From contig VXOF01000039.1 in assembly GCA_009840285.1 (NCBI GenBank), forward strand, positions 1 through 58,980: a DNA stretch of 58,980 nt. The letters run 5' to 3'. The notes under the pieces are model-generated. The model saw only the letters and a program-made list of their open reading frames with translations, made no database searches and was not told the DNA's origin. The translations under genes and the position numbers were made by a program. This DNA comes from Nitrospira sp. SB0662_bin_26 (lineage in GTDB: Bacteria > Nitrospirota > Nitrospiria > Nitrospirales > UBA8639). Below, piece after piece: positions 1-58,980 of this stretch (positions within the stretch are counted from its first letter, which is position 1; every line of letters starts with the position of its first letter).

Positions 1-118
1 GGTTCGGCTCGACCGCGCTGATTTTTCCCCCTTCGATCAACACGTCGGCCACGCCGTTCCAGTGGCCGGGATCAATCACATGCCCGCCGGCAATCAGGAT
101 TTTTGTGTCGTTCGCCAT
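1..118 (-). CDS. pyrC: Dihydroorotase, N-terminal part (runs off the window)
   Basis: Only the first 39 codons are present; the gene continues past base 1. The protein begins MANDTKILIAGGHVIDPGHW, the typical first strand of class I dihydroorotases and related amidohydrolases, before the metal-binding HxH motif (not in the window). Dihydroorotase closes carbamoyl-aspartate to dihydroorotate, the third step of pyrimidine synthesis. The start codon lies 25 bp after the pyrB stop on the same strand, which supports co-transcription with pyrR and pyrB. The call rests mainly on this context, since no catalytic residue is visible. Confidence 0.8.
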   Translation of the reverse strand, partial: MANDTKILIAGGHVIDPGHWNGVADVLIEGGKISAVEPN

Positions 119-143
119 GAAATGCTTCTCAATAAGGTCGCGG

Positions 144-1064
144 TCAATTCCGTTGCGACAGCAGATACATGAGCCCCATGCGGACGGCCACGCCATTCGC
201 GACCTGATCCAGGATCACGGCGGAACCGCTGTCAACCACGTCATGGGCGATTTCAACGCCTCGATTCACCGGCCCGGGATGCATGACCAGCACGTCTTTG
301 GCTGCCCGCTGCACACGTTCCGAGGTCAGACCGTACAATCGGGCGTATTCCCTGATGGAAGGAAACAGCGAGCGGCCTTGTCGTTCGAGCTGAAGTCGCA
401 ACATGATGACGACGTCCACGCCGGCAATTGCCTTGTCGAAGTCGTGATAGACCTCGACCCCGAGCCGATGGAGAAACAGGGGCATCATGGTCGGCGGGCC
501 TACCACGCGCACGTTCGCCCCCATTTTCGTCAACGCGTGGATATTGGAACGCGCCACCCGGCTGTGCGCCACGTCACCGACGATGGCCACGTGCAGATCG
601 CGAACCTGCCCTTTCTTTTCTTTAATGGTCAGCAAGTCGGAAAGGGCCTGCGTGGGATGCTCGTGCCATCCGTCGCCGGCATTGATGACGGACATCCGGC
701 TGTTTTTGGCCAGAATCTCCGCGGCTCCGGCCGACGAGTGGCGGAGCACCAGAATGTCGGCCTGCATGAACTCGATATTTCTGGCGGTATCGAGGAGCGT
801 TTCTCCTTTCACCACGCTGCTTGAGGATGGGGAAAAATTCACCACGTCGGCGCTCAAGCGTTTGGCGGCCAACTCGAATGACGTACGCGTCCTGGTGCTG
901 GGCTCGAAAAACAAATTCACCACGGTTCTCCCCCGGAGGGCCGGAACTTTCTTGATCTCTCTTCCACTCACTTCCTTAAAAGGCTCTGCAGAATCGAGGA
1001 TCAAGGCCATTTCTTCCTGAGACAATGGGGCGAGCCCAAGAAGGTCTTTCCGTTTGAAACTCAT
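144..1064 (-). CDS. pyrB: Aspartate carbamoyltransferase catalytic subunit
   Basis: Catalyses carbamoyl phosphate + L-aspartate to carbamoyl-aspartate, the committed step of pyrimidine synthesis in the cytoplasm. The 306-aa length is normal. Family motifs are intact: [12 protein letters not shown] at residues 53-64 (carbamoyl phosphate binding), the mobile-loop KGET at 86-89, [12 protein letters not shown] in the middle, and HPGPVNRG near the C-terminus (aspartate side). The start overlaps the pyrR stop by 4 bp (ATGA), indicating translational coupling, and pyrC follows after 25 bp. No pyrI regulatory chain is visible in the window; control is probably through the PyrR attenuator upstream of pyrR. 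Confidence 0.97.
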
Positions 1065-1642
1065 GCCGTGTTCTCCGCGTTGATGAGTTTGGCCACGCGA
1101 TCCTCTTCTCCCAATTCTTCAAGGAATACTCGAATATTTTCATCTTTCGCGGTTGGAATATTTTTCCCGACGTAATTGGCTCGAATGGGAAGTTGCCGGT
1201 GGCCCCGGTCGATCAATACCGCCAATTGAATCTCAGCCGGCCGGCCCAAATCCATGAGGCCGTCCATGGCGGCCCGAATGGTTCGTCCGGTAAACAACAC
1301 GTCATCGACCAGGACGATCTTGAGATCCGAAAGATGAAAAGGGATATCGGTTTTCTTGAGGACGGGTTGATTTTTCCGCAACGCCAGATCGTCCCGATAA
1401 AGCGTAATATCAAGTTCTCCCAGGACAACCTCCGTTTGCTCAATTTGAGAAACGAGCTGCTTTAGCCGTTGCGCCAGGTGGACTCCACCGGTGCGAATGC
1501 CGACCAGGCCGACGTCATGACACCCCTTATTCCGCTCCAGAATTTCATGCGCAATCCTGGTCAGGGCGCGCGTCATTTCATGGCTGTCCATGATGACGGT
1601 TTCGTGGGGGTGTTTCGAATTCGTCCGCGACATGACGTTCAT
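1061..1642 (-). CDS. pyrR: Bifunctional pyr operon attenuator / uracil phosphoribosyltransferase PyrR
   Basis: PyrR binds UMP and the pyr mRNA leader to favour transcription termination when pyrimidines are plentiful; many members also have weak uracil phosphoribosyltransferase activity. The PRPP-binding signature [13 protein letters not shown] is at residues 109-121 and the RTGG loop at 50-53. At 193 aa it is slightly longer than the usual ~180, so the true start may be Met4 or Met18; none of the candidates has a clear Shine-Dalgarno at ideal spacing, because the upstream terminator hairpin ends only about 7 bases before the first ATG. It is the first gene of pyrR-pyrB-pyrC and is preceded by a PyrR-binding-loop-like sequence and a terminator, so it very likely controls its own operon. 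Confidence 0.95.
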
Positions 1643-1648
1643 GAGCGC

Positions 1649-1686
1649 AAAAAAAAACCTTCCTCTCGCTAAACGAGACGAAGGTT
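1649..1686 (-). terminator. Intrinsic terminator (attenuator) in the pyr leader
   Basis: Read on the minus strand, AACCTTCGTCTCG (1686-1674) pairs with CGAGAGGAAGGTT (1668-1656) with one mismatch and a 5-base loop, followed by nine T residues (1657-1649). This is a textbook Rho-independent terminator, yet it lies just upstream of the pyrR start codon inside the operon leader, which makes it an attenuator rather than an end-of-operon signal. Confidence 0.88.
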
Positions 1687-1728
1687 AACGGATGTAGGGC
1701 AGAGTTTGCCCAAGCACGTGATCATAAC

Positions 1729-1756
1729 TGAACTCCTTTCTCACCTCGCAGGATGA
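1729..1756 (-). promoter_or_regulatory. Putative PyrR-binding loop (anti-antiterminator)
   Basis: On the minus strand this segment reads ATCCTGCGAGGTGAGAAAGG followed by AGTT. It contains the CNGNGAGG core known from PyrR-binding RNA loops, closed by TCC and GGA arms. Its place between the promoter and the terminator is where the PyrR-binding hairpin is expected. The competing antiterminator pairing was not worked out in full. Confidence 0.65.
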
Positions 1757-1773
1757 GCATTAAAGGCAGGTGT

Positions 1774-1802
1774 ATCCTAAAAGGTCCTGAGGGTTTAGTC
1801 AA
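1774..1802 (-). promoter_or_regulatory. Predicted promoter of the pyrRBC operon
   Basis: TTGACT (1802-1797) and TAGGAT (1779-1774) are separated by 17 bases on the minus strand, a good sigma-70-type arrangement. Transcription would start near 1767, giving a leader of about 125 nt that contains the PyrR loop and the attenuator. Confidence 0.6.
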
Positions 1803-1823
1803 GGACTTCCTGGCAAACCGGCA

Positions 1824-3614
1824 CTATGACTTTCTAACGATCCAAACGGACAGGCGGGGATGCAGCGTCGCCTTGGGCAGGATCGATTGATGCATGCGGA
1901 AAGGCTGCAAATTGGCAACAAGATCGCCGAATGCGATGTCCAACGACAGCCCGGAAACGATGGAAGGCAGGGAGTCCGGTCCGGCGAGAAACGCCAATGC
2001 GTTGGGCCGGAGCGCCTTGCTGATTTGACGCAGACGGTCTTGCAGCACGACCGGATCGTCATACGAGGCAAACGGCAGCCAGACGTACATGAGGTCGTAC
2101 GTGGACGCGCCGTAATGGAAGGTCTCTTCGCTTACAAAGCGATAGGATTCTTGCCGGTCCAACCGGTTGCTCCTGGCCAATTGGTTCCATGCGGCCTGGG
2201 CGTGTTTTTGGGCGTAGGCTCCACGTGAATAGACAACCGTCGTAGACCGGGGCCGGTCAAACGCCAGCAAGGATCCGATGACCCCGTCAAACCCGTGAAT
2301 GAGAATGTGGACGGCTTGGCCGACCTGGACAGCCAGGCGTTGATCCTGCTCGACGAAGTCGCTCAAAAAATCCGCCGCGAAGGGTTGGCTCGCGAGGTCA
2401 CCGATCGGCGTTTCATCTTCCGGATAGAGCAGCACGGCCGAGTATGCTTCCCGTGGCGACACGGCGGGAATGCCACCGGGGAAAAACCCTTCCCATGAAT
2501 GCTCTTTGCTCACGACAGCCTGTTCGCTAGCCTGACGTTCCACTTGGTGCGTAATACTCCACCCCGGTTGTAGAGCAATCTCATGGGAGGCTTTATGGTC
2601 ATCCAGGAACAGGCGATCATAGTCCATGGCCACCCGTTTCCCGCAGGGAACGAATCCCTGTTGATTCGGGGGCACAAATGGGAGACCACTGGCGTCATCC
2701 GTTTTGGTGACCTTGACTACGTTACCCTCTTTGACCGTTAGGCACATCCGATGCTGCGGGTTCACGTGACGAACGGGCGGGTGCGGATTCGGCAACCAGT
2801 TGACCTCGTGTGATCTGGGCGGATCCATGAAGACGGTAAAAGGATTCTCCCCGCCCCGGTGCGAGGCCGTGAAAAAATTGCCGAACAACCCGAACGCCGC
2901 TGCCGACGGGTAGGTCGGGATACCCCGGTATTGCAAGGTCCTGGGATTCTGCGGGTTCTGGTCGTCGTACAGCCCGCGGATCAATTCAAACGCGGCACTC
3001 CCCGTTCCCGGCAACAATGACTTGAACAATTCCACCACCGGCAAGTAATCGATGGTTGCCCAATGCATGGCACTCATGCAGGACATGAATTGCGCCCGGT
3101 CCCAGGTGCCGTCCTCCAGCACGTAGAAAGCGTCTTTCCGTTGTCGAATCGTGGCATGCCCGGTCCCATCAAGCACGAGATCCTCATCGGCATAAAAGAA
3201 TGTGACTTCTTCGATGGTCACGCCCATGGCCCGAGACGCCATCATGCGCAGATCATCCCGGGTCAGGGTTTGCCAGTCGGGGCGGGTCTTCAGATCCAGG
3301 TTCATGGCATTTACCAACCCGTTGGGTTTAAGGCCCACCCATTGTCCCCAGTCCAAATAGAGTCGTGCCGACATTAGATGAACCGTGCCGTCGGCGTGTT
3401 CGTCCCACTCACATTCGTGCAACGGGTGACCGCCGGGATCGGTCATCAGGATTCGCCGGCCCAACGGGCCGTACACCACCGCGTGGCCGGCAGGGAGTTG
3501 TTTGCACATCAGGCTGTCCGGCGACGCGTTTGCAACAAGAGCCCGGTTGCCTTTAAGCCCGAAACTTGCTGGATTTTGAAGAATGGAGGAAAAAATCGCG
3601 GATTCGCTTTTCAC
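1824..3614 (-). CDS. Unknown 596-aa protein with methyltransferase-like C-terminus
   Basis: I do not recognise a named family. The start is GTG. No signal peptide or membrane segment is evident. The N-terminal half contains a DWGQWVGLKPNG stretch and a DDLRMMASRAMG stretch. The last ~100 residues (YDLMYVWLPFASYDDP, then ISKALRPNALAFLAGP) resemble the C-terminal half of a Rossmann-fold SAM-dependent methyltransferase, where the acidic loop is followed by the 'LKPGG' strand. No clear GxGxG motif I is visible, so SAM binding is doubtful. It ends about 22 bp upstream of the pyr promoter and is transcribed in the same direction, but probably as a separate unit. Composition matches its neighbours. 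Confidence 0.55.
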   Translation of the reverse strand: MKSESAIFSSILQNPASFGLKGNRALVANASPDSLMCKQLPAGHAVVYGPLGRRILMTDPGGHPLHECEWDEHADGTVHLMSARLYLDWGQWVGLKPNGLVNAMNLDLKTRPDWQTLTRDDLRMMASRAMGVTIEEVTFFYADEDLVLDGTGHATIRQRKDAFYVLEDGTWDRAQFMSCMSAMHWATIDYLPVVELFKSLLPGTGSAAFELIRGLYDDQNPQNPRTLQYRGIPTYPSAAAFGLFGNFFTASHRGGENPFTVFMDPPRSHEVNWLPNPHPPVRHVNPQHRMCLTVKEGNVVKVTKTDDASGLPFVPPNQQGFVPCGKRVAMDYDRLFLDDHKASHEIALQPGWSITHQVERQASEQAVVSKEHSWEGFFPGGIPAVSPREAYSAVLLYPEDETPIGDLASQPFAADFLSDFVEQDQRLAVQVGQAVHILIHGFDGVIGSLLAFDRPRSTTVVYSRGAYAQKHAQAAWNQLARSNRLDRQESYRFVSEETFHYGASTYDLMYVWLPFASYDDPVVLQDRLRQISKALRPNALAFLAGPDSLPSIVSGLSLDIAFGDLVANLQPFRMHQSILPKATLHPRLSVWIVRKS

Positions 3615-3984
3615 ATTCTCACTCGTGCAAAAGTACTGCTGATTGGAGCAATAGTAGAAAGAGCGTCCTCATCATAACGAAGACCCCGGCAGAAATCGAC
3701 TGTCTCATTTGGTTGCCATCGTTATTCTCGACCCCAACGAGAACATCGTGACTTCATTTTCGTGACACCTGAACGCATCCCGACGGATATGCCGGCAAGA
3801 GGCGTTTGTGAATCGAAAGGTAAAAAATTGTTCCGCGACCACTCTTTTCCCTTGACAAATGTCTTCAGCTTTTCCAACATTGAGATCAGTTCTCAGCCCG
3901 CCCCCCCCCTAAGACTTGAAAATGTGCCGGATTTCCTGCGCTCTTCATTCACCTCATCCTTCAGTCATTGAGGAACAATAGGCC
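3615..3984. other. 370-bp intergenic region between divergent genes
   Basis: It separates the minus-strand 596-aa gene from the plus-strand protease gene. A TTGACA at 3852-3857 is a possible -35 for the protease, but no good -10 is found 16-18 bases away. A run of ten C residues lies near 3902-3911. GAGGAA at 3970-3975 gives the protease a Shine-Dalgarno. I see no other gene or repeat. Confidence 0.5.
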
Positions 3985-6375
3985 ATGAACACGAAAAGAC
4001 TCTTCTTCTGTTTCGTGATGGCCTGCACGGCGGCGTTGTCCGGCTGCGGTGGTGGCGGCAGCGGGGGAAATATGGGCCCTGGTCCAGTGAGGCCAGTCGA
4101 TCAATGTATCCAGACTTCCGACTTCGGGTGCATTTCGTCATCACGATACAGTCAGGAAGTGGAAAGACTCAGGCAGATCCACGGTGACTCGACGGATTTT
4201 TCCAATCAATGGGGACTGGGCGCAATCAATGCGGATCGAGCCTATGCCCATCTCGAACTGGCCGAAGGAACCAACATGGCGCCGGGCCAGGGAGTAACCG
4301 TCGGCTTGATTGATTCGGGCATTGATACGGAGCATGACTTATTCGCAGACACAACCACAGGTAGAACCATATCGGAAGAATTCCGCAACGGCGACGACAC
4401 GCTTGAGGAATATGGTATAGACCGCGAATCTCACGGTACGGCAGTTGCCAGTGTCATCGGGGCAAACCCGGAGAATCTTCGCCCTGCTTTCCGCGAAGAG
4501 CACGGTTTTCACGGTGTCGCCTGGGGCGCCCACCTGAAGATGTTCGCGACTCCCTTGACTCCGCCGCGGAGGGACATCCCTTACAGACCGTCAACACTGG
4601 GCGTCTCCTCGGGACGTGATGCAGCAAATGCGGAGTTCTATCGGCACGTCTTGAGACAGGACCTGGACATCCTGAATTTGAGTTTTACCACATCGGGACT
4701 CATCGAAAACTATGACGCAGACGTCATCAGTTCCAGTTTTGGGCAAACCATTGCCGCATTGGCCCAGGCAGGCGTTCAGGACAAAACGATCCTGGTCTGG
4801 GCCGCAGGCAATGCGAATAACCGGGCTTGTACGCCGGGGACTATCAATTGTGACGGAAGTGACCGAAGAGATATTGAAGGAAACCTGGCCGGGTCTCTTA
4901 ATGCAAGTTCGCCGGAGATATACGCCGGCATGGTGGCGCGGATTGAGGAATTGCAAGGGCATTCCATTGCCGTTGTTGCGGTAGATCAGGCCGGCGACAT
5001 TGCCGAATTTTCCAATCGCTGTGGCATTGCCGCCGAGTGGTGCATCGCGGCGCCCGGTGTCGATGTTTCGGTGGCCTATTTCGGCCCCGACAACGGTAGA
5101 CCTGGAGTAAGGGGTATCGGGCGTGCGGAAGGAACCTCTGTGGCCGCACCGATGGTCTCCGGCTCGCTGGCGGTGATGAAACAACTCTTTCGCGGTCAAC
5201 TGTCGAACACGGCGCTGGTGACGCGGCTGTTCGACACCGCCGATAAGACGCGTCAGTACGCGAATAGAGCAACCTACGGCCAGGGCATGCTCGATCTGGG
5301 GGCCGCGACGTCACCGGTCCGGACAACCAGTATCGCCCTCGGCAACACGATCGGCAGTCCCGGAGTCAATATTCAATCGACCAGCCTCCGACTCGGCGGC
5401 GCACTCGGTGACGGTCTGGGGCAGGCATTGGCGGGGCAGGAAATCGCCGCGTTCGACAGTCTGGGGGCGCCCTTCTGGTTCAAACTTTCCAATTTCACCG
5501 GCACGACCCGCGGCCCGTCTTCACTGATACGGCTTCGCGAGTTGACGGCGCAGTCCCCGATCATGCGACGCACCGCCGGCCGACTGGCGACGTTCACGCC
5601 GGCCCGAGCCGGTGGTTCGGTCGAACAGGATCTGGGATACGGGATGCTGCGGTTCGGCTACAGGGAGAGACCCGCCGGTCCGGAGGGCGGGCATTTTATG
5701 TTGGCGGACAACGCCACGACGCTGACCTTCACCGGGTCCAACGGCATGTCGTTCTCGACATTTACCGCGCCCGGATTTGCGGGCAGATCGCCGACCTCGG
5801 GCGTTGCGTTGGCGTGGCGGCCGTTTGACGTGCCGGTCGGTTTCCGGGCCGGTTGGCTGGCCGAGCAGGCAACCTTGTTGGGGACTATGGCCACCGGGGC
5901 GTTTGGGCAACTCTCGGCAGATGCCGCCGTGACGGGTCTTGAGACCAGTTTCGAGATCGGCCGCTGGAATCTTGCCGCTGATGCCGAGATCGGCAAGGCG
6001 CACCCGCAGGTGCGCGGTGGCATCATAACCCGTATGTCCTCTTTGACCACCAGTGCCTTTGCCGTCAACGCCACGCGGCGATTGGCCAATGGCGGCCTGA
6101 TACGGATTGCGCTCTCACAGCCGCTACGGGTGGAAGGCGGCCGGGCGGCCCTCTCCGTCCCGATCGGCCGGACTAAAAATGGGGCCGTACTGCGCCAAGC
6201 CGTGTCAGCCGATGTTGCGCCGTCCGGTCGACAGATCGACGTGTCGGCACAATGGTATTACCCGCTCGTCAATGGTGAATTGCGCTTCGATGCCGCATGG
6301 ATGCACAACCCGGGCCATAATGCGAACGCGGACCCGGCAGTGCGTTTGCTGGCCGGTTGGCAATTCGCGTTTTAA
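3985..6375 (+). CDS. S8 (subtilisin-like) serine protease with lipobox and C-terminal barrel-like domain
   Basis: A 796-aa exported protease. The N-terminus is a lipoprotein signal ending LSGC (lipidated Cys21) followed by a glycine-rich linker. The peptidase S8 domain runs from about 95 to 430 with the catalytic triad visible: Asp110 (VGLIDSGID), His150 (ESHGTAVA) and Ser385 (GTSVAAPMVSG), plus oxyanion Asn276 (WAAGN). From about 460 to the end the sequence has alternating hydrophobic strands and finishes WQFAF with a terminal Phe, as in autotransporter beta-barrels and other outer-membrane proteins. This matches 'autotransporter serine protease' architecture, although combining lipidation with a barrel is unusual. 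Shine-Dalgarno GAGGAA precedes the ATG. It appears monocistronic. The substrate is unknown. Confidence 0.85.
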   Translation: MNTKRLFFCFVMACTAALSGCGGGGSGGNMGPGPVRPVDQCIQTSDFGCISSSRYSQEVERLRQIHGDSTDFSNQWGLGAINADRAYAHLELAEGTNMAPGQGVTVGLIDSGIDTEHDLFADTTTGRTISEEFRNGDDTLEEYGIDRESHGTAVASVIGANPENLRPAFREEHGFHGVAWGAHLKMFATPLTPPRRDIPYRPSTLGVSSGRDAANAEFYRHVLRQDLDILNLSFTTSGLIENYDADVISSSFGQTIAALAQAGVQDKTILVWAAGNANNRACTPGTINCDGSDRRDIEGNLAGSLNASSPEIYAGMVARIEELQGHSIAVVAVDQAGDIAEFSNRCGIAAEWCIAAPGVDVSVAYFGPDNGRPGVRGIGRAEGTSVAAPMVSGSLAVMKQLFRGQLSNTALVTRLFDTADKTRQYANRATYGQGMLDLGAATSPVRTTSIALGNTIGSPGVNIQSTSLRLGGALGDGLGQALAGQEIAAFDSLGAPFWFKLSNFTGTTRGPSSLIRLRELTAQSPIMRRTAGRLATFTPARAGGSVEQDLGYGMLRFGYRERPAGPEGGHFMLADNATTLTFTGSNGMSFSTFTAPGFAGRSPTSGVALAWRPFDVPVGFRAGWLAEQATLLGTMATGAFGQLSADAAVTGLETSFEIGRWNLAADAEIGKAHPQVRGGIITRMSSLTTSAFAVNATRRLANGGLIRIALSQPLRVEGGRAALSVPIGRTKNGAVLRQAVSADVAPSGRQIDVSAQWYYPLVNGELRFDAAWMHNPGHNANADPAVRLLAGWQFAF

Positions 6376-6415
6376 GTGGCCGGACGCCCGATTAAGAATA
6401 TCCAGCCCTTGACGC

Positions 6416-6510
6416 CTGTAATCGAGGATTGGGGACGGATCCAGGGTCTTTGCTTTTTCCTTGTCTTAATCTGTCATCCTCGACATTTGTAATCGAGGAT
6501 CCAGTGTCTT
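6416..6510. repeat. Dispersed palindromic repeat, family A (two adjacent partial copies)
   Basis: Contains GTAATCGAGGAT...GGATCCAGGGTCTTTG and then CTGTCATCCTCGACATTTGT and ATCGAGGATCCAGTGTCTT. The same GTCATCC...GGATCCAGTGTCTT element recurs in either orientation near 12775, 15969, 16029, 17197, 18568, 20308, 25139 and 26043. The arms (CCTCGA/TCGAGG or CCCCGA/TCGGGG) form a short hairpin. These are REP-like extragenic elements. Confidence 0.85.
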
Positions 6511-6549
6511 TTTTCATTCTTTCTTTTGCCCCGATTAATCCCCTTCCGG

Positions 6550-7911
6550 TCACTCGCGAAGCTGTCCTGAGCCATACACGACATATTTGGAGCAGGTCAG
6601 ATCTTCAAGCCCCATGGGACCCCGGGCATGAATCCGCGTCGTGCTGATGCCGATCTCCGCGCCCAGGCCGAATTGGTAGCCGTCATTCAGGCGCGACGAG
6701 GCATTGACCATCACCGCCCCGGCATCGACTTCCTGCAGGAATCGCATGGCGCGGCCGTAGTCCTTGGTCACGATGACTTCGGTATGCCGGGACCCGTACG
6801 TCTGGATGTGAGTCATGGCTTCATCCATGTCCTTGACCACTTTGACGGCCAACGTCAGCGAGAGAAACTCTTGGCCGTAATCCTCTTCGGCCACGTCTTG
6901 GGCCTCGGGAATGTATTGACGCGTCTTTTCGCAGCCGCGTATTTCCACATCGGCTTCGACCAGGGCTTTGCCCACTTTCGGCAAAAACGTTCGAGCGATG
7001 CCCTGGTGGACCAGCAACGTCTCCATGGCGTTGCACGTAGAAGGCCGTTGGACCTTGGCATTCACGCTGATGGCTTCAGCCATCGCGAGATCGGCATCGG
7101 CATCGATATAGGTGTGACAGACCCCTTTATCGTGTTTGATGACCGGGATGGTCGAATGCTCGGTGACGAGTTTCATCAGGGACTCTCCGCCGCGCGGGAT
7201 AATCAGGTCAATGAATCCATCCTGTTTCAGCAGGTCCAGGACCGCTTCCCGCTCAGTGCGTTCGACCAGGGAGATGGCCCCTTCGGGAAGGCCGGTTTGT
7301 TGGCCGGCTTCGGATAACACGCGGGCAATGGCCATATTGGAGTGAATGGCTTCCGACCCGCCCCGCAGCACGCAGACGTTCCCTGACTTGAGACACAGGG
7401 CTGCGGCATCGGCCGTGACGTTCGGACGGGACTCGTAAATGATCCCGATGACCCCGATGGGTACGCGGATTCGGCCCACCTTCATGCCGTTGGGCCGTTC
7501 CTGCATGCCTGATGATTGACCGACTGGATCGCGCAGCCTGGCGATTTGCCGAAGCCCGTCCGCCATGTCCCGAACGCGCTCGGGGGTCAGGCGCAACCGG
7601 TCCGCCATGGCCTCCCGTCCGTTGCTCGTGTCAAAGGCTTCGAGGTCCTTTTCGTTTTCTTCCAGAAGCGAGTCGGTGGCTTCTTCCAGCCCGTCGGCCA
7701 TGGCTACCAACGCCTCGTTCTTGACTGACGCCGGCAGGCGGCTCAAGTGGGGCGCGGCAGCCCGCGCCTGTTCCAAAAGATTGCGAAGGTACGTCGGGGT
7801 ATCGACTATCTCTTCCTCGACAACCTCTTCGGGGGCGGTATCGGCGACTTGTGTCGCCTCTTCTATGTCTTGTTCTTCTTTCAGTTCCTCTTGGGTCTCT
7901 TCCGTGCTCAT
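6550..7911 (-). CDS. proA: Gamma-glutamyl phosphate reductase (proline biosynthesis)
   Basis: Reduces gamma-glutamyl phosphate to glutamate semialdehyde with NADPH, the second step of proline synthesis. Core motifs are intact: the YESRPNVTADAAALC region (159-173), the LRGGSEA loop (182-188), and catalytic Cys293 in QRPSTCNAMETLL. At 453 aa it exceeds the usual ~417 because of an N-terminal acidic extension of about 38 residues rich in Glu. GGAG four to seven bases before the long-form ATG supports translation of that extension. No proB is adjacent in the window. The gene is flanked by repeats and appears to be a single transcription unit. Confidence 0.95.
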   Translation of the reverse strand: MSTEETQEELKEEQDIEEATQVADTAPEEVVEEEIVDTPTYLRNLLEQARAAAPHLSRLPASVKNEALVAMADGLEEATDSLLEENEKDLEAFDTSNGREAMADRLRLTPERVRDMADGLRQIARLRDPVGQSSGMQERPNGMKVGRIRVPIGVIGIIYESRPNVTADAAALCLKSGNVCVLRGGSEAIHSNMAIARVLSEAGQQTGLPEGAISLVERTEREAVLDLLKQDGFIDLIIPRGGESLMKLVTEHSTIPVIKHDKGVCHTYIDADADLAMAEAISVNAKVQRPSTCNAMETLLVHQGIARTFLPKVGKALVEADVEIRGCEKTRQYIPEAQDVAEEDYGQEFLSLTLAVKVVKDMDEAMTHIQTYGSRHTEVIVTKDYGRAMRFLQEVDAGAVMVNASSRLNDGYQFGLGAEIGISTTRIHARGPMGLEDLTCSKYVVYGSGQLRE

Positions 7912-8094
7912 ATTCTCCAGCCTTTACATGTGATGTTTTATCCCGGATCGAGAATACCCATGCGTCACAAACCGGGTCAAGATCAGACAAAACCGCTTTC
8001 CTTGATTTTCCGCATTCAATCCTGCTACACATGGTGCCGCTGTTACTCCGGCAAACATAACATTACCGCCTTCCTCATCGAGATCTGACCTTGT

Positions 8095-8170
8095 GCCGAG
8101 GTAGCTCAGTTGGCAGAGCACAGCCCTGAAAAGGCTGGTGTCGGCAGTTCGATTCTGCCCCTCGGCACCA
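8095..8170 (+). tRNA. tRNA-Phe (GAA)
   Basis: A complete 76-nt cloverleaf: acceptor GCCGAGG/CCTCGGC, D-arm GCTC/GAGC, anticodon stem CAGCC/GGCTG with loop CTGAAAA (anticodon GAA), T-arm GGCAG/CTGCC with TTCGATT, discriminator A and encoded CCA. It lies at the left edge of an AT-rich accessory stretch, and tRNA genes often serve as integration sites. I found no second copy of its 3' end downstream to 12.8 kb. Confidence 0.97.
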
Positions 8171-8331
8171 TATCTCTTTCACCCCCGCATGCGTCTTACT
8201 CAATGCCCGGCACGTTCCGTGTCTTGAGATCGGATTGACCGTAGGGAAAAGACGAGTCTTTATTTCCGAAGCTCCTGCTCAAATTTTTGGAAACAGAAGA
8301 ACGGCACAGGCTTTCCTGTGGATAACAAATA

Positions 8332-8412
8332 ATGTCAATTTTAAGTCATATAGTTGACATTATTTAATTTTATGTCATATTTCAAAAACTTCGCGTCAAT
8401 TTAAAGTCAACT
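8332..8412. promoter_or_regulatory. AT-rich promoter/operator-like region with GTCA repeats
   Basis: The segment upstream of the 8424 gene carries two near-identical direct repeats, GTCAATTTTAAGTCATAT (8334-8351) and GTCAATTTAAAGTCAACT (8395-8412). ATGTCAA (8332-8338) is inverted as TTGACAT (8354-8360). TTGACA at 8354-8359 could be a -35, with a weak TATTTC -10 18 bases on. The density of GTCA units suggests a repressor or activator site, but the binding protein is unknown. Confidence 0.4.
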
Positions 8413-8423
8413 TCAAGGGTGTC

Positions 8424-9008
8424 ATGGATAACTCAAGGCTGCGCGTCAAAGCCTCTGATTATGAGCTTGAGGCCGAAGGCTCACGGGATTTCGTGCGTGA
8501 GCAATATGAGGCGTTCAAGCGCCTCCTTGGTGGCGTACCTGGAAAATCGGCTGTGCCCGAATCAAGGGACCCCATTGAGCGTTCGCCATCACCTCAGGCC
8601 GCGGCCTCTCCCCTGCCCCGCGAGAAGACAGTTGCCCCAGCAAAGTCCGAGACCAAATCATTCCAGAAATTGTTGGTTTGGGATGACCGGACCCAACAGG
8701 TGAAGATCATGGTCCTCCCGGAGGGTCCGACGAAAGTGGCCGATACGGTCCTGTTGCTCTTGTTGGGTTATCGCGAACTTCGAGGGGCAAGTCAGGTTTC
8801 CGCATTGGATCTGAACCAGAGACTCAGATCCGCAGGTTTTGACGACCTCCGCCTGGACAGGGAAATGGCACCTTATCTGAAGGCCCGGCTGCTCCTGCGT
8901 TCCGGAGTCGGAAAAGGCAGCCGGTATCGACTAACCACCCGCGGCGTCAAGCAAGCCAACGAGCTGGTTCAAACCCTGGCTAGGCTTATTCCCGATCCCC
9001 TCCCCTGA
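8424..9008 (+). CDS. Unknown 194-aa protein with winged-helix-like C-terminus
   Basis: Not recognised as a named family. Residues 1-35 (LRVKASDYELEAEGSRDFVR) resemble short N-terminal modules of accessory-region proteins with an EGS-x-FV pattern. Residues 45-75 are a proline/serine-rich linker. The C-terminal ~90 residues (VADTVLLLLLGYRELRG..., then SRYRLTTRGVKQANELV) read like a winged helix, with the final strand-turn-strand typical of the wing. A DNA-binding or oligomerising role is possible. It has only a weak Shine-Dalgarno (AAGGG). It lies between tRNA-Phe and the convergent TrlF-like gene, in an accessory region. Confidence 0.5.
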   Translation: MDNSRLRVKASDYELEAEGSRDFVREQYEAFKRLLGGVPGKSAVPESRDPIERSPSPQAAASPLPREKTVAPAKSETKSFQKLLVWDDRTQQVKIMVLPEGPTKVADTVLLLLLGYRELRGASQVSALDLNQRLRSAGFDDLRLDREMAPYLKARLLLRSGVGKGSRYRLTTRGVKQANELVQTLARLIPDPLP

Positions 9009-9170
9009 TTTGCCTGGTGGTGATTTTCAATACGGTCTCCAACACCTGACGCATGTACAGAAGTGTCAAAAATAGGGGTGCTGCCAAGACGGCTGGCTTT
9101 TCCTTAATTGTAGCGGCCGTGTCTTATGCGGCTAGGAGAGGGCGGGAATTTGCGACTTCAAACGTAGTGG

Positions 9171-12017
9171 TTACGATTTAAAATTATATTTCTGTTCGCG
9201 CTTCCGAAAAGCCTCCTTCCCGCCTTCTAAAACTTCGTAAACGTGCTGGCGTATCCCTTTTCTATACAAGATGGCTTTTGATTGCGTTCCCGATGATTCA
9301 AAGGTGTTTTCTAGTGCTCCAGCAACATATTCAAATTTAAATTTTCTATTATCTCTTCCCTTTTCCTGCCCATCCTGATTTGCCACAATAACTTGTTCAG
9401 CATCTGCACCAACCACTAAATTGGGATTGTGTGTTACTATGATAATCTGTCTTTGATTTTTCTTACTTTTTATGAATGAAACGAGGTCATCATAAACCGA
9501 TCTGTTGTCTAAATCATCTTCTGGTTGATCCAAAAGTATAGGCCATTCTTCATTACTCAAATCAATAAGGAGACGTAAAAGCACAAGCCCTTTCTTACCA
9601 GGAGACATCTTGTCTAGGGGATCCCTTTTGTAGGAAATTTTGAAATCCAGATCAAAATAATCCTCTAGAATCTTTGCAACAGCATCTCTTGCTGGCCGGC
9701 CCTTAACAGTTTTGATTTTGCCATCAACGACGTCGGCAAAAAGCTTGTCAATAAAGTCCAGATGAATATCCACACTGAATTGATATTTATACTCGTCTTT
9801 CCACCCCACAGTGGTCCTGTTGCGTTTTATATCCTGTTTATTCAAAAACTGATTTATGACTTCCCCATTAAATTTTTCTTCGTTAAATCCAACCGAAACC
9901 CTTAAAGATATATCGTCAAACTTGTTTTCGTATTCCTTCAGTTCATTTCTAGCTGTATCGTAACCACTAAAGATTTCCTTATACGTTTCAAAAAGAATTG
10001 TTTTTTCAGCATTATAACGCTCCTTCTTCGCTTCAAGATTTATCTTTTCATGAGTAATTCTGTCTAGTTTCCTCTGCTCTTCCTCAATGGCAGTGTTCTT
10101 GTTTCTGAGTTCGCTTTGTAATTGGACTTTTTCCATAAACGGAGCAAGATTATTCTGAATCTCGTGTAATTTTTCTTGGTTGACTCTTTTTTTCATATCA
10201 ACAAAAGCAACCACCCGATCAATAGATGCTAGAATATCCGATTTTACCTGACCCAGCATGCCAAGCTCGTTCATGAATCGAGCCCTGACTTCCTGATCGC
10301 CCAAAGAGCGAGCTTCTTCATCACGTATTTTTTCAACACTTTCCAATTGCAAGGATACATTTCGTCTAAAACTATCTAGGGTTTTTCTGTCTTCGGCCAC
10401 ACTTGTGATATTTTTCCTTGTGTGGCTGGCCTCTCCCATTAGTCCTTCGTAAGCTGTTATCTCTTGTTGGGAAAGTCCAGACCTACTTTTTATTCCATCT
10501 GCTTCTGCTCGTAATTGAGCAGTGTACTTAGTGATGCCTTCTTGCTCTCCAAGCTGTCTGATCCTTTCTTCTACTTCCTCAATCTCCTGTTTGATCTGAT
10601 ATAAGTTTGTGACATGGGTCGGTATCAGCCTCGCCAATTCTCTGATCCTCGCAAGTTTATTTTCATAATTTTCTCGGACGATTTCATCTTGCAACAAAAC
10701 CTCTCGAATAAATTTATTTAACGTCTCTCGGCTCTCCAATTTGTTCTCAGACAGATTGTTAAGATAGTTTTGAGGTATGTACAATATTTTCCGTCGACTT
10801 GCGTCATTGTTCCCCTCAATGCTTCTAAGGTATGTACGCGCACCATCTGTCCAAGTCACTTCAAAATTGAAATCTAATGACTCATCAAAATTGTATTGTG
10901 CGGTGGTAGAAGAACTAGCAAGTCTTTCTTCTACGTCCCGTCTATCAATGGTTTTTGCCATGTAGTGCAACAGCAACGATTTTCCCGTTGATTTTCCACC
11001 GACTATGGCTGCCAAATTGTGATTCACTTCAATAGTGTCTGAAAGGAAATTATCCTCGCCGGTGTTATCAATAAATCGCACTTTATCAATGAGATAATAG
11101 GATTTTTTCGATTCCGGCTTTTCATACCCAAAGGCAACCCTGTCAGTTGGTTCGAAAATAATTTGCTTCAAACCTTCAAAAGTCGTATCCGCCTTTATCC
11201 AGCTAAAGCCATATCGGGCAGGATCCCTAACTTCTTTGTCCTCAAGTGTATATTTTTGACCAAGTTTATTTTGCAAATCATCAAAAGAGTGGCAATCAGA
11301 CGTAGAAATTACAGGCTTAGCCGTGGCTCTTCTATTTTTGTTTTCGTATCGGCTTTCATTCAAATAGTATTCTCTATTTCCCGGGTGTCCAAAAAATAGA
11401 TCACAGAAGTCATCAAAAAAATCAGACAACTCTCGTTTGATACAGACGTTAGAGTTAGCTCTATTGCTTCCCATGCCGCTTGCTACGCCCGCAATTAAAA
11501 ATGGACGCTCAGTTCCGAATGACTCCTTTAGTGTTTGCTCCAAGGCCTCTTTTGCAACGCTTACCGTGGCATAGCCGCCACAAGCCATAATATCTTCATC
11601 TGTACAATAAGCCACCCTATGATTAGTCTTTTTGTTCTTTAGTGGGAGGTGGGCGAGAAATGTTTTAATATCGTTGACGTCCCGCTCACTATCAAAAATG
11701 AGATGGCATTGAAGTTGATCTGAATCTAGATTCACGCTTATGTCCAGCCGAAGCTCAATGCAAGGGAAAAATCGTTTGCCATTTAATGCAGGAATGCTCT
11801 TTGCTTTGTGCTGAAATGTTTCATATCCCGCAACAGAAAAATAGTCTGTTACGCCAAAAACTGCGACATCCGAATCTATTATGTGTTCAAGAAATTGATT
11901 CCAAACATCGCCGCCATGTACGAGCGAATATTGATCGGCGTGTTTCGCGCCAGGAACATGGATTTGCAAATCCCATTTCCGCCAAGAGGACCCTTTTGTT
12001 ATACAATTTTCATTCAT
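9171..12017 (-). CDS. TrlF-type PHP domain / SMC-like ATPase
   Basis: A 948-aa protein with an N-terminal PHP phosphoesterase-like domain (WDLQIHVPG with Asp16 and His20, GVTDYFS at 55-61, STSDCHS at 238-244) joined to an ABC/SMC-type ATPase. Walker A GGKSTGKS is at 340-347, then a long coiled coil (about 430-700), then Walker B with LLDQPEDDLDNR (828-839) and an H-loop THNPN (862-866). This matches proteins annotated as TrlF family AAA-like ATPases, which occur in variable, restriction-modification-rich loci; a nucleic-acid-targeting defence role is likely but inferred. The gene is visibly richer in A and T than the chromosome around it, consistent with horizontal transfer. It stands alone, convergent with the 8424 gene. 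A GGAG lies 10 bases before the ATG. Confidence 0.75.
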   Translation of the reverse strand: MNENCITKGSSWRKWDLQIHVPGAKHADQYSLVHGGDVWNQFLEHIIDSDVAVFGVTDYFSVAGYETFQHKAKSIPALNGKRFFPCIELRLDISVNLDSDQLQCHLIFDSERDVNDIKTFLAHLPLKNKKTNHRVAYCTDEDIMACGGYATVSVAKEALEQTLKESFGTERPFLIAGVASGMGSNRANSNVCIKRELSDFFDDFCDLFFGHPGNREYYLNESRYENKNRRATAKPVISTSDCHSFDDLQNKLGQKYTLEDKEVRDPARYGFSWIKADTTFEGLKQIIFEPTDRVAFGYEKPESKKSYYLIDKVRFIDNTGEDNFLSDTIEVNHNLAAIVGGKSTGKSLLLHYMAKTIDRRDVEERLASSSTTAQYNFDESLDFNFEVTWTDGARTYLRSIEGNNDASRRKILYIPQNYLNNLSENKLESRETLNKFIREVLLQDEIVRENYENKLARIRELARLIPTHVTNLYQIKQEIEEVEERIRQLGEQEGITKYTAQLRAEADGIKSRSGLSQQEITAYEGLMGEASHTRKNITSVAEDRKTLDSFRRNVSLQLESVEKIRDEEARSLGDQEVRARFMNELGMLGQVKSDILASIDRVVAFVDMKKRVNQEKLHEIQNNLAPFMEKVQLQSELRNKNTAIEEEQRKLDRITHEKINLEAKKERYNAEKTILFETYKEIFSGYDTARNELKEYENKFDDISLRVSVGFNEEKFNGEVINQFLNKQDIKRNRTTVGWKDEYKYQFSVDIHLDFIDKLFADVVDGKIKTVKGRPARDAVAKILEDYFDLDFKISYKRDPLDKMSPGKKGLVLLRLLIDLSNEEWPILLDQPEDDLDNRSVYDDLVSFIKSKKNQRQIIIVTHNPNLVVGADAEQVIVANQDGQEKGRDNRKFKFEYVAGALENTFESSGTQSKAILYRKGIRQHVYEVLEGGKEAFRKREQKYNFKS

Positions 12018-12327
12018 ACTAACTTTGCTCCAAGAAATTTACCGCTGTTGTAATGAATTATATCGTCTGGGATATAAGCGAGCCAAGCTTCCCTTGACTG
12101 TCTTACCAATTGTGATCTAGGGCAAGCATGAGGGATTGGGGGCATTATATCCGCAGTGGTGGCGATGGGGCAGTGCGCTATTTAAAGCGGTCATGCAACG
12201 CGGCAGGGCAGGGACGGCTTAGGCTACAGAACTCGCTTGACTCAGACAGCCCTCTCTCCCACGTAGGCTTCGTGACTGGGGCACCGCCACGTGCGAAGGG
12301 ACCAAAGGAGGGTGGTGCTGACTTGTC
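12018..12327. other. 310-bp non-coding stretch, probably degenerate
   Basis: Between the TrlF-like gene and a toxin remnant. Base composition changes from AT-rich to GC-rich near 12130. I see no intact gene, no RNA gene and no member of the repeat families found elsewhere. It may hold deletion debris of a toxin-antitoxin locus. Confidence 0.4.
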
Positions 12328-12375
12328 TTATTCCGTGAAGAGGTCGGGGTGCGAGCCGATACGGAGCAGATGCAC
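12328..12375 (-). pseudogene. 3' remnant of a YafQ/RelE-type toxin gene
   Basis: Just downstream of the RelB-like antitoxin, the minus strand encodes VHLLRIGSHPDLFTE followed by TAA. This matches the C-terminal end of YafQ/RelE-family mRNA interferases, which close with a conserved '(R/T)xGxHxxLF' strand. Only 15 codons remain and no start or toxin body is present, so the toxin has been deleted. The call rests on a short match and on its position, which is exactly where the toxin belongs in a dinJ-yafQ operon. Confidence 0.65.
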
Positions 12376-12383
12376 TCAGGTGC

Positions 12384-12641
12384 TCAGATGCCCAGATCCC
12401 GGAACAGGTTTTCGGCCTTGCCGAAACGCTTGCCTTTGCCTTCGTTTAATTCTTTCATGGCTTTGAGGGTCGTGACGTTCGGCACTTGGACGGCGAATGG
12501 TAGCCGCTTTTCGTTTGCCACGCGCACCAACAACAGGCGAATGGCATCGGAGACTGATAGGCCCATGGATTGAAGCACTTTCGTAGCTTGTATTTTGGTC
12601 TTGCTCGCGATTCGAGCGCGCACCACCGTATCGGCATTCAT
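12384..12641 (-). CDS. RelB/DinJ-family antitoxin (orphan)
   Basis: An 85-aa protein from the ATG at 12641, chosen because GGAGGA stands 7 bases upstream; a longer in-frame start exists at 12680. It begins MNADTVVRARIASKTKIQA and continues GLSVSDAIRLLLVRVANEKR, the ribbon-helix-helix pattern of DinJ/RelB antitoxins, with a C-terminal tail that would wrap the toxin. Such proteins neutralise YafQ/RelE interferases and repress their own operon. No complete toxin follows; only a 3' remnant lies 8 bp downstream. It may now act as an anti-toxin against related toxins or be decaying. Confidence 0.8.
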   Translation of the reverse strand: MNADTVVRARIASKTKIQATKVLQSMGLSVSDAIRLLLVRVANEKRLPFAVQVPNVTTLKAMKELNEGKGKRFGKAENLFRDLGI

Positions 12642-12774
12642 CTTGATGTCCTCCAGTATGTAGCTTAAATGTAGCCACACATCCTTACCATGTCAAGAGA
12701 ATTTCCCGTGAGATGCTGGATTCCCTATCCCCTTCGCTGATGCTCTGCCCATAGCTGGAAAAGGCGGAGAAAAC

Positions 12775-12822
12775 TCAAAGACTCTGGATCCTCGATTACA
12801 AATGTCGAGGACGACAGAAGGA
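12775..12822. repeat. Dispersed palindromic repeat, family A
   Basis: CAAAGACTCTGGATCCTCGA, then TTACAAATGTCGAGGACGACAG: the reverse orientation of the 6471-6510 copy. The TCGA-containing arms can pair. It lies just after the purQ stop and could act as a transcript end or mRNA-stabilising hairpin. Confidence 0.8.
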
Positions 12823-12836
12823 AAAAGGAAGCGGGG

Positions 12837-13556
12837 CTAGGATGTCGTCTGTTGGTTGTCTTGACCGGACATGACCGCGTCGATCATGGAGCGGAAGAGC
12901 AAGAGGCCGTCGTCGTTGCCCAATACGGTTTCGGCACAGCGTTCGGGGTGCGGCATCAGGCCCAAGACGTTGCCGGCGGCGTTGCGAATGCCCGCGATGT
13001 TATCAAGGGAACCGTTGGGGTTGGATTGTTCAGTCGCGGTGCCGTCCGCTTGGCAATACCGGAACACGATCTGAGCGTTGGCCTGGAGTGCGGCCAGGGT
13101 CACCGGGTCGGTATGGTAGTTGCCCTCGGCGTGGGCTATCGGGAGGCGCAGCACGCGTCCGGATTCATAGTGCCGGGTAAACGGGGTCTCGGCATTCTCC
13201 ACTCTCACGCAAACGTCGTCGCAAATAAAAGAAAGACCGATGTTCGGCAGCATGGCTCCGGGCAGTAACCCGGCCTCGAGCAGGATCTGAAACCCGTTGC
13301 AGATGCCCAGGACCAACCCGCCGGTCCGAGCGAATTCTTTGACCGCGTGCATAATGGGCGACAGTTGCGCAATGGCGCCGGTGCGCAGGTAGTCCCCGTA
13401 CGAGAAGCCTCCGGGCAGGATGACGGCATCCAGTTCACCCAGGGACGTAGCACCGTGCCAGATGAGGCGCACGTCCTGCTCCAGTACATCCGACAGGGCG
13501 TGCGCGCAATCGCGATCGCAATTGGAACCGGGAAAGACGATGACGCCCCATTTCAT
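12837..13556 (-). CDS. purQ: Phosphoribosylformylglycinamidine synthase, glutaminase subunit
   Basis: The glutaminase component of the PurLQS complex, which converts FGAR to FGAM in purine synthesis. The class I amidotransferase triad is visible: Cys86 in GICNGFQ, and His-x-Glu in [11 protein letters not shown] near residue 200. FPGSNCDRD at the N-terminus and [12 protein letters not shown] (47-58) are PurQ signatures. Length 239 aa is normal for the short form. Its ATG overlaps the purS stop by 4 bp. The purL partner is not adjacent; downstream lie a repeat and an antitoxin. Confidence 0.97.
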
Positions 13557-13819
13557 GCGGAGGGCCGTGAGGGTTGGGGTTCCAACTCGTATCGATATTC
13601 TTCGATGACCGTGTTGGCGAGCAGGGTTTCACACATGGCTTTGAGTTGCGCTTCCGCCTGAGCCGGATCGTCCTGGTCCAATTCGATTTCCAGAAACTTT
13701 CCCACCCGGACGTCGGTTACGCCGGCAAACCCCAAGGTCTCCAACGATTGCCTGATGGTGCGTCCCTGGGGATCCAAAATGCCGGATTTCAAAGTGACGT
13801 GAATTCTTGCCCTGATCAT
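13553..13819 (-). CDS. purS: Phosphoribosylformylglycinamidine synthase subunit PurS
   Basis: A small (88-aa) bridging subunit of the FGAM synthase complex that joins PurQ to the short-form PurL. The sequence shows the family pattern: [19 protein letters not shown], then [19 protein letters not shown]. It overlaps purB upstream and purQ downstream by 4 bp each, so the three genes are translationally coupled. Its presence implies a separate small PurL elsewhere in the genome. Confidence 0.95.
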
Positions 13820-15162
13820 GAGCGCTTCCGGCTTTTCCGTGCACGCTTCGTTTTCGCGGGGACGGCTCTTGCCCCAAAAACCCGGCGATACACTTCATCG
13901 AGATGCCGAACGTACCATTCAGGATCGAAGCAGGATTTGATTTCGGATTTTGTCAATTTTTTTGCAATTAACGGATCTTCAGACACCAGATCGTGAAAAG
14001 AGGCCAAACCTTCCCAGGCTTCCATGGCGTTGCGTTGAACCGCTTCATAAGCAACTTTGCGATCGACACCCCGGTCCACCAAAGCCAACAATACGCGTTG
14101 TGAATACACCAACCCGCCCGTCCGGTTTAAATTTTCCAACATCCGTTCCGGATACACCATCAGGTTCTTGAGAAGTTGGGTAAGACGCACGAGCATATAA
14201 TCAATCAAAATTGTGCTATCCGGGATAATAATGCGCTCGACTGAGGAATGGCTGATGTCACGTTCGTGCCACAGCGCCACGTTTTCCAACGCGGCCAGAC
14301 TATTGGCTCGAATGACCCGGGCCAGACCGCAAAGATTTTCGGACCCCACCGGATTCCGTTTATGCGGCATGGCGGAGGACCCTTTTTGCCCGGCACTGAA
14401 ATATTCCTCGGCTTCCAGAACTTCGGTTCGTTGGAGATGGCGAATTTCCGTCGCCACTTTTTCAATGCTGGCAGCGACAAGAGCCAGGGCGCCCACAAAC
14501 GCGGCATGCCGATCCCGTTGCACGACCTGGTTGGAAACCGGAGCCGGTTTCAACCCCAGCTTCGCACAGGTGATTCTTTCGATGCGCGGGGGCAGGTGGG
14601 CGAACGTGCCCATGGCCCCGGATAGCTTTCCGACGGCAATATTCTCTCCTGCCGCGATCAGTCGCTTGCGTTGCCTGCTGAACTCCTCGTACCAGATGGC
14701 AAATTTGAAGCCCAGGGAAATGGGTTCGCCGTGAATGCCGTGAGACCGTCCAACCATCATCGTCTTCCGGTACGCGAAGGCCTGATCCTGCAACACCTTC
14801 AACAAGGCGTCCAAATCCTCCAGGATGATACCCATCGCCTCGACCAATTGGATCGCCAACCCGGTATCGAGCACATCGGAGGACGTCAGGCCTACGTGCA
14901 AATGACGGGCCGGCGATCCGGCCTGTTCGGCAACGGATTCCAAAAACGCAATAATGTCATGTTTGGTGACCCGTTCGATTTCGTCGATCCGGCCGGGATC
15001 CAGGGTCACTTTTCGTTTGACCCGTCGGGCCATGCCCCGCGGAACCTCACCGGTTTCTTCACGCGCTTCACACGCGGCCAGCTCAACCTGCAGCCAGGTC
15101 TCATACTTCCGCTTCGATGTCCAAACGGCCCCCATCCGGGGCAAGGTGTAGCGTTCAATCAT
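13816..15162 (-). CDS. purB: Adenylosuccinate lyase
   Basis: Splits fumarate from SAICAR and from adenylosuccinate in purine synthesis. Of 448 aa, the fumarase/lyase superfamily signature GSSAMPHKRNP is at 261-271, with TSSDV at 93-97 and the catalytic-loop His141 in RSHG. The C-terminus is a basic tail ([12 protein letters not shown]). It is the first gene of a purB-purS-purQ operon with 4-bp overlaps. Confidence 0.97.
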   Translation of the reverse strand: MIERYTLPRMGAVWTSKRKYETWLQVELAACEAREETGEVPRGMARRVKRKVTLDPGRIDEIERVTKHDIIAFLESVAEQAGSPARHLHVGLTSSDVLDTGLAIQLVEAMGIILEDLDALLKVLQDQAFAYRKTMMVGRSHGIHGEPISLGFKFAIWYEEFSRQRKRLIAAGENIAVGKLSGAMGTFAHLPPRIERITCAKLGLKPAPVSNQVVQRDRHAAFVGALALVAASIEKVATEIRHLQRTEVLEAEEYFSAGQKGSSAMPHKRNPVGSENLCGLARVIRANSLAALENVALWHERDISHSSVERIIIPDSTILIDYMLVRLTQLLKNLMVYPERMLENLNRTGGLVYSQRVLLALVDRGVDRKVAYEAVQRNAMEAWEGLASFHDLVSEDPLIAKKLTKSEIKSCFDPEWYVRHLDEVYRRVFGARAVPAKTKRARKSRKRS

Positions 15163-15217
15163 CGGGGCTCCTCGGTAAAGCTTTCTTCAACCAATACGTC
15201 TTCGAACGTTGTAAATT

Positions 15218-15565
15218 CTATTCTTGCGGAGTGTAGAGACATGCATCCAGGATGCTCAGCACCTCGTCAAGTACGAGCCCGGGGGCTTTTTCAATAAATT
15301 TCACCCGTCGCCTTGCACTGTCAACGGACTTGAGTTGCTCGACCATGATGTACCCCGTCAGGGACGACTCTTCGGGGACGGCCACGTGAAAGGGAATCTT
15401 CCTGGACACCTTGGTGATGGGGCACACCATGGCAAGCCCCGTATGGCGGTTGAATAGCGTGTTACTGACGACCAGGGCAGGACGACGCCCTTTTTGTTCG
15501 TGTCCGGCCTGCGGGTCGAAGGTCAGGATCACGAAATCCCCTTTTTTCGGAACATATGTGGGCAC
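15218..15565 (-). CDS. mazF: MazF/PemK-type endoribonuclease toxin
   Basis: A 115-aa toxin of the MazF family, a sequence-specific mRNA interferase. MPTYVPKKGDFVILTFDPQA and GRRPALVVSNTLFN are the conserved N-terminal barrel strands; VCPITKVSRKIPFHV and the GYIMVEQLKSVD strand follow, as in characterised MazF proteins. The start is GTG, directly abutting the mazE stop (TAG then GTG), so translation is coupled. It forms a complete module with the upstream antitoxin. Confidence 0.92.
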   Translation of the reverse strand: MPTYVPKKGDFVILTFDPQAGHEQKGRRPALVVSNTLFNRHTGLAMVCPITKVSRKIPFHVAVPEESSLTGYIMVEQLKSVDSARRRVKFIEKAPGLVLDEVLSILDACLYTPQE

Positions 15566-15814
15566 CTACCACACCTCTTTCCCCACGGGAGGCCCCCAGT
15601 CCTGTTCTTCAGGCTGATACGTTTTCGGCATTTTGGCGACCAACGTTTTCAGATCATATCTCCCCCGCACTTTGGCCACGGGTTCAACAATAATCCGTCC
15701 CTTCCGGATACAGACGTTCACTTCATCCCCCACGCTAATCCGGGCTTCGTCCAAAAGCGTCTTCGTGAACCGAAGCCCCTGACTGTTTCCCCATTTCTGA
15801 ACCTTGGTCACCAT
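15566..15814 (-). CDS. mazE: MazE/PemI-type antitoxin (AbrB fold)
   Basis: An 82-aa antitoxin from the ATG at 15814, selected because GGGGAGG stands 6 bases upstream; an in-frame GTG at 15829 is less likely. VTKVQKWGNSQGLRFTKTLL is the signature of the SpoVT/AbrB-like swapped-hairpin DNA-binding domain. The C-terminal half is acidic and tryptophan-containing (EEQDWGPPVG), as expected for the toxin-blocking tail. It precedes mazF with zero spacing, and the pair normally autoregulates. Confidence 0.92.
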   Translation of the reverse strand: MVTKVQKWGNSQGLRFTKTLLDEARISVGDEVNVCIRKGRIIVEPVAKVRGRYDLKTLVAKMPKTYQPEEQDWGPPVGKEVW

Positions 15815-15884
15815 AACCTGCCTCCCCACATCACTAACTGTATAGCCGAAGTATATCCTCAGATACGTCGAATTGCAATGGGTG

Positions 15885-15935
15885 TCCCCCTCACCTTTCC
15901 CTCTTCCGCTAGGGGAGAGGGTTCTGATCGGAGAT
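15885..15935. repeat. Dispersed palindromic repeat, family B
   Basis: CCCCCTCACCTTTCCCTCTT, then GGGGAGAGGGTTCTGATCGG. This 'CTCACCCTAACCCTCTCCC ... GGGGAGAGGG' hairpin recurs near 17120, 20218, 25069, 25990 and 49098. It is extragenic each time. Confidence 0.75.
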
Positions 15936-15968
15936 CTAAGGGTATTTCTTTTGCCTTTGTTTTTTGTC

Positions 15969-16062
15969 TGTCATCCTCGACATCTTTAATCGAGGATCCA
16001 GATTTTTTTCTTCGTCCGTAAAGAGAAAGACACTGGATCCCCGATCACGTCGGGGATGACAG
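15969..16062. repeat. Inverted pair of family A repeats
   Basis: A forward copy (15969-16002, GTCATCCTCGAC...GGATCCAG) and a reverse copy (16029-16062, CACTGGATCCCCGATCACGT then CGGGGATGACAG) face each other across about 27 bp. Together they could form a large stem. They lie just downstream of the nusB stop, where a terminator would be expected. Confidence 0.8.
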
Positions 16063-16106
16063 AAAGGGGAAATGCCGTGGATGATCTTCGGATTGAACGG
16101 ACAACC

Positions 16107-16592
16107 TCAGAAAGCGAGCGCGTCGCGTTTGGGCTCCAGGCGTGAATCGTGTTTGATGAGTTGATCCAGGATGCCGTTGACGAATCGCCGGGTTTCATCG
16201 TCCGCAAAGTTTTTAGCCAATTCCAGGGCTTCATCCACCGTCACTTTTGCCGGCACGTCAGGGACCCAAAGCAACTCATACATCGCTTGTCGCAAAATAT
16301 TACGATCCACCACGGGCATGCGATCGACGGTCCAGTTTCGTGCATAGGCGGCAATCAGATCGTCGAGTTCGACTTGATGGGTCCGGACACCGGTGACCAG
16401 TTCAGACGCAAAGGTTCTGACCGATTCCGACGCATCCCGTTGCGCCCAGAATTGTTCCAGCCAGAATTCGGTAGACCCGTGAAAATCGCATTGAAAGAGA
16501 ATCTGAAGAGCCAATTCACGCGCATCATGCCTCGTATACCCTCGTCGAGGTTCGGAGGAGGGGTCTTCTTCTTGTGTCACGTTCACGGACAT
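16107..16592 (-). CDS. nusB: Transcription antitermination factor NusB
   Basis: A 161-aa all-helical RNA-binding protein that, with NusE, promotes antitermination on rRNA operons. RHDARELALQILFQCDF near the N-terminus and the C-terminal VTVDEALELAKNFADDETRRFVNGIL segment (split by family motifs A-K-x-F) are diagnostic. It follows ribH by 6 bp, the common ribH-nusB arrangement in bacteria. The N-terminal 17 residues are an unconserved acidic extension. Confidence 0.96.
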   Translation of the reverse strand: MSVNVTQEEDPSSEPRRGYTRHDARELALQILFQCDFHGSTEFWLEQFWAQRDASESVRTFASELVTGVRTHQVELDDLIAAYARNWTVDRMPVVDRNILRQAMYELLWVPDVPAKVTVDEALELAKNFADDETRRFVNGILDQLIKHDSRLEPKRDALAF

Positions 16593-16598
16593 GTACGA

Positions 16599-17099
16599 TC
16601 ATATGTGCCGGAAGCCGGTCGGCTTTCGATTGCTGTCGTGCAATTCTTTCATGAGCGTCGCCATCTCAATAGCCGTACACGCGGCTTCCGCGCCCCGGTT
16701 GACGTCACTTGTGCCGGCCCGGGCCAATGCCTCTTCCGCGGTATTCGTGGTCAAGACGCCGAAGATGACGGGAATACCCGTTTCCCATGAGGCCCGGGCA
16801 ATGCCCCGGCTCATTTCCGCACTGATGAAATCAAAATGAGGAGTTTCTCCCTTGATGACTGCGCCCAAACAAATCACGGCGTCGAACTGTTTTGATTGGG
16901 CCAACTGCCTAGCGACCAATGGGATTTCAAACGCCCCGGGGACACGGACGACGTGAATGTCGTCCTCGGGCGCCCCATGCTGTTTCAGGGTTGCGAGCGC
17001 GGCGGCTTCCAAACGCCCGGTGACGAATTCATTGAACTTGCTGACCACGATACCAAATCGCAGGTCCCCGGCATTCAGATTTCCTTCAGTGGAATTCAT
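16599..17099 (-). CDS. ribH: 6,7-dimethyl-8-ribityllumazine synthase
   Basis: Condenses dihydroxybutanone phosphate with the ribitylamino-pyrimidine to lumazine, the penultimate riboflavin step. RFGIVVSKFNEFVTGRL, VPGAFEIPLVA, and GAVIKGETPHFDF with proton-transfer His88 are the standard motifs. At 166 aa its length is typical for 60-mer-forming enzymes. It lies between ribBA and nusB; a 157-bp repeat-containing spacer separates it from ribBA. Confidence 0.97.
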   Translation of the reverse strand: MNSTEGNLNAGDLRFGIVVSKFNEFVTGRLEAAALATLKQHGAPEDDIHVVRVPGAFEIPLVARQLAQSKQFDAVICLGAVIKGETPHFDFISAEMSRGIARASWETGIPVIFGVLTTNTAEEALARAGTSDVNRGAEAACTAIEMATLMKELHDSNRKPTGFRHI

Positions 17100-17117
17100 G
17101 GGAATGTGCAGGCGGGG

Positions 17118-17240
17118 TTTCGCCCCCGCACCCTACCCTCTCCCACCAGGGGGAGAGGGTTCTGGCGGCATAAGATGCCGCAACTACAAAAACCAAAGAC
17201 ACTGGATTCCCGATGAAAACTGTCGGGAATGACAACCGGA
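17118..17240. repeat. Family B and family A repeats between ribBA and ribH
   Basis: Family B arms (CACCCTACCCTCTCCCACCA then GGGGGAGAGGGTTCTGG, 17129-17165) are followed by a family A copy (AAAGACACTGGATTCCCGAT then TGTCGGGAATGACA, 17197-17232). Both lie inside the putative rib operon and might affect the relative expression of ribBA and ribH. Confidence 0.75.
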
Positions 17241-17256
17241 GTGCGGGGCGAACCCG

Positions 17257-18462
17257 TCAGACGTTGTTTAAAATATGCCCCAGTTTGCTTTTTTTCGTTC
17301 GAAGGTAATGGACGTTCGTTTCCTGGGGATCGATTTCAATGGGGACCCGTTCGACGACCTTCAAGCCATAGCCTTCGATCCCCACGATCTTCCGTGGGTT
17401 ATTCGTCATGAGACGGATCTGCCTGAGTCCCAAACTGACCAGGATCTGCGCGCCGATACCATAATCCCGCAAGTCCGGTTTAAACCCGAGCTTGAGGTTG
17501 GCCTCAACCGTGTCGCTGCCCTGATCCTGGAGGCGATACGCTTTGATTTTATTCAGCAACCCGATGCCTCGCCCCTCCTGGTTCAAATACAGCAGCACCC
17601 CGTTGCCTTCCTTCTCGATAAAGGCCATGGCATGGTGGAGTTGATCGCGACAGTCGCAACGCAAGGAGCCGAAGACGTCTGACGTGAGACAGCCGGAGTG
17701 CACGCGGACCAGTGTGGGTGATTCATCGATACGGCCCTTGACCAGCGCCATGTGCGTGCCACTATCCAGTTCATTCTCAAAGACCCAGGCTTCAAAATTC
17801 CCGAAAATCGTGGGCAACTCCGCGCTCACGGACTTTTTGACGAACGTCTCGCGCGACAACCGATGTTGAATGAGATCCTTAATGGTAATGATCTTGAGGC
17901 CATGGCGCTCGGCAAAAGCCATTAGGTCGGGCACCCTGGCCATGGTTCCGTCGTCGTTCATGATCTCGCAAATGACCCCGGCCGGATACCTGCCGGCCAT
18001 CCGGGCCAAATCCACGGACCCTTCGGTCTGCCCCGCCCGCTTCAGCACGCCGCCATTATGAGCCCGCAAAGGAAAAATGTGTCCCGGTCTCGTGAAATCC
18101 GAGGGTTTGCATGAGGGATCGACAGCCATGCGAATCGTCGTCGCCCGGTCGGCGGCAGAAATCCCCGTCGTCACGTCTCGCGAGGCGTCGATGGACACGG
18201 TAAACGCCGTACCGAACGGTGCGGTATTTTCAGAAGTCTGGGGATGTAAATTCAGTTGGTCGGCCCGGTCGGACGTCAAGGTCAGACAAATGAGCCCACG
18301 GGCATGCGTGGCCATGAAATTGATGGCTTCCGGGGTCACGGATTCGGCGGCGATCACCAGGTCACCCTCGTTTTCGCGATCCTCGTCATCGACCAGAATC
18401 ACGAATTTCCCGGCATGAATATCTTTCAGGGCTTCGTCGATGGTATTGAAAACAGTCGTCAT
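17257..18462 (-). CDS. ribBA: Bifunctional DHBP synthase / GTP cyclohydrolase II
   Basis: A 401-aa fusion. The N-terminal RibB half makes dihydroxybutanone phosphate from ribulose 5-phosphate (acidic loop [11 protein letters not shown] at 25-35; [17 protein letters not shown]). The C-terminal RibA half opens GTP ([15 protein letters not shown] then RCDC, with zinc Cys258, Cys269 and Cys271, and the [16 protein letters not shown] loop). Both halves look catalytically intact. No FMN riboswitch is visible upstream; the upstream gap is filled with repeats. Confidence 0.97.
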
Positions 18463-18478
18463 GAATGCAATCCCTCTC

Positions 18479-18705
18479 TACCCCACCCAACCTCCCCCCT
18501 TCGACTCCGCTCAGGACAGGCTTACAAAGGGGAGGGAAAGACAAGCACTCCTTCCTGATTCCCCTCTCTGTCATCCTCAACGCTTGTCCCCGACTTGATC
18601 GGGGATCCAGGCAATACACGAGCATCCAGTGTCTTTGCCTTTGTAGCCGCGGCACCTCATGCCGCCTGTTCCCCTCCTTTGTAAGGAGGGGCGAGGGGAG
18701 GTAGA
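18479..18705. repeat. Cluster of dispersed repeats upstream of ribBA (families C/D, A, C)
   Basis: 18479-18540 is a family C/D element (CCCACCCAACCTCCCCCCTT, then CGACTCCGCTCAGGACAGGC, then TTACAAAGGGGAGGG). 18568-18637 is family A with a doubled centre. 18668-18703 is a family C element (CCCCTCCTTTGTAAGGAGGG). They fill most of the 340-bp gap between ribBA and the narK-like gene; the rest shows no gene. Confidence 0.75.
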
Positions 18706-18802
18706 ACCTGCAGGCAGGACAGTGATCTCTACATTTTATATGGGGTTTCTACTCGCCTTGTCAATGGATAGTCTATTAAAGAGTGGCTTCGGGAGGGTGG
18801 AA

Positions 18803-20011
18803 CTACAACGCTTCTTCTTCAATCGAAAAAGACCGGGAGCGTTGAATGCAGATCACGTTGACTGTGGCAATCCCGGTCAGAACGACGAAGACGAGGAATC
18901 CACTCGCATAGGTTCCGGTCACATCCTTTAACAGACCGAACCAGAACGGAAGAAAGAAGCCGCCGAGCCCGCCGGCCGCGCCGATAAAACCCGAAGCCGT
19001 CCCCATGATGTTCCGATAGCGTAACGACGCCACCTGAAAGACCACGCCGTTTCCAAAGCCCAGGAGAAGCAGGGTCATCACGGTCAAGGCAAACGCCCAG
19101 AATGGAGGCGGCAACCACGCCAGCAGGATGCACAGCCCCCCGATAGCCGGAAATCCAAACTGGAGCAAGCTGAGTCCGCCGACCCGGTCGGCCCAGTGAC
19201 CGCCGACCGGCCTGGCGATGCTGCCCGCGAGCCCGCACAACGCGGTCAGGGTTCCGGCGGCGACCATATCCAAACCATACTGATCGTGGAAGAAAATGGG
19301 CAGAAAGCTCGAAAACCCGACGAATCCGCCGAATGTCACCCCGTAGAAAAAACACAGCCACTGCATGAACCGTTCGTGAAAGACCATGCGGAAAGAGGTT
19401 GCCATACTTTTTTTCGATGCGTCTGGCAAAGGAGGTTCTCGGACGAACAGCGCAAACAGCACGGTCGCGAACAGAACCGGTAGAATCATCAGGCCGAAAA
19501 CTCCGTGCCATCCGACGTAGGTCGCCAAACGCGGGGCAAAAAAGGTGGCCAGGAGGACTCCGCTGTTTCCGGTCGCGGCAATGCCCATCGCCAGCCCTTG
19601 ATGCTCTGGCGGATACGCGCGGCTCGCCACGGGCAAGGCTACGGCAAAACTCGCGCCCGCGGCCCCCAGCAAAAACCCGATCCCGACCATTTGGGCATAG
19701 TTTTGCCCGAACAGCCAGCCCAGAACCAATGCCACCACTTCGATCCCGAGAATGCCGAGGCCCACTCGTTTCGCACCGAACTGATCCGTGAACGGCCCGA
19801 CCACAATGCGCAACAAGGCGCCGCCAAGTAAGGGTATGGCGACCAACAGCCCTTTCTGTGTGGCGCTTAAGGCGAAATCTTCCGCGATGGCAATGCCCAA
19901 TGCGCCGATCAACAGCCAGACGACGAAACTCACTTCGAAATGAAGCCATGCCCCCAATAACGAAGGCCAATGGCCGCTTTTCAGGGCATTCTTGAGGACG
20001 TGCGGAGTCAT
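18803..20011 (-). CDS. narK: NarK-type nitrate/nitrite MFS transporter
   Basis: A 402-aa, twelve-span major facilitator protein. Two nitrate-signature-like glycine/asparagine motifs are present: IAATGNSGV (about residues 164-172) and LGFGNGVVFQ (about 328-337), as in the NNP family. FTDQFGAKR after TM2 and WADRVGG after TM8 are MFS loop motifs. It likely moves nitrite and/or nitrate across the inner membrane. Transcribed alone on the minus strand; with nirK elsewhere in the window it fits nitrogen-oxyanion metabolism. Direction of transport cannot be read from sequence. Confidence 0.85.
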   Translation of the reverse strand: MTPHVLKNALKSGHWPSLLGAWLHFEVSFVVWLLIGALGIAIAEDFALSATQKGLLVAIPLLGGALLRIVVGPFTDQFGAKRVGLGILGIEVVALVLGWLFGQNYAQMVGIGFLLGAAGASFAVALPVASRAYPPEHQGLAMGIAATGNSGVLLATFFAPRLATYVGWHGVFGLMILPVLFATVLFALFVREPPLPDASKKSMATSFRMVFHERFMQWLCFFYGVTFGGFVGFSSFLPIFFHDQYGLDMVAAGTLTALCGLAGSIARPVGGHWADRVGGLSLLQFGFPAIGGLCILLAWLPPPFWAFALTVMTLLLLGFGNGVVFQVASLRYRNIMGTASGFIGAAGGLGGFFLPFWFGLLKDVTGTYASGFLVFVVLTGIATVNVICIQRSRSFSIEEEAL

Positions 20012-20138
20012 GGGTGCCAGTCAATCGAAAAGAAGATGCTGCGAAAGACGTTCATATTTCAAACGCCTGTGACTATAAAGCACTGCGACAAATCGCCGCA
20101 ATCGGACAACAAAACCAGGGAATCATCGAAGCCTTCTT

Positions 20139-20167
20139 TTGTGATTCTTCTTTCCACGGTTTATAAT
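20139..20167 (+). promoter_or_regulatory. Possible promoter for the sigma factor gene
   Basis: TTGTGA (20139-20144) and a perfect TATAAT (20162-20167) are 17 bases apart. They lie about 220 bp upstream of the RpoH-like gene with repeat elements between, so the assignment is tentative. Confidence 0.4.
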
Positions 20168-20217
20168 TTTGAGGCAATTGTGTGACATGCCGGTATGTGT
20201 TTACTCATTTGTTGACA

Positions 20218-20376
20218 TTCCCCCCTCACCCCTGCCCCCCGATTAAAAATGTCGGGGGCTTCGCCTAACTCCAGATTAGTGGGGAGAGGGTGTGAATACT
20301 ACCAAATACAAAGACCCTGGCTCCGTCCCCGACATCCTTAATCGGGGATCCAGTTCTCTTTTTCAGGGATGACAGC
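20218..20376. repeat. Family B and family A repeats in the narK-rpoH gap
   Basis: CCCCTCACCCCTGCCCCCCG and the later GGGGAGAGGG form family B arms, interrupted by CCCCCGATTAAAAATGTCGG, a family A hairpin. A second family A copy (GTCCCCGACATCCTTAATCG then GGGATCCAG) occupies 20325-20354. With the candidate promoter, these account for the 376-bp gap. Confidence 0.75.
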
Positions 20377-20387
20377 GGGAAAAGCTG

Positions 20388-21395
20388 ATGCCTTCTTCCA
20401 AGCAAGACGAGAACCGACTTGAAGCGGACGATCTTCCTCTCGAGGCTGAATTCGTAATCGAGCCCGAGGACAAGGAAGAGGTCTCCGAAGACGTTGCGGA
20501 ATCCGGCGATGATTCCAAGCCGGAACAAGCCGAATCCACGGATCTTGTTCCCAGCACGGCATTGGGCCGGTATCTCGTTGAGGTCCGTCGCTACCCGTTT
20601 CTGTCCAAAGAAGAAGAATTACAGCTCTTCCATGAATATCAGGTCATGGGCAACCGGGACGCGGCGGTCAAATTGATTCTGTCCAACCTGCGAGTGTCGG
20701 TGGCCATCGCTTCGGAATACGGACATACCGGTGCCGACCAAATGGACCTCATCCAGGAAGGGAACGTCGGTCTGATGCAGGCCATCAAGAAATTCGACGT
20801 GTCCCGGAACGTCCGCTTCTACGCGTATGCCGCGTGGTGGGTCAGGGCCTATATCCTCCGGTACCTGTTGCAGTCGCATCGCCTGGTGAAGATCGGCACG
20901 ACCCAGGAACAACGAAAACTTTTCTATAACCTGAAAAAAGAAAAGGCCAAACTCGAACGGGAAGGATTCGTGCCGGATGCCAAGCTTCTGGCCGACCGCC
21001 TGCAGGTGCGGGAACGGGACGTGCTGGAAATGGACCAGCGACTGGGAAGCTGGGAACTGTCCCTCGACCAGCCCATCAGCAAAGACAAGGAGGAAGGGAC
21101 CTTCCTCGATTTGCTGCCCGCGCCCACGCCCCGGGTGGACGACACCATCGCGCAGAAAGAGTTGATGCTGCTTTTCAGGAAAAAGCTCGGAGAATTCTCA
21201 AAAACCCTCGACGAGCGGGACGAGGACATCCTGCGGAACCGGCTGCTGTCGGAAACGCCGTTGACGCTTGAGGAAATCGGCCGCAAGTATTCGATTACCA
21301 AGGAACGGTCCAGGCAGCTGGAAGCCAGAATAATCAAGCGGTTACGTGAGTTCATGAAGGCCGAATTGCAGGATTTCGACGCCTTGCGGAACTGA
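20388..21395 (+). CDS. rpoH: RpoH-like alternative sigma-70 factor
   Basis: A 335-aa sigma factor lacking region 1.1. After an acidic N-terminal tail of about 55 residues come region 1.2 (TALGRYLVEVRRYP), region 2 (DLIQEGNVGLMQAIKKFD at 120-137, then FYAYAAWWVRAYILRYL), an RpoH-box-like TTQEQRKLFYNLKK (171-184), and region 4.2 with LTLEEIGRKYSITKERSRQL. The RpoH box distinguishes sigma-32-type heat-shock factors from RpoD and RpoS. The acidic tail makes it longer than typical RpoH (~285 aa). The next genes are groES and groEL, classic sigma-32 targets, so a heat-shock role is plausible. Confidence 0.85.
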   Translation: MPSSKQDENRLEADDLPLEAEFVIEPEDKEEVSEDVAESGDDSKPEQAESTDLVPSTALGRYLVEVRRYPFLSKEEELQLFHEYQVMGNRDAAVKLILSNLRVSVAIASEYGHTGADQMDLIQEGNVGLMQAIKKFDVSRNVRFYAYAAWWVRAYILRYLLQSHRLVKIGTTQEQRKLFYNLKKEKAKLEREGFVPDAKLLADRLQVRERDVLEMDQRLGSWELSLDQPISKDKEEGTFLDLLPAPTPRVDDTIAQKELMLLFRKKLGEFSKTLDERDEDILRNRLLSETPLTLEEIGRKYSITKERSRQLEARIIKRLREFMKAELQDFDALRN

Positions 21396-21469
21396 GCCTC
21401 CCACTCCCCTGCCAATTATCCACATTTTTTCGTTTCCGGAGCTTGACTTTCCGAAAACAGGTCTTACCT

Positions 21470-21502
21470 GTTGACCTGACCACTGCGTGAAGTCCTCAAT
21501 TT
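21470..21502 (+). promoter_or_regulatory. Possible sigma-32-like promoter of groESL
   Basis: GTTGACC (21470-21476), then 17 bases, then CCTCAATTT (21494-21502) loosely resembles the RpoH pattern (CTTGAAA ... CCCCATTT). No CIRCE operator (TTAGCACTC-N9-GAGTGCTAA) is seen in the gap, so HrcA control is not supported. An alternative -35 TTGACT is at 21443. Confidence 0.35.
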
Positions 21503-21578
21503 CAGGATTTCGAAACACAATCATTCATTTATCACACATCGACAGCCGAGACTATTAACCAAAGGAGGAAGTTGTCAC

Positions 21579-21893
21579 ATGGCCACACAAACCAAGGAAA
21601 AAGAAGAAACCAAGGGCACGGCGGCCAAAGGCTTTTTGCCCCTTGGCGACCGCATTTTCGTAACCTATACGGAAGAACTCGAACGCACGGCCGGAGGCAT
21701 TTATGTGCCGGATTCCGCCAGGGAAAAACCCCAGCGGGGCACGGTTGAAGGCGTTGGAAAAGAAGTCAAATCCCTGAAAGTCGGCGATCAGGTCCTTTTC
21801 GACAAATATTCCGGAACCAAGATCAGAATCGAAAACGATGATTGCCTGATTCTGAGAGAGGAAGACATCCTGGGCGTCTTTGTCGATTCCTAA
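21579..21893 (+). CDS. groES: Co-chaperonin GroES
   Basis: The 10-kDa lid of the GroEL folding chamber. KGFLPLGDRIFVTYTEELER, the mobile-loop region TAGGIYVPDSAREKPQRG, and the C-terminal DCLILREEDILGVF are standard. It is 104 aa, a little longer than average because of a lysine/glutamate-rich N-terminal tail of about 17 residues. A strong AAAGGAGG precedes the ATG. groEL follows after 77 bp. Confidence 0.96.
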   Translation: MATQTKEKEETKGTAAKGFLPLGDRIFVTYTEELERTAGGIYVPDSAREKPQRGTVEGVGKEVKSLKVGDQVLFDKYSGTKIRIENDDCLILREEDILGVFVDS

Positions 21894-21970
21894 CGATCTT
21901 GAGCAAATCCACAGAACACAAACCCACGAGACAAATTTCAAGCATGACTTTAATTTGATGGAGGAACATT

Positions 21971-23614
21971 ATGTCTAAGCAGCTATTGTATAGTGATCAA
22001 GCCAGGAGCGCGATTCTCCAGGGCGTGAACCAATTGGCCAATGCCGTCAAGGCCACGTTGGGTCCGAAAGGCCGGAACGCCATTCTGGATAAGAAATTCG
22101 GCGCCCCTACGATCACCAAGGACGGCGTGACCGTCGCCAAAGAAATCGATCTCAAGGATCCCTACCAAAATATGGGAGCCCAATTGGTCAAGGAAGTGGC
22201 CAGCAAAACCAGTGACGTGGCCGGTGACGGCACCACGACCGCCACGGTGTTGGCCCAGGCCATTTTCCGCGAAGGCGTAAAACACCTCAGTGCCGGCGCG
22301 AATCCCATGGAATTGAAACGCGGGATCGAGAAAGCCGTTGAAACGGCCACCGGAGAACTGAAGAAGCTCAGCAAGCCCTGTCAGGACAAGAAAGAGATCG
22401 GGCAAATCGGCGCCATTTCCGCGAACAACGACTCCACCATCGGCGATCTGATTGCCGAAGCCATGGACAAAGTCGGAAAAGACGGCGTCATTACCGTTGA
22501 GGAAGCCAAGTCCATGAGCACCTCACTGGACGTGGTCGAAGGCATGCAATTCGACCGCGGGTACATTTCCCCCTACTTCGTCACCAACGCCGAACGCATG
22601 GAATCCTCCCTCGAAGATGCGTTCCTGCTCATCCACGAAAAGAAAATCAGCGCCATGAAGGACCTGCTTCCCATCCTGGAGCAAGTGGCCAAAATGGGGA
22701 AACCACTCGTCATCGTGGCCGAGGACGTCGAGGGCGAGGCCCTGGCGACCCTGGTGGTGAACAAGCTGCGTGGCACCTTGAATATCGCGGCAGTCAAAGC
22801 CCCGGGCTTCGGCGATCGCCGGAAAGCCATGTTGGAAGACATCGCCATCCTGACCGGCGGCCAGGTGATTTCCGAAGAAGTCGGCGTGAAACTGGAGAAC
22901 GTGAAACTCACGGATCTGGGTCGCGCCAAGCGAGTGACCATCGACAAGGACAACACCACGATCGTGGAAGGCGCCGGCGACCCCAAGAAGATCGAAGCCC
23001 GGGTCAAACAGATCAAGGCGCAAATCGAGGAAACCACCTCGGATTACGACCGCGAAAAACTGCAAGAGCGGTTGGCGAAGATCGTGGGCGGCGTGGCGGT
23101 CATCAACGTCGGAGCCGCAACGGAAACCGAAATGAAGGAAAAGAAAGCCCGCGTGGAAGACGCGTTGCACGCGACGAAAGCGGCCGTGGAAGAAGGGATT
23201 GTCCCCGGCGGCGGCGTGGCGTTGCTCCGGTCGGTCCCGGCTTTGGAAAAGATGAAACTGGACGGCGATCAACAATTCGGCGTCAACATCGTCCGGCGGG
23301 CGTGCGAAGAACCGATCCGGCTGATCGCGGAGAACGCCGGTGTCGAAGGCTCGATCGTGGTGGACAAAGTCCGCACTGCCAAGGCCAGCAACGGGTACAA
23401 CGCCGCCACCGACGAATACGTCGACCTGGTGGACGCCGGCGTCATCGATCCGACCAAAGTAACGCGGTGCGCATTACAGAATGCCGCGAGCGTCGCCGGG
23501 TTGATGCTGACCACCGAGGTGACCGTGACCGACCTGCCGGAAGAGAAGAAGGAACCGGCCATGGGCGGGCACGGCCATGACCACGGCATGGGCGGAATGG
23601 GCGGCATGATGTAA
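21971..23614 (+). CDS. groEL: Chaperonin GroEL
   Basis: The 60-kDa ATP-dependent folding chamber; 547 aa is the usual length. [20 protein letters not shown], the [20 protein letters not shown]-binding loop, [19 protein letters not shown], and the C-terminal GGM-type tail ([15 protein letters not shown]) are all present. Histidines in the tail are a mild variation. SD GGAGGAA precedes the ATG. An intrinsic terminator stands 37 bp after the stop. Confidence 0.98.
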
Positions 23615-23650
23615 AAACGCTGAAGCATTGCCGCTTCGCATTGAAGCATT

Positions 23651-23688
23651 GAAGGCCCGAGGGACTATTCCCCCGGGCCTTCGTTTTT
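23651..23688 (+). terminator. Rho-independent terminator of groESL
   Basis: GAAGGCCCGAGGG (23651-23663) pairs with CCCCCGGGCCTTC (23670-23682), allowing small mismatches, across a short loop and is followed by GTTTTT. Its position 37 bp after groEL marks the end of the operon. Confidence 0.88.
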
Positions 23689-23763
23689 AACTGAGGAGTA
23701 TATTCAGACGGGATGAAGGTCGGCGAAGCGATCAAAGATGAAAATCTATAACGGCGAACCGCT

Positions 23764-23940
23764 TCAAAAGGATTGGCTCAACGATGAAGAGGAGGACATA
23801 GACTTTCTCAGATCTTTTACAATTTTTTGCCCCGCTTTAATTTTCTTATGACGTTCCTGTGCAGGTAAAGTTTCAAGGTGCTTCATCATAATATTTGCCA
23901 TTTCTCGTGCGATTTCTTTCGCCGATAACTTGCGTTTCAT
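23764..23940 (-). CDS. Small unknown protein (58 aa)
   Basis: An uninterrupted 58-codon ORF starting MKRKLSAKEIAREMANIMMK and ending in a serine-rich tail (SSSSSLSQSF). It is basic and helical in character. It has no recognised family and no strong Shine-Dalgarno. It lies in a toxin-antitoxin-rich patch, downstream of groEL on the opposite strand, with a perfect inverted repeat just upstream. It could be a small antitoxin-like protein or chance; the coding-like residue pattern (heptad-like helix) favours a real gene slightly. Confidence 0.45.
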   Translation of the reverse strand: MKRKLSAKEIAREMANIMMKHLETLPAQERHKKIKAGQKIVKDLRKSMSSSSSLSQSF

Positions 23941-23969
23941 AGATGTCTATCTGGCATGTGAATGCTTGG

Positions 23970-23990
23970 CCGGTCAACAGAATTGACCGG
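23970..23990. repeat. Perfect inverted repeat
   Basis: CCGGTCAA and TTGACCGG flank a 5-base loop. It lies 30 bp upstream of the 58-aa ORF on the minus strand, where it could be an operator, and downstream of the Phd-type remnant. There is no T-run, so a terminator is unlikely. Confidence 0.5.
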
Positions 23991-24042
23991 GACTGACTTG
24001 CTCTCTATTTAGGTTCAGGTCGAGAGTGAAGAAGTAGAAAAA

Positions 24043-24195
24043 TCAATGGCGCCTTCCTGTCGGGGGCCTTTCAGGCGACCTACTATCCTCCCCTGTGCTG
24101 AACGGAATTTCCTGATCAGGTTCGCGGCGGTTCGGGATTTCAAGCTCTATTCCACGCGGCATGTTCTCGACCAGCCATTGCCCCAACGGCTTGCG
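24043..24195 (-). pseudogene. 3' fragment of a Phd/YefM-type antitoxin paralogue
   Basis: The minus strand reads KPLGQWLVENMPRGIELEIP then NRREPDQEIPFSTGED before a TGA at 24045-24043. The first 20 residues repeat, identically, the C-terminal part of the antitoxin gene at 24666-25004, and the rest is a diverged version of the same tail. DNA matches over about 65 bp with few differences. No start or N-terminal domain is present, so this is a truncated paralogue. Confidence 0.7.
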
Positions 24196-24243
24196 TGGCG
24201 TAGTGCACCTTGAATTGGAACCGTGCGCGTCCGTCCTCGACCG

Positions 24244-24669
24244 TCAGTCTGAAATCTCTCCACGGTGGATGACGCCGATGATTAGGCCGAACAGCCCGAA
24301 TTGGAGCAGTAGATAGACCGTTTCCATCCCGATGAACGCCGACACTTCTGGCACCTTCTGCTTGGCGACGAAGGCGAGCACGTGAGAAGTCCAGAAGAAG
24401 GCGCCTGTAATGAAAGCGAACTTGATCCCTCGCCGAAATGTGGTTCCCTCGCTTTTTAGCATCGGAAACAGGGTGGAGAGCAGGACGCCCTGGAGTACGA
24501 TGGTGAGCAGACCGAGCAGAAAATCGGGCTCTCCTTCGAAGTAGCCGAACGATTCGTATCTCTCCTTGAAGAGGAGCACATGCCAGCTCACGGCAAGGGA
24601 GAAGGTACAGACCGTATAAGCGATGGTTCCCAGGATCAGCTTCTTGGCGTTCAGGAGATAACCGTTCAT
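24244..24669 (-). CDS. Unknown four-helix inner membrane protein
   Basis: A 141-aa protein with about four hydrophobic segments: residues 10-32 (LILGTIAYTVCTFSLAVSW), 48-68, 83-100 (IKFAFITGAFFWTSHVLAFV) and 112-133 (METVYLLLQFGLFGLIIGV). The pattern resembles small DUF-type membrane proteins of unknown role. Its ATG overlaps the stop of the upstream Phd-like gene by 4 bp, so the two are translationally coupled even though no toxin function is evident. A truncated antitoxin paralogue follows 49 bp downstream, so the gene sits between two copies of one sequence. Confidence 0.6.
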   Translation of the reverse strand: MNGYLLNAKKLILGTIAYTVCTFSLAVSWHVLLFKERYESFGYFEGEPDFLLGLLTIVLQGVLLSTLFPMLKSEGTTFRRGIKFAFITGAFFWTSHVLAFVAKQKVPEVSAFIGMETVYLLLQFGLFGLIIGVIHRGEISD

Positions 24670-25004
24670 GTGCTTTCTTCATCGGTGAACGGGATTTTTC
24701 GATTCGAGCGTCGGTCCGGGATTTCAAGTTCTATTCCACGCGGCATGTTCTCGACCAACCACTGCCCTAATGGCTTGCGCAGCGGTGATTGCTGTTGCCA
24801 CAATCGTTCGGGCACAACGACGAAGGTATTTCTTCTGTAGATACGTTGAGGCCCTTCCTCTTCGGCAAGGCGCAGGACTTCGGACAATCGCGCCTTCGCT
24901 TCGGCAATGGTCCAAGTCCGCTTGAGTTTGGTACGTTCGGCGGTCGCATACCCTCTTATCAATTCATAATAGTCTAATGAAGACCATATTTGAAGCTGAA
25001 TCAA
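24666..25004 (-). CDS. Phd/YefM-like antitoxin
   Basis: The 112-aa frame contains WTIAEAKARLSEVLRLAEEE and then RRNTFVVVPERLWQ, the DNA-binding half of Phd/YefM antitoxins; the C-terminal half (PLGQWLVENMPRGIELEIP) is the toxin-binding type. The first ~28 residues are not conserved and no Shine-Dalgarno stands before the first ATG, so the true start is probably internal. Phd antitoxins are usually followed by a Doc, YoeB or PIN toxin; here a membrane protein overlaps the stop instead. It may be an orphan. Confidence 0.65.
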   Translation of the reverse strand: MIQLQIWSSLDYYELIRGYATAERTKLKRTWTIAEAKARLSEVLRLAEEEGPQRIYRRNTFVVVPERLWQQQSPLRKPLGQWLVENMPRGIELEIPDRRSNRKIPFTDEEST

Positions 25005-25064
25005 GAAATCTCGCCCAGCCGGGCTCCGACATGGCTACAAAAACCATGGCGCTGAATGCCTGAA

Positions 25065-25314
25065 CGCATGCCCCCTCTCACCCCAACCCTCTCCCTATTT
25101 CCCGCTTAATACGGAAAATGGGAGAGGGAGAAAAAAGACCAAAGACACTGGCCCCCCCCTAGATTGCCTGGATCCCCGATCAAGTCGGGGACAAGCGTCG
25201 AGGATGACAGAAAGAGAAAAACAGGCTGGCTGTCGGGTTACGCCTGTCCTGAGCGTAAGGCGCAACGCGCCTGAAGTCGAAGGAAGCGAAGTCGAAGGGC
25301 TTCGCTAGCCCGAC
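25065..25314. repeat. Repeat cluster between antitoxin and vapC (families B, A, D)
   Basis: 25069-25125 is family B (CCCTCTCACCCCAACCCTCT ... GGGAGAGGG). 25139-25215 is family A with an expanded centre (TGGATCCCCGATCAAGTCGG, GGACAAGCGTCGAGGATGAC). 25240-25305 carries family D (CCTGTCCTGAGCGTAAGG ... GAAGTCGAAGGGCTTCG). They fill nearly all of the 310-bp gap. Confidence 0.75.
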
Positions 25315-25716
25315 CTACCTGGTCCGGACAAGCTCAACGGTTGCCCGATGGCCGGACGTGGTGGCTAATCGGGTGTCACAGGTGATCAGTGGGGCCACAA
25401 GCGACTCCGCCAGAGCCAGATACGCGGCATCATAGGCAGTGACGTTATGACGTAGTGCCCAAATGCGTGGAAGAAAGAGGTCATGCGGGTAACGAAAAAT
25501 CGGAAAATCGGCCAAGTCAGTCAGGGCTTGCTTCCCGCGTTGCGGTGTCAGTTCACCACCCAACACGTACCGTCGCAGGACTTGCGCGATCTCCAGATCC
25601 AGTAAGTGAGGCGCATGCAGAGACTCTCCACTGTCAAACAGGCGCCGCTGAATATCCAACGCAGCGGTCGTTCCCAAAAGAACCTCAAGGACCGCCGAAG
25701 CATCCGTCACAATCAC
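25315..25716 (-). CDS. vapC: VapC-type PIN-domain ribonuclease toxin
   Basis: A 133-aa PIN-domain toxin with all four acidic residues: Asp5 (IVTDAS), Glu42 (LDLEIAQVL), Asp96 (TAYDAAYLALAE) and Asp114 (ITCDTRL). These bind metal for endoribonuclease action, typically on tRNA or rRNA. Its ATG overlaps the vapB stop by 4 bp. The gene ends directly at a repeat cluster. Confidence 0.93.
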   Translation of the reverse strand: MIVTDASAVLEVLLGTTAALDIQRRLFDSGESLHAPHLLDLEIAQVLRRYVLGGELTPQRGKQALTDLADFPIFRYPHDLFLPRIWALRHNVTAYDAAYLALAESLVAPLITCDTRLATTSGHRATVELVRTR

Positions 25717-25943
25717 CGGTTATCGCGTTCTTCCCGGATCAATTGAGCTGGCGGGACGGTTGGGTGGACCCGGGTTCGAGTTTGGAGCCGCCACCGTAAC
25801 TCTTCGACGGTTGGATGCTCGGCAAGCCGTTGAATTTCCGCAATCAGGTAATCGGACAGAGACGTGCCAGCCAAGGCAGCCCTGGACTTGAGAACCTTAT
25901 GAAGGTCATCGGGGACGTTCCTCAACTGAATCATTTTTGACAT
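25713..25943 (-). CDS. vapB: VapB/FitA-type antitoxin (ribbon-helix-helix)
   Basis: A 76-aa antitoxin from the ATG at 25943. MIQLRNVPDDLHKVLKSRAA then AGTSLSDYLIAEIQRLAEHP is the FitA/VapB ribbon-helix-helix pattern. The start at 25943 lies only 7 bases after a TATGTT -10 box, implying a leaderless mRNA; ATG 25934 is an alternative. The C-terminal half (TRVHPTVPPAQLIREERDNR) would block VapC. Confidence 0.88.
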   Translation of the reverse strand: MSKMIQLRNVPDDLHKVLKSRAALAGTSLSDYLIAEIQRLAEHPTVEELRWRLQTRTRVHPTVPPAQLIREERDNR

Positions 25944-25978
25944 GTGATAAACATACTTACATGTGCTTAACATGTCAA
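25939..25978 (-). promoter_or_regulatory. vapBC promoter with ACATGT operator repeats
   Basis: On the minus strand TTGACA (25978-25973) and TATGTT (25955-25950) are 17 bases apart. GACATGT and its inverse ACATGTC bracket the region, and a third CATGT lies between. The arrangement fits autorepression by a ribbon-helix-helix VapBC complex. Confidence 0.65.
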
Positions 25979-25987
25979 GCGGTTCAT

Positions 25988-26092
25988 TTCATTTCCCCCT
26001 CGCCCTGCCCTCTCTCAGAGGGAGAGGGAGAAAAAAGCAAAAAGCAAAAACACTGGATCCCCGATCGGGTCGGGGATGACGGAAAGAGAAAA
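25988..26092. repeat. Family B and family A repeats upstream of vapB
   Basis: Family B (CCCCTCGCCCTGCCCTCTCT then AGAGGGAGAGGG) followed by family A (ACACTGGATCCCCGATCGGG then TCGGGGATGAC). They separate the vapBC promoter from the ybdK-like gene. Confidence 0.75.
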
Positions 26093-26181
26093 CAGCGCTA
26101 CTTCTCCCTTCGTCTCGCCTGCCATTTCATTGTGTTATTCTCGTCTTGTTCTACACGCGGTGGGTGCGGTATGTTGCCGGG

Positions 26182-27318
26182 ATGCCCGACAACGACTTGA
26201 ACATCACGCTTGGGGTCGAAGAGGAGTTTTTCTTGGTCGATCCGGAGTCGCGGGACCTGATCGCCGATCCGGACCCCACGATCTTCGAAGCCTGCGAACG
26301 CGCCAGCGGCCCCCATACCGTTGTGCACGAATTTCTGCGCTCCCAAATCGAGACCAACACCCGGATCTGCATGAACTTCGCTGAATTGCGCGAGGCGCTG
26401 ACCGAGACGCGTCGTTTGGTTATTGAGGCCGCGCGGCAGCATGACGTCGGCGTGATCGCGTCGTCCACGCACCCGTTCGCCGACTGGCGGATGCAACTTC
26501 CGACGCCGCAGGAGCGGTATCAGCGTTTCGCGATTACCTATCAGGAGCGACGGTCTTTTCTCGTGAGCGGCATGCACATTCACGCCGGATTCGGCGATCC
26601 TGAATCGCGCATCCGGGTCATGACTGCCCTGCGACGCCACCTTCCGCTACTGAACACTCTGTCCGCGTCGTCACCATTCAGCGCGGGCCGGGAGACAGGG
26701 TTCAAATCCTATCGGCTGAACCTCTTGAGTGTGGTGCCGCGGTTCGGTCTCCCACCGGCGTTTTCCTCTCGACGCAACTACGAGGATCTACTGAACGCAT
26801 ACCAGTCGCATCACTTCATCACCGACGGTAGCGAGTTGTGGTGGGACCTCCGGCCGTCACCGAAGTATCCCACGATCGAGTTACGTATCTGCGACATCTG
26901 CACCCGCCTCGATGACGCGCTCGCCGTGGCGGCGGTCTATGCCTCGCTGATTCGCAAGCTGCTCCGCCAGGACGCCGAAAAAGTGCTGCCTCCGGAACCG
27001 GCAGACGACATCATCGCCGAGAATCGATGGTTGGCGGCCCGCTACGGAGTGCTCGCGTTTTTCGGCGACCTCGCTACAGGCGGGCGTATCGATATCAACG
27101 ATCACCTGACGGCGCTGGTTGAGGACCTTGCGGAGGATGCCCAGGCCCTCGGCTGCGAGGCGGAATTGCGCCAATGTCTTACTATCATCCGTGAGGGCGC
27201 CGGTGCGGACCGGCAGCTCGACCACTTCCGGCTGCGCCGGCTCGAAGGTGACAGCATTGAGGGCGCGTTGCGTTCCGTAACCGATCTGATCATCCGGGAA
27301 ACGATGGACATCGCGTAG
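26182..27318 (+). CDS. YbdK-family carboxylate-amine ligase (glutamate-cysteine ligase type 2)
   Basis: A 378-aa ATP-grasp-like ligase of the GCS2/YbdK family. LGVEEEFFLVD (10-20), HEFLRSQIETNT (49-60), and GMHIHAG (130-136) are the family's hallmark motifs, and ELRICDICTRLDDAL follows in the C-terminal half. E. coli YbdK has weak glutamate-cysteine ligase activity; the native substrate here is unknown. I prefer the ATG at 26182; an in-frame TTG at 26146 would add 12 residues. It is apparently monocistronic. Confidence 0.85.
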   Translation: MPDNDLNITLGVEEEFFLVDPESRDLIADPDPTIFEACERASGPHTVVHEFLRSQIETNTRICMNFAELREALTETRRLVIEAARQHDVGVIASSTHPFADWRMQLPTPQERYQRFAITYQERRSFLVSGMHIHAGFGDPESRIRVMTALRRHLPLLNTLSASSPFSAGRETGFKSYRLNLLSVVPRFGLPPAFSSRRNYEDLLNAYQSHHFITDGSELWWDLRPSPKYPTIELRICDICTRLDDALAVAAVYASLIRKLLRQDAEKVLPPEPADDIIAENRWLAARYGVLAFFGDLATGGRIDINDHLTALVEDLAEDAQALGCEAELRQCLTIIREGAGADRQLDHFRLRRLEGDSIEGALRSVTDLIIRETMDIA

Positions 27319-27373
27319 CGGCGTTTCACCCCCGCACGACGAGTTGGTAACGGACGCGCGCCGATAGCATTCT

Positions 27374-28261
27374 CTATTCCGGTCTCCAGGGAAACGGCCC
27401 CATCGAGTCATCCAGCAGAATGCGCCACACGTTCATTGGCAACCATTCTTCGTACATCCACCAATCCTTGTATTGAGGCAGGCGTACGGCCTTCGGAATC
27501 ATCATCCAGTTCGTTCCTTTCTTGAATTCCGCATATATCGCGCCGCGGATGTCCTGCAGGAATTGGATATAGTCTCTCACGTCCTGCTTGGTGCCCCCCA
27601 ATAAGGGGTCGGCTTTGCCGCTGTGCGCATAGATCGCCCTGTCGAACTCCATTTGTTCGACTTCTTTCAAGGACCGCTCCCATTCCTTGATGTTGAAATC
27701 CGGCACGATGTTGAAGAGGATCGCCTGTGGATCGACCAGATCGGCAATATAGGCTATTCGTTGTTTAGGGAGGAGAAAGACGGTCATGCCCATCCCATGA
27801 TTCATGCCCAAATAATGCAATTCCAGTACGGTACCGCCCAGGGTGACGTCTTTTCGCTTGCCTGACCAACTTGCATCGGGAACCATCATGTCTGGCCCGG
27901 GATTTGCTTTCATCCATTGATAGGCCTCTTCATGGGCCATGACAGTGGCTCCGGCATCGTGAAACACTTGTCCGCCACTTGCATGATCCCAGTGATTGTG
28001 GCTGTGAAAGAGATACCGGATCGGTTTGTCCGTGACGGCCCTGATGGCTTCGACAAAGCCTTTCGCGTGGTTCGTGTTTACCGATTCAATCGCGAGAACG
28101 CCTTCGCTCGTCACCACGAACATGGAGAAATAGGCTTGAGCCGGATCGCCATAGCTATACACCCCCGTGTCGATCTTGGCTGTATGCGGGGGCAGCGTTT
28201 CGGCGAAAGCAACGCCGGAGCACACAATAATCATGAGGAACAGAACAAGGACGTGTTTCAT
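27374..28261 (-). CDS. Secreted metallo-beta-lactamase-fold hydrolase
   Basis: A 295-aa protein from the ATG at 28261, chosen because a signal peptide begins there (MKHVLVLFLMIIVCSGVAFA, cleavage after Ala20) and AAGGAG is 8 bases upstream. The zinc motif HSHNHWDH is at 86-93, with downstream histidines in LGMNHGMG and IYAHSGKADP and aspartate in IADLVDP. The fold resembles periplasmic MBL proteins linked to quinoprotein or sulfur-oxidation systems, but the substrate is unknown. It is divergently arranged with the secreted eight-cysteine protein at 28537, sharing a 275-bp control region. Confidence 0.82.
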   Translation of the reverse strand: MKHVLVLFLMIIVCSGVAFAETLPPHTAKIDTGVYSYGDPAQAYFSMFVVTSEGVLAIESVNTNHAKGFVEAIRAVTDKPIRYLFHSHNHWDHASGGQVFHDAGATVMAHEEAYQWMKANPGPDMMVPDASWSGKRKDVTLGGTVLELHYLGMNHGMGMTVFLLPKQRIAYIADLVDPQAILFNIVPDFNIKEWERSLKEVEQMEFDRAIYAHSGKADPLLGGTKQDVRDYIQFLQDIRGAIYAEFKKGTNWMMIPKAVRLPQYKDWWMYEEWLPMNVWRILLDDSMGPFPWRPE

Positions 28262-28536
28262 ACTCCTGACTCCTTCCTGGCAATGGTGGTGGACTTGGAC
28301 CGTCATGCTGGAACGGAAACCCACGCGAGACCTTTCCCAAATCAAGTCCTGGCAAACAGACCGGAGCAGTATAACGTAGTCCTGCACAGTCTGTCTTTGT
28401 TCAGCCGAAAAGCCGGCAGATTGTGTTCCTTTCACCTGACATGCGAGGCAGGAAAACACTTGCTCCGGCGCCGGAAGAGTTCTATTGTACGGAAAGCATC
28501 AGTCGTGATGAGAAGATTCAAAAAAGGACTCGAACG

Positions 28537-28923
28537 ATGAAACACTTGGCACTGTCTCTGATACTCGTGTTGAACTGTTTCCTGTTTATCGGAAACGGGG
28601 TGGCCTCTGCCGAACCCCGGACGGAATCGATTTGTAACCTGGGCATGGTCAAAGGCGAACAGGGTCGCACCTGTGAAGTACCGATCCCGTCAGGCTGCAC
28701 GGTCGCCAACTTTCCCGGATATGACGACCCGTGGGTCGACGTCTCCAAGGGTGGCAAGACAAGCTGCGCCATCGATGAGAAACAAACCGACTGGAAAACC
28801 AAAATTGTGGGTTCCTGTGGTCCCTGCGGTACAGACAATTGTTCTGCCCGGTTCAGCGTGATGTTCGCGTGCGGCGACAGTCAACCCATGACCACTCAAC
28901 CGAGAAAAGTCTACAAGGATTAA
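28537..28923 (+). CDS. Unknown secreted eight-cysteine protein
   Basis: A 128-aa protein starting MKHLALSLILVLNCFLFIGN, a clear Sec signal peptide with cleavage near VASA/E. The mature part contains eight cysteines (in SICNLG, RTCEVP, SGCTV, TSCAID, GSCGPCG, DNCSAR and FACGD), consistent with up to four disulfides. No family is recognised. An upstream in-frame ATG at 28423 is rejected because it would bury the signal peptide. It ends 17 bp before a family C repeat. Confidence 0.72.
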   Translation: MKHLALSLILVLNCFLFIGNGVASAEPRTESICNLGMVKGEQGRTCEVPIPSGCTVANFPGYDDPWVDVSKGGKTSCAIDEKQTDWKTKIVGSCGPCGTDNCSARFSVMFACGDSQPMTTQPRKVYKD

Positions 28924-28939
28924 AAGGAAGCGCTAGAAG

Positions 28940-28999
28940 ACCTCTACCTCCCGACTTTTCCCTCTTCGGAAAAAGTCCCCGTCCTTACAAAGGAGGGGA
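28940..28999. repeat. Dispersed repeat, family C (long form)
   Basis: ACCTCTACCTCCCGACTTTT, CCCTCTTCGGAAAAAGTCCC, CGTCCTTACAAAGGAGGGGA. The reverse complement of this 60-bp unit recurs, with a few differences, at 35797-35860. Its last bases supply the Shine-Dalgarno (AGGAGGGG) of queG. Confidence 0.82.
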
Positions 29000-29004
29000 A
29001 AATC

Positions 29005-29988
29005 GTGTCTTCGACTACACAGCTTCTCAAACAAGCCGCCCTTGATCAGGGGTTTCATGCCGTTGGCATCGCCCGCGTCCCGTCGTCAACCATTGACCGG
29101 GATTGCTCTCCGTCCGGTCATTCCCATGCCAACCTGCTCGACCGCCTGCAGTATTGGTTGACCCAAGGCTACCACGGCACCATGGAGTGGATGGGACGCC
29201 GTCCCGAACGCCGTGCCGATCCCACGCTGGTGTTGCCGCACTGTCGTTCGATTATTGCCCTCGGTCTCAATTACTGGACCGATGCGGCTCCGGATGAGCG
29301 TCGGGGCAATGGCCGGATCGCCCGGTATGCCTGGGGTGAGGATTACCACCACGTATTCAAGAAAAAACTCAAACAGCTCGAACGGGTGCTCAAATCTCTC
29401 CAACCGGATTGTGTCACGCGCAGCTACGCGGATACGGGCCCGGTCATGGAAAAATTCTGGGCGCAACAGGCCGGCTTGGGGTGGATCGGCAAACATTCCA
29501 ATCTGGTCTCCCCGACTTTTGGTTCGTGGTTGCTGCTCGGCGAAATCTTGACCACCGCGGAGCTGGAGGCCGATGAACCTGGCGCCGACCTGTGCGGGAC
29601 CTGTACCCTGTGCGTGCAAGCTTGTCCGACCGGAGCTATTGCCGAACCCTACGTCGTCGATGCCACGAAATGTATTTCTTATCTCACCATCGAATACCGC
29701 GGAGACAGGGCCTCACTGGATACGAACCTGCAAACCCGCATGGGGAACCGCATCTTCGGTTGTGACGATTGTCTGGACGTATGCCCGTATAACGCGTTCG
29801 CTCCGGCAACAAACGAACCGAGCATGCAACCCACGGACCTGACGCAAGGACCGAACCTGTCACGGCTCTCGGCATTGAGCGAGGAAGAATTTTCCCGGAC
29901 CTTTGCCCGTTCCCCTATCCGGCGGGCGAAATTTTTAGGATTCCAACGCAACGTGGCCATTGCCCTGGAGAACGAACCCCGGGCCTGA
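29005..29988 (+). CDS. queG: Epoxyqueuosine reductase
   Basis: The cobalamin- and iron-sulfur-dependent enzyme that reduces epoxyqueuosine to queuosine in tRNA wobble bases. Two 4Fe-4S motifs are visible, CGTCTLCVQACP (Cys197, 200, 203, 207) and CDDCLDVCPYN (Cys253, 256, 260), with the catalytic-site YADTGPVMEK (Asp143) ahead of them. At 327 aa it matches QueG without a C-terminal HEAT extension. The start is GTG with AGGAGGGG about 7 bases upstream, provided by the preceding dispersed repeat. mutS2 is convergent, 12 bp after the stop. Confidence 0.95.
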   Translation: MSSTTQLLKQAALDQGFHAVGIARVPSSTIDRDCSPSGHSHANLLDRLQYWLTQGYHGTMEWMGRRPERRADPTLVLPHCRSIIALGLNYWTDAAPDERRGNGRIARYAWGEDYHHVFKKKLKQLERVLKSLQPDCVTRSYADTGPVMEKFWAQQAGLGWIGKHSNLVSPTFGSWLLLGEILTTAELEADEPGADLCGTCTLCVQACPTGAIAEPYVVDATKCISYLTIEYRGDRASLDTNLQTRMGNRIFGCDDCLDVCPYNAFAPATNEPSMQPTDLTQGPNLSRLSALSEEEFSRTFARSPIRRAKFLGFQRNVAIALENEPRA

Positions 29989-30000
29989 ACGCCCCGCTGT

Positions 30001-32475
30001 CTAGGTCAACTCCGCCATCGTCACCCCGTCTCCGCCTTCCTCTTGCCCCCCCGGTCGAAACGCCGTGACATAGGCAGACTGCGCGAGAAATTCTCGAATC
30101 GCGGTCTTGAGTTTCCCTGTCCCATGCCCATGAATGATCCGGACGGATTTGGCATTCCGCAGCAAGGCCTGGTCCAATTGGGCCGTCAATTGCTCCAGGG
30201 CTTCTTCCGCGGTCTGTCCCCGCAGATCGATCCCGGCGAAATCCGATGCCGCTGATCCCGAACCTGCGCTTCCGCTTGATAGTAACGACGGTTTTGTCAA
30301 GCGCGATGTCGGACTTTTTTCTTTCGGGATTACTTCCGGCACGTTCGCCGCTTTACCGACGCCCACGAGCCGGTCCACGTGGACGGATAGTTCGGATGAC
30401 CCCACCTGCACACGAACGGATTTCTTCCCCTCAGGCTTTTCCAGTAACCGGCCCAGCGTGTCCAGGTTGGCGATTTCCACCACGTCGCCTTCTTCAAGAG
30501 ATGCAACCGGAACGGTCTCCGGAGACGCGTGTTGGTTCATGGAGTTCTCGACGCGTTGCAACCCATGGTGCGCTTCCTGCACCTGCGCCCGCGTCTTTTG
30601 CCTCTGCAATGACTCGGTGATCCGCCGAACCTCGGCGCGGGCCGTCGCCAGTTCCTCCCGAAACTTCTTTTTCATCTTTTTGATTTCGTCGCGCTCAATG
30701 GAACGCAACCGTTCCGCAATGATCTGGGCTTCCGCTGCCTCACGACCGGCTGTTTCTCGCTGGGTCCTGGCTTCGTCGAGTTCTTCCTTCAATTCCTGAT
30801 GAGTGCGTTGCAGGTCCGTGAACACGTGATCGAGTTGCCGGTCTTCACGATGGACCAGATCCAGGGCCTGATCGAGAATCGACGGGTCCATACCCAAACG
30901 CCCGGCGATATCCAGCGCGGAAGACCCGCCGGGGATGCCTGAGATAAACCGATACGTCGGAGCCAGCGTGTTGACATCGAATTCGAGGCTCGCGTTCAAG
31001 AATCCGGGTGTCGAAAGGGCCAACGTCTTTAACGCATTGTAGTGCGTCGTCACGACGACCTTGAGGTTCAGTTCGGCAAAACGACGGAGCAGCGCCTCGG
31101 CCAGGGCCGCGCCTTCAGCGGGATCGGTCGAACTGATAACTTCGTCCAGGAGCACCAGCGTTCGCGGAGACTCTCCACCGGTGGGGTGTTCGATGCTCCG
31201 GAGCAAGCCGATCAGTTTTCTGATATGCGCGGAAAAACTGGATAAGTCCTTGGTCAGATCCTGCGCATCGCCGATGTCTGCGAAGGTTTCCTCGAAAAAC
31301 GCCATCTCCGATCCGTCCCTGCACGGCAGGTGGAGCCCGCACCGCACCATCAGACTGCTCAGCCCCAACAATTTCAGCAGCACGGTCTTTCCACCCGTGT
31401 TGGGACCGGATATCACCAACACCGCGGAATCCCTTTCAAACATGACGTCGTTCGGCACGACGTGTTCCTTGCTCAACAGCAGCAAAGGATGCCGCGCGTT
31501 CCACAGGCGAACGTGTCCGTCCGTGTTGAGCCGGATCGGCGTTCCGTTCATGCGGGCGCTCAGGCGCGCCTTGGCTCCGATGCAATCCAGGGTGGTCAGG
31601 ACCTGCAGCAGGCTCCGCAAATCATCCAGATGCTGCACGACCCGGCTCGTGAGTTCCTGCAGGATGCGGGTGATTTCCCGGGCGACCTGAAGCTCGGCGA
31701 CTTTGATCTGATTGTTCAGGTCGATGAGTTCACGAGGCTCCATGAACACCGTCGCGCCGCTGGCGGAAATGTCATGCACGATTCCGTGGAGATCATGCTG
31801 ACGCTCGGCTTTGATCGGTAACACATACCGGTTTTCACGCTGGGCATAGTACGGCTCCTGCAGCAGATCCCGGTAACGTGAGGACGCCACCATGTTCTCC
31901 ATGCGCTGACGAATACGGTGCTTCAACCCCTGCGAAAGACGGAGTGCCTCATACAATGCCGGTGAAGCGTGGTCGAGTATGTCCCCTTCCGCGCTCACGC
32001 ATGTATCGATCTCCTCCCGCAGTTCAGAAAGATCCGGCAGGGCCTCATAGTAGGCAAACAGAGCCGCCGCTGTCTGCTGATTCGCCACGAGACAACGCCG
32101 CACCGCCCCAGCCACGTAAATGAGCACGGAAACATCCCTCAACGTCTGAAGATCCAGGATGCCGCCTTTTTCAGCCTTATGCAGGGCTTGAGACGAGTCC
32201 TCAAACTGCACCGCGGGAAACGGCACCGCGGCATGCTGCAGCTCCAGCATATCCGTGGTCTCCTGCATGCGTTGTTGCGCGAGTTCCAGCGTATCCTCCA
32301 GCGGCAACCCCCGGCATAACTCGGCCCCCAATGCCGAATGCGCCTGTGCAGCCAACGCCTCCAACACTTGCGGCCATTCAAGGGCTTGTTGCGTTTCGGA
32401 AATGGCGGAGAGTTCAGACACGAGGATGATGGAGGTGATCTCCCCGCCAGACAAGAGGTGCGCCGCTCTCAGCAT
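30001..32475 (-). CDS. mutS2: Endonuclease / ribosome-rescue factor MutS2
   Basis: A MutS-like ATPase with Walker A GPNTGGKT at about 357-364, Walker B LVLLDEVISSTDPAEG, and a long coiled coil, followed by a C-terminal Smr domain (DLRGQTAEEALEQL then IIHGHGTGKLKTAI). MutS2 suppresses homologous recombination in some bacteria and splits collided ribosomes in others. I choose the ATG at 32475 (824 aa) because GAAGG lies 6 bases upstream; GTG 32421 (806 aa) and upstream starts are alternatives. The start overlaps the end of the pentapeptide-repeat gene by about 62 bp in another frame on the same strand. Confidence 0.92.
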   Translation of the reverse strand: MLRAAHLLSGGEITSIILVSELSAISETQQALEWPQVLEALAAQAHSALGAELCRGLPLEDTLELAQQRMQETTDMLELQHAAVPFPAVQFEDSSQALHKAEKGGILDLQTLRDVSVLIYVAGAVRRCLVANQQTAAALFAYYEALPDLSELREEIDTCVSAEGDILDHASPALYEALRLSQGLKHRIRQRMENMVASSRYRDLLQEPYYAQRENRYVLPIKAERQHDLHGIVHDISASGATVFMEPRELIDLNNQIKVAELQVAREITRILQELTSRVVQHLDDLRSLLQVLTTLDCIGAKARLSARMNGTPIRLNTDGHVRLWNARHPLLLLSKEHVVPNDVMFERDSAVLVISGPNTGGKTVLLKLLGLSSLMVRCGLHLPCRDGSEMAFFEETFADIGDAQDLTKDLSSFSAHIRKLIGLLRSIEHPTGGESPRTLVLLDEVISSTDPAEGAALAEALLRRFAELNLKVVVTTHYNALKTLALSTPGFLNASLEFDVNTLAPTYRFISGIPGGSSALDIAGRLGMDPSILDQALDLVHREDRQLDHVFTDLQRTHQELKEELDEARTQRETAGREAAEAQIIAERLRSIERDEIKKMKKKFREELATARAEVRRITESLQRQKTRAQVQEAHHGLQRVENSMNQHASPETVPVASLEEGDVVEIANLDTLGRLLEKPEGKKSVRVQVGSSELSVHVDRLVGVGKAANVPEVIPKEKSPTSRLTKPSLLSSGSAGSGSAASDFAGIDLRGQTAEEALEQLTAQLDQALLRNAKSVRIIHGHGTGKLKTAIREFLAQSAYVTAFRPGGQEEGGDGVTMAELT

Positions 32476-33424
32476 CAACGACCTTCGTGAGCCTTGGGGG
32501 ATCATTTTTACTGGCAACCGCCTTGTCAAGTTGCCTTTGGGTCAGACCTTTACAATGTGCTAAATGCGCGCTAGTCAGATTCGTATCCTCTAGAAAAGCT
32601 TTATGCAGATTCACACCTATAAGAGTTGCACGAAACAGATCGGTACGAAACAGATCAACATATTGGAGGTTCGCACCATCCAGAAGCACGTCAGACAATT
32701 TCGCATATTCCAGTTTCGCCCAAAACAAATTCGTATCAGACAACTTCGCACCAACTAGGTTCACGTGGGACAAATTCAGTCTGGATTCTCTCCGTTTTTC
32801 CACGTGAATTTGTGCTTCACTGCGTTTGCCAATCGCCGTTAAGATTGCCTGAATGTCTTCACGTATTCTGATGGCTTGTTGATCTCTATCGGCAGCCTCA
32901 CTTTTCTCATTTTCCTCTGGAGGGGTACGGACAAAAGCACAAAGAAGCTGCATGATCTGAATGTGATATTCTTCGGGATGCTCATGGGCCAGATGCGCGA
33001 GGGCGTAGATGCCGCCGAGACGAACCGGAAGTATATCACTACCCAGCATTTCCGCGCCTTTCTGGTAGCGTTCGTTCAGCAGGCTCCGCTGTGCTGTTTC
33101 GGCTTGACGTTGCGACGCGATGGCCTGACGTTCCGCCACAATGCTGCGCCAGATAGCAAGAGGTAAAGCAATGATCGCGGCAATGACTAAACCAAGATTG
33201 CGGACAATTTCACTGCCTGATTTGCGGATTGTCTTGCCGTTGGCTTCTCCGACACTCAACCAATCCCAGTACGTAGTCGCCAAACAATACGCGACCAGCA
33301 ACACAATCAGGACCCACGACATGACCAAGAACCAACCAAACCAACCGGTCCGTTCTTGTTTAGTATTCAGCATACGGATGAATTTGGCGGCGCTGGCCTT
33401 AATTTTGATCCAGAACGGGCGCAT
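32414..33424 (-). CDS. Membrane-anchored pentapeptide-repeat protein
   Basis: A 336-aa protein with two N-terminal membrane segments (about residues 31-49, WFLVMSWVLIVLLVAYCLA, and 74-92, LGLVIAAIIALPLAIW), a short coiled region with glutamines, and a pentapeptide-repeat stretch at about 215-290 (LVGAKLSDTNLFWAKLEYAK, LSDVLLDGANLQYVDLFRTD), where every fifth position is Leu or Phe with Ala/Asn before it. The repeats form a right-handed beta-helix. It lies 5 bp after the mrr-like gene and overlaps mutS2, so may be co-transcribed. Function unknown; the tie to the Mrr nuclease suggests an accessory stress or defence role. Confidence 0.75.
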   Translation of the reverse strand: MRPFWIKIKASAAKFIRMLNTKQERTGWFGWFLVMSWVLIVLLVAYCLATTYWDWLSVGEANGKTIRKSGSEIVRNLGLVIAAIIALPLAIWRSIVAERQAIASQRQAETAQRSLLNERYQKGAEMLGSDILPVRLGGIYALAHLAHEHPEEYHIQIMQLLCAFVRTPPEENEKSEAADRDQQAIRIREDIQAILTAIGKRSEAQIHVEKRRESRLNLSHVNLVGAKLSDTNLFWAKLEYAKLSDVLLDGANLQYVDLFRTDLFRATLIGVNLHKAFLEDTNLTSAHLAHCKGLTQRQLDKAVASKNDPPRLTKVVDAESGAPLVWRGDHLHHPRV

Positions 33425-33429
33425 GAGGC

Positions 33430-34362
33430 TTACAGGTCTTCCGAATCGAAATAATCCTCATCGATCCGTTTGATCTCATATGGCGGCATTTTCAAGCGAA
33501 CTCCGATATCATGCTCGACCATGAGTCGTGCGAGTTCTTCTCCGTCGATCAGGATGATGCGTTTGGAACTCTTTTCTACATAGGCTTTGGCGGATTTCGT
33601 AAAACTGGATGTGGTGACAAACACGCCCTTGGTCGTACCCGCCGCGTCGATTGCGCCAACGAAGTCGCGCAAATCACCTTCACCTACGGAATTGCCAGCA
33701 GCGTATCTCTTGGCCTGAAGATAAACTTCATCCAAGCCGAGTGCGTCTTCCCTGATCTTTCCGTCAATCCCCCCATCACCCGGACGCCCTGTCACCTGCC
33801 CCATTGCGGCATCGCCTTTGCCATAACCCATGGCACGTAAGAGGTCTACCACCACTCGTTCGAGAAACACAGGCTCCGCCTTCCGGACACGTTCCAGTAC
33901 CTCCGCCTCTAACTCCTCGCGTAATTCCCCGACTGCGCGCTCCAGTGCCTCCTCGGGCGTGACCGACACATCTTCTGACAACGCAGGTTCGTTATCACCA
34001 CTTGTTGCTGGAGTACCTTCTCCGGATCGCCACTCGGTGTATGCCGAGTAGTTCCTTAGGAACTTAAGGTCGATCCGAGGCGGTGTCTGAGCTAGTAGCT
34101 GTTCGCCTTTCTTCGTTAGACGATAAACACCACGTCGAACCTTTTCCACCAGCCCCGCGTGGCTCATATGCGTCACCGCCCAGGCGATCCGGTTTGTGAA
34201 TACCGGCTGGCTTCCACTGGGAAGCAATTCTCTCACGTCTTGGGGTGTCAGCCCTTCTGCGGCGGCAACATAGTCGCGCACCTTGGAGATCGGTGTGTCC
34301 ACACCGCCGGACAGTGCCTTGAGAACCGGAAGCATAAGTGATTGAAGGTCAGGAATCGGCAT
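33430..34362 (-). CDS. mrr: Mrr-type restriction endonuclease
   Basis: A 310-aa protein with an N-terminal winged-helix Mrr_N domain (residues 1-95: DVRELLPSG, FTNRIAWAVTHMSHAGLVEK, RRGVYRLTKKGEQLL) and a C-terminal PD-(D/E)xK-type Mrr nuclease domain. The catalytic series is visible: GDGGID (195-200) and QAK (216-218), followed by FVTTSSFTKSAKAYV. Mrr proteins are type IV restriction enzymes that cut modified DNA. The pentapeptide-repeat gene follows after 5 bp. No methyltransferase is beside it, as expected for type IV systems. Confidence 0.9.
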   Translation of the reverse strand: MPIPDLQSLMLPVLKALSGGVDTPISKVRDYVAAAEGLTPQDVRELLPSGSQPVFTNRIAWAVTHMSHAGLVEKVRRGVYRLTKKGEQLLAQTPPRIDLKFLRNYSAYTEWRSGEGTPATSGDNEPALSEDVSVTPEEALERAVGELREELEAEVLERVRKAEPVFLERVVVDLLRAMGYGKGDAAMGQVTGRPGDGGIDGKIREDALGLDEVYLQAKRYAAGNSVGEGDLRDFVGAIDAAGTTKGVFVTTSSFTKSAKAYVEKSSKRIILIDGEELARLMVEHDIGVRLKMPPYEIKRIDEDYFDSEDL

Positions 34363-34677
34363 GGGGAATCAGTGCTCCTTTTTTGCAATTTTTCGCAGAT
34401 CCAAAGAAATCCTTTCTAATTCAGTTCATAAAGCGTCACCCTAGTCATCCATCCAACATCCGTCAATAATGCATATGGGGCCACCGCTTCCGGTCGCTGT
34501 CTCAGGCTCTTGACATTAAGGTAATTTCTCAAGTTTTACATTAATTTATAGTATATCCTGCCTTTCTGCCCTCTTGTCACACGGGCTCAATGAACCGTAC
34601 AGTAGCCGCCTTGGGATGCATTGCATGAGGGACATGGAGAACATGAAACGTAGCGTTTGTTATCGGAGTCACGTGCT

Positions 34678-35388
34678 GTGACGAGCATTCTTTTTCTGGG
34701 CCTGTTGCTCGGCATGCAGCATGCGCTGGAGGCTGATCACGTTGCGGCCGTGTCGTCGCTTTCCATGGGCACGCGATCGGTTCGCCGGATCGCCACCCAT
34801 GGTGCCGTCTGGGGCCTGGGGCATTCGTTGACTTTGTTCTGTTTTGCCGGTGCGGCCATCTTTCTGGATCTGCGCTTCGGTGAGAGTATGTCCCAGGTAC
34901 TGGAGTCGGTGGTTGGCGTGATGCTGATCTTATTGGGCGGACAAGTGCTTTTTCGCTTGTGGCGCGACCGGCTCCATTTTCATAGCCACCGGCATGCCGA
35001 CGGCCGGACACACTTCCACGTCCACAGCCATCTGGGCGAGAACATGGACCATAATCCCGACCATCACGTTCATGTCCATACGAACACCCTGCCTCTGCAG
35101 ACCTTGCTGGTGGGTATGGTCCACGGTTTGGCGGGATCAACCGCTTTGGTGCTCCTGACCGCTACGACCGTACAGGACCCCGTCATGGCCCTACTTTACG
35201 TTGCGCTGTTCGGTCTCGGGTCGATCGCCGGCATGACGGTGCTCTCTTCGTTACTCGCCGTACCGCTGGCCTGGACCGCGCAGGCCTTCACCTGGGCTCA
35301 TCACAGCCTCCAGACGGCAGTAGGAGCCGCCACGATGGCGCTCGGTGCGCTGTTGGTGATGGAGGCCGGAGGAGGGTTCCTTCTGTAA
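34678..35388 (+). CDS. Nickel/cobalt transporter-like membrane protein (UreH/RcnA/NiCoT type)
   Basis: A 236-aa, about six-span membrane protein. I use the GTG at 34678 because GGAG precedes it by 9 bases; a TTG at 34657 would extend it by 7. GMQHALEADH (12-21) contains the HX4DH signature of Ni/Co transporters. A histidine-rich cytoplasmic loop (HFHSHRHADGRTHFHVHSH then HHVHVH) likely senses or carries metal, as in RcnA and UreH-like proteins. Import or efflux cannot be decided. No Ni/Co riboswitch was recognised upstream. A small secreted acidic protein follows after 34 bp. Confidence 0.82.
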   Translation: MTSILFLGLLLGMQHALEADHVAAVSSLSMGTRSVRRIATHGAVWGLGHSLTLFCFAGAAIFLDLRFGESMSQVLESVVGVMLILLGGQVLFRLWRDRLHFHSHRHADGRTHFHVHSHLGENMDHNPDHHVHVHTNTLPLQTLLVGMVHGLAGSTALVLLTATTVQDPVMALLYVALFGLGSIAGMTVLSSLLAVPLAWTAQAFTWAHHSLQTAVGAATMALGALLVMEAGGGFLL

Positions 35389-35422
35389 ATCTGAAGTTGC
35401 CACCAACGAAAGGAGGCCCATC

Positions 35423-35614
35423 ATGAAAACGTACTTGACCCTTTTTCTGCTGTTCGTTCTGGCCGGCGTTCCGGCCCTTGCTTTGGGGTGGGATACCCCA
35501 GACTTGTCCGGCAAGACGTTTTGTTCAAAAGAGCAAGCAGATCTCGTCTCGGACGATCTCATCGCAGACGGTGACGACTATTACGATGAAGATGAGGCTG
35601 ATGAAGATATTTGA
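35423..35614 (+). CDS. Small secreted acidic protein (63 aa)
   Basis: Begins MKTYLTLFLLFVLAGVPALA, a Sec signal peptide, with GAAAGGAGG upstream. The mature ~40 residues are very acidic and end GDDYYDEDEADEDI. Such a tail could bind metal ions. Located 34 bp after the Ni/Co transporter-like gene on the same strand, it is probably co-transcribed; a periplasmic metal buffer is a possible role but unproven. No family recognised. Confidence 0.65.
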   Translation: MKTYLTLFLLFVLAGVPALALGWDTPDLSGKTFCSKEQADLVSDDLIADGDDYYDEDEADEDI

Positions 35615-36050
35615 CTAACTTCTCTCGGACTCGAGTGAATCCTGGCACCACACTCGGTTCGGGATCTGCACACGAATCTCTTCCTGTTTCCCGATTCCGG
35701 CCAGGCCCATCCGCTGGTCTGGCCCTCCCCTTGTCCTATCCGACCCGGTTTCCTTAGAATTGTGCGTATTGGTCGTTGACAAATCACGGCCTGCTTTTTC
35801 CCCTCCTTTGTAAGGACGGGAACTTTTTCCGAAGAGGGAAAAGTTGGGGAGGTAGAGGCTACGGCGAGGACTGTGAGATCCGTTGCACCATGAGGATACG
35901 ACTCTACCCCACCTAGCCTCCCCTTATAAAGGGGAGGGAAAGACCACGGTCGCCTCCCGCTCAGGCTGACCACTCTGTCAACAAATTGGTGAACACATAC
36001 AGGACTGACTGTTTCGGGTTTTTCCGTATCAATGACCGCAGGTTCCAACC
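35615..36050. repeat. 436-bp gap with two family C repeats
   Basis: A long family C element at 35797-35860 (TTCCCCTCCTTTGTAAGGAC, GGGAACTTTTTCCGAAGAGG, GAAAAGTTGGGGAGGTAGAG) is the reverse complement of the unit at 28940-28999. A short one is at 35904-35945 (TACCCCACCTAGCCTCCCCT then TATAAAGGGGAGGG). No gene is visible; a promoter for the 36051 gene was not identified. Confidence 0.75.
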
Positions 36051-37274
36051 ATGACCCAGGATGAAGCCCGTTCATATCTCAATTACCTGCTGACCTTGGG
36101 GCTTCGTCGCGAAGAGGCGTTTGGGCCGTTGGCTATTGCGTTTCTCCGTGAGCAGGACTTGACGGCCCTCGGCATCGCGCCGGAAGAGCAATTCAGCTTG
36201 ATCATCGCCACAACTCAGGCCATTGCCGCGGAGCCCAAACGCTATTCGCTTAAATTGGAACTGCTGCAAAAGGCCCGGCAACTGCTCACGACCACGCGGT
36301 TCTTCGACCCTGAATTGGACAAGGATCTGGAGCACGATATTCAGAAAACCACCGCCGAGTTGGCCATCTACAACGACGCCATGAAATCGTCGCGGAATGC
36401 GTCGATCGACCGTCACACGTTGATTGTCGAGACGGATCTTCCGGACTATTTTCTGGATCTGGCGCAAAAGCGAGCCGGAGCGTATTACCAGAATAAATAC
36501 CGGCTGACCAAGGAGGCCAAAACCGCGCAGCATTTTGGCGGCACGCCCAAGCGGTTCGAGCCGGACAACGAAGCCCTGCACAAGGAATTTCCCGGCGCCT
36601 GTGCTCCGTTTATGGCCGTCCGGACGAACGGTTTTCACATGATGCTTCCGTTCGACCTGAAAATCAGCCGGCGCCCCGATGATCCGCTGGATGCGGGCAT
36701 CCGGATTTTTTACGCGAAAATGGGGTATTCATATCCTCTCCGGTACGAAATGGGGAAACTGTGCAGTTATCATGATGGGCAGGTCTATGACATCGCCCTG
36801 GATGATCCAAATCTCTTATTCGTGTCGTTTTCCGGGATCAAGGATGCAGAGTTCCCATCCCAATCCGTACCGGCTTCCGGAGACGTACCCCCGGAATACG
36901 CCTACCCCCTTGCCGTACTCGAACATACGGGCAGTCTCGGTCCGTTCATTCAGGTCAGTTGTAATTTCAAAGTCTGGTTCGACGCTTCCAAGGTAGCCGT
37001 CCTGATCCAGGGCGCACCGGACCTGTACGAATACGGGCTTCAGGGCGGCGCGGGGCTGATGACCCGATCGTATGCCTCGGACAAGGTCCCGACTTATGCG
37101 GAAGCCCAATCACAACCTTGGCAGGAAGGGTTGAGTTTTAATTTCGTGAATCTCCACCTGACCTTGAGCCCGGGCACGGACACGGGCGTCATTCCGCACA
37201 GCACGCCGATTTTTACGGTGTTTCCCGTTCTGAGCAAACAAAGCTACAAGTTCGACCGGTTGGCGTCTCAGTAA
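36051..37274 (+). CDS. Unknown 407-aa protein; 3' end duplicated 3 kb downstream
   Basis: No family recognised. Cytosolic by appearance, without signal peptide or membrane segment. The first ~100 residues are helical (YLNYLLTLGLRREEAFGPLA, LELLQKARQLLTTT) and the rest looks like a beta-rich fold (LPFDLKISRRPDDPLDAG, VSFSGIKDAEFPSQSVPAS, VSCNFKVWFDASKVAVLIQG). The last 57 residues (SQPWQEGLSFNFVNLHLTLS to SYKFDRLASQ) are repeated, diverged, at 40129-40300, bracketing an AT-richer island. The 3' end of this gene therefore seems to be an insertion site. Composition matches the host chromosome. Confidence 0.65.
   Translation: MTQDEARSYLNYLLTLGLRREEAFGPLAIAFLREQDLTALGIAPEEQFSLIIATTQAIAAEPKRYSLKLELLQKARQLLTTTRFFDPELDKDLEHDIQKTTAELAIYNDAMKSSRNASIDRHTLIVETDLPDYFLDLAQKRAGAYYQNKYRLTKEAKTAQHFGGTPKRFEPDNEALHKEFPGACAPFMAVRTNGFHMMLPFDLKISRRPDDPLDAGIRIFYAKMGYSYPLRYEMGKLCSYHDGQVYDIALDDPNLLFVSFSGIKDAEFPSQSVPASGDVPPEYAYPLAVLEHTGSLGPFIQVSCNFKVWFDASKVAVLIQGAPDLYEYGLQGGAGLMTRSYASDKVPTYAEAQSQPWQEGLSFNFVNLHLTLSPGTDTGVIPHSTPIFTVFPVLSKQSYKFDRLASQ
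37103..37274 (+). repeat. Left copy of a 172-bp imperfect direct repeat
   Basis: From AGCCCAATCACAACCTTGGC to the stop codon of the 36051 gene. The right copy is at 40129-40300. By my alignment 158 of 172 positions match; the first 63 are identical and all 14 differences lie in the rest, with the last 13 bases most diverged. Both copies keep the reading frame and end in a stop codon. Confidence 0.92.
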
Positions 37275-37486
37275 TTGTATGCCTCTGAAAAACGCAATAG
37301 AATTCTAGATAGATAAAATACAATGTTAGTTGTACGAATTTTCAATTTGACTTTTCTGCTCTAGATTTTGGAGTCTATTCTTTTAGACCATAAAAGAGGT
37401 GAATCGGCCGAACAAACATTGAACAAGTTTGCATACGACGACCCGAGTAATGGAATTTTGTTCATCTATGCTGCTTTAATTCTAGT

Positions 37487-37606
37487 ATGAAATTTAAAGG
37501 CGTGACGAATTGCAAAGATTGCGGTATCAATGTAGAGATTAAAATTTTGCTTGAAGTCATTCCATTTACTTCAAATTTAAATCGGCAAATAAGTGACGTC
37601 GCCTAG
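37487..37606 (+). CDS. Possible 39-aa CxxC mini-protein
   Basis: ATG to TAG, 39 codons, starting MKFKGVTNCKDCGINVEIKI. It has a CxxC pair (Cys9, Cys12) like half a zinc ribbon. It ends 11 bp before the first island gene and is in the same orientation. There is no strong Shine-Dalgarno, so it may be chance; position and the CxxC motif are the only support. Confidence 0.3.
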   Translation: MKFKGVTNCKDCGINVEIKILLEVIPFTSNLNRQISDVA

Positions 37607-37617
37607 ATTAAAAAGTA

Positions 37618-38346
37618 ATGTCTGATAAACGGCTTGCTGGAGGTTTCCGTATGAGGATAGACCCCGAAATAGCCGGGGTCTCCCTTGTAATACTTGGTCA
37701 TTTCAATCCTTTAATTTTTACACATTCATGGTTTGGTTGGAATGAACTTCTTTCAAAAGAAATTGTAGATAACGCAAATGTGCAAATTGCGCACCCGCAG
37801 ATCACTAAATTCAGTGCAGACTGGCTTAACCTACAAGTGGAGCCAGAACGTTTCATGATTGAAACGACCCAAGCTCCTTATGTCCGTCTCCAGGATCTGG
37901 CTGTACGCATTTTTCGCAATCACCTTCCCCATACCCCCCTTAAAGCTTTAGGAATTAACCGAAATGTCCACTTTTGCGTAAAAAGATTTGAAGATCGAGA
38001 TAGGCTTGGTAGAGCGATCGCACCCGTGGAGCCTTGGGGAGAATGGGGCAAGAAACTTGAACCGGATGGGGAGCACGGCGGTATGACCACCCTCAACATG
38101 AGACAGCTAAACCCAGAAGGCAGGCCTCCAGGAGGACAAATAAATGTGACGGTGGAACCATCTATAAGAGTCGGCGATGGCCGACTTGGGGTATACGTTC
38201 GGATAAATGACCACTATGCTATCGAGAGCACTAACAGTAAAACTGCAACGCAAGAAATTGTTAAGCTGCTAGAAGACAACTTCGCTAAATCTCTTAAACG
38301 TGCAGATAATATCATCGATCACCTTATGTTGCTGACGGAGAAATAA
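37618..38346 (+). CDS. Island gene 1: unknown 242-aa protein
   Basis: No named family recognised with certainty. Conserved-looking blocks are VSLVILGHFNPLIFTHSWF (residues 20-38), FSADWLNLQVEPERFMIETT, LKALGINRNVHF (about 117-128), and a C-terminal VGVYVRINDHYAI-like strand ahead of a helix (EIVKLLEDNFAKSLKRADNI). The layout (LGIN near the middle, beta-rich, about 250 aa) faintly recalls TIGR04255-type sporadic proteins. No catalytic signature is seen. The stop is 2 bp before the next ATG, so genes 1 and 2 are an operon. AT-rich relative to the chromosome. Confidence 0.6.
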   Translation: MSDKRLAGGFRMRIDPEIAGVSLVILGHFNPLIFTHSWFGWNELLSKEIVDNANVQIAHPQITKFSADWLNLQVEPERFMIETTQAPYVRLQDLAVRIFRNHLPHTPLKALGINRNVHFCVKRFEDRDRLGRAIAPVEPWGEWGKKLEPDGEHGGMTTLNMRQLNPEGRPPGGQINVTVEPSIRVGDGRLGVYVRINDHYAIESTNSKTATQEIVKLLEDNFAKSLKRADNIIDHLMLLTEK

Positions 38347-38348
38347 GT

Positions 38349-38984
38349 ATGTCAGAGACTTCATTCGCTCTAGCAGATAATCGCCTTCCAGATTTATCTC
38401 ACTACAATGAAAACTCACTCGCCTACGATCCCTTTAACTATAGATCACGCAAATATAGGATACGCAAAGCATACGCGGAGCGTTTTGCGGTGACACAGCA
38501 GCAATCCCAAGACGCCTGTGATACAGAAAGCACAGAAACCAGAATTGCCGACCTCAGAACGCTAAATGTAATTTCGCCTGATATTGATGAAATCGTTGCT
38601 GATATTGAATCGATAATTTCATTACCAAAACTATCGCAAGTATCACAGGCCCAAGCAACCTTTCATGCGCTACAGGAGTGGGAAGGGTATGTCCTTAAGA
38701 GAGGAGAGCGTGATTTTACCGCACGGTTATTGGACTTGACTGCTGGTTCAACCCAGGAGGAAGAAGAAGTCACAATTCCTTTGGCTGAAATTTCAGAAGA
38801 CGATCTAAACCGACTGCGTCAGGGCAGCGTTTTTCGGTGGGTAATCGGCTATGAACGTTCCGTGAGCAAAGCCAAACGTCGTATTTCCCAAATCGTCTTC
38901 CGCGACCTTCCTGCCATGACCATGCAGGACCTATCCGAGGGTGAGAAGTGGGCAAAAAAAATCGGTCGGTCGATCGCAGGCTGA
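38349..38984 (+). CDS. Island gene 2: unknown 211-aa protein
   Basis: No family recognised. The N-terminus is rich in Tyr/Asn (LSHYNENSLAYDPFNYRSRK). Residues 70-130 form predicted helices, and the C-terminal third has FRWVIGYERSVSKAKRRISQ then IVFRDLPAMTMQDLSEGEKW, which looks like a conserved strand-helix module ending in a helical tail. It lies 2 bp after gene 1, and its last 37 bases overlap gene 3, so all three are translationally coupled. No signal peptide. Probably a partner of genes 1 and 3. Confidence 0.6.
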   Translation: MSETSFALADNRLPDLSHYNENSLAYDPFNYRSRKYRIRKAYAERFAVTQQQSQDACDTESTETRIADLRTLNVISPDIDEIVADIESIISLPKLSQVSQAQATFHALQEWEGYVLKRGERDFTARLLDLTAGSTQEEEEVTIPLAEISEDDLNRLRQGSVFRWVIGYERSVSKAKRRISQIVFRDLPAMTMQDLSEGEKWAKKIGRSIAG

Positions 38985-40063
38985 CAGCCGTTAAAGCACC
39001 ACCATTACACGATCAAATTGAGGTGTGTCTCTTCGGTCCGGGTTACGGAGAATGCATACTCCTTCATGTTGGTAATGGGAATTGGGTAATCATAGATTCG
39101 TGTCTCAATGCGGAGTCTCACCCAGCGGCGACGGCTTATCTACATGGTTTGGGCTTAGATCCAGCTGGAGTTGTTCGTTTCGTGGTTGCGACTCATTGGC
39201 ATGACGATCATATCCGAGGCTTGGGAAAACTAATCGAGATTTGCGACAAAGCGACTTTCTGCTGTGCAAGTGCTCTGTGCAAGAACGAATTCCTCACAGC
39301 TGTGGGTGCCATGGCGTCCGGCCATGTGTCAACGGCTGGCTCTGGAATGCAGGAATTTTACAAGGTGCTGTCGTTACTTGCAGAGAGATCCTCTGTACCC
39401 AAATTTGCTTTAGCTAACCGTCTGATATTTGATGAAGGTGGTTGCAAGATTTGGTCCCTTTCTCCATCTGATGAAGAATTCACAGCTTTCTTGCAAGAGA
39501 TAGGAGGCCTTTTGCCAAAGAAACACGAAACAAAAAGACGTATTTCTGCTTTGACTCCGAATGAGGTAGCCGTGGTGCTACTGGTCAAAATCGACGATTT
39601 AGCGATTCTCCTTGGTGCCGACCTCGAAAGCCCAGGTTGGTTGAAGATACTCGATGCTAACGAACGGCCGAACTACAAAGCCTCTGTTTTCAAAATTCCG
39701 CACCATGGTTCCCAAGATGCACATGAGGAAAGAGTATGGAATGAGATGTTATATAGTACTCCAATTGCAACCCTCACTCCCTGGCAAAGAGGCGGGAAAA
39801 GATTGCCGACAAGGGGCGATATTAAACGCATTCTCTCGTTTACTCCAAGAGCTTATACAACTGCATCCCACAGCATTTATACTCGAAAACCCGTACGACG
39901 CAGAAGTAGCGAAGTAGAAAGCATGATCAAAGAAACCGGCGTAAAGTTTCGACGCATACGTCCATCCTCCGGAATCATCCGTCTGCGCAAGAAGCGCAGT
40001 TCACGAAACGGCTGGGACGTCCAATTGTTGGGATCAGCTTGTAAATTGGCAGACTCCTCGTGA
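38948..40063 (+). CDS. Island gene 3: MBL-fold (ComEC-like) hydrolase
   Basis: A 371-aa metallo-beta-lactamase-fold protein with a GTG start overlapping gene 2 by 37 bp; GAGGGTGAG lies upstream. Motifs run in order: GYGECILLHVGNGNWVIIDS (31-50), metal motif THWHDDHIRG, later the LLGADLES strand with its Asp and then KIPHHGSQDAHEE. These are typical of ComEC/Rec2-like and other nuclease-type MBL proteins. Unlike ComEC it has no membrane domain. A phosphodiesterase acting on nucleic acid or nucleotides is plausible; the pairing with two unknown genes in an island suggests a defence effector, which is inference. Confidence 0.75.
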   Translation: MGKKNRSVDRRLTAVKAPPLHDQIEVCLFGPGYGECILLHVGNGNWVIIDSCLNAESHPAATAYLHGLGLDPAGVVRFVVATHWHDDHIRGLGKLIEICDKATFCCASALCKNEFLTAVGAMASGHVSTAGSGMQEFYKVLSLLAERSSVPKFALANRLIFDEGGCKIWSLSPSDEEFTAFLQEIGGLLPKKHETKRRISALTPNEVAVVLLVKIDDLAILLGADLESPGWLKILDANERPNYKASVFKIPHHGSQDAHEERVWNEMLYSTPIATLTPWQRGGKRLPTRGDIKRILSFTPRAYTTASHSIYTRKPVRRRSSEVESMIKETGVKFRRIRPSSGIIRLRKKRSSRNGWDVQLLGSACKLADSS

Positions 40064-40128
40064 GTGGGGAAAGCTAGCGTGGTCGCAAATTCAGCAGACA
40101 AAGACCAGAAAAGAGATCGAACCAGCCG

Positions 40129-40300
40129 AGCCCAATCACAACCTTGGCAGGAAGGGTTGAGTTTTAATTTCGTGAATCTCCACCTGACCTTAAGCCCGGG
40201 CACGGACACGGGCTTCATTCCACACAGCACGCCGATCTTTACGGTGTTTCCCGTCTTGAGCCGACAAAGTTACAAGTTCGACCGGTTGGCTACTGAATAG
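40129..40300 (+). pseudogene. Right repeat copy: 3' fragment of a diverged 36051-type gene
   Basis: Encodes SQPWQEGLSFNFVNLHLTLS through SRQSYKFDRLATE and a TAG stop, matching the last 57 residues of the 36051 product with V-to-F, K-to-R and SQ-to-TE changes. It has no start codon of its own and is joined to unrelated island DNA, so it is a gene tail left by recombination or carried in with the island. Confidence 0.85.
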
Positions 40301-40309
40301 AGATGAAAG

Positions 40310-41050
40310 TTAAGTGCCCCGCCGAGAACCATATAGCTCTCCTTTAAAGGACCCGTCCCTGATAACGCCTGCTTCAGTGTATACTAGCCAATCGACGGAA
40401 TACTTTACTTGGCCGATGTCTCTGTATTCGATTCGGCATTTGAGCGGCGGAATGTCAGGAATGTCGAACGTCCTAGGCTCACCGGTCTTGCGATGCTCGT
40501 CATCATTTCCACTGATGGCTAATTGATAGAAATAAGAAACTAGCGATATATAAACCAAGGGAACTATTAAACCAGTACGAGTTTGATTGGTAGACGCAGG
40601 CAAAACGAAGTCGATATGTGATTCGCCCTGCCATTTGACTACCCATTGATTGTCTGATGTTTTGAATGACAACAAATTATTTCTGTATTCAAAATACGCA
40701 GGCGTCAGAGATACTTGTGCAAGGCGATTCACTGAGGAAACAAACTCGTGAATTGGGAAATTCCAGACGACTCTTATTTCCCTCGCCGCGCCCAGTCCAA
40801 CATTGACTAGTGGAATTGAGAAGAGCTTAATGGCAACATCATTCGTCTCATCATTATTCCCATCATTAGTCCAGTGGGGAATGCCGCCTGGGGTTTCGAA
40901 TATTTTGGCTTGTATTGGTGTACGGACAAGAACAAGATCTGGTCTGTAAGAAGCCATTCTTTGTTTGTAGTTTTGTCGCACTGCCATGAAAGCTGCCACA
41001 GCCGACATGCATGCGGCAATGCTAGTAACCAGTGAGATTAAATCTGTCAT
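40310..41050 (-). CDS. Unknown N-terminally anchored 246-aa protein
   Basis: A single N-terminal hydrophobic segment (DLISLVTSIAACMSAVAAFM) is followed by a short basic stretch (RQNYKQRMASYRP) and a beta-rich soluble domain (EIRVVWNFPIHEF, NQWVVKWQGESHIDFVLPA, PLKCRIEYRDIGQVKYSVDW). It resembles many accessory 'membrane anchor plus sandwich' proteins of unknown function. Its stop is 10 bp from the end of the right repeat, convergent with the island. It is AT-richer than housekeeping genes, so may belong to the same accessory locus. Confidence 0.6.
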   Translation of the reverse strand: MTDLISLVTSIAACMSAVAAFMAVRQNYKQRMASYRPDLVLVRTPIQAKIFETPGGIPHWTNDGNNDETNDVAIKLFSIPLVNVGLGAAREIRVVWNFPIHEFVSSVNRLAQVSLTPAYFEYRNNLLSFKTSDNQWVVKWQGESHIDFVLPASTNQTRTGLIVPLVYISLVSYFYQLAISGNDDEHRKTGEPRTFDIPDIPPLKCRIEYRDIGQVKYSVDWLVYTEAGVIRDGSFKGELYGSRRGT

Positions 41051-41589
41051 CTCTGAACCATCTAGGAAGCAGTCTGGTATAAGATACCCTTTGTGGTTTG
41101 ATGATCTAGCGCGTTTGGATATTCAGTGCGACTAAATATTCGACATTAACATTGCGAGCATATCCTCCAGCATTTCCCTAAACGACTAGAACGAACTGCG
41201 TTATCGGTTCCGAGACCGTTGCCCTCAATTATTACCATAGATGATAGGTTCAGGCCAGTAAGAAGTAAGGAGTAAGTTCTTATTCAGGGGCGTGTACACA
41301 TGCAAACGTAGTCAAATGAATCGGCTGTGATCCAGGTGACCGAAGCTTCGTAAAAAATGCGTGTGCCCCGTTGATACGGAATTAAGTCTTATGCTAGGAT
41401 TCTTGGCACCCAATGGATGACGACGGTCCCAGACGACATTTCCGTCACCAGCGCACTAATCTCTACCCGCCTTATTCGTTTTTCTTTGCCCATTTCCCAG
41501 CACGTGATCGGTATGAAGCAAAGGGGTTGATTTCTCTATGCTTTCCGGCCTTTCTGCCCCCTGTCAGGGGTTTGCTCTGATTTGATCCC
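41051..41589. other. 539-bp gap without recognisable gene
   Basis: I see no RNA gene, no family A-D repeat and no convincing ORF. A short hairpin (CCCCCTGTCAGGGG, 41557-41570) lies 20 bp before the 41590 gene. The segment may be degraded sequence at the edge of the accessory locus. Confidence 0.4.
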
Positions 41590-42870
41590 ATGGAATACGT
41601 CGCCATAGTGATTTGCCTGGTGTTCTCCGGGTTGTTTTCGGGAGCGGAAATTGCGTTCTTTTCCCTTCCCGAGACCAAGTTGCAAACCATGGCAGAGGAC
41701 GGCCGCCGGGCAGCAAAGCTGGCGCTCGCCCTCAGACAGAATCCCCAGCGACTGCTTTCGACCATCCTGATCGGAAACAACGTCGTCAACCTGACGGCCG
41801 CCGCGTTGATTTCCATCGTCACGTTTGAACATTTCGGGTCCGAAGCGGTGGCGATTGCGACGGGCGGGTTGACGGTTTTTGTGCTGATCTTCGGGGAAAT
41901 CGTTCCCAAAACCCTGTGCGCCAAATACGCACCCTCCGCCGTCCAATATTTCGCGTATATGATTTATTGGATGGAAAAGCTCTTTGCTCCAGCTCTCTTC
42001 CTGTTGGAACCGCTGATTCTGAAATTGACCGGAGGACGGGGACTGGCTGTCCCGTTCGTGACGAAAGAAGAACTGAAGATCATGATCGAGGCGGGAGGGA
42101 AAGCCGGGGTGCTCGAGACCGAAAAGGTCGAGATGATCAAGAACCTCTTCGAGTTCACCGAGCTCACGGCTAGGGACGTGATGACCCCGAGAATCGATAC
42201 GGTCGTCATGGATAGCAACTTTACGTTGGACGAAGCCAAAGAAGACCTGTTCAATACCAAACATTCACGGATTCCCGTCTATGAGGGCATCCGCGACAAC
42301 ATCACGGGTACTCTTTACCGGACGCATGCCTTGATCGAATTGGCCCAAGGAAATCGGACCAGCAAACTGAAAGAGTTGGCCCTCCCGCCGCTCTTCATTC
42401 CCATTTCCAAACCCGTCGGCGATCTGTTGAAGCAATTTCAGGAAGAGAAACGCCACCTTGCGATCGTCGTCAATGAATTCGGCGGGGTTATGGGCATCGT
42501 CACCACGGAAGATCTGTTGGAGGAAGTCGTGGGTGATATTCTCGACGAGACGGACGTGAGCGAAGAACTGATCAAACGGACCGGCAAAAACGAGATTTTG
42601 GTAAGCGGTCGAACGGAAGTTCGCAAAATCAATGAATTTCTGAAGGTGGCCTTGGATAAAGACGAAGACGTTATCTTCTATACCATCAGCGGGCTTATCC
42701 AGCAGCGCCTCGGCCATATCCCCGCGGTCGGGGAGGAACTCCGAGTGGCCGGTTGTCTGTTGACCATCCGGGAAGCCGATAACCGGTCCATCAAAAGCGT
42801 CCAGATCCTCAAACAGGAGAACGTGTCCCAAGAAGAACCGGAACCCGCCCAAGCCGGTTCCCCTACGTAA
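41590..42870 (+). CDS. CNNM/CorC-family (HlyC-like) membrane protein
   Basis: A 426-aa protein with an N-terminal DUF21/CNNM membrane domain (about residues 1-190, four hydrophobic segments; [16 protein letters not shown] is its signature), then two CBS domains (about 205-330; [34 protein letters not shown]) and a C-terminal CorC/HlyC domain. Bacterial homologues take part in magnesium or cobalt homeostasis; older names call them haemolysins. It seems monocistronic. Confidence 0.9.
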
Positions 42871-42905
42871 CGCCGGCAGGTTTTTCTCTCCCTTTCCGCC
42901 CCTGC

Positions 42906-42953
42906 GCCCTCCCCTTCGACAAGCTCAGGACAGGCTTACAAAGGAGGGAAAGA
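42906..42953. repeat. Family C/D repeat overlapping the ligA stop
   Basis: CCCTCCCCTTCGACAAGCTC, then AGGACAGGCTTACAAAGGAG and GGAAAG. Close to the element at 18483-18540. Read on the minus strand, it supplies the last codons and the TAA stop of ligA. Confidence 0.78.
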
Positions 42954-44990
42954 ACCGGCGTCAGCAGATCGAATCAAGTCAAGAAACCCGGCTTCATCCA
43001 GCACGGGAATTCCCAGCCGTTTGGCCTCGTCCAATTTCGATCCCGGGTCTTTTCCGACGACGATGTACGCGGTGTGCTTACTCACGGCAGCGGTGACCCG
43101 ACCGCCAAGTGCTTCAACGCGTTGCGAGGCTTCCTGCCGGCTTACACTCTCCAACGCGCCGGTGAACACAAAGCTTTTCCCTTTCAAGGGCCCGGCTTGT
43201 CCACTCGTCTCATGGGAAACCGTCTGAACGGCCACGCCCAATACTTTCATCCTGTCGAGTACGGCCACGTTTCGAGGTTCGGCAAAAAAACTGACCACGC
43301 TCTGCGCAATTTCAGGTCCGATGTCGCGAATCTCCACGAGTTCCTCACGGGTCGCGGTCAGAAGCCTATCCAACGAACCGAATTGCGAGACCAGAATCTG
43401 TGCAACGTGATGGCCGACGTGATGAATGCCGAGCCCAAAGAGAAACCGTTCCAATGAGGGGGCTTTGCTTTGCTCAATAGCCGAAAACAATTGTGCGGCT
43501 GATTTCTCCGCGAATCCGTCCAGGTTCAAGAATTGCTCTTTCGTCAAGCGGTACAGGTCCGACAGATCTTTCACCAAGGCTGTATCAACCAATTGCGCTA
43601 CTGTTTTCTCTCCCAGGCCTTCAATATTGAGGGCGCCTTTGGAGGCGAAATGTTGAATGCCTCCTTTCAACTGCGCAGAGCAGACCGTTTGCCCCGTGCA
43701 ATAGTAGACGGGGCCTTCCTGCACCACGGCTGACTGACACACCGGACAGGCAAGGGGGACGGCAAACGGAGCCGCACGTTGTTCGCCGGGAATCGCGACC
43801 CGCTCGACAATATCGGGGATGACGTCCCCTGCCCGTTCGACCTTGACCGTATCGCCCACCCGCACGTCCTTGCGCGCGACTTCTTCCACGTTGTGTAGGG
43901 TGGCCCGGCTGATCGTCACGCCGCCGACCTCCACCGGCGTTAATAAAGCAATGGGCGTCAACGCGCCGGTCCGCCCCACCGACACCACGATGTCCTGCAC
44001 GGTGGTCAATTCCTTGCGCGGGGGGAATTTAAAAGCGATTGCCCAGCGCGGGCTCCTCGACTTTTCCCCGAGTTGCTCCTGGAAGTCCCGGGAATTGAGT
44101 TTCACGACAACACCGTCGATTTCAAACGGCAGGTCCTCCCGCTGTTCCATCATGCTGCGGTGAAAGGCGATCACCTCCTCAATGCTATGACAGACTTGTC
44201 GTTGCCCAGGCTCTGGGACAGGCAAACCCCACGTTTCCAGCAGGGAAACGGTCTCCCAATGCGTACGCGGCAATGGCTCCGAAGAGACCATCAAGTCGTA
44301 ACAGGTGAGTACCAGGGGTCTGGAGGCGGTAATCTCAGCATCGAGTTGCCGGAGCGAACCGGAAGCGGCATTTCGGGGATTGGCAAAGGTCTTTTCTCCG
44401 CGCTCGGTCAGTTGGCGATTGAGAGCTTGGAAATCGGGAAGGCGCAGATACACTTCCCCTCGGACCACAATTCGCTGCGGCACGTTCCCCTTAATTTTCA
44501 GACAATGGAGCCGGGAAAGAATCGAACGAAGGTTGGGAGTAATATTTTCTCCCGTTTGCCCGTCTCCCCTCGTTGCACCACTGACAAACGTCCCATTTTC
44601 GTACACGACGACAACCGACAGTCCATCGTATTTCGGCTCGACGACGTATTCGATCCGGTCGACGTCGAGTTCTTTTTTTACTCGTTTGTCAAACGCGGAG
44701 ATTTCCTCCGGAACCAGGACGGAATCGAGACTCAGCAACGGACGATCGTGCGGCACCTTCGCAAATTGCGCGAGTGGCACGCCACTCACTCGTTGCGTTG
44801 GCGAATCCGGAGTGACCAAATCGGGATGTTGCTCTTCCAAATCCTGAAGGGCCTTGAAGAGTCCGTCGTATTCCGAATCAGAAATTTCCGGTTCGCCGAG
44901 ACCATAGTAGAGCTCATTGTGTCGGCGAATCTGCTCGCGCAACTCGGCAATTTGCGCTTGGATCTTCTGAGAATCGTCAGAAGGAGACAT
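42936..44990 (-). CDS. ligA: NAD-dependent DNA ligase
   Basis: Seals nicks in replication and repair. At 684 aa it is full length. The adenylation motif EPKYDGLS has nucleophile Lys120; the N-terminal Ia domain has HNELYYGLGEPEISDSEYD. A four-cysteine zinc finger (CPVCQ, YYCTGQTVC) is followed by helix-hairpin-helix repeats and a C-terminal BRCT domain (GKSFVFTGALESVSRQEASQ). The final residues SFPPL and the stop come from a dispersed repeat. Confidence 0.97.
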   Translation of the reverse strand: MSPSDDSQKIQAQIAELREQIRRHNELYYGLGEPEISDSEYDGLFKALQDLEEQHPDLVTPDSPTQRVSGVPLAQFAKVPHDRPLLSLDSVLVPEEISAFDKRVKKELDVDRIEYVVEPKYDGLSVVVVYENGTFVSGATRGDGQTGENITPNLRSILSRLHCLKIKGNVPQRIVVRGEVYLRLPDFQALNRQLTERGEKTFANPRNAASGSLRQLDAEITASRPLVLTCYDLMVSSEPLPRTHWETVSLLETWGLPVPEPGQRQVCHSIEEVIAFHRSMMEQREDLPFEIDGVVVKLNSRDFQEQLGEKSRSPRWAIAFKFPPRKELTTVQDIVVSVGRTGALTPIALLTPVEVGGVTISRATLHNVEEVARKDVRVGDTVKVERAGDVIPDIVERVAIPGEQRAAPFAVPLACPVCQSAVVQEGPVYYCTGQTVCSAQLKGGIQHFASKGALNIEGLGEKTVAQLVDTALVKDLSDLYRLTKEQFLNLDGFAEKSAAQLFSAIEQSKAPSLERFLFGLGIHHVGHHVAQILVSQFGSLDRLLTATREELVEIRDIGPEIAQSVVSFFAEPRNVAVLDRMKVLGVAVQTVSHETSGQAGPLKGKSFVFTGALESVSRQEASQRVEALGGRVTAAVSKHTAYIVVGKDPGSKLDEAKRLGIPVLDEAGFLDLIRSADAGSFPPL

Positions 44991-45027
44991 GGCTGTACTC
45001 AGCAGCCCCGGTTATCCGGGCCTGCAC

Positions 45028-46917
45028 CTATCCTTGAATGAATTGACCGGCGAAACTTCGGATTTCGTGCCCGTTCAACACGTGAAAGCGTCGCAAGCGG
45101 GCAACGGTTTGTCCGGAAAATCTGGACAGCGCCACCGGAATGAGTTTGCGCTCGAACTTTCTGGCAATGTGTTTCCATCGGGCCAAGGGCGGAATGGGGC
45201 TCACGAGCGTGACATGTTTTTCTTGTGAATGGAGGCACGCTCCGGCGATCAGCCGCTCCTCGAGGGTTTGCGCAAAATCAAACCGGGGATCTTCCCAAAT
45301 ATCCGGAATCGGCCGTGGAGGAAACAGGAACAGCGTGCCCCCGTATTGGGACTGCCCGATCCCCGGTCCGACCATGTTTTCCAAAAACGGAGAAGCATAA
45401 AAACAGAGCGTGGATTCTTCAACGTGCTCTGCGTACCACGTGGCCTGCCAGGAAAACTTTTCGGGGTCCGCGGGCACCTCGAAGATAAAGACCACAATTT
45501 CTACGGTTCCGCGGGATGGCGGGAGTTCTTTCACGTACAGATCGGCAACTTTCTTCCGGGGATCCCAATGACGTAAGGTTTCCCGCATGTCGATCCCGTC
45601 GCGGATCGACGTCGTAAATTTATCAACTCGAGCCAGATCCTCCCCAAGCAACGCTTTGCTTTGTTCACGAACATGGGCCGTAAAGCCTTCGATGCGATTG
45701 TCTTCCGGCGGCCAGGAACATTGGCCCAAGGGATTCCAGTGATAGGCCCATTGGCGCCGTCTGCGCGGATCATGCCGCGGCTTGAGCGACAACGTTCGCC
45801 ATGCCAATGGGGTACTCCCCAACCGGTCCTTCGCGGCGGAAACCAAGCCTTCCGCAGATTCGAGCAAGCCGAGGCCTACGGCATACGGCGGCGATGCCGC
45901 GCGTAGTGATTCGTCCGGCTCATACTCGTAACTCTTGGCTGTTTCGAGCAAAGTCACCGCGAACTCGTCTCCGGCAAATTGCTTGGCTGCCAAGGCCAAC
46001 GTATACAGATCGGGCGTCAACCGGCGTTCACCCAACGCCAGATTCCGCACGTATTGGAGATACATCTGAAGCAACTGGGGCGTTACCCAATTGGACTCCT
46101 GTTGCAAATGCGCCGGACGCGTGGCAAGCCAGCGCAGCCGGGTTTCGAGCAGCAATTCTTTGATTCCATCGACGGATAACTGAGCATCGGATCGGGCTTC
46201 GATCCGTCTCCGCTCGACCAGTCCGGTCAGAAAGGGCAATTCGCAAAGCAGGAAATACAAGGTACGAGGTTCGACCGGATGCAGCGCCGGACGGCCCTCC
46301 AAAACTTCAGGAACCTCATACGGCCACCGGTTTTGGTACGCGTCGCGCAGCCACGGCCAGTCTTCCACGGCACACACACACAGAATAGAGTGATAATCCA
46401 ATTCAAGTTCGTGCAATTTGAACGCCATCCATTTGATCCGTGACCAACGTTGGCTGTGCGGTTTGGGATACGGAAGAAAGGGCAAGGCGGCCCCGGAGAA
46501 CGCGGCAAGAGAGACGCTTTTCAGCGCATACGGATCGGGAGCGGGATATTCCGTTGGATCGTGTACGGTGACGTCCCGGTCGATATAAGCCCGGTCAATC
46601 CCTTCTTCCATAGCCGTCCGAATCGTCGCGATGACGGGTTGGCAGGGATCCAGAGGGACGTAACTGCATACGGGGCGATCGTCACGGTCCGGTTCCGGCA
46701 TCACCACGACACTGACGACGGGCAGCCGCCTGACCCCTTCCTCAACCGGATCCTCGACGGATGCCGGCAACGGCAGGGCCACGCAATCAAATCGCTGCTT
46801 CAGCCACAGATCCCGGACGGCCCTGGCGACGTCGGCACTGCCGTGGCAGATCGGCACAACGTGGACGCGTGGCGAAAGGCGATACACCGTGGTGTCCTGT
46901 TGCGACAAAGGACTCAT
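45028..46917 (-). CDS. Unknown 629-aa protein paired with a MoxR-type ATPase
   Basis: No named family is certain. The N-terminus (RVHVVPICHGSADVARAVRD, then DCVALPLPASVED) resembles ChaN/EreA-like folds that begin 'HVIGIRHHGPGSARSL..L' and appear in MoxR-linked conflict systems. Next comes a helical region (about 170-290), and the C-terminal part has VADLYVKELPPSRGTVEIVV, PFLENMVGPGIGQSQYGGTL and IPPLARWKHIARKFERKL. No vWA metal motif is visible. It follows the AAA+ gene by 6 bp, so they form an operon, and it is probably the ATPase's partner. Confidence 0.55.
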   Translation of the reverse strand: MSPLSQQDTTVYRLSPRVHVVPICHGSADVARAVRDLWLKQRFDCVALPLPASVEDPVEEGVRRLPVVSVVVMPEPDRDDRPVCSYVPLDPCQPVIATIRTAMEEGIDRAYIDRDVTVHDPTEYPAPDPYALKSVSLAAFSGAALPFLPYPKPHSQRWSRIKWMAFKLHELELDYHSILCVCAVEDWPWLRDAYQNRWPYEVPEVLEGRPALHPVEPRTLYFLLCELPFLTGLVERRRIEARSDAQLSVDGIKELLLETRLRWLATRPAHLQQESNWVTPQLLQMYLQYVRNLALGERRLTPDLYTLALAAKQFAGDEFAVTLLETAKSYEYEPDESLRAASPPYAVGLGLLESAEGLVSAAKDRLGSTPLAWRTLSLKPRHDPRRRRQWAYHWNPLGQCSWPPEDNRIEGFTAHVREQSKALLGEDLARVDKFTTSIRDGIDMRETLRHWDPRKKVADLYVKELPPSRGTVEIVVFIFEVPADPEKFSWQATWYAEHVEESTLCFYASPFLENMVGPGIGQSQYGGTLFLFPPRPIPDIWEDPRFDFAQTLEERLIAGACLHSQEKHVTLVSPIPPLARWKHIARKFERKLIPVALSRFSGQTVARLRRFHVLNGHEIRSFAGQFIQG

Positions 46918-46923
46918 GGACGT

Positions 46924-47883
46924 TTATCTGTCGGGATGAAGCGGATCATCGGGTTCAAAAAAGAAGTCACCCAATCCGCGTGGAAGCGCTTGCTCGCCGA
47001 CTGCTCGTTTCCGCTGCTGCGCCAAGGCATCCAAATCCAACGCCTCTTCACCAAGCACCTTGATAAGCGCCTCCCGCCACACTTCGTCCCGGGACAGGGG
47101 ATGTGACGGGTCCTGCGCCAACCGTTTGAGCGCATACTGCACCAGGTGAATGCCGTCCCTCACTGAAAACCCCAGATCGAGTCGATGCGCCCTTTGCAGA
47201 AACTCGACGGTGATACTCAGAATTTCCTGCGGAGAAAACGGTAAATGATACTGGAGAATGGCCAATTCGTGTTCACGAGCCGGGAACTCGAGTTTCAAGC
47301 TGGGCTGGAGACGTGACAAGATGTAATCAGGCACTTCATAGGTGGAGGCATCTTCATTCATCGTCACGCAACACCGAAAATCCTGATGGGCCTTCACCTG
47401 AATGCCGGCGACCACGGATTCCACCGAGCGACGGTGATCGAGCAAGGGGGCGAGCGACGCCCAACTTTTCTCGTTCATCCGATTGCCTTCATCCAATAAA
47501 CACACCCCACCGGTCAACATCGCGGTCACCAACGGCGACGCCTGGTACTGAATCGTGTTTCCTTCGGCGATCACCGGAGTCACCAATAAATCCTCGGGCC
47601 TCGTATCGGCCGTACATTGATAGACGTAGAAGTCCTGTTTCCGTTCACGAGCTGCGGACGTAGCCAAGGTCGTCTTGCCGATACCGGGCTGACCGATGAT
47701 CCGCGGACACAACGGAAGATCTTTTTCATCGACGACGAGCCAGCACGCAAGGAGTTGCTGAAGGATTTCACGATCTCCGATCCACTCCTGCTGTGAAGGA
47801 TCGGATTGGGCCAAGCGCAGGGAAATCCCCTGGACTTCCGTCATGGCCTGCTGTTCGGGATGTCGATCGGGTGCGTGAGACAT
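46924..47883 (-). CDS. MoxR-type AAA+ ATPase
   Basis: A 319-aa ATPase from the ATG at 47883 (a longer start exists at 47925). Walker A GQPGIGKT is at 64-71, Walker [11 protein letters not shown] with Asp131-Glu132, and sensor and arginine motifs follow ([32 protein letters not shown]). MoxR-family ATPases remodel partner proteins, usually with a vWA protein; here the only partner is the unknown 629-aa gene 6 bp downstream. CbbQ/NirQ-like ATPases are an alternative, but no cbb or nor gene is near. Confidence 0.8.
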
Positions 47884-48058
47884 GATATACCGTTCCGGGC
47901 AAAACCCAAGATGGCGACCAAACACAAGCTAGCACAGGCGTTTTCGAGGGTCAATGAACGTTCTCGTTCAACCGGCGACAGAGGACTTTCCGCATGTTGA
48001 CAGGACAGGGTAACGCAGTCATCGGTGCCGGCATCGCGGCTTTATGGCACTTGAGATC

Positions 48059-48086
48059 TTGACAGCCCGCTCTCTTGTTCTATGCT
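48059..48086 (+). promoter_or_regulatory. Predicted promoter of the TbpB-like lipoprotein gene
   Basis: TTGACA (48059-48064) and TATGCT (48081-48086) with 16 bases between. Transcription would start about 55 bp before the ATG, which has AAGGAG upstream. Confidence 0.55.
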
Positions 48087-48149
48087 ATCAGTTCCACCCG
48101 GCCATTGGAGGTCGGCTGTAACCACTCATTTCTTTAGAAGGAGTGTTTC

Positions 48150-49052
48150 ATGAGCCCGTTACGACTTGGAATCATGCTGTCCTGTTTGGCAACCATGCTA
48201 AGCGCCTGTGGGGGTGGTGGTGGCAGGTCAGGGACATTGCCTCAAACTATTCCGCCTCAGACGATTCCATCGACAAGCACTTACTTTTCTATGGTTGCCG
48301 AGGTCTCTGCGATTCGGGGGGCTTCCGATTCGTTATTGATGACCGATGTTTTTCTGACACATCCCGGCCTCCCCCGAGGGGATCGCAGTCAGACATTCTG
48401 CGGGTCCGGATTCTGCCAGGCATATTATGACGGCTACAGGCTGTTTGGTATTTCTTTGTTGGATTTTCAGCTTTCGGATCGTATGGACGACCATCAATTC
48501 TTCAGCAGTCTCAGGGGTATCAAGATGGTCGATGTGCGAGGAAGAGATGAAGAGGCCGGAGTAGCAACGGACTTCAACACTCTCGGCGGGTGGCTTAATA
48601 AAAGTGCTTTTGGAGTAACAGTGAATTCTATTGTCAGCGGCGTTTCTGATGGAGTGGGTTTGAGAGGAACCGGTTTTGCCGTGGCGTACTCGCTTGGTGA
48701 CGCTACGGGAACAACGCCGGCGTTCGGCAATGCGACGTGGACCGGAACGATGGTTGGTGGCGACACCAGTTTGACTGCCTATCGAGGCAACCGGATCATG
48801 GGGGACGCAACCCTCACCTTTGATCTGTCTCAAAGCGACATTGATGTTACGTTTACGAATATCCGTGACATTGATGCGGGACGCCCGCATGGGCTTATCA
48901 CCTGGCAGAATATTCCGGTGACGTCAGGTTCCTTTTCTCGCGGGTTTATCGGGAATTCCATTGATGGCCGGTTCTACGGTCCGAACCATGAAGAAGTCGG
49001 CGGCATTTTTGAACGAAACCAAATCGCGGGGTCATTCGGAGCGAAACGCTAG
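48150..49052 (+). CDS. TbpB-like (transferrin-binding protein B fold) lipoprotein
   Basis: A 300-aa lipoprotein: signal MSPLRLGIMLSCLATMLSAC with lipidated Cys20, then a Gly-rich linker. The C-terminal half matches the PF01298 barrel: NATWTGTMVGGD, RGNRIMGDATLTFDLSQSDI, IDGRFYGPNHEEVGGIFERN and a terminal GSFGAKR. In pathogens this domain binds transferrin, haemophilin or related proteins at the surface; in an environmental bacterium its ligand is unknown. No TonB-dependent receptor or Slam exporter is adjacent in the window. Confidence 0.78.
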   Translation: MSPLRLGIMLSCLATMLSACGGGGGRSGTLPQTIPPQTIPSTSTYFSMVAEVSAIRGASDSLLMTDVFLTHPGLPRGDRSQTFCGSGFCQAYYDGYRLFGISLLDFQLSDRMDDHQFFSSLRGIKMVDVRGRDEEAGVATDFNTLGGWLNKSAFGVTVNSIVSGVSDGVGLRGTGFAVAYSLGDATGTTPAFGNATWTGTMVGGDTSLTAYRGNRIMGDATLTFDLSQSDIDVTFTNIRDIDAGRPHGLITWQNIPVTSGSFSRGFIGNSIDGRFYGPNHEEVGGIFERNQIAGSFGAKR

Positions 49053-49097
49053 TTTCTTGGTTCTTTGGAAATGCCTTGACTTCGGCCAAGCGACGTC

Positions 49098-49145
49098 GAC
49101 GGCCCCCTCACTCCAACCCTCTCCCGCCAAGGGGAGGGAGAGAAT
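49098..49145. repeat. Dispersed palindromic repeat, family B
   Basis: CGGCCCCCTCACTCCAACCC, then TCTCCCGCCAAGGGGAGGGA. It follows the TbpB-like gene and may serve as a transcript-end hairpin. Confidence 0.75.
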
Positions 49146-49283
49146 CGCCATAAGTCATGGGCCTAAGGTGCCGGCATTTGACATGCCTGCTCGTCTCTCT
49201 CTATTCTGAATGCCGGGCTGTTCATAAGCATTTCCCGAATCTCAATTCCAGACTAACATCAAAATTCCAAAGAGAGCCTGCTG

Positions 49284-49775
49284 ATGATTCAAAAACCGCA
49301 GTTCGAAGTCCAATGCCAACCGACGTCTCACCCCTTCTCGACCGGAGGGATGTTTTGCCTAAGCATTCTCTGTCTGCTGGGCGCCATTCTGCAATCCGGA
49401 TGCGTCAGTTCCGAAAGACTCAAGGCGGAAAAAGTTCGAGCCTTGAACTTTCAACGTCTGCTGGCACAAGAAGAAAAACGCTCCAACACATTGGATGCTC
49501 AATTGGCGCAAAAGGATAAGAAAATTACCGAACTCAATACCCAATTAAAAGAGACCAAGGCTAAAATTGGGACCTTGGAATCGCAAAATCGAACGCTGAC
49601 CGCCGAACTGAATGCCCTCCGAAAGGAAAATCATCCTCCGCAGGAACGGAAATCGGCTCCGGACTCCCCTGATCTTTTACAGGACCCCGACACGACCACA
49701 GACAGTCCGCCTTCCGAACCATCGCTATCCGATCCCTTTATGAGCGATGAAGAATTACTGAAAATTCTTGAATAG
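49284..49775 (+). CDS. Coiled-coil lipoprotein (no LysM)
   Basis: A 163-aa protein with lipobox LQSGC (Cys40) after an unusually long N-terminal region, then a coiled coil at about 42-115 (LKAEKVRALNFQRLLAQEEK, LNTQLKETKAKIGTLESQNR) and a proline/acidic tail ending SDEELLKILE. It shares the block RALNFQRLLAQEE with the protein encoded at 49960, so the two are tandem paralogues. It probably sits in the envelope as a structural or scaffolding lipoprotein. Confidence 0.68.
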   Translation: MIQKPQFEVQCQPTSHPFSTGGMFCLSILCLLGAILQSGCVSSERLKAEKVRALNFQRLLAQEEKRSNTLDAQLAQKDKKITELNTQLKETKAKIGTLESQNRTLTAELNALRKENHPPQERKSAPDSPDLLQDPDTTTDSPPSEPSLSDPFMSDEELLKILE

Positions 49776-49959
49776 ATCCGGCCGGGAAACATCGCCCGAC
49801 CTTTCACCGCATTCCGCAAGGCCACCCGTCAGGATTGACATTTTCGGGCTCTCATTTTATTCTATTCTTGATATAGATGGTCACCGTTTTTCTTCCAGCC
49901 CAACCATCTAACGTTTCCTCTCAAACCTACACGGATAAAACCAGAAAGAGAGCCTGACG

Positions 49960-50628
49960 ATGACCTTACACACTCAACCCGTAGCACAGCACCCGCAAAA
50001 ACCTGGCTCATTTTCTAAGAAATTCGCGCCTCGGTTCGGAATGCTGTGCCTGATGAGTGCCGTCTTGTTATCAGGTTGTGTCAGTACCGGTGAATACGAG
50101 GCTGAAAAAGCTAAGGCTCTCAACTTCCAACGTCTGTTGGCGCAAGAGGAACAGCGGACGGACGAACTCGACGCCCGCTTGCAAGAAATGCAACAGGAAG
50201 TCTCGTCGTTGGGATCTCAAAACCGTGAGTTGACCGCTGAGCGTGACGCCCTGCAAGACCAAGTCTCGCAGCAGCAGGCACGTGTTCAAGACGGCGACGC
50301 ATCCGATTCTGCAAGCGACATGGACCTCTCTCCCGATATGTCTTTTTCCGACCCTACACTCTCAGAGTTTGATTTGAGTGATTTTTCGTTTGACGAATCA
50401 GAGTTCAACGACTTGGGCATAGAGCAAGCCGACGCCGGCCGTATGGATATGGAGCGATCCGATGCCACCGGCATGGGCACACCGACGCATCACACGGTTG
50501 CTAAGGGAGAAACCCTCTACCGGATCTCCCACACATATGGCGTGACCGTTGAGCAATTGAAAAAGTGGAATAACCTGACCGACAATATCATTTTCCCCGG
50601 TCAGCGATTAATCGTCAGCCAGCCATAA
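49960..50628 (+). CDS. Coiled-coil lipoprotein with LysM domain
   Basis: A 222-aa protein with lipobox LLSGC (Cys40), a coiled coil (about 45-110, KALNFQRLLAQEEQRTDELD), an acidic low-complexity linker (DLSPDMSFSDPTLSEFDLSD), and a C-terminal LysM domain (HHTVAKGETLYRISHTYGVT to FPGQRLIVSQP, about 176-220) that binds peptidoglycan. It is a paralogue of the upstream lipoprotein, which lacks the LysM domain. A role tethering the envelope to the cell wall is likely. Confidence 0.8.
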   Translation: MTLHTQPVAQHPQKPGSFSKKFAPRFGMLCLMSAVLLSGCVSTGEYEAEKAKALNFQRLLAQEEQRTDELDARLQEMQQEVSSLGSQNRELTAERDALQDQVSQQQARVQDGDASDSASDMDLSPDMSFSDPTLSEFDLSDFSFDESEFNDLGIEQADAGRMDMERSDATGMGTPTHHTVAKGETLYRISHTYGVTVEQLKKWNNLTDNIIFPGQRLIVSQP

Positions 50629-50800
50629 CCGCCACTTTACAGCCATTCCCGTTTCGAGAATCCTCGTTTTCTTGTCGATTTCCTCTTTCCCTGCGAGAGC
50701 CGGAGTTTCGCGTTGGTTCTTTTTTAATTGAGATTATTCCGTCAAAAGGAGGATGATAAAAGCGAGTCACTCATAAGATTCTCATCAAAGGAGGTGTGCC

Positions 50801-51382
50801 ATGAATAGATCGCTGACAGGAACACTCCTCGGAATCGCCTTCTTTGTGCTTCTCGTCTTTCCCCTCTTTGCAAAGTCTGGCGGACAGTCCGCCGGCGGCG
50901 TTCCTCCACAAGTCGTGGCTGATTACATTCACGCCATCATTCAAGCCGATCGCACACTCTATACAACCCACGTGGTCGAACGGATGGAAAGACATCAAGT
51001 CGTGACTTCCCAGGAATATTGGAAACAGACCAAGTCGTTACCCCTTCCCGCTCAAATGTTGTTGCTGTCGGGGTTACACGTCGACCAACAGGGATTGGGG
51101 CTCCAATTCCGGTTAGCCAGCCTGACCCCCATATATGAGAAAAACGGACCGACCACGGATTTTGAGAAAGCGGGACTGGCGGCCGTGCTAAAAGATCCCA
51201 GCCGACCCTTTACCGGTGTCATCCAACGGGGCACGCAAAAATTTTTTAAAGCGATCTATGCCGACCATGCCGTATCCGTGTCCTGCATCAACTGCCACAA
51301 CGGGCATCTACTCACGTATAAAAAGGATTACAAGCTGGGTGACGTCATGGGCGGAATCGTGATTTCCTTTCCCATTGAATGA
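50801..51382 (+). CDS. DUF3365-type c-type haem protein
   Basis: A 193-aa exported protein: signal peptide MNRSLTGTLLGIAFFVLLVF, then a DUF3365 (Tll0287-like) domain with one haem motif, Cys162-Ile-Asn-Cys165-His166 (SCINCHNGHL). VVADYIHAIIQADRTLYTTH and VIQRGTQKFFKAIYADHAVS are family-like. Tll0287-like proteins are periplasmic, possibly redox- or gas-sensing. AAAGGAGG precedes the ATG. It probably acts alone, convergent with the PRMT-like gene. Confidence 0.82.
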   Translation: MNRSLTGTLLGIAFFVLLVFPLFAKSGGQSAGGVPPQVVADYIHAIIQADRTLYTTHVVERMERHQVVTSQEYWKQTKSLPLPAQMLLLSGLHVDQQGLGLQFRLASLTPIYEKNGPTTDFEKAGLAAVLKDPSRPFTGVIQRGTQKFFKAIYADHAVSVSCINCHNGHLLTYKKDYKLGDVMGGIVISFPIE

Positions 51383-51393
51383 AGGGTTGGCCG

Positions 51394-52347
51394 TTAACCG
51401 GCCAACGAAGTGGGGCGTTCTTGAGCCGAGGACAGGGACCCCTTGGTGCTGGAATGTTCAAACCGCACCCCGTTCACTGAAACGTTCCAATGCCAGTATT
51501 CACCATTTTGGCTTGAAGACATCTCCACGTCGATACGGTTGCCGCGATCCACGGAAACGGGACGGTCAATGGGGAAAAAGGCCAGCCCCCAATGCGAGGC
51601 TTTATCCCGGGGGCCATTGGAGATAGAAAGACCGGGAATCAATTCGGCGTTGAACCAACCCGCCAGTCCGTGAAGCCAACCCTGCCGTCTTGCATGAATG
51701 GTGAAGCCGGCCTTGACTTCCGTCTGAGTCGTTTCCCCGAATTCGATTTCCTGTACGCGCAGAGGATCACCCAGAAACGTTCCTTCGTGCAGTTTCAACG
51801 GATGAAAGTTGTTCACCGTCAAATGGCGAACGGGTGAAAAATCGAACCCCTGACACCGGTTCACCCAAAAATCGACCACGTGCTCATAAAACTGAGGCAG
51901 TTCGACGGGAACGAGGAACAAGTCTACGCCGTGGGGAACGAGTCTTCCGCCTTTTTTCAGGAAGCGCTGCCGGGCATCGGTCAGGGATCCGAGAATCCCT
52001 TCTTCAAACCCAAACGTGCCCATGGTCTCCGTCACGATAACGTCGGCCGGTTCAGGCAACTCCACGTTGAATGATGAGGCGTTGTAAAACGTGATCCGAT
52101 CTTGAAATCCGTTCTTCGCCGCCACAAGTTCGGCAATGTTGATGACGGGTTCACTCTCGATGGCATACACGCGGCGGGCGCCGGCACGGCACGCGAAAAA
52201 CGAGAGAATACCCGATCCGCAGCCCACGTCCACCACCACGTCGCCCGGTTTGACGACCCGGGAAATCGCTTGACTGTAGGCACCCGTCCGCGTCTCATCA
52301 ACCAACATCGACAGGTGATAATTGATGAAGTCGGTGTATTTCGTCAT
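51394..52347 (-). CDS. PRMT-like class I SAM methyltransferase
   Basis: A 317-aa protein with SAM motif I VDVGCGSG (39-46), acidic loop YAIESEP (61-67), and a double-E-like loop TETMGTFGFEE (Glu107 and Glu116 at the spacing of the arginine-methyltransferase pair). The C-terminal half has PRMT-like beta-barrel strands (LVPHGVDLFLVPVE, VKAGFTIHARRQGWLHGLAG, GNRIDVEMSSSQNGEYWHWN). The eukaryotic SEWMG motif is replaced by TETMG. It may methylate protein arginine or another guanidine/amine; the substrate is not known. Confidence 0.78.
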   Translation of the reverse strand: MTKYTDFINYHLSMLVDETRTGAYSQAISRVVKPGDVVVDVGCGSGILSFFACRAGARRVYAIESEPVINIAELVAAKNGFQDRITFYNASSFNVELPEPADVIVTETMGTFGFEEGILGSLTDARQRFLKKGGRLVPHGVDLFLVPVELPQFYEHVVDFWVNRCQGFDFSPVRHLTVNNFHPLKLHEGTFLGDPLRVQEIEFGETTQTEVKAGFTIHARRQGWLHGLAGWFNAELIPGLSISNGPRDKASHWGLAFFPIDRPVSVDRGNRIDVEMSSSQNGEYWHWNVSVNGVRFEHSSTKGSLSSAQERPTSLAG

Positions 52348-52473
52348 CGCCTCGCGCCTCCGTATTCCAGGAAGGACGGCTCATACTAGAGCATGGTAGA
52401 CTACCGGGCAAGGCCCTGACAGCCCACCAAAACCGGATCTCGAGCACCCGCACTTTATAGGTTACTCGAAACA

Positions 52474-54015
52474 ATGCAGACCACCTTGCACTCCTGGCGG
52501 CATTCCCTGCAATCGTTCGGGCACCCGCGTGTCATCACCATGTTGTTTCTCGGCTTCTCGGCTGGACTTCCTCTTCTATTGATTTTTTCCTCGCTTTCAT
52601 TGTGGCTTCGTGAAGCCGGAGTCGAACGGGCAACCGTGACCTTCTTCAGTTGGGCCGCCTTGGGCTACTCGTTCAAATTCGTCTGGGCGCCACTCGTGGA
52701 TGCCTTACCCGTGCCTCTCCTGACCCGGAGATTGGGGCGGCGGCGCGGGTGGATGCTGTTGGCGCAAGGCTCCATCATTGCGGCGATTGCCGGTATGACC
52801 TTGACCGATCCTGCCGGAGGACACCTGACCCTGATGGCGTTGGCCGCCGTGCTGCTGGGTTTTTCATCCGCCACACAGGACATCGTCATCGACGCTTATC
52901 GCATTGAATCCGCCGACGTCTCACTCCAGGCCTTGATGTCGTCCACGTACATCGCGGGGTATCGTATCGGCATGCTGGTATCGGGAGCCGGAGCGTTGTT
53001 CCTAGCCAGTGCCTTCGGTTCGGCCAAGGGCGCCTATGACTATCAAGCCTGGCAGTCGGCCTATCTCATCATGGCCGCGACCATGTCGGTGGGCGTCCTC
53101 ACGACGCTGGTCATTGCCGAACCACCCACCCGCGCAATTCGCATCCCTTCGCGGTCGACCGGAGACTATGCGGGATTTCTGTTCATGTTTATCGCGGCAG
53201 TCACCGGATTCATCATGGTCTTCTATTATTCGGCGGGACTGGCGGCTGAGCTGAGCCGCACGCTGGCCGGCGTGCTCGGCGCCAAAGCCGGCGCGAGGCT
53301 TTTGGTCGAGGCCTTGCGACTGGCTGCCGGCGTGGCAACGGCGTGGTTGATCGCAACATTCACGATTCGTAGCGGGGTCGTCAGCCGGGATATGATGCAG
53401 GATACCTACATCACTCCGCTGAAAGACTTCTTCAGGCGCTATGGACTGAAATCCGCCTTGCTGCTCTTGGTGCTGGTCGGGGTGTACCGCATTTCCGACA
53501 TTGTGCTGGGTGTCATCGCCAACGTGTTCTACCAGGACGTGGGATTCACCAAGCCGGAAATTGCCGGTGTCGTAAAAACCTTCGGACTCTTCATGACCAT
53601 TGTCGGTGGGTTTCTGGGCGGTCTCCTGTCCGTCCGATACGGCGTCGTCCGTATTCTCCTCCTCGGGGCCCTGTTGTCCGCCGCCACCAACCTGCTGTTT
53701 ATCGCGTTGGCCGCAGTGGGCCACGACCTGAGCATGCTCTATCTGGTGATCTCTGTCGATAACCTGTCGGCTGGATTGGCCAGCGCGGCTTTTGTTGCCT
53801 TTCTTTCCAGCCTCACCAACATCCGCTTCACCGCCATGCAATATGCCATCTTCAGCTCGCTTATGACCCTATTTCCCAAAATCCTGGGGGGCTATTCAGG
53901 CACCATCGTGGACAGCCTGGGCTATCCATATTTTTTCATGCTGACCGCGTTGCTGGGGTTGCCCGTGCTCATCCTTGTTTGGCAAGCACGAAACTATTTG
54001 GACCCGCCCACCTGA
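52474..54015 (+). CDS. ampG: AmpG-like MFS transporter
   Basis: A 513-aa, about 12-14-span membrane protein. GLPLLLIFSSLSLWLREAGV, YSFKFVWAPLVDALP and RRRGWMLLAQ in the first third are AmpG hallmarks, along with QDIVIDAYRIE. AmpG imports anhydro-muropeptides for cell-wall recycling. An internal loop near 240-310 (ELSRTLAGVLGAKAGARLLV) is longer than usual. No other recycling gene is adjacent. Confidence 0.85.
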   Translation: MQTTLHSWRHSLQSFGHPRVITMLFLGFSAGLPLLLIFSSLSLWLREAGVERATVTFFSWAALGYSFKFVWAPLVDALPVPLLTRRLGRRRGWMLLAQGSIIAAIAGMTLTDPAGGHLTLMALAAVLLGFSSATQDIVIDAYRIESADVSLQALMSSTYIAGYRIGMLVSGAGALFLASAFGSAKGAYDYQAWQSAYLIMAATMSVGVLTTLVIAEPPTRAIRIPSRSTGDYAGFLFMFIAAVTGFIMVFYYSAGLAAELSRTLAGVLGAKAGARLLVEALRLAAGVATAWLIATFTIRSGVVSRDMMQDTYITPLKDFFRRYGLKSALLLLVLVGVYRISDIVLGVIANVFYQDVGFTKPEIAGVVKTFGLFMTIVGGFLGGLLSVRYGVVRILLLGALLSAATNLLFIALAAVGHDLSMLYLVISVDNLSAGLASAAFVAFLSSLTNIRFTAMQYAIFSSLMTLFPKILGGYSGTIVDSLGYPYFFMLTALLGLPVLILVWQARNYLDPPT

Positions 54016-54056
54016 ACAAACCGGTTGTCACTGTTCATTGGGATAGACCATCCCTC

Positions 54057-54857
54057 TTACGCTTCTTCGGAAACGGGATTGACAAGCTTTCCGATTCGTT
54101 CGATTTCAATGGTGACCCGGTCTCCTTTTTTGAGAAAGACCGGCGGGTTCCGTGCAAACCCCACGCCTTGCGGGGTCCCCGTCAGGATAACCGTTCCCGG
54201 CAACAACGTCGTCCCTTCACTCAAAAAGCTGATTAGTGAGGGGACGTCGAAAATCATGTCCGCGGTGGTCGAATCCTGCATAATTTCCTCATTGAGCGTA
54301 GTTCTGATCTTGAGGCCATTGGGATCCGGAATTTCGTCAGAGGTGATCAGGCAGGGTCCGAGCGGACAGAACGTGTCGAAGGACTTTCCCCGGCACCACT
54401 GCTTGCCCCCACCTTCTTTTTGCCAGCGACGCGCGCTGACGTCATTGGCGCAGGTATACCCCAGCACATGGGCGAGGGCCAGGTGTCGTTCAATGTTCTT
54501 CCCGGGCTTTCCGATGACCACTGCCAACTCGCCTTCGCAATCGACTTGTCCCGGAGCGACTTTGGGAATGACGATGGGATCGCCGGGATGGGTCAGCGCA
54601 TTCACCGCCTTGATGAACAGCACGGGGTTTTCGGGAATACTGGCGCCTGTTTCTGCCGCATGCTGTCGGTAATTGAGCCCCACACAAAGAATATTCCGAG
54701 GTTCAACCGGAGCGAGGAGCGTTCCAATGGCAACCACCTCGTCAGTGACCCGGTGCGTCCCAAAGATCGTACCTTCGATAAGTCGAGCCGATCCCTCGTC
54801 CACCCACTCACCGTAGTGAACGGCGCCTGCGCTATCCTCAAACCGGACGATTTTCAT
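54057..54857 (-). CDS. Fumarylacetoacetate hydrolase-family protein
   Basis: A 266-aa member of the FAH superfamily. Metal-ligand and loop motifs are visible: VDCEGELAVVIGKPGKN (Glu-x-Glu), CANDVSARRWQ, KSFDTFCPLGP, and TVILTGTPQGVGFAR. Members hydrolyse fumarylacetoacetate-type diketones or decarboxylate oxaloacetate-like acids; the exact substrate is unclear. It stands alone, convergent with ampG. Confidence 0.87.
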   Translation of the reverse strand: MKIVRFEDSAGAVHYGEWVDEGSARLIEGTIFGTHRVTDEVVAIGTLLAPVEPRNILCVGLNYRQHAAETGASIPENPVLFIKAVNALTHPGDPIVIPKVAPGQVDCEGELAVVIGKPGKNIERHLALAHVLGYTCANDVSARRWQKEGGGKQWCRGKSFDTFCPLGPCLITSDEIPDPNGLKIRTTLNEEIMQDSTTADMIFDVPSLISFLSEGTTLLPGTVILTGTPQGVGFARNPPVFLKKGDRVTIEIERIGKLVNPVSEEA

Positions 54858-54999
54858 TCAGCTTCTGTAGTGGACGTGGTCACGACGATTTCAGATGCGT
54901 TGGCCTACCTGTTCAATTCATGGCACAATTGCCTTGCTGAAATAAAGAGTATAGCATGCTCTTCAGAGAGAATCTTTAGGCACGCCTGACGTTGCACGC

Positions 55000-55722
55000 A
55001 TGCCTTTTACACGATCCCGTGACAGTACCGATATGGATGATCTCGCTCTTCTGAAAACCGTTCCTCTTCTCTCCTTTCTTCCCGATGATACACTCGAAGA
55101 CATCAGGACCAAGCTGGTCGAGCAGCAGTATGAGAAAGGCGAGTTCATTTTTCGGGAAGGCGAAAAGGCCGAATGGTTTTATTTCCTGAAACAGGGAGCG
55201 ATCAAATGTTTGAAATACGCGCCCCAAGGGGATGAACTGATTCTCAAGATCCTGCTGCCCGGGGAGATGTTCTGCTGCGAATCGGTCACCTTTGAGGGAG
55301 ATACGGTCCATCCCGGCAATGCGCAGTCCATGGGGCCAACCACCGTTCTGAAACTCAACCGTTCGATTTATTTCGAATGCCTCCGCGAACACCCGCCCGT
55401 GACGATGCAAGTCATCAGTTACCTGGGGAACCGCCTCAAGGAATCGCAGGACCTCGCCAAGAGCCTTGCCCTCGATACGGCCGAGACCCGGGTAGCGGCG
55501 TTATTGCTGCGACTGGCCGAGAAACTCGGTGAGAAGGAACCTGAAGGCGTCTACATCGGCATCCAACTCATGCGTCAGGAAATTGCACATATGATCGCCA
55601 TCACTGAAGAGACCACTGTGCGCATTTTGACCCGCATGAAAGAACAGGGCATTCTCTCTGCCCAGTCCGGCAAAAAATTGGTCATTTCCGACATGGACGC
55701 TTTGAGAAAACTGGCTTCTTGA
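55000..55722 (+). CDS. Crp/Fnr-family transcription regulator
   Basis: A 240-aa regulator with an N-terminal cyclic-nucleotide-binding-fold domain (about 15-140; YEKGEFIFREGEKAEWFYFL) and a C-terminal Crp HTH (LMRQEIAHMIAITEETTVRI). The recognition-helix pattern EETTVR keeps the Glu and Arg of FNR/CRP. There is no N-terminal cysteine cluster, so oxygen sensing through 4Fe-4S is unlikely; NO-responsive (NnrR/DNR-like) sensing is possible. ATG 55033 is an alternative start. A perfect FNR-type site and nirK follow directly. Confidence 0.88.
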   Translation: MPFTRSRDSTDMDDLALLKTVPLLSFLPDDTLEDIRTKLVEQQYEKGEFIFREGEKAEWFYFLKQGAIKCLKYAPQGDELILKILLPGEMFCCESVTFEGDTVHPGNAQSMGPTTVLKLNRSIYFECLREHPPVTMQVISYLGNRLKESQDLAKSLALDTAETRVAALLLRLAEKLGEKEPEGVYIGIQLMRQEIAHMIAITEETTVRILTRMKEQGILSAQSGKKLVISDMDALRKLAS

Positions 55723-55783
55723 ATGCCTGAGATTTTCTTAAGCTCCATCCTCTCTTCATCTCCTGATTTCTTCCTGCAAAAAG

Positions 55784-55797
55784 TTGATCCATATCAA
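55784..55797. promoter_or_regulatory. Perfect FNR/DNR-type palindrome upstream of nirK
   Basis: TTGATCCATATCAA matches the FNR-family consensus TTGAT-N4-ATCAA at every defined position. It lies between the Crp/Fnr gene and nirK, 160 bp before the nirK ATG. A weak ATTGTT/TACCAT -10 about 30 bp on would place the site near -42 to -47, as for class II activation. The TTTTTTT after it could alternatively make an AT-rich terminator for the regulator gene. Confidence 0.75.
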
Positions 55798-55956
55798 TTT
55801 TTTTCACCGGCAAAACTGCCATTGTTACCATCCGCTCCGGGTGGATGCGCCGTCCTTTGCCTTCCGTTGTTGCAGCGCGAGGCATTCATCTCGAAAGCGG
55901 GAAAGATGAATTCATAAGGTAGACCCCATTATTCATCACGTGAAGGAGGTTGTCAG

Positions 55957-56958
55957 ATGCAGCAGGAGTTTTCTCGCAAAGCAAAGATTCGTAGCGCATG
56001 GATCGTTGCCCTGTGCCTGGCCGGCTGTCCGGTCCTGGCGTCCGCGGAAACCATCAAGGCCCAACTTTCGACGGCACCGAACGTTCCTCCCCCCATTACC
56101 CGTACCAAGCCGGCAACGGTCGTGGTCAACATGGAAGCGAAGGAATACGTCGGCACGATCGCCGAAGGGAAGCAATATAAATTCTGGAGTTTCAACGGCA
56201 CGGTGCCCGGTCCCATGATCCGGGTTCGGGTGGGCGATACCGTGCAAATCCATTTGACCAACAGCAAGGACAGCAGCGAAAGTCACAATATCGACTTCCA
56301 CGCCGTCAACGGGCCGGGTGGCGGCGCCGTAAAACTGAATACCGAACCCGGAGAAAAGACCGGCCTGAGTTTCAAGGCGATCAATCCCGGGCTCTACGTG
56401 TACCATTGCGCCACCGCATCGCCGTCGATTCCGGCACACATTGCCAACGGGATGTACGGCATGGTCCTGGTGGAACCGGAGGGCGGCCTGCCTCCCGTGG
56501 ACAAGGAATTCTATCTCCTCCAGAGCGATTTCTACACCAAGGAGGGCAAGGGCGGCGTCCTGGAATACGATGAGGAAAAAGGGTTGGCCGAACACCCCAC
56601 CTACGTAGTCTTTAACGGGATGAAGGGTTCTCTGCTGAAGAATCCGCTCAAGGCCAAAGTCGGGGACAAAATTCGGATTTTTTTCGGCAATGCCGGTCCA
56701 AACCTGGTGTCGTCGTGGCACATCATCGGGGAAATCTTCGACAAGGTCTGGTCGGAAGGTTCGCTCACGACTCCACCCCTGGAAAACGTGCAGACCACAC
56801 TGGTGCCGGCTGCGGGATCTTCCGTCGTGGAATTTACCGTCGAAGTCCCGGGCACGTATATCTCGGTGGACCATTCGATCTTTCGCATCGCGAAAGGCGC
56901 ATTGGGTCTGCTGAAGGTGGAAGGGAAAAAGAACCCCGACATCTACAAGGGCATGTAA
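55957..56958 (+). CDS. nirK: Copper-containing nitrite reductase (NO-forming)
   Basis: A 333-aa periplasmic two-cupredoxin enzyme that reduces nitrite to nitric oxide. A signal peptide ends near VLASA. All copper ligands are present: type 1 His110, Cys151, His161, Met166; type 2 His115, His150, His306 (SHNIDFHAV; YHCATASPSIPAHIANGM; VDHSIFR). The catalytic Asp113 and His255 are also present. AAGGAGG precedes the ATG. The FNR-type site and the upstream Crp/Fnr gene suggest control by nitrogen oxide or redox state. In nitrite oxidisers NirK may act in nitrogen-oxide balance rather than full denitrification. Confidence 0.94.
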   Translation: MQQEFSRKAKIRSAWIVALCLAGCPVLASAETIKAQLSTAPNVPPPITRTKPATVVVNMEAKEYVGTIAEGKQYKFWSFNGTVPGPMIRVRVGDTVQIHLTNSKDSSESHNIDFHAVNGPGGGAVKLNTEPGEKTGLSFKAINPGLYVYHCATASPSIPAHIANGMYGMVLVEPEGGLPPVDKEFYLLQSDFYTKEGKGGVLEYDEEKGLAEHPTYVVFNGMKGSLLKNPLKAKVGDKIRIFFGNAGPNLVSSWHIIGEIFDKVWSEGSLTTPPLENVQTTLVPAAGSSVVEFTVEVPGTYISVDHSIFRIAKGALGLLKVEGKKNPDIYKGM

Positions 56959-57149
56959 TAGGCCGGTCCGAGAGCAGTTAAGAACTGCCAAGCGGGACAG
57001 ATTGGAAGTAATTTTTATGCAATAAGAGGGTTATTTCGGGGCCATACATCATCTCCGCCCCATCCCGGTCACACGCAACCCCCTATATAATCAGGCGAGG
57101 GCCATTCTCCTCCGGTCCTCGCCGACCGGGTTTCTCCAGACAGGTTGGA

Positions 57150-57190
57150 CTAGCCCTTCGACTACGCTCAGGACAGACGTAGCGTAAGCC
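57150..57190. repeat. Dispersed repeat, family D
   Basis: AGCCCTTCGACTACGCTCAG, then GACAGACGTAGCGTAAGCC. Similar to the core at 18499-18520 and, in reverse, 25240-25305. It lies between convergent nirK and def. Further left, GGCGAGG and CCTCGCC (57093-57122) may form a weak transcript-end hairpin. Confidence 0.65.
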
Positions 57191-57200
57191 AATCACTCCT

Positions 57201-57734
57201 TTAGCTCTTCCAGAATTGTTCATATTCGCGCAAGTGCGTGAGGGTTTTCAGATCCGGCAATCGATCCAGGAAGACCTTGCCATTCAAATGATCCACTTCA
57301 TGCTGGATCACACGGGCGAAAAATCCTTCGGCGTCCAATTGTACGGCTTGGCCTCGACGGTCCAGACCACTGACGCTCAGTTTCGTCCAACGTGGCACAA
57401 GCCCGCGTAAGTCCGGCACGCTCAAACATCCTTCCCACCCCTCTTCCGTAGTCTCCGCATGATCCGTGATCGTGGGGTTGAGCAATACCGTGAGTGGAAC
57501 AGGCTCTTGGTTCGGATAACGCGGATTTTCCGGCGAGACTTCGATGACGATGATCTGCTTTGGTACGTGAACTTGCGGTGCGGCAATTCCCACGCCATGA
57601 GCATCCCGCATGGTTTCGACCATGTCGTCAATGAGTCGCTGGATTTTCTGCGAGTGCAACTCTTCCGTAGAAACCGGCTCCGTCCCTCGTCGAATTGCCG
57701 GGTGCCCCAACCTGGTTATTTTTAATAGCGACAC
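57201..57734 (-). CDS. def: Peptide deformylase
   Basis: Removes the N-formyl group from nascent proteins. All three signatures are intact: GVGIAAPQV, EGCLSVP (zinc Cys) and QHEVDHLNG (zinc His). I use the GTG at 57734 (177 aa), with GGGAG about 8 bases upstream; the frame is open to 57896 but the extra 54 residues look non-native. It is divergent from trpE. Confidence 0.95.
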   Translation of the reverse strand: MSLLKITRLGHPAIRRGTEPVSTEELHSQKIQRLIDDMVETMRDAHGVGIAAPQVHVPKQIIVIEVSPENPRYPNQEPVPLTVLLNPTITDHAETTEEGWEGCLSVPDLRGLVPRWTKLSVSGLDRRGQAVQLDAEGFFARVIQHEVDHLNGKVFLDRLPDLKTLTHLREYEQFWKS

Positions 57735-57911
57735 GATCCATTCTCCCTTCTTCCAAGACTCTCCGAGTCCCTTGCTTTCATTCTGTAATGCGAACATTTC
57801 CCTGTCAAAGCATGTAGAGAGGGCTACCTTGCATAGCCATGAAGACAAAAAAACAGCCTGCCCGCTACGCTTCATTGACTTAATTTGAAACTGCATGATA
57901 CCGTGCCGACC

Positions 57912-58934
57912 ATGAAAAAGCCTTGTTATTCAATAAGTTTTGACCGCTTCCGCCAATTGGCCCGAATGGGGAACCTGGTACCGGTGTATCGTGAAATCCT
58001 GGCTGATCGGGAAACGCCAGTCAGCGCATTTTCGAAAATCAATTCCGGCGACACGGCTTTCCTGTTTGAAAGTATCGAAGGCGGCGAGAGCTGGGCCCGG
58101 TATTCCTTTCTTGGCAGCGGAGCCACACAAGTGCTGTGGGAAAAGGACGGCATCCTCTACGTCCAAAAAGGGCGGAAAACCGAAACCCTTCCCTTAGGAG
58201 ACAATCCGTTAGACCATATCCGGACGATCCTGTCGGAGTTTCAACCGGTGCACGTGCCCGACCTCCCGCGCTTTGTCGGCGGAGCTGTCGGCTATCTTGG
58301 GTATGACGTGGTGCGATTTTTTGAACCGATCCCCGAGTATCCCAAGGATTCGGCCCGGCTACCTCTATTCGCCTTCTTCGTCACGGATACGCTTTTGATC
58401 TTCGACAACGTGCGACATACGATCAAAGTTGTGGCCAATGCGCATATTGCCTCCTCGAAGAAATCGGACGTCAGGTCCGCCTACGTGGATGCGACGACCC
58501 GCATCGAAAAAATGATCGCGAAGCTCAAGACATCCTTGCGGTCCCGTCCTGCAACCGCGCGCAAGCACGTTCCCCGCTTCACCTCCAATATGACCCAGCC
58601 CACCTTTGAAAAGATGGTGATGCGGACCAAGGAGTATATTCAGGCCGGCGATATCGTGCAGGCAGTGGTCTCCCAAAGATGGCAAACCAGGATTCGGAGG
58701 TCGCCCTTGGAAATCTATCGCGCATTGCGGGTGATCAATCCGTCACCATACATGTTCTATCTCCGGGTAGCGGGAGTTGAATTGGTCGGATCCTCACCGG
58801 AAATCCTGGTCCGATGTGAAGAGGGCCAGGTCGTCGTCCGACCGATCGCCGGAACCCGAAAACGCGGGGATACGGTTGCGGAAGACCAGGCGCTGGCCGA
58901 TGAACTGTTGGCCGATACAAAGGAACGCGCCTAA
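57912..58934 (+). CDS. trpE: Anthranilate synthase component I, interrupted by an in-frame stop
   Basis: Converts chorismate plus ammonia to anthranilate, the first tryptophan-specific step. The ATG at 57912 begins MKKPCYSISFDRFRQLARMG. The N-terminal domain and much of the chorismate-binding domain are present: GAVGYLGYDVVRFFE, GDIVQAVVSQRWQ, NPSPYMFYLR, GSSPEILVR and RPIAGTRKRG. The frame hits TAA at 58932-58934 (ERA-stop), exactly where family members have ERAEHVMLVDLGRND; beyond the stop the same frame continues HVMLVALGRNDVGSV. So the gene is intact apart from one nonsense codon, or there is a sequence error near the window edge. No Shine-Dalgarno is obvious. Confidence 0.88.
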   Translation: MKKPCYSISFDRFRQLARMGNLVPVYREILADRETPVSAFSKINSGDTAFLFESIEGGESWARYSFLGSGATQVLWEKDGILYVQKGRKTETLPLGDNPLDHIRTILSEFQPVHVPDLPRFVGGAVGYLGYDVVRFFEPIPEYPKDSARLPLFAFFVTDTLLIFDNVRHTIKVVANAHIASSKKSDVRSAYVDATTRIEKMIAKLKTSLRSRPATARKHVPRFTSNMTQPTFEKMVMRTKEYIQAGDIVQAVVSQRWQTRIRRSPLEIYRALRVINPSPYMFYLRVAGVELVGSSPEILVRCEEGQVVVRPIAGTRKRGDTVAEDQALADELLADTKERA

Positions 58935-58980
58935 CACGTCATGCTCGTTGCTCTGGGACGGAACGACGTCGGCAGCGTAG

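Follow-up and report, generated by a model that had tools for sequence, protein, structure and literature searches.

DNR of Pseudomonas aeruginosa is a nitric oxide (NO)-responsive activator of denitrification genes, with nitrite reductase among its targets. It belongs to the operator class TTGAT-N4-ATCAA (PMC1274295), and its residue His139 is reported to be heme-linked (PMC8510549). FNR of Escherichia coli shares this operator consensus, possesses a [4Fe-4S] cluster held by Cys20, Cys23, Cys29, and Cys122, and reads DNA with the Glu and Arg of an ETxSR recognition motif. For FNR-activated class II promoters, a site at -41.5 and a hexamer at -12/-7 are documented (PMC7349173).

NnrR of the alphaproteobacteria, in which Tyr93 is conserved, is also a Crp/Fnr regulator of nirK, and its operator is ctTTGcg-N4-cgCAAag (PMC1274295). 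CooA of Rhodospirillum rubrum (1ft9) binds heme through Cys75, the ferric ligand (PMC6955866), and His77.

In the genus Nitrospira, an Fnr-type gene upstream of nirK was described in several genomes in 2017, and control of nirK by its product was proposed (PMC5596200). That pair is very probably the one described here. A homologue in a Nitrospira MAG, which may or may not be the present regulator, has also been assigned to NnrR, and an NnrR weight matrix was used to search for its sites (PMC8510549).

The regulator-nirK locus

The locus lies near the end of the window, i.e., the whole 58,980-bp stretch of DNA that was analyzed. A regulator gene is followed by a 234-bp gap and then by nirK, whose product converts nitrite to NO (Table 1). 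NirK scores 325.5 bits against TIGR02376, above the curated cut-off of 296.3. Among named relatives, the nearest are MAGs of the Nitrospirales, including 'Nitrospira sp. bin75' (MPMZ01) and the JAHRAK, OX638327, and JAJEJG records. The GTDB genus bin75 is mostly of marine-sponge origin (PMC11812461), and the window most likely belongs to a member of this genus.

Table 1. Coordinates of the features of the regulator-nirK locus, in window positions.
Feature	Position	Strand	Remarks
Sigma70-like promoter of regulator gene, TTGCCT-N17-TAGCAT	54929..54957	+	homologue precedes nirK in regulator-less congeners
Crp/Fnr-family regulator, 240 aa	55000..55722	+	Pfam cNMP_binding + HTH_Crp_2
16-bp operator form GTTGATCCATATCAAT	55783-55798		
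Putative operator TTGATCCATATCAA	55784..55797	.	within regulator-nirK gap; kept in regulator-bearing congeners
Predicted extended -10 of nirK, TG-c-CATTGT	55817..55825	+	TG at -15/-14; no -35 hexamer
Predicted nirK transcription start region	55830..55834	+	inferred from geometry in PMC7349173; 41.5 bp from box center = 55832
Shine-Dalgarno AAGGAGGT of nirK	55943..55950	+	conserved in congeners
nirK, copper-containing nitrite reductase, 333 aa	55957..56958	+	TIGR02376

Several other features of the window are of separate interest. The trpE gene (57885-) has an in-frame TAA at 58932-58934 inside the conserved KERA-HVMLVALGRND motif, and the frame stays open and homologous beyond it; this is a nonsense mutation or a sequence error near the contig end. 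The reverse strand at 51394-52347 encodes a protein arginine methyltransferase-like protein with a PRMT_C oligomerization domain (PF22528, 1.4e-15), which is unusual in a bacterium. A secreted Tll0287-like protein (PF11845) with a CINCH motif, possibly heme-binding, is encoded at 50801-51382. The G+C content is 0.405 at 9001-12000 and about 0.48 at 36001-42000, compared with about 0.56 elsewhere, and these may be acquired segments.

The regulator and its recognition helix

The regulator is a member of the Crp/Fnr superfamily, with both domains over the Pfam cut-offs (PF00027, 58.3 bits; PF13545, 59 bits). No other HTH_Crp_2 protein in its genome exceeds the cut-off. The best PDB sequence match is DNR (3dkw), at about 25% identity. 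DNR is also the best structural match: in an AlphaFold model of the regulator (mean pLDDT 84), the sensor domain is nearest to 2z69 (Z 17.9, rmsd 4.1 over 144) and 3dkw (Z 16.9). Because the DNA-binding domain is oriented differently, TM values over the full length are poor.

The recognition helix reads E203-E204-T-T-V207-R208. The earlier note had described a Glu/Arg recognition pattern, and Glu204 and Arg208 are indeed present as in FNR; the motif is nevertheless not a full ETxSR, as Val207 takes the place of Ser. Five proteins of the window genus have Val at this position and the others have Ile, Ser, or Thr. A one-residue code linking residue 207 to the outer base of the operator was considered and rejected. 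Val goes with T, but Ser goes mostly with A and in other cases with a T/A mix.

The presence of a cNMP_binding domain could indicate a cAMP-binding CRP, with nirK under carbon or cAMP control. This is very improbable. The region of the cAMP-contacting, phosphate-binding CRP cassette Glu72/Arg82/Ser83 is replaced by FCCE...HPGN in the regulator (FCCE...HPG[NCTS]A in the alignment), and the helix lacks the RETVGR of CRP.

The operator and promoter of nirK

The sequence TTGATCCATATCAA is the sole palindrome in the window that matches TTGAT-N4-ATCAA without a mismatch, and thus falls in the FNR/DNR operator class. The earlier note had located a complete consensus match at exactly this position, in the gap between the regulator and nirK, and both points are confirmed. 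By itself the box is weak evidence, because 3-8 perfect boxes per genome occur in 12 congeners, regulator-plus and regulator-minus alike, which is a background level. Its own genome of 2.2 Mb has four. At that rate, a perfect box within the 234-bp gap is an event of about 5e-4.

This background is what would favor a chance match, with the regulator and nirK as mere neighbors. Such an explanation is hardly credible, as the position of the box, the promoter geometry, and the co-loss of box and regulator contradict it. Conservation of position in the five regulator-bearing congeners and absence from the six without the regulator argue strongly against a chance origin.

A genome scan for the same box, proposed in the earlier note, gives the nirK site and three more. 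Of these three further perfect sites, one overlaps the aroE start and the others are in coding sequence, of porin and of adk. We therefore rejected a wider regulon defined by perfect TTGAT-N4-ATCAA boxes, also because perfect-box counts are equal between regulator-plus and regulator-minus genomes. One congener (G005) has a second site identical to its nirK box, which is inside a TetR-like gene and was likewise rejected as a regulon member.

The predicted -10 begins 29.5 bp from the box center, the exact class II spacing. The hexamer CATTGT is weak (3/6), and congeners have CATAGT, CATAAT, or GACAAT. Among the relatives, a -10 match of at least 4/6 is found at 28.5-30.5 bp from the center in 95% of cases, compared with 2-46% at other distances. 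Matches to the -35 are mostly 2/6, and the hexamer is nearly always missing. In silico, the locus thus has the class II arrangement of a site at about -41.5, a -10, and a dispensable -35. A start far from -41.5 had been named beforehand as the finding that would refute the proposal; the box instead stands at class II distance from the extended -10, as predicted in silico.

It is highly probable that the box is the class II activation operator of the nirK promoter, bound by the adjacent regulator. A regulator dimer would bind TTGATCCATATCAA, centered 41.5 bp before the predicted start, and would recruit RNA polymerase to an extended -10 lacking a usable -35. In such an arrangement, expression of nirK would require an active regulator. 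The regulator gene has an ordinary promoter of its own and no matching box, so steady synthesis is expected, with the signal acting on the protein. Autoregulation through a second box was rejected, since no box occurs at 54858-54999 within two mismatches.

Repression from sites of this kind is known for some Crp/Fnr proteins. Here the box adjoins the -35 position, and the regulator could in principle cover the promoter of nirK and release it on a signal. Repression is improbable, however, because in 95% of relatives the -10 is spaced exactly as for a class II activator, and the almost complete lack of a -35 hexamer would leave the promoter weak without an activator. In addition, genomes that lost the regulator have a full sigma70-like nirK promoter instead of the one with the box, as expected after a loss of activation rather than of repression.

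Conservation and joint loss within the genus

The regulator is present in five genomes of the genus at 87-100% identity. All five have a perfect box between the regulator and nirK, followed by an ungapped stretch to an extended -10 at class II spacing, and indels are found in the flanks on both sides of that stretch. The box center is substituted among congeners (CCAT, CTAC, CCAC), and both half-sites are kept. In one congener (G004, L036), the nirK leader is lengthened by a repeat-like insertion of roughly 150-160 bp, located after the -10 region and before the Shine-Dalgarno sequence.

Six congeners encode an orthologous nirK (86-91% identity) and no regulator. In none of these six is a perfect box found within 450 bp upstream of nirK. 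In a tree of nirK DNA, five of them (G001, G008, G011, G012, G013) group as a single clade (99/99) within the regulator-bearing congeners, and the sixth (G009) is missing the regulator separately from this clade. The topology comes from the DNA tree, as the protein tree leaves it unresolved. In the five-genome clade, nirK stands behind the former promoter of the regulator, which reads TTGTCT-N17-TATCAT in three of the genomes. Most simply, a single deletion would have removed regulator and operator together and fused nirK to the promoter of the regulator.

An operator family across Nitrospirales

Most of the 80 loci identified by profile (73, counting the window) have a regulator orthologue of 40-47% identity upstream of nirK. 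The loci include those of N. moscoviensis (L090) and Ca. N. defluvii (L094). The regulator stands before two quite different NirK types, one sharing about 60% and the other about 35% identity with the window NirK. A palindrome score of at least 16 is reached in 64/69 regulator-nirK gaps, and dinucleotide shuffles give a mean of 2.7 and a maximum of 8.

Nearly all gaps contain an operator of the form xTGAy-N4-rTCAx, which is not the NnrR operator. The window genus has TTGAT half-sites, most others have ATGAT or CATGAY, and a few combine TTGAT with ATCAT. The commonest operator across the order is CATGAY-N4-RTCATG. Most Nitrospirales orthologues differ from DNR in using ATGAY rather than TTGAT half-sites.

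An operator with a -10 is found upstream of nirK in 25/25 Nitrospirales genomes that have the regulator and in 1/26 that do not. The scoring rule and cut-off were set after part of the same data had been seen and relatedness was not corrected for, so the Fisher p of 1e-13 is only indicative and not a true probability. In one regulator-negative genome (G015), a marginal match lies well upstream of nirK, at -336. In three genomes (G014, G019, G024), the site overlaps the end of the regulator gene and is hence invisible in the intergenic gap alone. The claim in the earlier note that the box belongs to the regulator and controls nirK gains from this co-occurrence, and from the regulator being the sole Crp-type HTH over the cut-off in its genome.

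The operator also precedes nirK where the two genes stand apart, at distances of 1.7 kb, 2.3 kb, or about 7 kb or on different contigs (G023, G026, G033, G027). In Ca. N. defluvii, a second nirK (L189, G054:C1) that is unlinked to the regulator has the operator CATGACAATTGTCATA and a -10 at class II spacing. These separated and unlinked copies are decisive against mere adjacency, as the site follows nirK. No operator was found before the other second nirK copies (G020, G024, G026, G041). Three genomes without this regulator have a tandem nirK in which the first copy contains one in-frame stop (G047:C8:58581-60651, TGA; G050:C1:832115-834119, TAA; G057:C182:3432-5445, TAG).

Joint presence and absence across about 50 related genomes makes a working regulator-nirK control circuit very likely. 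The site, its geometry, its conservation, the co-occurrence, and the joint loss are observed; we infer binding, activation rather than repression, and the signal.

The cysteine triad and the candidate signal

Cysteines of the regulator are at positions 70, 92, 93, and 127 only, and none is N-terminal. The earlier note had taken a lack of Fe-S cysteines as a hint of NO sensing. The four cluster cysteines of FNR are indeed absent, but three other cysteines were overlooked that are invariant. Cys70, Cys92, Cys93, His104, Pro105, Gly106, Glu204, Thr205, and Arg208 are present in 70/70 aligned orthologues, and the conserved motif is KC...GDLFCC[ED]...HPG[CTSN]A. The His-Pro pair is common to FNR and need not have a special role. 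Because FCC was among the patterns of the locus search, that search itself partly accounts for the invariance of Cys92 and Cys93; Cys70 was in no search pattern. All 25 orthologues obtained from unbiased whole-genome protein searches have the same three cysteines. We take the triad to lie at the effector pocket, from an alignment to CRP and the known CRP structure. Most likely, sensing would occur through this pocket of the cNMP-like domain with the participation of Cys70, Cys92, and Cys93.

The regulator resembles CooA in that Cys92 aligns with Cys75 (GEMFC/GDMFC). It differs in having Glu94 at the position of His77, which is Glu or Asp in 70/70 orthologues, and in its recognition helix, which is unlike the RQTTST of CooA. 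No CO genes were seen near the regulator. No such triad appears in the DNR sequence of the alignment, and the heme-linked histidine of DNR corresponds to Lys147, with His in 3/70 relatives.

From these residues, we propose with moderate confidence that the triad holds a cofactor or metal and that the signal is NO, O2, or redox state. The nature of the cofactor is a question within class II activation and does not compete with it. A heme or Fe-S protein that responds to O2 or NO, as opposed to a cofactor-free thiol-redox or metal (e.g., copper) sensor, has slightly less than an even chance. The invariance of the three cysteines, the match of Cys92 to the Fe(III)-heme ligand of CooA in GDMFC (PMC6955866), and a fold closest to the NO-responsive DNR (Z 17.9) favor it. 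The residues at the CooA His77 and DNR His139 positions weigh against it, and three neighboring cysteines would serve just as well for metal binding or a disulfide. That the cofactor is heme or Fe-S and responds to NO or redox state is a guess, and our confidence in it is far below that in the promoter model.

No protein of the COX1/NorB family (PF00115; haem-copper oxidase or NO reductase) is found at E <= 0.001 in the whole genome (G000). NO made by NirK would accordingly not be removed by such an enzyme.

One joint reading of these findings is offered tentatively, at rather less than even odds. The regulator may represent a new sensory branch of the Crp/Fnr superfamily that is widespread in Nitrospirales and carries a cofactor (heme-thiolate, Fe-S, or another metal) on a Cys triad in the effector pocket, switching NO production by nirK. 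Its operator would have drifted between TTGAT and ATGAY within the order, and regulator and operator would have been lost as a unit in part of the window genus.

Significance for Nitrospira

The adjacency of the regulator and nirK is already published. In the 2017 paper, which notes this adjacency and proposes control, no description of the operator, promoter geometry, co-loss, or Cys triad was seen. No earlier description of these four was found in a non-exhaustive search of the literature, and they appear to be new. The order-wide extent of the operator family, with its drifting half-sites, likewise appears new, as do the joint character of the regulator and operator loss and the invariance of the triad.

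The physiological role of NirK in nitrite-oxidizing Nitrospira 'remains to be determined' (PMC6606698), and both its role and its control are open. With a defined operator, geometry, and regulator, control can be addressed in a heterologous reporter. Species with and without the regulator provide a natural comparison. The operator rule could replace NnrR or FNR weight matrices in regulon prediction for Nitrospira.
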